34,692 nt of DNA. It comes from Bacteroidota bacterium (GTDB lineage: Bacteria > Bacteroidota > Bacteroidia > B-17B0 > Aurantibacillaceae). Shown piece after piece: positions 1 through 34,692 of the stretch. The notes under the pieces are model-generated. The model did not search any database. It worked only from the letters and a program-made list of their open reading frames with translations, and was not told the origin of the DNA. The stretch spans positions 1 to 34,692 of the forward strand of contig JACDED010000033.1 of assembly GCA_013816615.1 (NCBI GenBank). The letters run 5' to 3'. Position 1 is the first letter of the stretch, and the number at the start of each line of letters is the position of its first letter. The translations under genes were made by a program, and so were the position numbers.

Positions 1-43
1 GCACTTCAATAGTTGTTTCGGTAAATTCTTCTTGTTCTTTCAT
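1..43 (-). CDS. Partial CDS, N-terminal 14 codons of an unknown protein
   Basis: An ATG at 43 on the minus strand opens a frame that stays open to the window edge and begins MKEQEEFTETTIEV. It lies 60 bp downstream of the 137-residue gene on the same strand, so it may be the next gene of the same small operon. Too little is visible to assign a family. The acidic, charged start is like that of many small cytoplasmic proteins. The reading frame could be chance, but co-direction and spacing favour a gene. Confidence 0.4.
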   Translation of the reverse strand, partial: MKEQEEFTETTIEV

Positions 44-102
44 GGTATATGATTTTGTATGTATGGATAATAGATATTTTAAGATAAAATTTTAGTGTTT
101 GA

Positions 103-516
103 TTATAAATGCACGTGATTGGAATTATTATAGGGTGATTTACCCTGTTCGCTGTTACCACTTTTAGTGGTAAATAGTTCTTCATCGCGATGCTTGCTTT
201 TTTTATTTAGTTCATTATTTAATTGCAAAAGTATTCGCTCATGATCGCGCTGCAAATCCTTTATCTTATCTTTTTGTTTGGCGATCTGGCTTTGCATGAT
301 CTCCATTTTTTCATGCATAGGTTTTATAAACAAGATATAGGCTGCTCCCAACGAGCCTGCTCCGGAAAGTAAATGTTTTAACCAATCGGGAATGGTAAAA
401 CCTTCAAGGCCCAAACCTTCCAAAGGATTTTTTTTGTCTTGTTCTTGCTTTTGTTTGTTTTGGTGATTTTTTTCTTTGTTATCGTCACTTTCGTTTTCTT
501 GGTCGCTGGTTTCCAT
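103..516 (-). CDS. Small membrane/coiled-coil protein of unknown function
   Basis: This 137-residue protein is not recognised. Residues 1-32 are very rich in Asn, Asp, Glu, Lys and Gln. A short Gly/Leu segment with IPDWLKHLLSGAG is followed by a single likely membrane helix at about residues 48-65. Residues 66-105 are a charged heptad-like stretch (MHEKMEIMQSQIAKQKDKIK) that should form a coiled coil, and the tail is Ser/Asn-rich. The layout suggests a membrane-anchored spacer or scaffold. It lies 118 bp downstream of the HTH gene on the same strand, separated from it by a long hairpin, and it belongs to the presumed mobile-element end. No catalytic motif is visible. Function is unknown; a role in mobilisation or membrane tethering is only a guess. 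Confidence 0.6.
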   Translation of the reverse strand: METSDQENESDDNKEKNHQNKQKQEQDKKNPLEGLGLEGFTIPDWLKHLLSGAGSLGAAYILFIKPMHEKMEIMQSQIAKQKDKIKDLQRDHERILLQLNNELNKKSKHRDEELFTTKSGNSEQGKSPYNNSNHVHL

Positions 517-562
517 AATACTTATTTTTAATGGTAGTAGTTTGTTTTTTATGAAGCAAATG

Positions 563-608
563 TAATGAGGGCAAACTTTTTATTTCTTGTGAGTTTGCCC
601 TTTCATTA
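563..608. repeat. Long hairpin between the HTH and coiled-coil genes
   Basis: The arms TAATGA-GGGCAAACT (563-577) and AGTTTGCCC-TT-TCATTA (592-608) pair over 15 bp with one 2-nt bulge around a 14-nt loop. On the minus strand the hairpin lies between the HTH stop and the next gene. No clear U-run follows it, so it could be a weak terminator, an attenuator or an mRNA-stabilising element. Confidence 0.6.
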
Positions 609-634
609 CCTCATGTTTAAAACTGAACGAAACA

Positions 635-949
635 TTAAGCAGTAATAACGCGTTTATGTTTTAAGGTTTTCATAAAATTTAAAATCTCCGCTTTTTTAAA
701 TAATAGCTTGCGGCCTATTTTATAAAAAGGCATGCCTTTTTTCTTATAATTATGTATGCTTACCTTTGAGCAGCGCAAAAATTGTGATAATTCTAATATG
801 CTAAACACATCTTCATTTGGTGCAGCTTGATTTTTAGAAAGATCATTTCCCGCGTTGCCAGCGTTTATTGCTTCTTCGATCAGTTTTTTGGTCAGTGTTA
901 TAAACTCCTCAATAGTGAGGGTATATAACGGCTTTTGATCTAGGTTCAT
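635..949 (-). CDS. Excisionase-like helix-turn-helix DNA-binding protein
   Basis: This 104-residue protein has a helix-turn-helix of the excisionase/MerR-like type (HTH_17) at about residues 48-95. The pattern is DVFSILELSQFLRCSKVSI, then a wing with GMPFYKIGRKLLFKKAEILNFM, which is the usual layout of this family. The N-terminal 45 residues are a helical, Glu/Lys-rich extension ending in a polar linker. Proteins of this kind act as recombination directionality factors or small regulators on Bacteroidota integrative elements. Here it lies between the recombinase (upstream, same strand) and the membrane/coiled-coil gene. The repeat array lies between it and the recombinase, so the array is a natural candidate target, but that is inference. 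It could instead regulate an operon to the left of the window. Confidence 0.8.
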   Translation of the reverse strand: MNLDQKPLYTLTIEEFITLTKKLIEEAINAGNAGNDLSKNQAAPNEDVFSILELSQFLRCSKVSIHNYKKKGMPFYKIGRKLLFKKAEILNFMKTLKHKRVITA

Positions 950-1267
950 TTTTCTTTTTCTTTGCCCGGTGTTTTAAATTTTAAAGTTTGGGCCTGCTGT
1001 TTTTTGTTTTTTATTGGCTTAAGGCCTGAATGGATGTTCAGTTGCCTTTATGGCCTTGGTTTTTCTCCTTTCTTTTTTGCTTGTTTTAATTTTCTTTGAT
1101 TTGGTATTTTTAAAAGAGTGGGTATAGCTATGCCATTAAGTTTTGGTTTAAAAACAATTTACATTAAGTGTATTAAAGTTTAATAATTTGGATCGTAACA
1201 GAATTTTATTCCGTTAGCACTTGATAAAGCTAAGTATCATAGGCCTTCTTTATTTTATAACGGTTAA

Positions 1268-1300
1268 ACGTAAAAAGTATTACAAATTAATACGTAAAAA
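1268..1300. repeat. Inverted repeat nested in a direct repeat
   Basis: GTATTA-CAAAT-TAATAC (1277-1293) is a perfect 6-bp inverted repeat with a 5-bp spacer. It is flanked by and partly overlaps two copies of ACGTAAAAA (1268-1276 and 1292-1300, 24 bp apart). The geometry resembles a small tyrosine-recombinase core site or a dimeric repressor site. Function is unproven. Confidence 0.45.
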
Positions 1301-1323
1301 ATAGTTAAGGGTTGGGTTTTACT

Positions 1324-1426
1324 ATCTGCTTTAAAGAATTGTTTTATAAGTGGTGGTTTTTTTAGTAATACTGGATATTGAACAGATGTTTCCAAGCAAT
1401 ACTGGATTTACTCAATCTGCTTTAAA
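1324..1426. repeat. Two duplicated motifs left of the box array
   Basis: ATCTGCTTTAAA occurs exactly at 1324-1335 and 1415-1426. AATACTGGAT occurs exactly at 1367-1376 and 1398-1407. The two pairs are nested, with the AATACTGGAT pair inside. They may be a second class of binding site or remnants of an old duplication. Confidence 0.5.
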
Positions 1427-1519
1427 TTATTAAAGTGGCTTTAAAGGATGATGGACTAGCATTTTAAGAAGGGTATGATAATGAATAGGTGGGTTAGAGA
1501 AGATAATTCTTGATTTTTG

Positions 1520-2053
1520 TTTACACATAAGCGAGTACTATTCGTATTTATTGACGGTTAAACTTTTTTTTGCTAATCTTTTTTACGGATAATTCATGCT
1601 TTATTGACGGATAAACCTTTTTTGTTGACGGGTAATACCGGTTAAATGTTAAACTGTTGACGGATAATTGACGCTTTGTTACGGATAAGTTATTTTCTGT
1701 TGATGGATAATTTTTTTACCGTTAAAAGTGTTGACAGGTAATTTATTTTTGTTGACAGATAAATGGATTTAGTGATAAGGTCTCAGTAATTTTCTGATGT
1801 GGTTGTTTACGGATAGCTTTCTACTTGTTGATGGGTAAATAGATTTAGTACTTCATGTTACTCTCTGGCAGAATAATTTTGTTGACGGATAAAATGATTT
1901 AGTGGTAAAATCAATCTGCTCTGATGAAGTTTTAGTTTACGGATAATTACTTTTTGTTTACGGGTAAATGCATTTAGTCAAAATACCATAGCATACTCGC
2001 CCTAATAACTGCTAAATTTATTTACGGATAATTTACTTTTTATTGACGAAGTG
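1520..2053 (+). repeat. Array of 18 helically phased TTKACGGATAA boxes
   Basis: Eleven-base boxes close to TTGACGGATAA or TTTACGGATAA start at 1520, 1551, 1582, 1604, 1625, 1657, 1678, 1700, 1715, 1731, 1752, 1806, 1828, 1882, 1936, 1957, 2021 and 2043. The first and last are degenerate. The 1715 copy (TTTACCGTTAA) also reads as an inverted box. Leaving out 1715, the intervals are 31, 31, 22, 21, 32, 21, 22, 31, 21, 54, 22, 54, 54, 21, 64 and 22 bp, which are close to 2, 3, 5 or 6 helical turns. The boxes at 1752, 1828, 1882 and 1957 are each followed by ATTTAGT exactly 15 bp after the box start. The last box overlaps the integrase stop codon. Iterons, integrase arm sites or an excisionase-binding array are all possible. 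It is not a CRISPR array. Confidence 0.85.
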
Positions 2054-3290
2054 ATCCAAAAACCTTAGCCATTTCTTTAGCCCTTAAAGTATCGGCAATT
2101 TTAAAATAGCGTTGGGCAGATTTATAACTCCTGTTACCAGTTATAGCCATTGCAGTGGTTAAACTTCCGCCGCGCTCCAGAAAGTTAGTAACAAAGGATT
2201 TTTTGCTGGTATGAAAGGTGGCACATTGCCATAGGAGCTGAGTTTCTTCAAAACGATTAGCCCCTCTGTAATGGATGATCTGAACTTTACGGGTTAGCTT
2301 GGCTTTTTCCATTACTTTCTTTAAATACTGGTTGGCATCACCTCCTTTATATTGCGGCATACAAAATGGCAAATGCTTTTTAGCACGGCGTTTTATGATT
2401 TTCCGACTGTGGGGATTTAAAGGAATAATATTTGGTTCTTTTGTTTTAATGGTTCTATTGACAATTAAATCTCCCTGTATATTTTCAGGCTTCAATCCTT
2501 TTATGTCAGAGTATCTCATACCTGTAAAACATCCCAAACAATACATATCTCTTACCTCTGCTAAAGTCTTGTCTTCCAGTTTTAAATTTAAAAGCCGCAT
2601 TACTTCATCATAATGCAGGTAAATGATCTCTGTATTTTCCCAGGTGTTTTTAAATTCTTCTTTTTTATATTCTTCTGTATTATGATAACCGTTTTTTTGA
2701 GCCCAACTTAAAAATGCCTTTAATCGTTTTAAATTAGTACCTACATAATTATTAAAGTGCTTTTTTTCGTTAAAGCAGTAATCCAGGTAATCATCATAAA
2801 AGCGTTGGTTAATGTTTTCAAAGGTTAATTTATAGCGTCTGCTTTTACTAAAGTCTTCTAATGTTTTGTAGTTTAATTTGGCGTTGGAAACTGTTTTTGG
2901 TGTTTTACTGATGGCCAGGCTTTTTAAATAATCATCATAAGCTTGCCAGATCGTTTTTTTATCTGTGAGATCTAACAAGCGCTCATTAAGATTATCTCTA
3001 AAGTAGTCCAATGTTGGGGTTTGGTTGAGTACCTTTGCTTTATCGTAAAGTTCTTCTACTTTTGCTTTTAATCGGGTCAACTCCCGGTTATATTCTCCGG
3101 CTTCTGAATAGTTCTTTTTTACTTTCATAGCTACTGCATCCCATTTTTGGGCATCAACGCGTAGGTTAGTATAATACTGCAACCTTTGTCCGTGAAAGCT
3201 GTAAAACAAAAATATTGGCACGTTCTTAATGATAAGCTCGCCGCTTTGTTTATCCTTACGTTTTTCTAAATAAAATTTAACTTCTGCCAT
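2040..3290 (-). CDS. Tyrosine recombinase/integrase with unusual catalytic residues
   Basis: This 416-residue site-specific recombinase is of the Bacteroidota mobile-element type. Residues 1-100 look like an arm-DNA-binding domain, about 105-205 a SAM-like core-binding domain, and about 220-416 the catalytic domain. Visible catalytic positions are Arg259 in TGMRYSDIKGL, a beta-hairpin Lys near 282-284, His360 in FHTSKKSF, and the nucleophile Tyr395 in SAQRYFKI. Two positions differ from the usual pattern. The HxxR arginine is Lys363, and the His/Trp before the tyrosine is Asn386 (TGNRS). It should cut and rejoin the ends of the element. The last four codons overlap the final box of the phased array, so array and gene may have evolved together. 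The length is normal for the family, so it is not obviously truncated. Activity cannot be judged from sequence. Confidence 0.88.
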   Translation of the reverse strand: MAEVKFYLEKRKDKQSGELIIKNVPIFLFYSFHGQRLQYYTNLRVDAQKWDAVAMKVKKNYSEAGEYNRELTRLKAKVEELYDKAKVLNQTPTLDYFRDNLNERLLDLTDKKTIWQAYDDYLKSLAISKTPKTVSNAKLNYKTLEDFSKSRRYKLTFENINQRFYDDYLDYCFNEKKHFNNYVGTNLKRLKAFLSWAQKNGYHNTEEYKKEEFKNTWENTEIIYLHYDEVMRLLNLKLEDKTLAEVRDMYCLGCFTGMRYSDIKGLKPENIQGDLIVNRTIKTKEPNIIPLNPHSRKIIKRRAKKHLPFCMPQYKGGDANQYLKKVMEKAKLTRKVQIIHYRGANRFEETQLLWQCATFHTSKKSFVTNFLERGGSLTTAMAITGNRSYKSAQRYFKIADTLRAKEMAKVFGSLRQ

Positions 3291-3330
3291 AGTATGTTTT
3301 TATAGGAGACTTAATAATGCTATTCTACAT

Positions 3331-3340
3331 ACAAATTTAC
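3331..3340 (-). promoter_or_regulatory. Integrase promoter -7 box, or CTnDOT-like core site
   Basis: On the minus strand 3332-3339 reads TAAATTTG, a perfect Bacteroidota -7 element (TAnnTTTG), about 41 bp before the integrase start. No good -33 TTTG is seen at the right distance. The same bases read GTAAATTTGT, nine of ten matches to the GTAnnTTTGC core sequence known from CTnDOT-type elements, so this could instead be the crossover site. ACATACAA is repeated at 3327-3334 and 3339-3346, flanking it. Confidence 0.35.
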
Positions 3341-3378
3341 ATACAATTTTGCATTTATTGAGTTAAATTCAGATATTT

Positions 3379-3398
3379 TGAGCTTTATTCAAAGCTCA
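3379..3398. repeat. Perfect 8-bp inverted repeat upstream of the integrase
   Basis: TGAGCTTT-ATTC-AAAGCTCA is a perfect stem with a 4-base loop, 89 bp upstream of the integrase start. No T-run follows on either strand, so it is more likely an operator or part of an attachment region than a terminator. Confidence 0.5.
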
Positions 3399-3470
3399 TG
3401 AAACATCAGTAAAATATGGCTTTAAGTTAAATTCGATAAAGGAAATTAAACAGAGTTAATTGTTAAAATA

Positions 3471-3696
3471 CCTCCTCTAAAGGAGGATACTGTGTTTGCT
3501 TGCGTGAGGGATTGCAATGGAAATCTTTTTTGTGAGGATACGAACAAAAAAATTGGAATGTAAAGCCCGACCACGAGTGAGGCTCAATTGATTTACCGGC
3601 CGAACTCGTGGGCACGCCCAAATTAACAGAACTTAAGTAAATTTTTTTTAAATGAAGAGAGGTCTTTTCAATCTCCCTAACCTCTTTTCCAAGAGG
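3471..3696. repeat. Composite palindromic (REP/MITE-like) intergenic element
   Basis: Three palindromes lie in about 226 bp: CCTCCTCTAAAGGAGG (3471-3486, near perfect), CCACGAGT with ACTCGTGG (3571-3578 and 3604-3611, a stem with a 25-base loop), and CCTCTT-TTCC-AAGAGG (3681-3696). Between them are phrases such as GCGTGAGGGATTGCAATGG and GGGCACGCCC, which I recall as recurring in intergenic repeats of many Bacteroidota genomes. That recollection is from memory and was not searched. The element separates the presumed mobile-element end from ordinary chromosome. A 93-codon frame through it is an artefact. Confidence 0.6.
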
Positions 3697-3710
3697 GATT
3701 TGGTTTATGT

Positions 3711-4121
3711 TTAAAACAAAAAGAAAAAATAAGCGGCGGCCCATCTTCCTAAAATTTCTTTTGCATAACCAATAATTTCACCGTTTTGATTTTTAACGGT
3801 GCCATCGGGAGTAATAAGCCCTATTTGTTTATTTTCAGCATCGTAAACTGTGCCATCAATACTTTTATAAGTGCCAACTGTTTTGTGCGCTTCATTTTCA
3901 ATATGGCCATCGTTGGCAACAAAACCAATAACGATGAATTTTTTTCCAAGAACAGTGCCATCACTATTAAATTTGCCAATTACTTTATTGGTTTCATCTA
4001 ACACAGTTCCGTTGGTTTTAATGGTGCCTATAAAAACATTATCAGGTCCTTGCATAGCTTGCGAATAAGAGAGTAGGGAGGCTAATAAAAAATTAATTAA
4101 AATAAAAGATCTGTTTAGCAT
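3711..4121 (-). CDS. Secreted repeat protein, 5-fold beta-flower type
   Basis: A signal peptide is clear at residues 1-22 (MLNRSFILINFLLASLLSYS). The rest consists of about five repeats of 17-18 residues with the pattern V-I-G-x-[ILFY]-x-x-[ND]-G-T-V-x(5-6)-x-I-G, for example KVIGKFNSDGTVLGKK and KQIGLITPDGTVKNQN. A final half repeat ends GRWAAAYFFFLF. This matches my memory of the small Bacteroidota family annotated as 5-fold beta-flower proteins, each repeat giving one petal of a closed beta structure. It is probably periplasmic or surface-exposed. The biochemical role is unknown. The hydrophobic C-terminus is part of the family pattern rather than a membrane anchor. The stop codon lies against the palindromic element, with no terminator of its own visible. 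Confidence 0.75.
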   Translation of the reverse strand: MLNRSFILINFLLASLLSYSQAMQGPDNVFIGTIKTNGTVLDETNKVIGKFNSDGTVLGKKFIVIGFVANDGHIENEAHKTVGTYKSIDGTVYDAENKQIGLITPDGTVKNQNGEIIGYAKEILGRWAAAYFFFLF

Positions 4122-4298
4122 ATGTTGTTTTTTAATAGAACAGTTAAGGGAGCAAAATGTTTAATCTTTTTTATTCAGCTTTCCCTGCTTTTTCAAGTGT
4201 AATGCAGACGCGTATTGGCTTGGTTGCAATAATTTTATGGAAAGCACACTTAAAGTAATGGCTTCAGAGTGTCTTCTTGTGAGTTTTTTACAAGTGTT

Positions 4299-5015
4299 TT
4301 ATTTGTATTGTTGCGCGTGATAGATCGGTTGATCATTTACAAAATTAGCAATGATCTCAGCACTCATTGATCGGTTCTTATTTTGTTTAATATAATTTGA
4401 ATAGCCTTTTACGCTTTTCCATTTTTCGATCTTTAATTTTTCTTCGTTCTCCCTGCTTAAAGAAAGCAATTGATAACCTAAGCCGGCTTCAATGGCGCGC
4501 AACTCATCATCATAATTAATTTTATTTCTTGCCTTTGCAGAAAGCTGTTTAAAATGCCAGGCAACAAAATCAAGAAAGCCACCGGTTCTAAAATCCTCGA
4601 TCCTGCTAACCTGTATGGCAATTAGGCCGATCTGAGAATTAAGCGATAAATTTTTTAGCAACACACTGTCCAGAGTTGTTTCGCTAAGATTACTGTACCA
4701 GATCTTGTAGGTGCGCTGTTTTGGCGCTTTAAAAATAGAACCAAAAGTAGGTTTTATCTTTACGATCTTGCGTGAGTTTCTGAATTTGATCTTAATGTTT
4801 TGAAACTCGATCTTCGGAAAAAAACTTAAAGCGTAAGAGAATTTATTTTTAATGTTCAATGAAGAATCGCCGTTGGCCACAATTATCTTATTGGCTGTAT
4901 CTTTAAAATTAGGAAGTATAGAATCGTTTACGTTCTTGTAGTAAATATTCTGAGAAATCAGGCCGTTATATAAAAAAAACGTGGAAATTAAAAAAAGTAT
5001 AAGGTATTTGTTCAT
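4299..5015 (-). CDS. Unknown secreted protein with signal peptide
   Basis: I do not recognise this 238-residue protein. Residues 1-22 form a signal peptide (MNKYLILFLISTFFLYNGLI), and no lipobox cysteine is present, so a soluble periplasmic or exported protein is likely. The middle is basic and beta-rich (KIEFQNIKIKFRNSRKIVKI), and residues 160-238 are predicted helical and charged. No T9SS sorting domain, metal-binding cluster or enzyme motif is seen. It is divergent from the DMT transporter operon, whose start is 69 bp away, and lies 177 bp upstream of the beta-flower gene on the same strand, so those two could be co-transcribed. Confidence 0.7.
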   Translation of the reverse strand: MNKYLILFLISTFFLYNGLISQNIYYKNVNDSILPNFKDTANKIIVANGDSSLNIKNKFSYALSFFPKIEFQNIKIKFRNSRKIVKIKPTFGSIFKAPKQRTYKIWYSNLSETTLDSVLLKNLSLNSQIGLIAIQVSRIEDFRTGGFLDFVAWHFKQLSAKARNKINYDDELRAIEAGLGYQLLSLSRENEEKLKIEKWKSVKGYSNYIKQNKNRSMSAEIIANFVNDQPIYHAQQYK

Positions 5016-5083
5016 ACATCAAAAATATAAAAATAAATTTTACAATTAGCCACAATAAATATAAATTTACCTACAAGGAACAG

Positions 5084-5962
5084 ATGCTTTATATACTCCT
5101 CACCATTATTATCAGTGTACTGCTTTTATTGATATTTAAAGCATTTCAAAAATACGGGGTAAACTCACTGGTAGCAATTGTTGTAAACTATATTACCGCG
5201 GGCATTACAGGTATTCTCTTCTTCAATTCAGATATCAGTATAAACGCCATTCTTGCATCCGATTGGATCTATATTTGTTTGCCTTTAGGCCTTTTGTTTA
5301 TCTGTATATTTTACCTTATTGCACTTACCACGCATCGCATAAGCATTTCTGCCGCAGCTGTAGCTAATAAAATGAGCGTGATCATGCCGGTGCTGTACTC
5401 TATTATTTTTTTGAACCAACACTTATCTGCTTTAAAGATCGTAGGGATCGTTCTGGCAATGTTGGCCGTTTATCTTTCAACCCGCTCCTCTCAAAAAAGT
5501 AATGTTAGTTCCTCTTTGATCTGGCTGCCTGTTTTAGTGTTTGTTGGCAGTGGTTTAATTGATATTGCTATTAATGCCAGTAATGCTTTTTATATACATT
5601 CAAAAGGTGAAAGTGCTTTGTTCAGTATCTGTACCTTTTTATCTGCATTTGTAATTGGTATAATTATTTTGCTGTATTCGGTATTTGTAAAAAGATCTTT
5701 ATCCATAAAAGAAGTAGTGGCGCCAAAAAATATTATTGGTGGTTTGGTATTAGGTATTCCGAATTATTTCAGCATCTTTTTTATTTTTAAATCGTTAGAT
5801 GCAAATGTGCTTCAAAGCGCGCAGCTGTTCCCGGTTTTAAATCTTTCTAATGTAGCCCTTTCTGCATTTTTAGGATGGCTGATATTTAAAGAAAAATTAT
5901 CGCCAATAAATCTTGCGGGTATTGCGCTGGCTATTATTTCTATTTTACTTATTTCGTTCTGA
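5084..5962 (+). CDS. EamA/DMT-family inner-membrane transporter
   Basis: The 292-residue product is almost wholly hydrophobic, with about ten membrane helices in two similar halves, as in the drug/metabolite transporter superfamily. The first half begins MLYILLTIIISVLLLLIFK. The second half starts near residue 145 after a short polar loop (STRSSQKSNVSS) and ends with the helix IALAIISILLISF. It probably exports or imports a small metabolite; the substrate cannot be told from sequence. It is the first gene of a tight three-gene set. Its TGA overlaps the ATG of the YigZ gene by one base (TGATG), which points to translational coupling. Length and topology are normal for the family. Confidence 0.85.
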   Translation: MLYILLTIIISVLLLLIFKAFQKYGVNSLVAIVVNYITAGITGILFFNSDISINAILASDWIYICLPLGLLFICIFYLIALTTHRISISAAAVANKMSVIMPVLYSIIFLNQHLSALKIVGIVLAMLAVYLSTRSSQKSNVSSSLIWLPVLVFVGSGLIDIAINASNAFYIHSKGESALFSICTFLSAFVIGIIILLYSVFVKRSLSIKEVVAPKNIIGGLVLGIPNYFSIFFIFKSLDANVLQSAQLFPVLNLSNVALSAFLGWLIFKEKLSPINLAGIALAIISILLISF

Positions 5963-6576
5963 TGCTTTTTTCCGATTCCTATTTAACTATAAAAGCGCCA
6001 GTTGAAATTCTTTTTAAAGAGCGTGGGTCAAAATTTTTGGCCTTTACTTTTCCTGTAACTAACGATGCGGAAATAAAAGAATGTTTGCTCCAATTAAAAA
6101 AACTTCATCCAAATGCCAATCATCATTGTTACGCCTGGCGTTTAGGCGCCGATAAATCTGCCTTTAGGGCGAACGATGATGGGGAGCCTTCAAATACAGC
6201 CGGTAAACCAATTTTAGGGCAGATACAGGCAGCTGATCTTACCAACGTTTTGGCGGTAGTAGTGCGTTATTTTGGCGGTACGCTTTTAGGTGTGGGCGGA
6301 TTAATAAATGCTTATAAAACCGCGGCCGCAGAAGTAATTGCAGCTTCGGAGATATACGAACGGTTTATTTTATTTGAGTATAAAATTGATTTTAATGAAG
6401 AAAGCATTAACTTGGTGATGCGAATTTTGAAAGAGACAGGAGCAAAAATATTAGCGCATACTTACGAGGAGAATAATTCAATTATTTTTCAAATAAAAAA
6501 GCAAAATTCAGATAAATTAGAAAAAGATTTTACTGAACTTTACACTTCAAAATTAACGTACCTTAAAACACTTTGA
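5962..6576 (+). CDS. yigZ: YigZ/IMPACT family protein
   Basis: This 204-residue protein has the UPF0029/IMPACT N-terminal domain at about residues 15-125. Its two signature blocks are ANDDGEPSNTAGKPILGQI and VVVRYFGGTLLGVGGLINAY. A smaller C-terminal ferredoxin-like domain follows at about 135-200. Family members in other organisms are linked to translation control and ribosome-associated stress responses, but the bacterial function is not settled. The gene is coupled to the DMT transporter upstream (one-base overlap) and followed after a single base by the M42 peptidase, so all three form one operon. Length is normal. Confidence 0.92.
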   Translation: MLFSDSYLTIKAPVEILFKERGSKFLAFTFPVTNDAEIKECLLQLKKLHPNANHHCYAWRLGADKSAFRANDDGEPSNTAGKPILGQIQAADLTNVLAVVVRYFGGTLLGVGGLINAYKTAAAEVIAASEIYERFILFEYKIDFNEESINLVMRILKETGAKILAHTYEENNSIIFQIKKQNSDKLEKDFTELYTSKLTYLKTL

Positions 6577-6577
6577 T

Positions 6578-7531
6578 ATGAACAAGAATAAAACGACTTC
6601 TGAATACAACGTCCTTAAAGAAATGTGTCATATGCATGCTCCCAGCGGTAACGAGGTTGGTATGAAAATGTTTGTTTTAAATTACATTAAAGAAAATTCT
6701 AAGAACTGGAAGCACAAACCTAAGGTTATTCACGGTGATGGTTTCCAGGAAAATATTATTTTAATTTTTGGTAAGCCCCGCACTGCTATTTTCGCCCACA
6801 TGGATAGCATCGGCTTTACAGTACGTTATGGTAAACAGCTCGTTAAAATTGGCGGCCCCGTTACAGCTAATGGCTTTAAGCTTATTGGTTCAGATAGCAA
6901 AGGTTTGCAGGAAGTAGAATTGCAAGTGAAGGATGATAAAGCAACGGGCATGCGCAGTCTTTTTTATAAGGGAAAACGCGATTTTGAAACAGGAACCGAA
7001 CTAACCTTTAAACCAAACTGGCGTGAAGACAAAAATTATATTCAGTGCTGTTATATGGATAACCGTTTGGGGGTTTATAACGCTTTAAAGGTTGCCGAAA
7101 CTTTAAAAGATGGCGCCATTGTATTTAGTACTTACGAAGAACATGGCGGAGGAAGTGTAAGTTATCTTCAAAAATACCTGGCAGATAAATATAAAATTTC
7201 ACAAGCACTTATTTCAGATATCTCGTGGATCTCTGATGGTGTTAGCTACGCCAAAGGTCCGGTAATTAGTATGCGCGATAGTTTAGTGCCACGTCGTAGC
7301 TACATCAACAAAATAATTTCTATTGCTACAAAAAATAAATGCGCTTTTCAGTTAGAGGTTGAAGGTAGTGGAGGAAGTGATGCTAAAGAATTACAAATGG
7401 CTGCTTATCCATGGGACTGGTGTTTTGTTGGTGCCGCGGAAGAGAATGTGCATACACCGGATGAAAAAGTTCACAAAAAAGATGTGGAAGGAATGATAAC
7501 GCTTTATAAAGCGTTGATGAAAGATCTGTAA
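6578..7531 (+). CDS. M42-family metallo-aminopeptidase
   Basis: This 317-residue cytoplasmic peptidase is of the M42 (glutamyl aminopeptidase/endoglucanase M-like) group, which forms large tetrahedral dodecamers and removes N-terminal residues from peptides. The metal and catalytic positions can be followed: His74-Met-Asp76 in AHMDSIGFTV, Asp161 in CCYMDNRLGVYNAL, Glu187-Glu188 in TYEEHGGG, Asp214 in LISDISW, and His292 in ENVHTPDE. All appear present, so the enzyme should be active with two metals. It is third in the transporter/YigZ operon, starting one base after yigZ. The next gene is convergent, with only 3 bases between the two stop codons and no room for a separate terminator. The natural substrate is unknown. 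Confidence 0.9.
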   Translation: MNKNKTTSEYNVLKEMCHMHAPSGNEVGMKMFVLNYIKENSKNWKHKPKVIHGDGFQENIILIFGKPRTAIFAHMDSIGFTVRYGKQLVKIGGPVTANGFKLIGSDSKGLQEVELQVKDDKATGMRSLFYKGKRDFETGTELTFKPNWREDKNYIQCCYMDNRLGVYNALKVAETLKDGAIVFSTYEEHGGGSVSYLQKYLADKYKISQALISDISWISDGVSYAKGPVISMRDSLVPRRSYINKIISIATKNKCAFQLEVEGSGGSDAKELQMAAYPWDWCFVGAAEENVHTPDEKVHKKDVEGMITLYKALMKDL

Positions 7532-7534
7532 AAA

Positions 7535-8380
7535 TTAAAAGCCGTAATTTTTATTATCACGGTTAAAATCATCTTTCTTAAACGGTTTGTTTATTTCAAT
7601 GTTAGTGTATTCGTAACTTTCAAATAAACCGGCATCATCATAAAGACTGATAGAAATTGGAAGCATTAATTTTTCATCAATAAATAATACCGCTTTTTTG
7701 CAATACAAGGTTGGCACTTTTAAGATCTTGCCCTTTCTTAAATAACCAAAATCATTTAACAGGTCGTTATTATCTCGCAATAAATATTCGTTCACGCACA
7801 ATTTAGAGGCAATAACACCTACAGTTTCTTTATCACCCACTTTATAATCTACATAATTGTAATTTTTATTTTCATACTCCAATAAAAAACAGGTATAGCC
7901 ATTCTTATGTGATTTACCCTTATATGAAAAATGGTTGAGGCCATCTTTATCTTTACTTAGTGTTAGCGCAATAGAAGTGCCAATAAATGAATAACCCAAT
8001 TCATGAATCGAGTAGTGTTGGTTCTTACGCATAATATTACCCGTTGGATCAAGGCTTAGGGTCATGTAAGGAAAAACATTTGGTTTTACGAGTGCCTTGC
8101 GGCCATATAATTCTGTATTGTATAAAACTTCCAGTTTTTTTGTACGGTTAACGAAATATACTTTTCGTGGCGAGGTTTGTACTAAATATTCAGAATTAGC
8201 AGAGGAAAATTTTTTGTCAATACGTTCTAAAGCGGCAACTTTTGTTCGCATTGTCTTTACATTCTTAATTGAATCGTACATTTGATGTAAGACCCTTGCG
8301 GGTGTGATCTCTCCCGGGTTTCGAAACGCAAAACCCACAAGCACAGCACAAACAAAGAATATGACAATTTTAATGTTCAT
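7535..8380 (-). CDS. DUF1571-like periplasmic protein with LysM-like insertion
   Basis: A signal peptide or N-terminal anchor lies at residues 1-19 (MNIKIVIFFVCAVLVGFAF). Residues 25-170 and 225-281 resemble the LolA-like DUF1571 fold: an N-terminal helix MYDSIKNVKTMRTKVAALER, then repeated antiparallel strands with YLVQTSPRKVYF and a C-terminal YEYTNIEINKPFKKDDFNRD. Between these, residues 176-224 read like a LysM domain: YVDYKVGDKETVGVIASKL, then VNEYLLRDNNDL and RKGKILKVP. LysM domains bind peptidoglycan, so the protein may contact both lipid or lipoprotein and the wall. This insertion is my reading and was not tested. The gene is divergent from kdsB and convergent with the M42 gene. Confidence 0.75.
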   Translation of the reverse strand: MNIKIVIFFVCAVLVGFAFRNPGEITPARVLHQMYDSIKNVKTMRTKVAALERIDKKFSSANSEYLVQTSPRKVYFVNRTKKLEVLYNTELYGRKALVKPNVFPYMTLSLDPTGNIMRKNQHYSIHELGYSFIGTSIALTLSKDKDGLNHFSYKGKSHKNGYTCFLLEYENKNYNYVDYKVGDKETVGVIASKLCVNEYLLRDNNDLLNDFGYLRKGKILKVPTLYCKKAVLFIDEKLMLPISISLYDDAGLFESYEYTNIEINKPFKKDDFNRDNKNYGF

Positions 8381-8417
8381 ACTTTACAAACATTAAAAAT
8401 AGCTAATAGTTTTTAGT

Positions 8418-8425
8418 TATTTTTG
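8418..8425 (+). promoter_or_regulatory. Promoter -7 box for kdsB
   Basis: TATTTTTG fits the Bacteroidota -7 consensus TAnnTTTG and lies 23 bp before the kdsB ATG. No clear -33 TTTG is seen in the short divergent spacer. Confidence 0.45.
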
Positions 8426-8448
8426 GAATTGATTTAAAAAAACACAAA

Positions 8449-9192
8449 ATGTCGATAATCGGAATAATTCCTGCCCGTTACGCCTCTACAAGGTTTCCCG
8501 GAAAGCCTCTTATAGAAATAAAAGGAAAATCAATGATACAAAGGGTTTATGAGCAAACTGCTAAAGCCAAACTGTTAAACAGTGTTATTATTGCAACCGA
8601 AGATGAACGCATTGCCAAACACTGCGAAGCCTTTGGGGCAAAAGTGGTGATCACAAAACCTGAGCATCCGAGTGGTACCGACAGATGTTTTGAAGCCTAT
8701 AAATTAAATGGCCAAACCTTTGAGCATATTTTAAATGTACAGGGAGACGAGCCTTTTTTGGACCCCGAACAAATTGATTCGTTGGCAATGGCCTGTAAAG
8801 CCGATACCGAAATTGCAACGCAAATGATAAGGTGTAGCGATCATGAAATTTTATTTGATAAAGGTGAAGTAAAAATTGTTTTAAACCCGAATAACGAAGC
8901 CATTTATTTTAGCCGTTCTGTTATCCCTGCTATAAAAGGGAAAGATGAAAAAGAATGGCACAAGCATTATAATTATTTCAGGCATGTGGGCATGTATGCT
9001 TACCGCGCAGATATTTTAGAAAAGATAACGCGTCTTCAACCTTCTGCTTTAGAATTGGCAGAATCGTTAGAACAATTGCGTTGGGTAGAACATGGTTACA
9101 AGATCAAATGTGTGGAAACAACTTTTGATAGTCATTGCATTGATACGCCCGAAGACATTGAAAAAGTAATTCGCCTGATGAAGATCCAATAA
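8449..9192 (+). CDS. kdsB: 3-deoxy-manno-octulosonate cytidylyltransferase
   Basis: KdsB activates Kdo with CTP to give CMP-Kdo, which is then added to lipid A during lipopolysaccharide synthesis. The 247-residue length matches the family. The nucleotide-binding start IIPARYASTRFPGKPL (residues 5-20), the PSGTDRCFEA motif near 90, the metal-binding NVQGDEPF near 110 and the C-terminal IDTPEDIEKV block are all intact. The product is cytoplasmic. The gene lies 21 bp upstream of queA on the same strand, so the two may share a transcript, although their functions are unrelated. It implies a Gram-negative outer membrane with Kdo-containing LPS. Confidence 0.97.
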   Translation: MSIIGIIPARYASTRFPGKPLIEIKGKSMIQRVYEQTAKAKLLNSVIIATEDERIAKHCEAFGAKVVITKPEHPSGTDRCFEAYKLNGQTFEHILNVQGDEPFLDPEQIDSLAMACKADTEIATQMIRCSDHEILFDKGEVKIVLNPNNEAIYFSRSVIPAIKGKDEKEWHKHYNYFRHVGMYAYRADILEKITRLQPSALELAESLEQLRWVEHGYKIKCVETTFDSHCIDTPEDIEKVIRLMKIQ

Positions 9193-9213
9193 TTTTTTTG
9201 AGCTTTTTTTAAA

Positions 9214-10431
9214 ATGAACAAACATCCTTCTTTAATTGAAATAAGCGATTACATTTACGATCTTCCACAGGAAAAAATTGCCAATTATCCTTTACAGAAC
9301 CGGGATGCTTCAAAACTCTTGATCTATAAAAATAAAACCATAAGCGAAAATAGTTTTAAAAACATTGATCAGTTTCTTGAAGAAGAAAGCGTTTTAATTT
9401 TTAATAATACGCGTGTAGTTCAGGCACGTTTAAATTTTCAAAATTCAAAACAACAAGCTATTGAGGTTTTTTGTTTGGAACCTTTTCAGGCAGATCTTGA
9501 TATTACGCAAGCTATGTTAAGCACTCAAAAAGTATTGTGGAAATGTTTGGTTGGAAATTTAAAAAAATGGCGCGATGAAGATCTTACTTTAATTTTAGAA
9601 AATATTTCGTTAAACGTTAAGTTAATTGAAAAACGACCAGACGACGTGGTAGTAGAGTTTAGTTGGGAGCCAAAAGCGCTTTCATTTGCAGAAGTGCTTG
9701 AAAGAAGCGGTGCGATGCCAATTCCTCCTTACTTAAAACGTAAAAGCGAAGAACTGGATGCAACACGGTATCAAACTATTTATGCCGAAAAGAATGGTTC
9801 GGTGGCTGCTCCAACAGCGGGGTTACATTTTACACCTGCGGTTTACGAAAAATTAAAACAAAAAAATATTCAAGCGTTGTATGTTACATTACATGTTGGC
9901 GCAGGAACTTTTAAACCTGTAAAAACAACAACATTAGCAGAGCATGATATGCATGCTGAATGGATAGATGTGAGCAAAGAAACGATCGGGGAATTATTGA
10001 AGAACAGCACTAAAAAGAAAATTGCTGTTGGTACTACCTCCTTGCGTACAATAGAATCGTTGTATTGGTTGGGCGTAAAAGTGTTTTATAATAAAAATTT
10101 ATTAACAGGTCAGTTAGAGTTGAGTCAGTGGGAACCATACCAGGAAGTGGAAAAAGAATTAAGCACCGCTGAAAGTTTAACTTCGTTATTAAAATGGATG
10201 GAAGAGAATTCTTTACAACGTTTGATTTGCAAAACAAGTATCCTTCTTGCCCCGCCATACAGGCTGCGATTGGCCGATGGCATTATAACCAATTTTCATC
10301 AACCCCAAAGTACTTTATTGTTGCTTATAAGCTGTATTGTAGGAAATGATTGGAAAAATATTTACCAATATGCTTTACAAAATGATTTTAGGTTTTTAAG
10401 TTATGGTGATAGTTCTTTATTACTAAAATAA
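9214..10431 (+). CDS. queA: S-adenosylmethionine:tRNA ribosyltransferase-isomerase
   Basis: QueA transfers and rearranges the ribosyl part of SAM onto 7-aminomethyl-7-deazaguanine at the tRNA wobble position to make epoxyqueuosine. Visible motifs are RDASKLL, FNNTRVVQARL, AAPTAGLHFT, LHVGAGTFKPV, GTTSLRTIESLYW and IITNFHQPQSTLLLL. At 405 residues it is longer than the roughly 340-360 of proteobacterial enzymes. Most of the excess lies at about residues 285-350, between TSLRTIES and the TNFH block, and I recall similar lengthening in other Bacteroidota. The gene follows kdsB closely. No other queuosine gene is present in the window. Confidence 0.95.
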   Translation: MNKHPSLIEISDYIYDLPQEKIANYPLQNRDASKLLIYKNKTISENSFKNIDQFLEEESVLIFNNTRVVQARLNFQNSKQQAIEVFCLEPFQADLDITQAMLSTQKVLWKCLVGNLKKWRDEDLTLILENISLNVKLIEKRPDDVVVEFSWEPKALSFAEVLERSGAMPIPPYLKRKSEELDATRYQTIYAEKNGSVAAPTAGLHFTPAVYEKLKQKNIQALYVTLHVGAGTFKPVKTTTLAEHDMHAEWIDVSKETIGELLKNSTKKKIAVGTTSLRTIESLYWLGVKVFYNKNLLTGQLELSQWEPYQEVEKELSTAESLTSLLKWMEENSLQRLICKTSILLAPPYRLRLADGIITNFHQPQSTLLLLISCIVGNDWKNIYQYALQNDFRFLSYGDSSLLLK

Positions 10432-10450
10432 AGTGTGGGATAAATAGAAT

Positions 10451-10484
10451 TTTGAAAAAGGTCTCGTTTTTTTTAATATTTTTG
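10451..10484 (+). promoter_or_regulatory. Promoter for the first T9SS cargo gene
   Basis: TTTG at 10451-10454 and TATTTTTG at 10477-10484 match the Bacteroidota -33/-7 elements with a 22-bp spacer, on the long side of the usual range. The ATG follows 23 bp after the -7 box. Confidence 0.6.
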
Positions 10485-10507
10485 GTAAAACATTTAATCT
10501 ATACGCC

Positions 10508-11518
10508 ATGAAAAATTTTTATTTATCACTTTTATTATCAGCAGCAGGCTTGGTTGCAAATGCTCAATTAACACAAGCTAACCATGCATTTGTAGGCGGT
10601 GAAATTTTTACAACCTACCAGTGCGATTCTAATGGCGTTACTGCCGGAGCTTCGGGTGCAGGCGCAACCTGGAACTATGGAACGATTACTACCCATAGCA
10701 GCATGCTGGTTGGTTATTCTGTAACTGTAAACACAAATACTTCTTACCCAATGCCGGGCTTAGCTCTTTCTTCAACGGCTAATAACACATCGTATTACAC
10801 ATCTAACCCAACAGATACAAAATATTGGGGTGGTAATATTTTAGTTGGATCTATTGGCGCTACACTTACTTATACAAGTGGAGCATTTACAGCAGTTTAT
10901 CCAATGAATTTAAGTACAAGTACGGTTAGTGCAACAGGCGGAAGCATTTCAGTTCCTGCTTTATCGCAAAATGGTACGTTTACCGGAAATGCAGGAACTA
11001 TTGCAGATGGAACAGGTACATTGATATTACCAACAGGTACATATACCAATGTTGTACGTGTAGTTACCACACAAACAATTAATTTTACTACGCCATTAGC
11101 AAATGGAACCGTTACTCAGAAGAATTGGGACTATTATTCGGTAGGAACTAAAAACTCCTTATTTACAATTTCTGCATCAACAGTTGTTACCAGTTTAGCA
11201 CCAACACCTTCTTCTCAAACAGTTGTTACACGTAACGCCCCATCATCAGTTGGTGTTAAAGAAAATAAAGCGAATGTAATTTCTTTATCTGTTTTCCCTA
11301 ATCCATCTTCAACACAAATAACTTTATCTACTGAAAGCGATAAAGCAAATACAGTTGTAGTAAATGATATAACAGGAAAAATGATCTCTGCTTATACTTT
11401 CGAAAATAATAAAGTAAACTTCAGTACTTTAGAAATGACCAACGGTATTTATTTTTACACTGTTAAAAACGCTCAAAAACAAAATTTAGCTACAGGTAAA
11501 TTTACAGTAGCACATTAA
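10508..11518 (+). CDS. Secreted protein with T9SS type A sorting domain (copy 1)
   Basis: This 336-residue exported protein has a signal peptide at residues 1-19 (MKNFYLSLLLSAAGLVANA). The body (about 20-255) is Ser/Thr/Gly/Asn-rich and probably all beta, and I do not recognise a family for it. Residues 262-336 are a type IX secretion type A C-terminal domain, with VFPNPSSTQITLS, VVVNDITGKMIS and NGIYFYTVKN, ending in ATGKFTVAH. The protein is expected to cross the inner membrane by Sec and the outer membrane by the T9SS, and to end at the surface or outside. The next gene is a full-length paralogue with the same layout. It has its own promoter and intrinsic terminator, so it is expressed as a single gene. 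Confidence 0.88.
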   Translation: MKNFYLSLLLSAAGLVANAQLTQANHAFVGGEIFTTYQCDSNGVTAGASGAGATWNYGTITTHSSMLVGYSVTVNTNTSYPMPGLALSSTANNTSYYTSNPTDTKYWGGNILVGSIGATLTYTSGAFTAVYPMNLSTSTVSATGGSISVPALSQNGTFTGNAGTIADGTGTLILPTGTYTNVVRVVTTQTINFTTPLANGTVTQKNWDYYSVGTKNSLFTISASTVVTSLAPTPSSQTVVTRNAPSSVGVKENKANVISLSVFPNPSSTQITLSTESDKANTVVVNDITGKMISAYTFENNKVNFSTLEMTNGIYFYTVKNAQKQNLATGKFTVAH

Positions 11519-11536
11519 TAATTATTTAAGTTTTGT

Positions 11537-11569
11537 AAAAAAAGCTATCCATTTCGGATAGCTTTTTTT
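11537..11569 (+). terminator. Intrinsic terminator after T9SS cargo copy 1
   Basis: The stem AAGCTATCC/GGATAGCTT with loop ATTTC, extended by A- and T-runs, ends in a T-tract. It is nearly symmetric, so it could work in both directions. Confidence 0.9.
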
Positions 11570-11660
11570 ATTTGAGTTTGAGCTAAAATGCTAATTATGT
11601 TAAAACAAGTTGATTTTTGTAGATTTAGCATAAAAGAGTAAAAACAACCCTTTTTTTTTA

Positions 11661-11668
11661 TATTTTTG
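11661..11668 (+). promoter_or_regulatory. Promoter -7 box for T9SS cargo copy 2
   Basis: TATTTTTG lies 23 bp before the ATG, the same box and spacing as in copy 1. The -33 element is not recognisable. Confidence 0.5.
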
Positions 11669-11691
11669 GTGAAATACTTAACCTTAAAAAC

Positions 11692-12705
11692 ATGAAAAAA
11701 ATTTATTTATCTCTTCTTACAGCTTTAGCGGGTTTATCGTTAAATGCACAAACATTAACTAATGCTAACCATTCACCTGCCGCAGGTGATTTGTACTCAA
11801 CTTACCAATGTGATTCATTAGGCATTAGCGCTGGCGCTTCAGGTGCAGCAGCATTATGGAACTTTACATCTGTTGCAACTCATAGCAGCATTGTAAATAA
11901 TTATACAGCTACTGCAAATGCAAATGCGTCTTATCCAATTCCGGGTGTACAATTAGGTTCAGCAGCAAGTAATTTATCATTTTATAAATCTACTGCTACA
12001 AACCTTACTTATTGGGGTGGTAATGTTACAATTGGTGCTATTGCTGCAACATTTGTTTATACAATATCTGCAGTTAGAGCTGCTTACCCAATGAGCTTAA
12101 ATACAACAAGCACTGCTGCAACTGCAGGTAGTATCAGTATTCCTGCTTTATCACAAACAGGTACATTTACAGGTAACAGTACTACTTTAGCTGATGGAAC
12201 GGGAACTTTAGCTTTAATTACAGGAACTTTCACAAGTGCTATTCGCGTTGTAACTTCTCAAACAATTAACTTTTCAGTACAATTAGGTACAGGATCAGTT
12301 ACACAAAAAAATTGGGATTATTTTGATATCGGTACTAAGGAAGCTTTATTTACAATTTCAACTGCAACTATCGTTGCTCCTTTAGTTGGTACATCCACTC
12401 AAACAATTGTTACACGTCACAAACCATTAGTTACCGGTCTTTCAACTAACAACAATAACAAAACAGTTGATATGATCGTTTATCCTAATCCATCAAATAC
12501 TAATGTAAATTTTGCAACTGAAAATACGGATGCAAAAACAGTTGTTGTTTATGATGTAACAGGTAAAATGGTTGAAAAGCAAAATTTAACTGAAGGAAAA
12601 TTAAGATTAAATGTTTCTGATTATACTAACGGTTTATATATTTATAGTATTATTGGTTCAAATAACCAAGCAATCAAAACAGGAAAAATTACTGTTAGCC
12701 ACTAA
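11692..12705 (+). CDS. Secreted protein with T9SS type A sorting domain (copy 2)
   Basis: This 337-residue paralogue of the preceding gene aligns end to end. The signal peptide is residues 1-19 (MKKIYLSLLTALAGLSLNA). Shared blocks include STYQCDS, GASGA, YWGGN, SIPALSQTGTFTGN, ADGTGTL, VTQKNWDYF, and the C-terminal VYPNPSNTNVNFATE, YDVTGKMV, NGLYIYSI and TGKITVSH. The body family is not recognised. Codon use is even more AT-rich than in copy 1, with many GCT/ACA/TTA codons. The pair arose by tandem duplication, and both copies look intact, so they may have diverged in ligand or expression. Confidence 0.88.
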   Translation: MKKIYLSLLTALAGLSLNAQTLTNANHSPAAGDLYSTYQCDSLGISAGASGAAALWNFTSVATHSSIVNNYTATANANASYPIPGVQLGSAASNLSFYKSTATNLTYWGGNVTIGAIAATFVYTISAVRAAYPMSLNTTSTAATAGSISIPALSQTGTFTGNSTTLADGTGTLALITGTFTSAIRVVTSQTINFSVQLGTGSVTQKNWDYFDIGTKEALFTISTATIVAPLVGTSTQTIVTRHKPLVTGLSTNNNNKTVDMIVYPNPSNTNVNFATENTDAKTVVVYDVTGKMVEKQNLTEGKLRLNVSDYTNGLYIYSIIGSNNQAIKTGKITVSH

Positions 12706-12722
12706 TAAAAAGGCTTATTTAG

Positions 12723-12781
12723 GCCACAGATTTCGCGGGTTCCCGCAGATTCTTTTCTGTGTAATTTGTGAAATCTGTGGC
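12723..12781. repeat. Nested palindromic repeat, probable terminator
   Basis: GCCACAGATTTC (12723-12734) pairs perfectly with GAAATCTGTGGC (12770-12781). Just inside the left arm is a second hairpin, GCGGG-TT-CCCGC (12735-12746). A T-run follows the right arm, so it can terminate copy 2 of the T9SS pair. The CCACAGATTTC phrase resembles dispersed intergenic repeats I recall from Bacteroidota. Confidence 0.7.
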
Positions 12782-12848
12782 TTTTTTAATGCATATATAA
12801 TTCAATTATCTTTCTATTTTTGTAAGATCAAATTAAAACAGGTTGATC

Positions 12849-13289
12849 ATGAACATGGAAGAAAAAATAAATGGCGAAATCAAAACTGCCATGCTTGCAA
12901 AAGATGCTAAAAAATTAGAAGCATTACGCGCTATAAAATCGGTGATCTTATTATTAAAAACATCACCCGAAGGTTTAACTGAGGAGACTATAAGTAAAGC
13001 CTTACAAAAAGAAGTAAAAAAACGTAAAGAGTCGGCAGATATTTATAAAAGCCAAAATCGTCCCGATCTTGAAGAAGTTGAATTATCGCAAGCGGCTGTA
13101 ATGGAAGAATATTTACCGAAACAAATGAGCGAAGAAGAAGTAAAAGCAGAGCTTACAAAAATTATTGCATCGGTTGGCGCTACTGGCCCGGGCGATATGG
13201 GCAAAGTAATGGGTGCTGCTTCAAAAGCATTAGCAGGCAAAGCAGATAACAAAATGGTTTCTGTTCTGGTGAAACAATTATTAGGATAA
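12849..13289 (+). CDS. GatB/YqeY domain-containing protein
   Basis: This 146-residue helical protein is of the YqeY family, related to the tail domain of the GatB amidotransferase subunit. Landmarks are the start MNMEEKINGEIKTAMLAKDA, then LEALRAIKSVILLLKTSPEG, KRKESADIYKSQNRPDLEEV, EYLPKQMSEEEV and GDMGKVMGAASKALAGKADN. The family may bind tRNA, but its role is unsettled. I chose the ATG at 12849. A TTG two codons upstream and a second ATG at 12855 are alternatives, and no Shine-Dalgarno site decides between them. In many Bacteroidota I recall this gene lying next to ftsZ; here it is about 20 kb away from ftsZ. Confidence 0.92.
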   Translation: MNMEEKINGEIKTAMLAKDAKKLEALRAIKSVILLLKTSPEGLTEETISKALQKEVKKRKESADIYKSQNRPDLEEVELSQAAVMEEYLPKQMSEEEVKAELTKIIASVGATGPGDMGKVMGAASKALAGKADNKMVSVLVKQLLG

Positions 13290-13316
13290 GATCAATATTA
13301 TTTTCGAAGTTAAGAC

Positions 13317-13341
13317 CGCTTTATTATTAAAGCGTTTTTTT
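13317..13341 (+). terminator. Intrinsic terminator after the YqeY gene
   Basis: The stem CGCTTTA/TAAAGCG with a 4-base loop is followed by seven T residues, 28 bp after the stop codon. Confidence 0.85.
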
Positions 13342-13356
13342 ATTTTAAACGCAAAC

Positions 13357-13386
13357 AAAAAGGCAGGATATATGATCCTGCCTTTT
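13357..13386 (-). terminator. Intrinsic terminator of the tonB-like gene
   Basis: AAAAGGCAGGAT and ATCCTGCCTTTT form a 12-bp stem with a 5-base loop. On the minus strand it ends in a U-run 26 bp after the TonB-protein stop. With the YqeY terminator it insulates the convergent pair. Confidence 0.9.
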
Positions 13387-13411
13387 ACACATATTTACAA
13401 CGCACAATTAT

Positions 13412-14227
13412 TTATTTTGCAACAGTAAATTTAATTGGCAACTGATAATATACTTTAACAGGTTGTCCATTTACCATTGCTGGTTTTATAAAATTTGGTA
13501 TCAGGCCAACTACTCTTAACGCTTCCTGATCTAAACCATAACCCAAATTATTAAGTAATGAAAGGTTGCTTACTTTTCCTTTTTCATCGACTACAAATTT
13601 TACATGCACTGTGCCTCCCTTACCTTCTTCCAAAGCAAATGAGGGGTAATGCACACGATCGGCAACAAATCTTCTTAATGCGTTTAAACCGCCTTCATAT
13701 TCCGGTTGAGAATCAACAAATGGTAATCCTTTTACTTCAGATGTTGGTGTATAAGTTAAAGCAGTATTCGTACCGGTAGCTGTTACTGTGCCTTCAGGCC
13801 CTGTGCCCGGCGTATTACTGGTTACTGCGTTTGAATTTGCATCAGTATTTAAAACCGAATGTGTATCAACGCTTGTAGAATCAACAATATTTGTTCCCAT
13901 TGTTGTGCTGCTGCTTCCGCCAGATGGTGTTTCCGGGCTTCTGTTCGGCTCAGGCTGAGGTTCCAGTGGTTCAGGTGGCAAATTAAATACAGTTACCATT
14001 GTATCTGCATCAAGTACCATGATATTGCTTTGATCCGGCGTATTGTTCCTGTTACTGTAATAATAAGCTGCCGACATAAATGCACCAAAGCCAAATATCA
14101 TTATAGATAAAGATTTAAAGATCGTACTTCCGTAAGCAGAGCGAATTGCATATGCACCATAACTTTTGTTGCGATTAGCAAAAATAATTTCATTTAAATT
14201 TTGCTGGTTATTAATTAAATAGCTCAT
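13412..14227 (-). CDS. TonB-family energy-transducing protein
   Basis: This 271-residue protein has a cytoplasmic N-terminus (1-35), one membrane helix at about 36-57, a periplasmic Pro/Ser/Thr-rich linker (PPEPLEPQPEPNRSPETP, then a long Thr/Gly/Asn run) and a TonB C-terminal domain at about 180-271. The domain shows YEGGLNALRRFVADRVHYP, GTVHVKFVVDEKGKV and the closing VYYQLPIKFTV. It should carry proton-motive energy from ExbB/ExbD to outer-membrane TonB-dependent receptors. No exbB, exbD or receptor gene is in the window. The short N-terminal domain with the ANRNKSYGAYAIR motif is the usual Bacteroidota form. The gene stands alone with its own terminator. Confidence 0.9.
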   Translation of the reverse strand: MSYLINNQQNLNEIIFANRNKSYGAYAIRSAYGSTIFKSLSIMIFGFGAFMSAAYYYSNRNNTPDQSNIMVLDADTMVTVFNLPPEPLEPQPEPNRSPETPSGGSSSTTMGTNIVDSTSVDTHSVLNTDANSNAVTSNTPGTGPEGTVTATGTNTALTYTPTSEVKGLPFVDSQPEYEGGLNALRRFVADRVHYPSFALEEGKGGTVHVKFVVDEKGKVSNLSLLNNLGYGLDQEALRVVGLIPNFIKPAMVNGQPVKVYYQLPIKFTVAK

Positions 14228-14414
14228 AATCCTGATTTTTAAAGGTTAAAATATTTTTTGTTTTTTTGCGCGCTTTAAAACAACTATCAGATCCTGAAGT
14301 AAAATTATAACTAAGCCGGTTAATATAAAACGGACTACTTAAATGTGGTAGCCTTTCTTTCTTAAGTGGATTAAATTAATACGGAATTGGTTTACCTGAA
14401 ATGAAATAATGATA

Positions 14415-15371
14415 TTAAAATGTACAGTCTGCTACATTTCTTCTTGTGGTCTTCTCAGTCATTTCTCCACCAAATAAAGGCGAGAAGCTAACCATTACCT
14501 CTGCGGTATTTGGTGAACCGCGAAATACTTTATTAATAGAAAGATCATAGGCAAGGCCAACGTTTAAATTATCCAGCATCCTAAACTGAAAAATAGCAGC
14601 TATAAAATTTTTACTTCTTAAACTTGCACCAAGCGCAAAACGTTTGTTATAATAATTAATAATATTTAATTCAATGGATGGCGCACTTAAAATTGAGCTG
14701 TGAACATTTACTGCCACCATTACTTTATCAAAATCGTTTATTTTAAATTTTTTACCGATACTAAAATTATAATGTGGTATTAATTTTGAAGGTGAGCCAA
14801 TTTCTCCGCCAAGCCCTGCTTGTTTAAATAAAGATACCTGTTGAAAACAAAGATCCATAAAGAACTTTTTATTGGTGATACGAATACCTGGAACAACATC
14901 CGGGTAAGCCCATAAAGAACCACTGCTGCCTGCAACCGCCGGATCATTAACATCTAAATTGCGCTTTGTAAGTTTAAATTGTTTTACCCCTGCAAATATA
15001 CCAAACGAGATGATGGTTTTTTTTGTCATCAATAAATGAAAAGTATAAGATAACCAGATATCATTATGCACGAAATTTCCTGCCTGGTCCTGATCTACAT
15101 AAATACCAGCATTATGCCATTTGGTATAACCGCGTTTTGGAACAAAATTATAATTAAAAGATACGAAAGCTGATTTTGGATTATTTGAAAAACCGATCCA
15201 TTGTGTTCTTGCACCAAAAATAAGTTCATAAGGTGCGTTTATAGATGTACCCGATGCGGCCGGATTATAACCTATTTTATTAAAAATAAATTGTGTGTAT
15301 TGCGGAAACTGTTGCGCTTTTATTCCCACTACTAAAAAAATTAAAATAAAATATAGTATTAGTCTTTTCAA
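14415..15371 (-). CDS. PorP/SprF-family type IX secretion membrane protein
   Basis: This 318-residue outer-membrane beta-barrel protein has a signal peptide at 1-19 and the family start QQFPQYTQFIFNKIGYNPAA. It also has RTQWIGFSNNPKSAFVSFNY, the central HNAGIYVDQDQAGNF, and later strands typical of PorP/SprF. In Flavobacterium, SprF is needed for secretion and surface attachment of SprB, a type B sorting-domain adhesin, and paralogues usually sit beside such cargo genes. That is the case here: the upstream gene, overlapping by 4 bp (ATGA), encodes a protein with a type B sorting domain. The pair is thus a translationally coupled cargo/partner unit. It may not be the main gliding SprF. Confidence 0.92.
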   Translation of the reverse strand: MKRLILYFILIFLVVGIKAQQFPQYTQFIFNKIGYNPAASGTSINAPYELIFGARTQWIGFSNNPKSAFVSFNYNFVPKRGYTKWHNAGIYVDQDQAGNFVHNDIWLSYTFHLLMTKKTIISFGIFAGVKQFKLTKRNLDVNDPAVAGSSGSLWAYPDVVPGIRITNKKFFMDLCFQQVSLFKQAGLGGEIGSPSKLIPHYNFSIGKKFKINDFDKVMVAVNVHSSILSAPSIELNIINYYNKRFALGASLRSKNFIAAIFQFRMLDNLNVGLAYDLSINKVFRGSPNTAEVMVSFSPLFGGEMTEKTTRRNVADCTF

Positions 15372-15964
15372 CGCAATATAGTTATATCACCTTTTAATAC
15401 TTTTTTCTTATTAGCCGAATCAAAATAAAAAATATAATAATAAGTTTGATCGGGCACATTTATACCATTCCATGTGCCATCCCAGGGCGTGTATTTTTCT
15501 TTTTGAGAATGGACCTGCTGCCCCCATTTATTAAAAATAAATAATTCAAACTTTGGATATTTATCAGTGTTGGAAATTTGAAGATAATCGTTGTAATTAT
15601 CGCCGTTAGGTGTAAAGTGATTTGAAACGACAACACATTCTATTTTGTCGATGGTAAAATTAATAGTAGTGTCTTTTTTGGTAAGAAGAACAGTATCGGG
15701 TTGCGCTTTAATAACAACGTGTACATTATAATTGCCTGCATCAAGATCTTTTATTGAAAAAACATTTGTTGTGCCGGTGCTCCAATCAATAGTTAAAATG
15801 TCTCCTGATTTAATGGTGTCTATTTGCAGGTCTGCTGCGCCTTTACTGCATCCTTCATCATTCTTTGAAAAAGTAAATTGATAACCTGGCTGGCAAAACA
15901 AAGTATTTACACAGCACAATAAAAATACAGTGGTTAATTTTTTGTAAAAATCCGGGATGTTCAT
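15368..15964 (-). CDS. Small exported protein with T9SS type B sorting domain
   Basis: This 198-residue protein has a signal peptide at 1-25, ending near NTLFCQ. A short beta region of about 85 residues with Cys residues in EGCSKGA and IECVVV could be one Ig-like domain. Residues 113-198 are the gliding-motility-associated (CHU_C, type B) C-terminal domain, with FTPNGDNYNDYLQ, FELFIFNKWGQQVHS, WDGTWNG and the closing KKKVLKGDITILR. Most proteins with this domain exceed a thousand residues, so this is close to the smallest possible cargo. It overlaps the SprF-like gene by 4 bp. It may be a minimal surface protein or the remnant C-terminus of a larger adhesin. The intact signal peptide and start favour a real small gene. 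Confidence 0.88.
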   Translation of the reverse strand: MNIPDFYKKLTTVFLLCCVNTLFCQPGYQFTFSKNDEGCSKGAADLQIDTIKSGDILTIDWSTGTTNVFSIKDLDAGNYNVHVVIKAQPDTVLLTKKDTTINFTIDKIECVVVSNHFTPNGDNYNDYLQISNTDKYPKFELFIFNKWGQQVHSQKEKYTPWDGTWNGINVPDQTYYYIFYFDSANKKKVLKGDITILR

Positions 15965-16006
15965 TTGCTTAAGTGCAATAAAGATAATTAAAAAAATAAG
16001 TTTTAA

Positions 16007-16039
16007 TTGTATATTTACGCTCAGAGTCTGCTAAATTTG
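16007..16039 (+). promoter_or_regulatory. Promoter of the GlsB-like acyltransferase gene
   Basis: TTG at 16007-16009 and a perfect -7 box TAAATTTG at 16032-16039 are 22 bp apart. Transcription from here would leave an untranslated leader of about 85 bases that contains both dyads annotated next. Confidence 0.55.
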
Positions 16040-16047
16040 TAGTATTA

Positions 16048-16081
16048 AATTGTTTATTTGATTTTTTTGAGGTAAACAATT
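16048..16081 (+). promoter_or_regulatory. 9-bp inverted repeat in the acyltransferase leader
   Basis: AATTGTTTA (16048-16056) pairs with TAAACAATT (16073-16081) across a 16-base, T-rich loop. It lies just after the predicted transcription start. It could be an operator or a leader hairpin. Confidence 0.45.
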
Positions 16082-16112
16082 CAAATTTGGAGGCAAAAAC
16101 AATAAAAAAATA

Positions 16113-16126
16113 AAGACAATTGTCTT
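16113..16126 (+). promoter_or_regulatory. Perfect 14-bp palindrome at the acyltransferase start
   Basis: AAGACAATTGTCTT is a perfect dyad ending 6 bp before the ATG at 16133. Its centre CAATTG also occurs in part in the upstream inverted repeat. The position fits a repressor site or a translational block. Confidence 0.5.
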
Positions 16127-16132
16127 AAGGGG

Positions 16133-17074
16133 ATGGAAAATATAATTGAGCAGGTTAGTAAAGAAGCATTGTTGAGTGAATTGACCAAAGAGCGCTATGT
16201 TCGCAGGACCAACAATGGTAATAACGAGATCTACATTATAACACACCACAATTCGCCAAATGTGATGCGCGAAATTGGCCGTTTGCGTGAAGTAACATTC
16301 AGGCATGCCGGTGGTGGCACCGGTAAAGCAATTGATATTGATGAGTACGATACAAGCTCACATCCTTACCAGCAATTATTAGTTTGGAACCCTGAGGACA
16401 AAGAGATTGTTGGGGCTTACCGTTTTATTTTATGTAAGGATGCTGAGTTTATAAACGGAAAAGTACAATTGGCAACCACCGAGCTTTTTGATTTTAGTCC
16501 TCAATTCTATAAAGAATATTTGCCATATACAATTGAGTTAGGAAGGTCGTTCATCCAACCATTATATCAGCCGAGCGAACAATTCCGTAAGGGATTATTT
16601 AGTTTAGATAATTTATGGGATGGCCTGGGCGCTTTGGTAATCGACAATCCATCTCAAAAATATTTTTATGGTAAAGTAACCATGTATACAGATTTTAACG
16701 CAACAGCACGTGATTATATTTTATCATTTATGTTGCATTATTTTCCTGATCCCGAAAAATTAGTTACACCCATACATGGCATTACTTATACAACAGATGT
16801 TTCAACTTTTTTAAGCGAGTTAAAAACCATGGATTATAAAGCAGGCCACGCCCATTTAAATAAACTGGTGCGCACGTTAGGCGAAAATATTCCACCACTG
16901 GTAAACGCGTATATGAATTTAAGCAGTACTATGAAAAGCTTTGGAACTGCTGTAAACCGTGAGTTTGGCGGTGTTGAAGAAACAGGCATTCTTGTTAGGA
17001 TCTCTGATGTATATCAAAGTAAAAAAGAAAGACACTTTCACTCTTACTTAGTTGAAAAAGGAATTTTAAAATAA
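16133..17074 (+). CDS. GNAT-type acyltransferase, possible glycine N-acyltransferase GlsB
   Basis: This 313-residue cytoplasmic protein belongs to the hemolysin/OlsB-like acyltransferase group (Acetyltransf_5). The domain spans about residues 45-160, with REIGRLREVTFRHAGGGTGK, YQQLLVWNPEDKEIVGAYRF and the ELGRSFIQP block. The C-terminal half has helical segments typical of the Bacteroidota branch. In Bacteroides, GlsB joins a hydroxy fatty acid to glycine to start glycine-lipid synthesis, and OlsB does the same for ornithine. The second enzyme, a PlsC-type O-acyltransferase (GlsA), is often adjacent but is not seen here. The next gene, engB, starts 3 bases after the stop. Family assignment is firm; glycine specificity is inferred from phylum only. 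Confidence 0.8.
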   Translation: MENIIEQVSKEALLSELTKERYVRRTNNGNNEIYIITHHNSPNVMREIGRLREVTFRHAGGGTGKAIDIDEYDTSSHPYQQLLVWNPEDKEIVGAYRFILCKDAEFINGKVQLATTELFDFSPQFYKEYLPYTIELGRSFIQPLYQPSEQFRKGLFSLDNLWDGLGALVIDNPSQKYFYGKVTMYTDFNATARDYILSFMLHYFPDPEKLVTPIHGITYTTDVSTFLSELKTMDYKAGHAHLNKLVRTLGENIPPLVNAYMNLSSTMKSFGTAVNREFGGVEETGILVRISDVYQSKKERHFHSYLVEKGILK

Positions 17075-17077
17075 AAA

Positions 17078-17746
17078 ATGATAATTAAAAAAGCCATATT
17101 TAAACAAAGTGCTTCCAGCATTTTTGGATGCCCGAAACCAACTTTACCCGAGTTTGCTTTTATTGGCAGAAGTAACGTTGGTAAATCGTCGCTTATAAAT
17201 ATGCTTTGCGATAATAACAAGCTCGCAAAAACATCAGCAACACCGGGTAAAACACAATTAATAAATCATTTTAGCATTAATGATACCTGGTACCTGGTCG
17301 ATCTTCCCGGATATGGTTTTGCAAAAACAAGTAAAACCACACGTGTAAAAATTGAAACCATCATTTACGATTACTGTAAAAAACGCGAAACACTGGTTTG
17401 CCTTTTTGTATTGCTGGATAGCCGGTTGCCATTGCAACAGATCGATAAAGATTTTATGTTATGGTGTGGCGAAAATCAAACGCCATTTAGTATCATTTAT
17501 ACCAAAACGGATAAAAATTCGAAATTAGAATTAGCCAAGAATATTAAAAATATTGAGAAAGAATTATTAAAGCTATGGGAAGAATTACCTAACAGCTTTA
17601 TTTCATCAGCAGAGAAAAAAGTTGGTAAAGAAGATATACTGGATTTTATTTACCATCATCAGCAACAAACACAAGCTCCACGCACATTATTGCCTGATCT
17701 GAATGAAGGAGAATTTGATGAAGACGGTTCAGATGAACAAGAGTAA
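17078..17746 (+). CDS. engB: Ribosome biogenesis GTPase EngB/YsxC
   Basis: This TRAFAC-class GTPase is needed for late assembly of the large ribosomal subunit. Of 222 residues, the G domain fills about 20-195: G1 GRSNVGKS (30-37), switch I TSATPGKTQ, G3 DLPGYGFA (75-82), G4 TKTD (142-145), and G5 near ISSAEKKVG. The C-terminal 30 residues are polar and acidic (DLNEGEFDEDGSDEQE), a short tail that the shortest homologues lack. It is closely spaced after the acyltransferase gene and probably co-transcribed with it. Confidence 0.96.
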   Translation: MIIKKAIFKQSASSIFGCPKPTLPEFAFIGRSNVGKSSLINMLCDNNKLAKTSATPGKTQLINHFSINDTWYLVDLPGYGFAKTSKTTRVKIETIIYDYCKKRETLVCLFVLLDSRLPLQQIDKDFMLWCGENQTPFSIIYTKTDKNSKLELAKNIKNIEKELLKLWEELPNSFISSAEKKVGKEDILDFIYHHQQQTQAPRTLLPDLNEGEFDEDGSDEQE

Positions 17747-17787
17747 TTAACTATTAACTATTTACTAATACCTATTTAACTATAAAG

Positions 17788-18117
17788 ATGGCAAGTGATT
17801 GGGAGAGACTCCAGGAAAAATTAAAAGAACGTTTTGATGGAGAAATGGATTTTGATGCTATTTTATTTATCATTGGTTTACAGGAATTAAGCAAGCCTTT
17901 TAAAAAGTATAAAAAGGATGAAAAGCTTGAAGTCATGCATATTGCTATTTGTACTTTATTAGAACCCTATGGTTTTTATGAATATGATGGACGGGATAAG
18001 GATGGCTGGCCACACTGGCATTTAAAAGAAAACCTCCCCCATTTAGAAGCCAAGCAACAAAACAAATTGATCATAGATGCAATTATCGATTACTTTAAAA
18101 AAGAAGGAATAATTTAA
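17788..18117 (+). CDS. Small conserved protein of unknown function
   Basis: This 109-residue cytoplasmic protein starts MASDWERLQEKLKERFDGEM. It is helical and rich in Glu, Lys, Asp and aromatics, with a central GFYEYDGRDKDGWPHWHL that is likely conserved. I recall similar short proteins in Bacteroidota genomes near cell-division or ribosome genes, but know no function. It follows engB by 41 bp on the same strand and is the last gene before the dcw cluster leader. No terminator is obvious after it. Confidence 0.75.
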   Translation: MASDWERLQEKLKERFDGEMDFDAILFIIGLQELSKPFKKYKKDEKLEVMHIAICTLLEPYGFYEYDGRDKDGWPHWHLKENLPHLEAKQQNKLIIDAIIDYFKKEGII

Positions 18118-18421
18118 GCGACAACCTGTAAGCCGTTATAAAATTTACCTTATTTTTTTTGGTAAAAGCATCTTTTTTACACCATTTTCACGTTTAGAAT
18201 TCAAAAATTAACAATCTGCTTGGAATTTAACATTTCGGCAAATTTCTCTTAACAGCAATTGTTAATAACCTGTTAGAAAGCCTCATTGGAATTTACAGGT
18301 CTTTTCCCTCAATCAATTTTTAAAAACCTTACCAAGTCTACGTTTCCTGCCAAAATCTAATTTTAACTTGCTGATAATTAGGCTTATTAACATTGTTTAA
18401 AACGCCCATTTTTTCAACAAT
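18118..18421. other. Long leader region upstream of the dcw operator
   Basis: No gene is visible between the small conserved gene and the mraZ operator. The sequence is AT-rich. TTGGAATTTA is repeated exactly at 18220-18229 and 18286-18295. No clear terminator or second promoter stands out, so read-through from engB into the dcw cluster is possible. Confidence 0.6.
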
Positions 18422-18456
18422 GGTGGTAAAAAATGGCTTAAAGTGGTAAAAAGTGG
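18422..18456 (+). promoter_or_regulatory. Four-copy TGG array, probable MraZ operator
   Basis: GGTGG, AATGG, AGTGG and AGTGG start at 18422, 18432, 18442 and 18452, exactly 10 bp apart with 5-base spacers. This is the geometry of the known MraZ-binding repeats (TGGG-type boxes with 5-base spacers) upstream of mraZ in other bacteria. The array ends 12 bp before the -7 box, covering the -33 region, so MraZ binding should repress the cluster. Confidence 0.75.
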
Positions 18457-18468
18457 AAATATTATCCA

Positions 18469-18476
18469 TATTTTTG
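18469..18476 (+). promoter_or_regulatory. Promoter -7 box of the dcw cluster
   Basis: TATTTTTG matches TAnnTTTG and lies 22 bp before the mraZ ATG. The matching -33 region falls inside the TGG array and has no TTTG, so activation or repression there would be sensitive to MraZ. Confidence 0.6.
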
Positions 18477-18498
18477 CTACAATCTAATAAAACTAGTA

Positions 18499-18969
18499 AT
18501 GGCCAGTCTCATAGGGGAATACGATTGTAAAGTGGACGCGAAAGGGCGGTTCATGTTTCCTGTCGACCTTAGGAAACAGCTGGAAAACCTTTTTGAGAAT
18601 GGCTTTGTGATCAACCGAAACCTGCACCAAAAATGCCTGGTTTTATACCCGATAAAAGAGTGGGATAAATTAAATAAAAAACTAAGTAAGCTCAACCGGT
18701 TGATAAAAGCCAACGATGTTTTTGTAAGAAAATTTACCGGCGGTGCAACAAATGTTGAAGCAGATGCAACAGGAAGATTGTTACTGCCAAAATCATTAAC
18801 CGATTACGCAGATATAAAATCTGATTTAAAAGTTTTAGGTAGCAATAACGTGATAGAGTTGTGGGATAAAAAATTATACGAAGACTTCTTAAACCAGGAA
18901 ATAAATATTGAAAAACTAGCAGAGGATGTGTTGGGAGGAATAAATTTTAATGATGGTGATGATGAGTAG
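18499..18969 (+). CDS. mraZ: Transcriptional regulator MraZ
   Basis: MraZ is a ring-forming DNA-binding protein that represses its own dcw operon. The 156-residue product has two SpoVT/AbrB-type half domains. The first is at about residues 5-50 with DAKGRFMFPVDLRKQ, and the second at about 80-125 with ADATGRLLLPKSL. Both DxxGRxxxP signatures are intact. The C-terminal 25 residues are acidic. A 10-bp-phased TGG operator and a -7 box precede it, as expected for autoregulation. Its 3' end overlaps the start of rsmH by 20 bp if the upstream rsmH start is used. Confidence 0.96.
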   Translation: MASLIGEYDCKVDAKGRFMFPVDLRKQLENLFENGFVINRNLHQKCLVLYPIKEWDKLNKKLSKLNRLIKANDVFVRKFTGGATNVEADATGRLLLPKSLTDYADIKSDLKVLGSNNVIELWDKKLYEDFLNQEINIEKLAEDVLGGINFNDGDDE

Positions 18970-19873
18970 TAATGCTTACCACAACCCCGTTCTTTTACAA
19001 GCTTGTATTGATAATTTAAACATTAAACCCAACGGCGTTTATGTTGATATAACTTTTGGTGGTGGCGGACATTCTGCTCACATCTTAAAACAACTAAACG
19101 AAAAAGGAAAACTGTTTGCATTTGATCAGGATGAAGACGCGCAAAAAAACAAATTAGATGATAAGCGTTTTACCTTGATACCACATAATTTCAGGCACAT
19201 TAAAAATTACCTGCGATTACAGGGTATCAATAAAGTAGATGGCATTCTTGGCGATCTTGGTGTTTCATCACATCAGTTTGATGAAGCGGCACGCGGGTTC
19301 TCTATCCGGTTTGATTCGGAATTGGACATGCGAATGAATCAGCAAAATGTGTTAACTGCAAAAAAAATTGTGAATGAATATTCAGATAAACAACTCATTC
19401 ACATTTTTAAAACTTATGCAGAGATACATAATGCAAATCGTTTGGCATTTGTCATCTGCTCATCAAGAGAAGAAAAAGAGATCGTTACAACAAATGATCT
19501 AAAAGAAGTGATCGCATCCTGCACACCCAAATTTGAAGAGCATAAATATTTGGCAAAAGTATTTCAGGCTTTAAGAATAGAAGTTAACCAGGAAATTGAA
19601 GCGCTGAAAGAATGTTTAACACAGTGTGTTGAGCTTCTTGACCCGGAAGGAAGATTGGTAATGATCTCCTATCACAGTTTGGAAGACAGGTTGGTAAAAA
19701 ATGTGATCCGTTCGGGTAATGTAGAAGGAGTAGAAGAGAAGGACATAATATTTGGAACCGGAAAAAAGGTATTCAAAAATTTAACATCAAAACCAATTTT
19801 ACCAACAGAAGAAGAAATTAAAAGTAACACAAGAGCACGAAGTGCAAAATTAAGAGTAGGAATAAAACTTTAA
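18950..19873 (+). CDS. rsmH: 16S rRNA (cytosine(1402)-N4)-methyltransferase RsmH
   Basis: RsmH (formerly MraW) methylates N4 of C1402 in the ribosomal P site. The SAM-binding motif DITFGGGGHS is at residues 33-42, GDLGVSSHQFD near 101, and the closing block ARSAKLRVG at the C-terminus. Length 307 is normal. Four in-frame ATGs occur at 18950, 18953, 18959 and 18962. GGAGG at 18934-18938 lies about 11 bases before the first, one of the few good Shine-Dalgarno-like sites here, so I keep 18950. The start at 18962 (MSSNAYHNPV) is the conservative alternative. Overlap with mraZ implies coupled translation. Confidence 0.96.
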   Translation: MMVMMSSNAYHNPVLLQACIDNLNIKPNGVYVDITFGGGGHSAHILKQLNEKGKLFAFDQDEDAQKNKLDDKRFTLIPHNFRHIKNYLRLQGINKVDGILGDLGVSSHQFDEAARGFSIRFDSELDMRMNQQNVLTAKKIVNEYSDKQLIHIFKTYAEIHNANRLAFVICSSREEKEIVTTNDLKEVIASCTPKFEEHKYLAKVFQALRIEVNQEIEALKECLTQCVELLDPEGRLVMISYHSLEDRLVKNVIRSGNVEGVEEKDIIFGTGKKVFKNLTSKPILPTEEEIKSNTRARSAKLRVGIKL

Positions 19874-19902
19874 ACTAAGAACTATAAACCAGTAATAAAT
19901 AA

Positions 19903-20361
19903 GTGGCTAACAAATACAGAGAAATACCCACAACAGAACCAGAAATAGAAGAACAAGAAATTGTTGTTGAGGAAACGACTCCCCCAAAATCTGAGAAAAA
20001 TAATAAGCCACGAAAAAAAGGAGTTCTCGGTAAAGGTTTGTCGGCAGTGTTTAGCGGCACATTTTTAACAAACGATAAAACCTTAAAACATTTGCCATTT
20101 ATTACTTTTCTTGCATTTATCGCCATTCTTTATATCGCTAATGGGTATTATGCGGATGATAAAATTCGGGAGGTAAATAAAATTTCAAACCAGCTAAAAG
20201 AATTGAGGTCAGAATATATCTCAACAAAAAGCGATCTCATGTTTGCCAGCAAGCAAAGTGAGGTAGCAAAATCGGCTGATAAATTAGGTTTAAAAGAACC
20301 TGTAGTTCCGCCAACAAAAATAAAAGTAGATAGTACCCAATTATATAAAACAACAAATTAA
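19903..20361 (+). CDS. ftsL: FtsL-like cell-division protein
   Basis: This 152-residue bitopic protein occupies the conserved ftsL position between rsmH and ftsI. The cytoplasmic part (1-62) is unusually long, first acidic and then Lys-rich. A membrane helix spans about 63-83 (LPFITFLAFIAILYIANGYY), and a periplasmic leucine-zipper-like coiled coil spans 85-125 (KIREVNKISNQLKELRSEYI). It should link FtsQ (and FtsB) to the FtsW-FtsI synthase. The start is GTG at 19903. The first in-frame ATG lies beyond the membrane helix, so an alternative start is needed. Sequence identity in this family is very low, so the call rests on topology and position. Confidence 0.85.
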   Translation: MANKYREIPTTEPEIEEQEIVVEETTPPKSEKNNKPRKKGVLGKGLSAVFSGTFLTNDKTLKHLPFITFLAFIAILYIANGYYADDKIREVNKISNQLKELRSEYISTKSDLMFASKQSEVAKSADKLGLKEPVVPPTKIKVDSTQLYKTTN

Positions 20362-20362
20362 T

Positions 20363-22483
20363 TTGAACGAAAAGAAAAATATTCTATCACGCACGTATTT
20401 GATATACATTTTTATGTGTGTATTTGCGCTTGGAATATTGTATCGTATTTGCGTTATTCAGTTTGTGCAAGGGGATGAATGGCGTAGCAAAGCAGAAGCG
20501 TTTACAACAAAATTAGATTCTGTTGAAGCTGTGCGTGGAAATATTTTTGATGTGAATGGCGCTCTTTTGGCAACTTCATTACCTTATTATGAAATTGCGG
20601 TTGATATTAATGCACCAAGCATTACTGAAAAAATATATAAGGCCAATCGTGATTCGTTAGCATCATCATTAAGTAATTTATTTGAAGATAAAAGTGAAAA
20701 AGAATATTTAAGGATATTAAACAAAGCGCGTTCTGCCGGTGACCGGTATGTTTTATTACAACGCAATGTGTCTTATAAAAATTTACAGGTACTAAAAGCA
20801 TTTCCAATTTTCAGAAAAGGAAGAAAAGGCGGATTGGTTACACTACAAACTAATCGTCGTGAGCGTCCGTTTCAAATGTTGGCTGGTAGAACTATTGGAA
20901 TGTCGCGCCCGGGTGTAAAACCTGTTGGTCTTGAAGGTGCATTTGATAGTACGTTGAGTGGTGTAAGTGGAAAACGTTTAATGCAACAAATTGCAGGCGG
21001 CGTATGGCGCCCTATAAATGATGAGAATGAAGTTGAACCAAAAGATGGAAATGATCTTTATACAACTATTGATATAAACATTCAGGATGTGGCACAACAA
21101 GCTTTAATGCGTTCATTAACAAAAAACGGTGCATCTCATGGTTGTGCTATTTTAATGGAAGTAAAAACAGGCGCTATTAAAGCAATTGTAAATCTTACAA
21201 AAAGCGCTAATGATACTAGTACTTATAACGAAAGTTTTAATTACGCAATTGGTTATCCAACAGAACCTGGCTCTACATTTAAGTTAGCTTCTATGCTCGC
21301 TGTTATTGATGAGTACAATATTAGTCTTGATGAAAAAGTAGAAGTTGGTAATGGCGAGTGTATGTACTTTGATAAAAAAGTAAAAGATTCGCATGCTCCT
21401 GAGTTTCCGGTATTAAATGTACAAAGAGTTTTCGAAACATCATCAAACGTTGGAGTGAGTAAAATAATTACAAAATATTATTCTAAAAATCCACAACAGT
21501 TTGCAAATAAATTGAATTCATTTCATTTGAACGAAAAATTAGGTTTGTCAATTCCTGGCGAGGGTAAAGGTGTTATACCGCAAACGAAAACGAAATTCTG
21601 GTCGGGTGTTACATTGCCACAATTAAGTTATGGTTACGAAAGCTTAATTACGCCATTACAAACATTAACCTTGTACAATGCTGTTGCTAATAATGGCAGG
21701 ATGGTAAAACCACGTTTCGTAAAAGAAATTAAACGTAATGGCATAGTTATAAAAACTTACTGTACCGAAATTTTAGAAGAACAGATCGTAAAAAAAGAAA
21801 CTATTGCTAAAGCAAAAAAATTACTGGAAGGCGTTGTAACAAACGGGTCGGGAAAAGCCTTAAATATAACAGCATTTAAAGTAGGCGGAAAAACAGGTAC
21901 TGCGCAAATTGCAATTAATGGAAGTTATGGGCGAGTAGGCGAGCGTAGTTACCAGGCATCATTTGTAGGGTATTTTCCGGCAGAAAATCCACAGTACTCT
22001 TGTATTGTTGTGATCAATTCACCAAGCAACGGTGTGTATTATGGCGCTGCTGTTGCGGGGCCTGTATTTAAAGAAATTGCAGAGAAAGTATATTCAGGAA
22101 GTTTGGATTTTATCAGACCCATAAACGATAATAAAACTTTAATTACTAAAGTGCCAAGTGTAATTACAACTAAAGGAAATGAAATTGCTTCTGTAACAAA
22201 AAAATTAGCAATACCTGTTTCTCAACCTGAAACTGATAAATATTTAAGCCGCTTTTCAAAAGATTCTACCAAAATAATTTTGGCAGAAAACAACATTGAA
22301 AATCAGTTAAGAAAAGGAATTATGCCAAACCTTCACGGCTTATCGGCTAAGGACGCTTTGTTCTTATTAGAAAATAAAGGCATCCATGTTCAGTTGCATG
22401 GTTTTGGCAGTGTACAAAAACAAAGTATTGAAGCAGGACAAAAATTTAATAAAGGAAACAAGATCGTACTAACATTAATATGA
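20363..22483 (+). CDS. ftsI: Division transpeptidase FtsI (PBP3) with PASTA domain
   Basis: This class B penicillin-binding protein cross-links septal peptidoglycan. One N-terminal membrane helix (about 13-31) is followed by a pedestal domain beginning VRGNIFDVNGALLATSLPYY, then the transpeptidase. The catalytic motifs are S304TFK307 in EPGSTFKLAS, S360-S-N362 and K510-T-G-T513. A single PASTA domain closes the protein (about 650-706, GIMPNLHGLSAKDALFLLEN). At 706 residues it is longer than E. coli FtsI and like Bacteroidota or SpoVD-type enzymes. The start is TTG at 20363, one base after the ftsL stop; the first ATG is within the membrane helix. Its stop overlaps the murE ATG (ATGA). Confidence 0.96.
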   Translation: MNEKKNILSRTYLIYIFMCVFALGILYRICVIQFVQGDEWRSKAEAFTTKLDSVEAVRGNIFDVNGALLATSLPYYEIAVDINAPSITEKIYKANRDSLASSLSNLFEDKSEKEYLRILNKARSAGDRYVLLQRNVSYKNLQVLKAFPIFRKGRKGGLVTLQTNRRERPFQMLAGRTIGMSRPGVKPVGLEGAFDSTLSGVSGKRLMQQIAGGVWRPINDENEVEPKDGNDLYTTIDINIQDVAQQALMRSLTKNGASHGCAILMEVKTGAIKAIVNLTKSANDTSTYNESFNYAIGYPTEPGSTFKLASMLAVIDEYNISLDEKVEVGNGECMYFDKKVKDSHAPEFPVLNVQRVFETSSNVGVSKIITKYYSKNPQQFANKLNSFHLNEKLGLSIPGEGKGVIPQTKTKFWSGVTLPQLSYGYESLITPLQTLTLYNAVANNGRMVKPRFVKEIKRNGIVIKTYCTEILEEQIVKKETIAKAKKLLEGVVTNGSGKALNITAFKVGGKTGTAQIAINGSYGRVGERSYQASFVGYFPAENPQYSCIVVINSPSNGVYYGAAVAGPVFKEIAEKVYSGSLDFIRPINDNKTLITKVPSVITTKGNEIASVTKKLAIPVSQPETDKYLSRFSKDSTKIILAENNIENQLRKGIMPNLHGLSAKDALFLLENKGIHVQLHGFGSVQKQSIEAGQKFNKGNKIVLTLI

Positions 22484-23943
22484 AGTTACTGAGTGACATA
22501 ATTTATAAAGTAAGGCTGGAAGAAATAACCGGGTCAACCCATATGGCTATTTCTTCTGTTACTTTTGATTCACGGTCTGTTAAAAAAGATTCGCTGTTTG
22601 TTGCTACAAAAGGTACTGCGGTAGATGGCCATACTTATATTGATAAAGCTATTGAAAGCGGGGCCATTGCAGTTGTATGCGAAGAAATGCCCGCCAATAA
22701 AAATGAAAATGTTACTTATGTAAAAGTTGCAGATTCTTCTTATGCATTGGGTATTATTGCCTGCAACTTTTTTGATAATCCTTCTGAAAAAGTAAAACTG
22801 GTTGGTATTACTGGCACGAACGGCAAAACTACAACTGTTACTTTATTATTTAATTTATTTAAATCACTAGGTTATTCTGTTGGCTTATTATCAACTGTAG
22901 AAAATAAAATAAACAATACTATAATAGCTGCAACGCATACAACGCCGGATGCATTAACACTAAATGAGCTCCTTACAACAATGATCTCGCAGGGTTGTGA
23001 ATATGTTTTTATGGAAGTAAGCTCTCATGCGGTTGCGCAAAACCGTATTGCAGGCATAAGTTTTACAGGTGCAATTTTCAGCAACATAACGCACGATCAT
23101 TTAGATTATCATAAAACATTTGATGAATATATAAAAGCAAAGAAAGGTTTTTTTGATCAGTTGCCAAATACGGCTTTCGCATTAATAAATCGCGATGACC
23201 GCAATGGAACAGTGATGTTGCAAAATACAAAAGCGCAAAAACACACTTACGGTTTGCAAAGTATGGCCGATTTTAAATGTCGTATCCTCGAAAATCAGCT
23301 GAATGGGTTATTACTAAATATTGATAATACTGAAGTGTGGGTAAAATTAATAGGAACGTTTAACGCATATAATGTTTTAGCCGTTTATGCAACCGCTATT
23401 TTATTAAAACAAAATAAAACAAATGTGTTAACAGCGTTAAGCAATCTAAATTCTGTTGAAGGGCGTTTTCAATATATAAAATCACCAAAAGGAATTATTG
23501 GCATTATTGATTATGCGCATACCCCCGATGCATTAAAAAATGTTTTAGAAACTATAAAAGATATTCGTACCGGAAATGAACAGGTAATAACATTGATCGG
23601 TTGCGGTGGCGATCGTGATGCAACAAAGCGTCCGGTAATGGCCGCTATTGCCTGCGAGTATAGTAATAAAGTTGTTCTTACTTCTGATAATCCGCGCAGC
23701 GAAGACCCTGAAGACATATTGAACCAAATGCAAAAAGGAATTAATCCTGCAGATGCAAAAAAAACATTAAGGATAACAGATAGAAAAGAAGCAATTAAAA
23801 CCGCTTGTAGTTTAAGTAATCCCGGTGATATTATTTTAATTGCAGGTAAAGGACACGAAAAATACCAGGAGATAAAAGGGGTAAAACATTTATTTGACGA
23901 TTACGCTATTTTAAAAGAAACGATTAAAACACTGGATATATAA
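22480..23943 (+). CDS. murE: UDP-MurNAc-tripeptide synthetase MurE
   Basis: MurE adds the third stem-peptide residue to UDP-MurNAc-L-Ala-D-Glu in the cytoplasm. The 487-residue protein has the Mur-ligase ATP loop TGTNGKTT (111-118), the middle domain with [12 protein letters not shown] and [14 protein letters not shown], and the C-terminal domain with D403NPR406. DNPR is the known signature for meso-diaminopimelate rather than lysine, so the wall should be DAP-type. The ATG overlaps the ftsI TGA (ATGA), and its TAA overlaps the mraY ATG by one base (TAATG), so translation is coupled on both sides. murF does not follow, unlike in E. coli. Confidence 0.97.
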
Positions 23944-25208
23944 TGTTATACTATTTATTTCAATATTTAGATAGAGCGTTCGACTTCCCCGGAGCCGGTG
24001 TGTTTCAGTATATTTCATTCCGTGCAGCTTTAGCATTGATCAGTTCACTTATTATTTCTTTGATCTTTGGTAAACGTATTATTGAATTCATCCGCAAAAA
24101 ACAAATTGGCGAAACCATTCGTGAATTAGGGTTGGATGGTCAAACAAAAAAAGCCGGCACACCAACTATGGGCGGCTTAATAATTATTGCAGCTATTATT
24201 ATTCCAACTTTATTATTTGCAAAAGTATTAAATGTATATATCGTTTTAATGATTATCTCTACTATTTGGTTGGGAGGAATCGGTTTTTTAGATGATTACA
24301 TTAAAGTATTTAAAAAGAATAAAGAAGGCTTACAGGGTAAATTTAAAATTATTGGCCAGGTTGGGATTGGATTGATTGTTGGCTGCGTATTTTATTTTCA
24401 TCCGGATGTTGTAATTAAAGAGCGTATTGCGCCGGCAAAAAACGATCTTTTAAATATTACATCCAATAAAACAGATGAAAAATTTAATACACCAATGTAT
24501 GCCGATAAAGCAGTGAAGAATTTAAAAACAACCATTCCGTTCTTAAAAAATAATGAATTGGATTATAGCAAATTTATTTCATGGGCTTGTAATGATTGTG
24601 CTAAATACGGTTGGATCATTTTTATCCCAATGGTAATTTTAATTGTAACAGCAGTTTCCAATGGCGCCAACATAACAGATGGCATTGATGGCCTGGCTGC
24701 AGGAACAAGTGCCATCATTGGTGTGGTGTTAGGTATACTTGCTTACGTTTCGGGTAATACTATTTTTGCCGACTACTTAAACATTATGTACATACCCAAC
24801 TCCGGTGAGCTCGTGGTATTTATGGCCGCATTCATAGGAGCGTGCGTTGGTTTCTTGTGGTACAATTCTTTTCCTGCACAAGTATTTATGGGTGATACAG
24901 GAAGCCTTGCCATTGGTGGAATTATTGCAGTGTATGCGATCGCTATCCGTAAAGAATTACTGATCCCTATTTTATGCGGCGTGTTTTTAGTAGAAAATGT
25001 TTCGGTGATCTTACAGGTTTATTATTTCAAGTATCAAAAAAAGAAAAGAGGTTTAGAATATGCACAAACACATCGCTTATTTAAAATGGCACCATTGCAT
25101 CATCATTATCAAAAAGTAGGTTTTCATGAATCAAAAATAGTAATGCGGTTTTTTATTATAGGAATTATGTTGGCGGTATTAACATTTGTAACGTTGAAAT
25201 TAAGATAG
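23943..25208 (+). CDS. mraY: Phospho-N-acetylmuramoyl-pentapeptide transferase MraY
   Basis: This polytopic inner-membrane enzyme makes lipid I from UDP-MurNAc-pentapeptide and undecaprenyl phosphate. About ten helices, the aspartate pair in GFLDDYIK (Asp117-Asp118), [11 protein letters not shown] near 240-250, FMGDTGSLA and the HHHYQ block near the C-terminus are all present. At 421 residues it is about 60 longer than E. coli MraY. The extra length is a hydrophilic loop at about residues 158-222 ([20 protein letters not shown] onward). I recall this extension in other Bacteroidota. It overlaps murE and murD by one base each. Confidence 0.97.
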
Positions 25209-26554
25209 TGAGCAAACGAATTGTGATACTTGGTAGCGGTGAAAGTGGAGTAGGAAGTGCAGTGCTCGCAAAACAAAAAGGTTTCGACGTTTTTGTAAGT
25301 GACAAATCATTGATAAAAGAAAAGTATAAAGAACAATTAATTGAAGAAAAAATTTTGTTTGAAGAAGGAGTACATACCGAAGAAAAGATCCTGAATGCCG
25401 ATGAGGTGATCAAGAGTCCGGGTATTCCTGATAAAGTAGAATTGATCCAAAAATTAAAAGCAAAAAAAATTCCGGTGATCTCGGAAATTGAATTTGCAGG
25501 AAGATATACGAATGCAAAAAAAATATGTATAACAGGATCGAACGGTAAAACAACTACAACTTTGTTAACCTATCACATATTAAAAAAAGCAGGCTATAAT
25601 GTTGGTCTTGGTGGCAACGTAGGCAAAAGCTTTGCTATGCAGGTAGCGCGTGAGAATTTTGATTATTATGTGTTGGAGTTAAGCAGTTTTCAATTGGATG
25701 GCATGTTTGATTTTGTTGCCGATGTTGCTGTATTATTAAATATTACGCCTGATCATTTAGACAGGTACGATTATAAATTTGAAAATTATGTAGAATCAAA
25801 ATTCAGAATAACTCAAAACCAAAGTAACAAAAATGCTTTTGTGTATTGTGCGGATGACCTAATCATTCAGGCGTACATGCAGGAGCATAAATTTGCAGCC
25901 GAGCTCGTTCCATTCAGCATCAAAAAACCAATTGATGGCCACGGCGCATTTTTAAACGAGAACCAATTAACCCTTAATTATAAACCAAACCAACAACCCT
26001 TAACTATGACAATTGAAGAACTAGCACTCCAGGGTAAACACAATGTTTACAACAGCATGGCGGCCTCGCTTGCTACCCGCATCGTAGATGTGAGAAAAGA
26101 GATCATCCGCGAATCTTTGCAGGATTTTCAAAACATTGAACACCGTTTAGAATTCATTGCTACTATTAATGGCATTGAATTTATTAACGATTCAAAAGCA
26201 ACCAATGTAAACTCCACATGGTATGCGCTTGAAAGTATGCAGAAACCTGTAGTTTGGATCTGTGGCGGACAAGACAAAGGCAACGACTACAATGAGCTTT
26301 TTGACCTTGTAAAAGAAAAAGTAAAAGCAATTATTTGCTTAGGTAAAGACAACAAAAAAATTGTTGCTGCATTTAAGGATGCTGTAGAATTAATAGTTGA
26401 AACTGACAATGCAAATGATGCAGTTGCCGCTTCTTACAAGATCGGTAAAAAAGGTGATGTTGTTTTATTATCTCCTGCATGCGCAAGTTTTGATCTTTTT
26501 CAAAATTACGAAGACAGGGGTATGCAATTTAAACGTGCAGTAAAAGGTTTGTAA
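25208..26554 (+). CDS. murD: UDP-MurNAc-L-alanine:D-glutamate ligase MurD
   Basis: MurD adds D-glutamate to UDP-MurNAc-L-Ala. The N-terminal Rossmann-like domain starts VILGSGESGVGSAVLA, the ATP loop TGSNGKTT is at 109-116, and ELSSFQLDG, NITPDHLDRY and NDSKATNVNST mark the central and C-terminal domains. Length 448 is typical. The start is GTG at 25208, overlapping the mraY TAG by one base (TAGTG). A 154-bp gap with a promoter candidate separates it from ftsW, the first real gap after the ftsL-to-murD run. Confidence 0.97.
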   Translation: MSKRIVILGSGESGVGSAVLAKQKGFDVFVSDKSLIKEKYKEQLIEEKILFEEGVHTEEKILNADEVIKSPGIPDKVELIQKLKAKKIPVISEIEFAGRYTNAKKICITGSNGKTTTTLLTYHILKKAGYNVGLGGNVGKSFAMQVARENFDYYVLELSSFQLDGMFDFVADVAVLLNITPDHLDRYDYKFENYVESKFRITQNQSNKNAFVYCADDLIIQAYMQEHKFAAELVPFSIKKPIDGHGAFLNENQLTLNYKPNQQPLTMTIEELALQGKHNVYNSMAASLATRIVDVRKEIIRESLQDFQNIEHRLEFIATINGIEFINDSKATNVNSTWYALESMQKPVVWICGGQDKGNDYNELFDLVKEKVKAIICLGKDNKKIVAAFKDAVELIVETDNANDAVAASYKIGKKGDVVLLSPACASFDLFQNYEDRGMQFKRAVKGL

Positions 26555-26637
26555 TAAAATTTCAGATCAGTGACCCTGGTTTAAAGTTTTTCATTACAAA
26601 ATTTTATTGTAGCCTCTGCTAAAATAAATGATCCTCA

Positions 26638-26667
26638 TTTGTTAATGAATCCTGCGCTTTAAATTTT
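26638..26667 (+). promoter_or_regulatory. Internal promoter candidate upstream of ftsW
   Basis: TTTG (26638-26641) and TAAATTTT (26660-26667; seven of eight matches to a TAnnTTTG box) are 18 bp apart, 41 bp before the ftsW ATG. It could drive ftsW-murG-murC-ftsQ-ftsA separately from the mraZ promoter. Confidence 0.5.
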
Positions 26668-26708
26668 CAGAATAATTGACGTGAAAAACCATATAAATTA
26701 AATAAAAA

Positions 26709-27863
26709 ATGAAACTGTTTAACTATTTAAAAGGTGATAAAGTGATCTGGGCAATAATGTTCTTATTGTCGTTGCTTTCTGTATTGGTAGTTTACAGTGC
26801 GGTTGTTACACTTGCGCATAAATTTAAGCAGGGTAATACCGAATATTATTTAATTAAACATTTTGTGATCATTGCATTGGGGTTTGGTATTGCTTACATG
26901 TTTCACAAGATAAAATATACAATATTTTCAAAAATTGCGCAGATAGGATTTATTCTTTCTATCCCACTTTTGGTTTATACATTATTAAAAGGCGTAAGTG
27001 CCGGCGAAGCTTCGCGTTGGTTAGAAGTTCCCGGTATTGGTTTAACATTTCAATCTTCTGATATTGCAAAGTTAATGTTGATCATTTATGTTGCGCGTGT
27101 ACTTACTATAAGAGGGAAGGAACTGATAGATTTCAAATCTGTTTTTAAACATCTTTTACTTCCTATAGGTATTATTTGCATCTTAATTTTACCGGCCAAT
27201 TTTTCTACAGCGGCTTTATTGTTTTTTAATTGTTTGGTATTGATGTTTGTAGGGGGCATCAATATTAAGATCATTTTAAAAATTTTAGCTGTTTGCGTTT
27301 TAGTTGGTACTCTTTTTATCTCGTGGATATGGTTTGGACCTGAAACTATTCCCGGCCGTCGCGGCCCAACATGGCGAGCGCGTATAGAAAGTTTTAGCAG
27401 CGGCGATTCAAAAAGTAATTACCAAAGTGAGCAGGCAAAAATTGCAATTGCCACAGGTGGTGTAATTGGTAAAGGTCCGGGTAACAGTACACAACGTGCA
27501 TTTTTACCGCAGGCCTCATCTGATTTTATTTATGCTATTATTATTGAAGAGTATGGTTTGTTAAGTGGCTTTGTGTTACTTTTTCTTTATATGATATTAT
27601 TATATAGAGGTATAAAAATTTTAAGGGATAATGATAAGCCATTTGGTTCATTTGTTGCTGTAGGGCTTTCGTTCAGCCTGGTATTCCAGGCATTGGTAAA
27701 CATGGCTGTAGCGGTAAATTTATTTCCGGTAACGGGTCAGCCTTTGCCACTTATAAGTATGGGCGGAACATCTATTTGGTTTACAATGATCGCTATCGGA
27801 ATTATTTTAAGTATAAGCCGTAGTGTAGAAGATAAATCTGAAGAAAAACTTGAAACAGCTTAA
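26709..27863 (+). CDS. ftsW: SEDS peptidoglycan glycosyltransferase FtsW
   Basis: FtsW polymerises septal glycan strands from lipid II together with FtsI. The 384-residue product has about ten membrane helices and SEDS landmarks: the large periplasmic loop with PGRRGPTWRARIESF and the glycosylase-family blocks SSDFIYAIIIEEYG and GQPLPLISMGGTS. Position between murD and murG identifies it as FtsW rather than RodA. A short Glu-rich tail (EDKSEEKLETA) ends the protein. Its last 14 bases overlap the murG start. It has its own promoter candidate. Confidence 0.95.
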   Translation: MKLFNYLKGDKVIWAIMFLLSLLSVLVVYSAVVTLAHKFKQGNTEYYLIKHFVIIALGFGIAYMFHKIKYTIFSKIAQIGFILSIPLLVYTLLKGVSAGEASRWLEVPGIGLTFQSSDIAKLMLIIYVARVLTIRGKELIDFKSVFKHLLLPIGIICILILPANFSTAALLFFNCLVLMFVGGINIKIILKILAVCVLVGTLFISWIWFGPETIPGRRGPTWRARIESFSSGDSKSNYQSEQAKIAIATGGVIGKGPGNSTQRAFLPQASSDFIYAIIIEEYGLLSGFVLLFLYMILLYRGIKILRDNDKPFGSFVAVGLSFSLVFQALVNMAVAVNLFPVTGQPLPLISMGGTSIWFTMIAIGIILSISRSVEDKSEEKLETA

Positions 27864-28968
27864 AGTCATATTAAGTGGTGGTGGCACCGGGGGACACATT
27901 TTTCCCGCAATAGCCATAGCGAACGAAATAAAAAAATTAGTTCCCGATTCAGAAATATTATTTGTTGGAGCAATAGGCAAGATGGAAATGGAAAAAGTTC
28001 CCGCTGCCGGTTATCGCATAATTGGCATTGCCATTGCTGGCTTACAGCGTAAACTGACTCTTGCAAATTTAAAATTACCTTACCTTATCATTAAAAGTTT
28101 ATTGTCTGCAAGAAAAATAATTAACGATTTTAAACCGAGTGTTGTTGTTGGAACCGGTGGTTATGCGAGTGGTCCGCTTTTACGGGCCGCAACTACCAAA
28201 GGAGTGCCGGCTTTGATACAGGAACAGAATTCATATGCAGGCATTACCAATAAGATCTTATCATTAAAAGTAAAAAAGATCTGTGTGGCTTATGAAGGCA
28301 TGGAAAAATTTTTTCCAAAAGAAAAAATAATGCTTACAGGAAATCCCGTAAGACAGGATATTTCAAATATCGAAGAAAAAAGAGCAGAAGCTTTTTCTTT
28401 TTTTAAGTTAGATCCCAATAAAAAAACAGTTTTAGTTGTTGGTGGAAGTCTTGGCGCCAAAGCAATTAACGAAGCAGTTGGCGTTGGACTTAAGAAATTT
28501 GCAGACAATAGTATTCAACTGGTTTGGCAAACAGGCAAAATTTATTTTGAAACAGCCAAACAACAGGCAAAAGATTTTGAAAGTAAAAATATAACAGCAG
28601 TCGATTTTATTTCGCGTATGGATCTGGCTTATGCTTTTGCCGATGTAGTAATTTCAAGAGCGGGGGCAGGGGCGATCTCAGAATTATGTATCGTTCAAAA
28701 GCCCTGCATTCTTGTTCCATTGCCAACAGCGGCAGAAGATCATCAAACAAAAAATGCAATGTCGCTGGTAAATAAAAATGCGGCCATTTTGGTAAAAGAT
28801 ACGGAAGCAACAAAAGTATTAGTAGATAAAGCTATTGAACTGATAAATAATTCTACCGAACAACAAACATTAAAAGGGAATATGAAACAGCTGGCTTTTT
28901 TAAACTCGGCAAATGTAATTGCAAAAGAGGTTTTAAAACTGGCAAACTATAATATGGATAAAGGATGA
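27850..28968 (+). CDS. murG: UDP-GlcNAc transferase MurG (lipid II synthesis)
   Basis: MurG adds GlcNAc to lipid I on the inner face of the membrane. The N-terminal glycine loop SGGGTGGHIFPA is at residues 9-20, TGGYASGPLL near 100, QEQNSYAG near 125, the second glycine loop VVGGSLGAKAINEA near 198, and SRAGAGAISEL and PTAAEDHQTKNA in the UDP-GlcNAc site. Length 372 is normal. The start is TTG at 27850 inside the ftsW 3' end. The next ATG is beyond the first glycine loop, so TTG or another upstream start is needed. Confidence 0.97.
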   Translation: MKQLKVILSGGGTGGHIFPAIAIANEIKKLVPDSEILFVGAIGKMEMEKVPAAGYRIIGIAIAGLQRKLTLANLKLPYLIIKSLLSARKIINDFKPSVVVGTGGYASGPLLRAATTKGVPALIQEQNSYAGITNKILSLKVKKICVAYEGMEKFFPKEKIMLTGNPVRQDISNIEEKRAEAFSFFKLDPNKKTVLVVGGSLGAKAINEAVGVGLKKFADNSIQLVWQTGKIYFETAKQQAKDFESKNITAVDFISRMDLAYAFADVVISRAGAGAISELCIVQKPCILVPLPTAAEDHQTKNAMSLVNKNAAILVKDTEATKVLVDKAIELINNSTEQQTLKGNMKQLAFLNSANVIAKEVLKLANYNMDKG

Positions 28969-29034
28969 AAGACAAATGATGAAAGACTTAACCCTCTTTA
29001 ATCCTTAATCTTAAATCTTTAATCAATTTTTGAA

Positions 29035-30423
29035 ATGAACATACTTAACTATAGGCTCTATTATTTTCTTGGCGTTGGAGGCATCGGTATGAGTGCTTTG
29101 GCGCGATTCTTCAGCCATTATAAAAAAGAAGTTATTGGTTATGATAAAACTGCTACTAACTTAACAAACCAATTGCAGGACGAGGGAATTGCCTGCCATT
29201 TTGATGATAATGTTACGGCATTGGAATCTATTTTGAGTTCTTACAAAAAAGAAGAGGTACTCATTGTATACACACCCGCAGTTCCGAAAGAGCATAATGA
29301 GTATCAATTTCTTTTAAGGAATAATTATACCATTTTAAAACGTTCTGTTGTTTTGGGTGAGATCACTAAACAATTTAAAACCATTGCCATTGCCGGAACA
29401 CATGGTAAAACAACAACAACTACACTTGTTACTCACTTGTTAAAAAGCGCAGGCATCAATTGTTTTTCGTTTATGGGGGGTATTTCTAAAAATTATAATA
29501 CCAATTTGCTGCTTGGAGATGTGAATGATAAAGATGCTTTCGTGGTTGTTGAGGCCGATGAATACGACCGTTCTTTTTTAACACTGCATCCTCAAATAGC
29601 TGTTATTACGAGTGTTGATGCCGATCACTTAGACATTTACGGTAACGCCGAACACGTTAAGGAAGGTTATGCTTTATTCGCAAAACAGGTGAAAACTGAC
29701 GGCACCCTCATTGTTAAAAAAAATGTTGATAACGATTTGACGCTGAGTAATAAACGCCTGATCTACTCATTAAATTTAGATACGGAATATTGTGCCGAAT
29801 CCATTGTTATGGAGAATGCCCAGTTTTCGTACAACATTAAAAGTCCTGTTGAGGCTATATATGGCGTCACGCTTGGTTTACCGGGCCTGCACAACATTGA
29901 AAATTCGATTGCAGCAGTTGCAATTGCACAGCAGATCGGGATAAAAGGTGATGTGATAAAAAATGCTTTACGTTCTTTTAGTGGTGTTAAACGCCGTTTT
30001 GATTATAGGGTGAAAACCGAAAAAGTGGTCTACATTGATGATTATGCTCATCATCCCGAAGAATTAAAAGCTACTATTGGATCGGTAAAGAAACTTTATC
30101 CCGGAAAAAAAGTGACAGGCATTTTTCAACCGCATTTGTTTAGTCGTACGCGCGATTTTATAGATGAGTTTGCGGCAAGCCTGGATATGTTGGACGAATG
30201 TATTTTGTTAGATATCTACCCGGCACGCGAAAAACCAATTGAAGGTGTTACTTCTGAATGGTTATTGAGCAAGATGAAGTTGAAGGACAAAAAATTGATG
30301 ACTAAACAACAGGTGTTGGATAAAATGAAAGAAAGCTCACCCGAAGTTTTGGTAACAATGGGAGCAGGAGATGTTGATTCCCTTATTGAACCACTTGAAA
30401 AAATATTAAATACAAAAGTTTGA
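29035..30423 (+). CDS. murC: UDP-N-acetylmuramate:L-alanine ligase MurC
   Basis: MurC adds the first stem-peptide residue, L-Ala, to UDP-MurNAc. The start carries FLGVGGIGMSALA (11-23), the ATP loop GTHGKTTT is at 121-128, followed by VVEADEYDRSFL, SVDADHLDIYG, and the C-terminal YIDDYAHHPEELKATI and FQPHLFSRTRDF. Length 462 is typical. A 66-bp spacer with no clear element separates it from murG. Its TGA overlaps the TTG start of ftsQ by 3 bases. ddl, which follows murC in some bacteria, is absent here. Confidence 0.97.
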   Translation: MNILNYRLYYFLGVGGIGMSALARFFSHYKKEVIGYDKTATNLTNQLQDEGIACHFDDNVTALESILSSYKKEEVLIVYTPAVPKEHNEYQFLLRNNYTILKRSVVLGEITKQFKTIAIAGTHGKTTTTTLVTHLLKSAGINCFSFMGGISKNYNTNLLLGDVNDKDAFVVVEADEYDRSFLTLHPQIAVITSVDADHLDIYGNAEHVKEGYALFAKQVKTDGTLIVKKNVDNDLTLSNKRLIYSLNLDTEYCAESIVMENAQFSYNIKSPVEAIYGVTLGLPGLHNIENSIAAVAIAQQIGIKGDVIKNALRSFSGVKRRFDYRVKTEKVVYIDDYAHHPEELKATIGSVKKLYPGKKVTGIFQPHLFSRTRDFIDEFAASLDMLDECILLDIYPAREKPIEGVTSEWLLSKMKLKDKKLMTKQQVLDKMKESSPEVLVTMGAGDVDSLIEPLEKILNTKV

Positions 30424-31232
30424 AAAAACTAAACTATAAAAAAATCTTAATTACCGTTCTTTGGATTATTGCCATTGTAGGCTTAACAAGCTCATGGGCT
30501 TTCGTTTCAAAAAGTGAAAGAAACATTGTTGCAAAAACCTTGAATATTTCTATTCACAACAACGATGAGAATTTATTTTTAAGCGAAAAAGATATTAAGC
30601 AATTTTTTGTTGAACGAAAAGATTCACTTCTTCTTAATCAATACAAAAACATTAATATTCCTGAGCTGGAAAAAAGCCTGAACTCACATCCTGCTATTGA
30701 AAATGCAGAAGTTGCAGCAGATATTAACGGCGAAATAAAAATTGATATCACGCAACGCACTCCTGTTTTGAGGATCATCAACAAAGACGGGGAAAGTTTT
30801 TACATTGATTCTCAAACGAAATTAATGCCTTTGAACGATAACTATTCTGCACGTGTACTCATAGCAAGCGGATTTATTTACGAACCTTTTTCACGTCGCT
30901 ACCAATATTCAGTAGACCAGATCAAAAAAAGCGAATCGTTTAAAGAAGTAAGCTTACTGGATGATATTTACGATGTGGCAGATTTTATAAATAAAGATTC
31001 GGTGTTAACGAACCTGATCCACCAGATCTACGTAAACGAAGAAAAAGAAATTGAGCTCTTTCCCGCAATTGGCAATCACAAAATTATTTTTGGTAATGCA
31101 ACTGATGTTGCCGAAAAATTTAATAAACTGAAATTATTTTATACAGAAGGCATGAATAAAGCCGATAGCTGGACAAAATATTCGAACATAAATTTAAAAT
31201 ATAAAAACTTAGTAGTTTGTACTAAAAAATAA
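30420..31232 (+). CDS. ftsQ: Cell-division protein FtsQ
   Basis: This 270-residue bitopic protein has a basic N-terminus (MKKLNYKK), a membrane helix at about 8-28 (ILITVLWIIAIVGLTSSWAF), a POTRA-like segment at about 38-110 (NEDLKQ-like pattern with SEKDIKQFFVER and AIENAEVAADINGEIKIDIT) and a beta domain beyond. It connects FtsL/FtsB to the early divisome. Identification rests on position between murC and ftsA, topology and the QRTPVLRIIN segment, since the family is poorly conserved. The start is TTG at 30420, overlapping the murC stop. Confidence 0.9.
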   Translation: MKKLNYKKILITVLWIIAIVGLTSSWAFVSKSERNIVAKTLNISIHNNDENLFLSEKDIKQFFVERKDSLLLNQYKNINIPELEKSLNSHPAIENAEVAADINGEIKIDITQRTPVLRIINKDGESFYIDSQTKLMPLNDNYSARVLIASGFIYEPFSRRYQYSVDQIKKSESFKEVSLLDDIYDVADFINKDSVLTNLIHQIYVNEEKEIELFPAIGNHKIIFGNATDVAEKFNKLKLFYTEGMNKADSWTKYSNINLKYKNLVVCTKK

Positions 31233-31237
31233 AAATT

Positions 31238-32593
31238 ATGGAAAAAACAACAAATCAAGGCAACCCTAATTTAGCTTCCGAACTGGTTGTTGGGGTAGAT
31301 ATTGGAACAACTAAAATTGCTGCTATTGTTGGCCGTAAAAATGAATTTGGTAAAATTGAAATACTAGGCATTGGTAAATCTGAGTCTCTTGGTGTTAACC
31401 GCGGTGTAGTGGTTAACATAGAGCAAACCGTTGGGTCTATTAAAGCGGCTGTAGCAATGGCTGCCGATAAAGCAAATGTGGATATTGGTGAAGTAATCGT
31501 TGGTATTGCCGGCCAACATATTAAAAGTATGCAACACCGTGGTATGATCATCCGTCAGAGTTTAGAAGATGAGATCAACCAAAAAGATATTGATAATTTA
31601 ATTGATAATATGCACCGTTTGGTGATGAGCCCGGGTGAAGAGATCATTCATGTTATTCCACAGGAATATATTATTGATAACGAATCAGGAATTAAAAACC
31701 CAATTGGTCATGCAGGTATCCGTTTAGAAGGAAATTTTCATATTATTACAGGGCAAATTTCGGCAGTAAAAAATATTTTTAAATGTATTAACCGTGCAAG
31801 TTTAGAAACTGTTGATCTTCACTTAGAGCCATTAGCAAGTGCTGATGCGGTTTTAAGTGATGAAGAAAAAGAAGCAGGTGTTGTGTTGGTTGATATTGGT
31901 GGTGGTACAACAGATGTTGCTATTTTTTACGATGGCATTATCCGTCACACGGCTGTAATTCCCTTTGGTGGAAACATTATTACCGAAGATATTAAAGAAG
32001 GCTGCAGTATTATTAAAACACAGGCCGAGCAATTAAAAATGCGTTTTGGTTCTGCTTTATCTCAAGAGAATCAGGAGAACGAAATCATTTCTATTCCCGG
32101 TTTACGTGGCCGTCCGCACAAAGAGATCTCTGTTAAATTTTTAGCGCAGATCATCCAGGCGCGTATGGAAGAGATTTTAGAATTCGTTTTATTCGAAATT
32201 AAAAGTAGTGGTTTTGAGCGTAAACTTGCTGCAGGTATTGTTGTAACAGGTGGCGGCGCTTTATTAAAACATTTACCGCAATTGGTAATGTTAACTACCG
32301 GGATGGATTGCCGTATTGGTACACCAAACGAACACCTTGCAACGAATGATGATGAATTAAAAAATCCATTATATGCAACAGGTGTTGGTTTAGTAATGAA
32401 AGGTATTGAAAAATACGAACGCGATGCTAAGCGTGGTGTTAACGCTGTTAAAGTAGAGAATCAAGCAAGTAAAGAAGAAGAAAAACAAAAAGAAGCAAAA
32501 AAGATCGTTGGACATTCAAAGAAAAAGATCGGAACTTATTTTACTGATCTTATTGGAAGAACAAAAGATTGGATGAGTGACGATATAGAATAA
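31238..32593 (+). CDS. ftsA: Cell-division actin homologue FtsA
   Basis: FtsA tethers FtsZ filaments to the membrane. The 451-residue protein has actin-fold nucleotide motifs VVGVDIGTTKIAAIVG (17-32), VVLVDIGGGTTDVAIF near 210 and VVTGGGALLKHL near 330, plus the 1C (SHS2) subdomain between about 85 and 165. After a Glu/Lys-rich linker of about 40 residues the C-terminus carries a short amphipathic helix (YFTDLIGRTKDWMSDDI), the expected membrane anchor. It starts 5 bases after ftsQ. A 110-bp spacer precedes ftsZ. Confidence 0.97.
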   Translation: MEKTTNQGNPNLASELVVGVDIGTTKIAAIVGRKNEFGKIEILGIGKSESLGVNRGVVVNIEQTVGSIKAAVAMAADKANVDIGEVIVGIAGQHIKSMQHRGMIIRQSLEDEINQKDIDNLIDNMHRLVMSPGEEIIHVIPQEYIIDNESGIKNPIGHAGIRLEGNFHIITGQISAVKNIFKCINRASLETVDLHLEPLASADAVLSDEEKEAGVVLVDIGGGTTDVAIFYDGIIRHTAVIPFGGNIITEDIKEGCSIIKTQAEQLKMRFGSALSQENQENEIISIPGLRGRPHKEISVKFLAQIIQARMEEILEFVLFEIKSSGFERKLAAGIVVTGGGALLKHLPQLVMLTTGMDCRIGTPNEHLATNDDELKNPLYATGVGLVMKGIEKYERDAKRGVNAVKVENQASKEEEKQKEAKKIVGHSKKKIGTYFTDLIGRTKDWMSDDIE

Positions 32594-32703
32594 TTATAAG
32601 TTTTTAGTGTTTAGTTTTTAATAAAGAAAACAATTCACGATAAACTTTGTAATAGTAACAACAATAATTAAGCACTTATAATTAATAACTTAAAACTAAC
32701 AAA

Positions 32704-34275
32704 ATGATGCAATTTGAATTACCACAAGAAGATAGCTCGATCATTAAAGTGATCGGCGTTGGCGGCGGCGGAAGCAATGCTGTGAACCATATGTACCGCT
32801 TAGGTATTAAGGGGGTAGATTTCATCGTATGTAATACCGATAAACAAGCTTTAGAAAAGAGTCCTGTTCCTTTTAAAATTCAATTAGGCGAAATGTCTAC
32901 TAAAGGATTAGGTGCAGGTTCTATTCCCGATGTTGGCCGCGATGCCGCATTAGAATCTATTGAAGAGATAAAAAAATATTTAGGTGCTAATACGCAAATG
33001 GTATTTATTACCGCCGGTTTAGGTGGTGGTACAGGTACCGGGGCGGCTCCTGTAATTGCAAGCGTTGCAAGAGAGTTAGGTATACTAACGGTTGGCATAG
33101 TGACTATTCCTTTTACATTTGAAGGGAAAAAACGTCGCCAACAAGCTGAAGCTGGTTTAGAAGAAATGAAAAAGTATGTAGATACTTTATTAGTGATCGG
33201 CAACGATAAGCTACGTGAGATCTACGGTAACTTAAAAATGAGCGAAGCGTTTGAACACGCTGATGATGTATTAACTGGTGCTGCAAAAAGTATTGCTGAG
33301 ATCATTAGCTTACACATGCATATTAACGTTGACTTTAACGACGTTAAAACTGTTATGAAAGATAGCGGCGTAGCAATTATGGGTTCTGCTATTGCAAGCG
33401 GCGAAAAGCGCGCTATTAAAGCGGTTGAACAAGCATTAAATTCTCCTTTATTAAATGATAATGATATTAGCGGCGCACGTCACGTATTATTAAATATCAT
33501 GAGTGGTACTGATGATATTGATATGGATGAGTTTGGTGAGATCACCGATTTTATCCAGGAAGCTGCCGGTGGAACTGCCGAATTAATTACAGGTTACGGT
33601 ACCGATGCTTCTTTAGGAGATAATGTAAGTGTTACAATTATTGCTACCGGATTTAAATCAAGAAGCACAGGCTTTGAGCCAATGAGCTTTAAAGATCGTA
33701 AGGTTGTGAATTTAGAAGAGAAGATCGAAACGCCGGTTGCAGAAGTAAAACAAGTAACTATTATTGATGAGATCCAAAATGCAGAACCTTTTGTATTCAT
33801 AAAAGAAGAAACACAGGAAACTCAAAAGGAAATTAATGTTGTAACTACAACTGAAGAAACAACAAATGAGAATGATTTTATAATTACTTCTCATGTTGAA
33901 GAAACTAAAACAGTAGTGAGCGAAGTAACCTCTACAATTACAGAATTTACTTTTAATGATGTTAACTCCGAAGAAACAAGAATTGTTTCTAAAGAAGAAA
34001 CTACAATGGACCAGGATACAATTTCAAGAGAAGAACAAATTAAATTAGCTCAGGATCGTATCCGTAAACTGAAAGAGATCACTTTAAAAATGAAAAGTCC
34101 GGAAGGTTTAGCGGCTTTAGAAAAACAAACAGCTTTTGAACGTAAGAACATTAGCCTTGAAAATAAAACCCACAGTACTGAATCAAACGTTTCAAGATTT
34201 ACATTAAGCGAAGGCGATGACAAAAAGATCGAGATCCGTCCAAACAATTCATTCTTGCACGATAATGTTGATTAA
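32704..34275 (+). CDS. ftsZ: Cell-division tubulin homologue FtsZ
   Basis: FtsZ forms the Z-ring. Residues 12-318 are the GTPase core: the IGVGGGGSNAVNHM loop, the tubulin signature GGGTGTG (107-113), and the T7 synergy loop N208VDFND213. Residues 319 to about 505 form a long linker rich in Glu, Thr, Val and Ser, far longer than the roughly 50 residues of E. coli. The C-terminal peptide is IRPNNSFLHDNVD, the Bacteroidota form of the conserved tail that binds FtsA. ATG at 32704 or 32707 may be used. The 110-bp upstream spacer contains TAAACTTTG, a weak promoter-like box at 32641-32649. A strong terminator follows. Confidence 0.98.
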   Translation: MMQFELPQEDSSIIKVIGVGGGGSNAVNHMYRLGIKGVDFIVCNTDKQALEKSPVPFKIQLGEMSTKGLGAGSIPDVGRDAALESIEEIKKYLGANTQMVFITAGLGGGTGTGAAPVIASVARELGILTVGIVTIPFTFEGKKRRQQAEAGLEEMKKYVDTLLVIGNDKLREIYGNLKMSEAFEHADDVLTGAAKSIAEIISLHMHINVDFNDVKTVMKDSGVAIMGSAIASGEKRAIKAVEQALNSPLLNDNDISGARHVLLNIMSGTDDIDMDEFGEITDFIQEAAGGTAELITGYGTDASLGDNVSVTIIATGFKSRSTGFEPMSFKDRKVVNLEEKIETPVAEVKQVTIIDEIQNAEPFVFIKEETQETQKEINVVTTTEETTNENDFIITSHVEETKTVVSEVTSTITEFTFNDVNSEETRIVSKEETTMDQDTISREEQIKLAQDRIRKLKEITLKMKSPEGLAALEKQTAFERKNISLENKTHSTESNVSRFTLSEGDDKKIEIRPNNSFLHDNVD

Positions 34276-34300
34276 TTTTTTAGGGAAAAATTGATTAGTT

Positions 34301-34335
34301 AAATGCGGTTCAGAAATGAGCCGCATTTTTTTTGT
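34301..34335 (+). terminator. Intrinsic terminator after ftsZ
   Basis: AAATGCGG and CCGCATTT form an 8-bp stem extended by partial pairing of GTTC with TGAG in the loop, followed by a long T-run. It ends the dcw cluster. Confidence 0.92.
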
Positions 34336-34341
34336 TTATAA

Positions 34342-34398
34342 TGTCATCCTGACGAAGGAAGGACCTCATTCATAGATTCCTCCTTTGTCGGAATGACA
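34342..34398. repeat. 57-bp palindromic intergenic repeat
   Basis: TGTCATCCTGACGAAGGA and TCCTTTGTCGGAATGACA are imperfect inverted copies (three mismatches over the outer 18 bp) around a CTCATTCATAGATT centre. I recall near-identical repeats in many bacterial genomes, Bacteroidota included; this was not searched. It lies between the ftsZ terminator and the convergent small gene. Confidence 0.75.
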
Positions 34399-34407
34399 GT
34401 TTAGAAT

Positions 34408-34629
34408 TTATTTTGCAAAACTTATTTGTAAAAGAGGTTCCTTATACGCATCCAGCGCTTTTATTTCTTTCATGATCTTTGCCTGCCACTCACGTTGTTT
34501 ATCGCCGTTCATGGAGCCATCTGTTTCTTCATCATAAAGATCATGATACTTATCCATTGCTTTATCATTTGCATCATAAAGCGTTTCTAATCTTGATTTA
34601 ATACCAAATTCAGTTATTAAGTAGTCCAA
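34408..34629 (-). CDS. Small hypothetical protein, TTG start
   Basis: The 73-residue product is not recognised. It is charged and helical (LETLYDANDKAMDKYHDLYD, then EWQAKIMKEIKALDAYKEPL), acidic in the first half, with no membrane segment or signal peptide. The start is TTG; an in-frame stop lies three codons upstream, so no ATG start is possible. It is convergent with ftsZ beyond the palindromic repeat. Protein-like composition favours a real gene, but it may be a fragment. Confidence 0.5.
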   Translation of the reverse strand: MDYLITEFGIKSRLETLYDANDKAMDKYHDLYDEETDGSMNGDKQREWQAKIMKEIKALDAYKEPLLQISFAK

Positions 34630-34692
34630 ATTAAATTGTTAAAAACATACCTAAATCCGCATATAGACATGACCTTTTCGCTCGATATATTT

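Follow-up and report, generated by a model that had tools for sequence, protein, structure and literature searches.

Boxes of 11 bp (TTKACGGATAA) arranged beside a recombinase gene raise the question of whether they serve recombination or replication, and of which protein binds them. The original prediction proposed that the array is either where a plasmid-like integrative element starts its replication or a recombination control region. The boxes lie near the start of the window (the whole stretch of DNA analyzed, 34,692 nucleotides), which starts from a contig end (C50, in a Bacteroidota genome of 4.7 Mb) and in which positions 1–3490 form the left portion of an integrated element. In this element, a tyrosine recombinase gene (int, 2040–3290, minus strand; Arm-DNA-bind_5, SAM_5, and Phage_integrase) has a stop codon that overlaps the end of the array. 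Three further genes lie on the same strand: HTH2 (635–949), encoding an HTH protein (HTH_17/DUF3853) with a weak excisionase-family match; O137 (103–516), a small protein of a common module that is 57% identical to a relative in G034:C56; and the first codons of O97 (1–43). The rest of O97 lies on C117, another contig of this genome: a 2-bp overlap between the two contigs gives back the full reading frame, and the zinc-ribbon gene O303 (C117:214–1011) comes next.

The left end of the element is marked by a palindrome (CCTCCTCTAAAGGAGG, CCTCC...GGAGG, 3471–3486), a candidate att core; similar palindromes also mark the start of homology in loci L009, L010, and L011. The adjoining chromosome (3667–7531) is syntenic in five relatives without the element at this place. 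A right attachment site was not found in C117 or in L144. The size of the element (int, array, HTH2, O137, O97, and O303) would be about 4.5 kb, assuming that its right end comes soon after O303, as in L145. We saw no helicase or primase gene in the recovered part.

We scanned positions 1451–2100 and found 18 plus-strand matches to the box at two or fewer mismatches, spanning 1520–2031, and 13 at one or fewer, while the minus strand of this region gave none at two or fewer. The dinucleotide-shuffled array region gave 0.5 matches on average and 5 at most, and the rest of the window holds about 0.3 boxes per 530 bp per strand. After a first box at 1520, a dense part (1551–1762, plus strand) has boxes starting at 1551, 1582, 1604, 1625, 1657, 1678, 1700, 1731, and 1752, spaced by 21/22/31/32 bp, and a sparse part (1806–2031, plus strand) has boxes at 1806, 1828, 1882, 1936, 1957, and 2021. 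These 16 boxes are in phase, and the remaining two (1715 and 1768) are not. The predicted number of 18 boxes holds at this threshold, but the one at 1768 (TTTAGTGATAA) is a weak match, and at 2042, within the array as a whole (1520–2053, plus strand), the TTGACG half alone is retained (TTGACGAAGTG).

Distances among the in-phase boxes are 21, 22, 31, 32, 54, or 64 bp; short direct repeats with regular spacing are what an iteron origin would have. A periodicity test, as had been suggested, was run on these positions, here against random placements. The 13 strong boxes gave a best period of 10.70 bp (R = 0.94), and the 16 boxes that remain when 1715 and 1768 are left out gave R = 0.90; none of 4000 random placements, scanned across the same period range as the real boxes, equalled either value. 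With the full set of 18 boxes, R was 0.72 (p = 0.001). Phasing was expected of every box except 1715, and 1715 is indeed out of phase, but so is 1768. The proposal that 1715 is an inverted copy is doubtful because the plus strand fits it better (2 mismatches vs 3 on the minus strand). Mean information is 1.36 bits per box column vs around 0.35 in the flanking columns, so that boxes are conserved and spacers are not; this contrast indicates that the array did not arise by recent tandem duplication. We regard the array as confirmed. An ATTTAGT motif and a variable spacer follow boxes 1752, 1828, 1882, and 1957. The flank at 1150–1500 is A+T-rich (28% G+C vs 31% in the array and 34.7% window-wide) and is a candidate unwinding region; on its minus strand are two degenerate boxes (1264 and 1288).

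Searches with HTH2 and O137 led to relatives that carry O270, O99, O137, O97, and O303 together with a large serine recombinase unrelated to the integrase of the window. The box recurs in these elements between O270 and O99: TTGACGGATAA arrays lie upstream of O99-O137-O97-O303 in L206, L207, L216, and L218, and a weaker one in L203. The spacings are 22/21/22/20/22/20 bp in L206, 20/22/20/22/20/11/22 bp in L216, and 32/20/22/22/20/12/21 bp in L218, and the four arrays tested have a period of 10.5–10.8 bp with phasing p values from <0.00025 to 0.008. The array stands about 200–400 bp upstream of the first gene of the module. A palindrome around GGGTATACCC is conserved in L203–L207 between the array and O99, about 150–300 bp upstream of O99. 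HTH2 was rejected as the array binder, as serine-recombinase elements carry the box without HTH2.

In a further, close relative, L145, one of three G034 elements with an integrase 91% identical to that of the window, eight or nine boxes lie within the coding sequence of O303 and are translated as YPST/YPSI repeats; their phasing is weaker (p = 0.09). In L145 (G034:C56), other genes also fill about 7 kb (4340–11475) from int to O270; relatives have just the array in that interval. By eye, these genes include imelysin-like, di-haem, and histidine kinase genes. Some multi-box matches proved unrelated: those in viral contigs (L113 and L121) are other repeats, a coding repeat in the case of L121, and L045 (G006) is a chance pair of boxes in a coding gene.

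We then looked at O303 beyond this box. Of 395 genomes, 82 contain matches to its profile, with the weaker matches limited to the zinc ribbon, and among 52 copies surveyed the usual gene order is O97-O303 followed by a large serine recombinase. Arrays of at least 6 copies were present in 14 of 46 O303 regions vs 1 of 65 control regions (Fisher p = 1.2e-5), so that about two thirds of O303 regions have no array at this threshold. A de novo scan found an array upstream of O303 in L266 (TTTACGCTA, 14 copies) and one inside O303 in L282 (CCAACGCAA, 13 copies, 10/32-bp spacing). Arrays of other boxes lie in the O303 linker in L282, L285, L262, L263, and L276, and a minority of arrays are unphased (L257, L262, L263, and L276), the first three of these being in-gene arrays. 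The O303 of L282 (G130:C62) contains a 14-residue repeat (TNANQRKLTEDAME) of 42 bp, or four helical turns, with two boxes per unit.

Boxes tend to be more alike where the O303 proteins are more alike, whether these are compared at the zinc-ribbon end (r = 0.59) or at the C-terminal end (r = 0.62); the boxes used were picked by eye from the output of the de novo scan. The zinc ribbon and the rest of O303 are not separable in this correlation (partial r = 0.18, p = 0.10). Apart from weak zinc-ribbon matches, O303 had no counterpart among Pfam, NCBIfam, and PHROG families, nor did any PDB chain match it; since it matches neither a named family nor a solved structure, the argument for an initiator role is drawn from its architecture. 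Searches of plasmids, phages, and viral contigs found none with O303, and we found no published account of such elements in the open-licence literature.

A sister module was seen in L144, L146, L198, and L209, in which a zinc-ribbon protein is fused to a RadA/loader-like ATPase. This zinc ribbon and the one in O303 are related (hhalign E 2.4e-5), as are O80 of the sister module and O97 (E 1.5e-5), and TTAATCGATTAA arrays adjoin the zinc-ribbon ATPase gene. These palindrome arrays flank the gene at 7527–7600 and 9395–9464 in L144 and at 12405–12507 and 14295–14376 in L146; in L198, a TTAATCGATTAA array (8439–8800) lies directly 3' of int. A predicted structure of the zinc-ribbon ATPase (L009/L011) was set aside (mean pLDDT 40). 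That two modules share related components and yet each has repeats of its own is easier to reconcile with replicons than with recombination control.

This type of array accompanies the zinc-ribbon gene in a family of small Bacteroidota elements, whichever recombinase they carry, and is therefore probably a replication origin rather than an integrase control site. Its likeness to ori-lambda, to the origin of PLE, and to SGI1 oriV makes it most likely that a small integrative element has an iteron-type origin here and that O303 is its probable initiator; according to our in silico analysis, we give this reading slightly better than an even chance. Counting against it are the lack of a helicase or primase gene in the recovered part, the absence of O303 from the plasmids, phages, and viral contigs searched, the O303 regions without an array, and the unphased in-gene arrays. 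The original prediction is partly supported, its replication-origin alternative being the better founded of the two given the recurrence of the array with O137-O97-O303. We infer that the element excises and that a protein of this module, most likely O303, binds cooperatively to the in-phase direct repeats along one side of the DNA. This nucleoprotein assembly would then initiate replication of the excised element, by melting the adjoining A+T-rich DNA or by loading the host replisome. More tentatively, and at somewhat less than even confidence, O303 may represent an undescribed initiator family with a zinc-ribbon DNA-binding end, a linker that holds phased iterons in some lineages, and a conserved C-terminal end; a large set of small elements in Bacteroidota, among which tyrosine and large serine recombinases are exchanged, would then be driven by it.

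The comparative evidence that links the array to a binding protein from the O137-O97-O303 module would also serve for a centromere, an operator, or another cooperative nucleoprotein array involved in partition, silencing, or operon regulation and not in replication. The position of the array upstream of the first gene of the module in serine-recombinase elements would suit such a role, and ParR/TubR-type centromeres also take the form of phased 11-bp direct repeats. However, boxes within the O303 coding sequence (L145, L282, and L285) are unlike an operator placed upstream of its operon, and no ParM-, ParA-, or TubZ-like gene was recognized in the elements examined; none of the three is among the genes of the recovered part of the window's element, whose right end is uncertain. 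We consider this explanation possible but rather unlikely.

Could the integrase instead use the boxes as its arm-type sites, or could they govern integration and excision as a control region specific to this recombinase? The array overlaps the int stop codon within the same element, and the integrase carries an arm-binding domain. However, three integrases of G034 are 91% identical to that of the window, arm-binding domain included, and in all three loci homology to the window ends at the 3' end of int. The box array is absent at this site in L009–L011, where two of the G034 loci have a different 11-bp repeat (TAGCA...) and the third has unrelated genes. Moreover, TTKACGGATAA-type arrays are present in the elements with a large serine recombinase, and the candidate core at 3471–3486, itself unproven, is about 1.4 kb from the array. 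The refuting condition given with the original prediction, homologous elements without the array, applies only to homologues defined by the integrase; among those defined by the O137-O97-O303 module, arrays recur. We find arm sites improbable, and the earlier alternative of a recombination control region is disfavored on the same two grounds, the absence of the array beside 91%-identical integrases and its presence with a serine recombinase. The HTH protein, which had been named as a possible binder, is also unlikely to be one, since its recognition region is almost the same in elements that lack the box next to int. The TAGCA units are spaced by 11 bp and lie 3' of a near-identical integrase in L144 (G034:C30, 11700–11940) and L146 (G034:C17, 9990–10200); this array is conserved between the two elements and unrelated to the window box.

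Slightly less probable still is the binding of a DnaA-related protein to the TTATCC half of the box. TTATCC occurs both in the reverse complement of the box (TTATCCGTMAA) and in the DnaA box TTATCCACA, and a stand-alone DnaA domain IV gene adjoins O303 (C117:1128–1514; Bac_DnaA_C, E 4e-15). Against this, the half that is conserved in other elements is TTGACG and not GGATAA, no other scanned element locus has the stand-alone gene, and the array contains no DnaA box at one or fewer mismatches. The only such match within positions 1–3490 is TTATCCATA at 62. A DnaA box near iteron origins is common but not universal, so that its absence near the array speaks against an origin without being decisive. 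The stand-alone protein (L212, G000:C117, minus strand) has 128 residues and its gene is convergent with O303; elsewhere in 41 genomes only full-length chromosomal DnaA is similar to it. Neutral minisatellite DNA without function is the least credible explanation, for although Bacteroidota genomes do have 21-bp minisatellites, and one of these has a similar motif in a coding 7-residue repeat (L051), here the boxes are conserved and the spacers are not, helical phase is kept across jumps of 21/22, 31/32, 54, and 64 bp, and the array recurs at the O137-O97-O303 module in other genomes. L051 itself (G144:C14) is a coding 21-bp minisatellite of KGLSVTE repeats whose likeness to the box is incidental.

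If the array is an iteron-type origin with O303 as its initiator, Bacteroidota would harbor an overlooked class of small integrative elements with their own replicon and no detected similarity to known Rep proteins. The origin and initiator would form a pair open to direct test, and the variants of box and zinc ribbon would offer a natural series for studying changes in DNA recognition. It might also supply a new replicon for vectors in a phylum poor in tools.

Among known systems, the Bacteroides tyrosine integrases of CTnDOT and NBU1 have arm-type sites near int. Like these, the array consists of short repeated sequences close to int in an element from Bacteroidota, but it has far more copies, is not tied to the integrase, and is distant from the candidate core. 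SGI1 oriV is, as proposed for this array, an iteron origin in an integrative element, beside a rep gene and near recombination genes, but its four 17-bp iterons, putative DnaA box, and RepA_C initiator are all absent from the window's element (PMC7433901). The phage satellite PLE is also a small integrative element, and its origin sequence covaries with its initiator, the DNA-binding domain of RepA varying together with the origin; PLE relies on a RepA_N initiator and three iterons, each semi-palindromic and about 30 bp long, whereas the element studied here has many asymmetric 11-bp boxes, an unnamed protein, and no known helper phage (PMC8263062). In phage lambda, ori-lambda sits within gene O (PMC6022878). 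In both systems, the direct repeats are next to, or within, the gene for the protein presumed to bind them, and the O303 proteins of L145, L282, and L285 are built like lambda O, with an N-terminal DNA-binding part, a repeat-bearing linker, and a C-terminal part. O303 differs as a zinc-ribbon protein that matched no known initiator family, and the array of the window differs in lying outside O303, between int and HTH2, with a spacing of about 21/32 bp and 16–18 copies. The principle of phased iterons in an integrative element is already known, while the O303 family and its in-gene arrays appear to be new.
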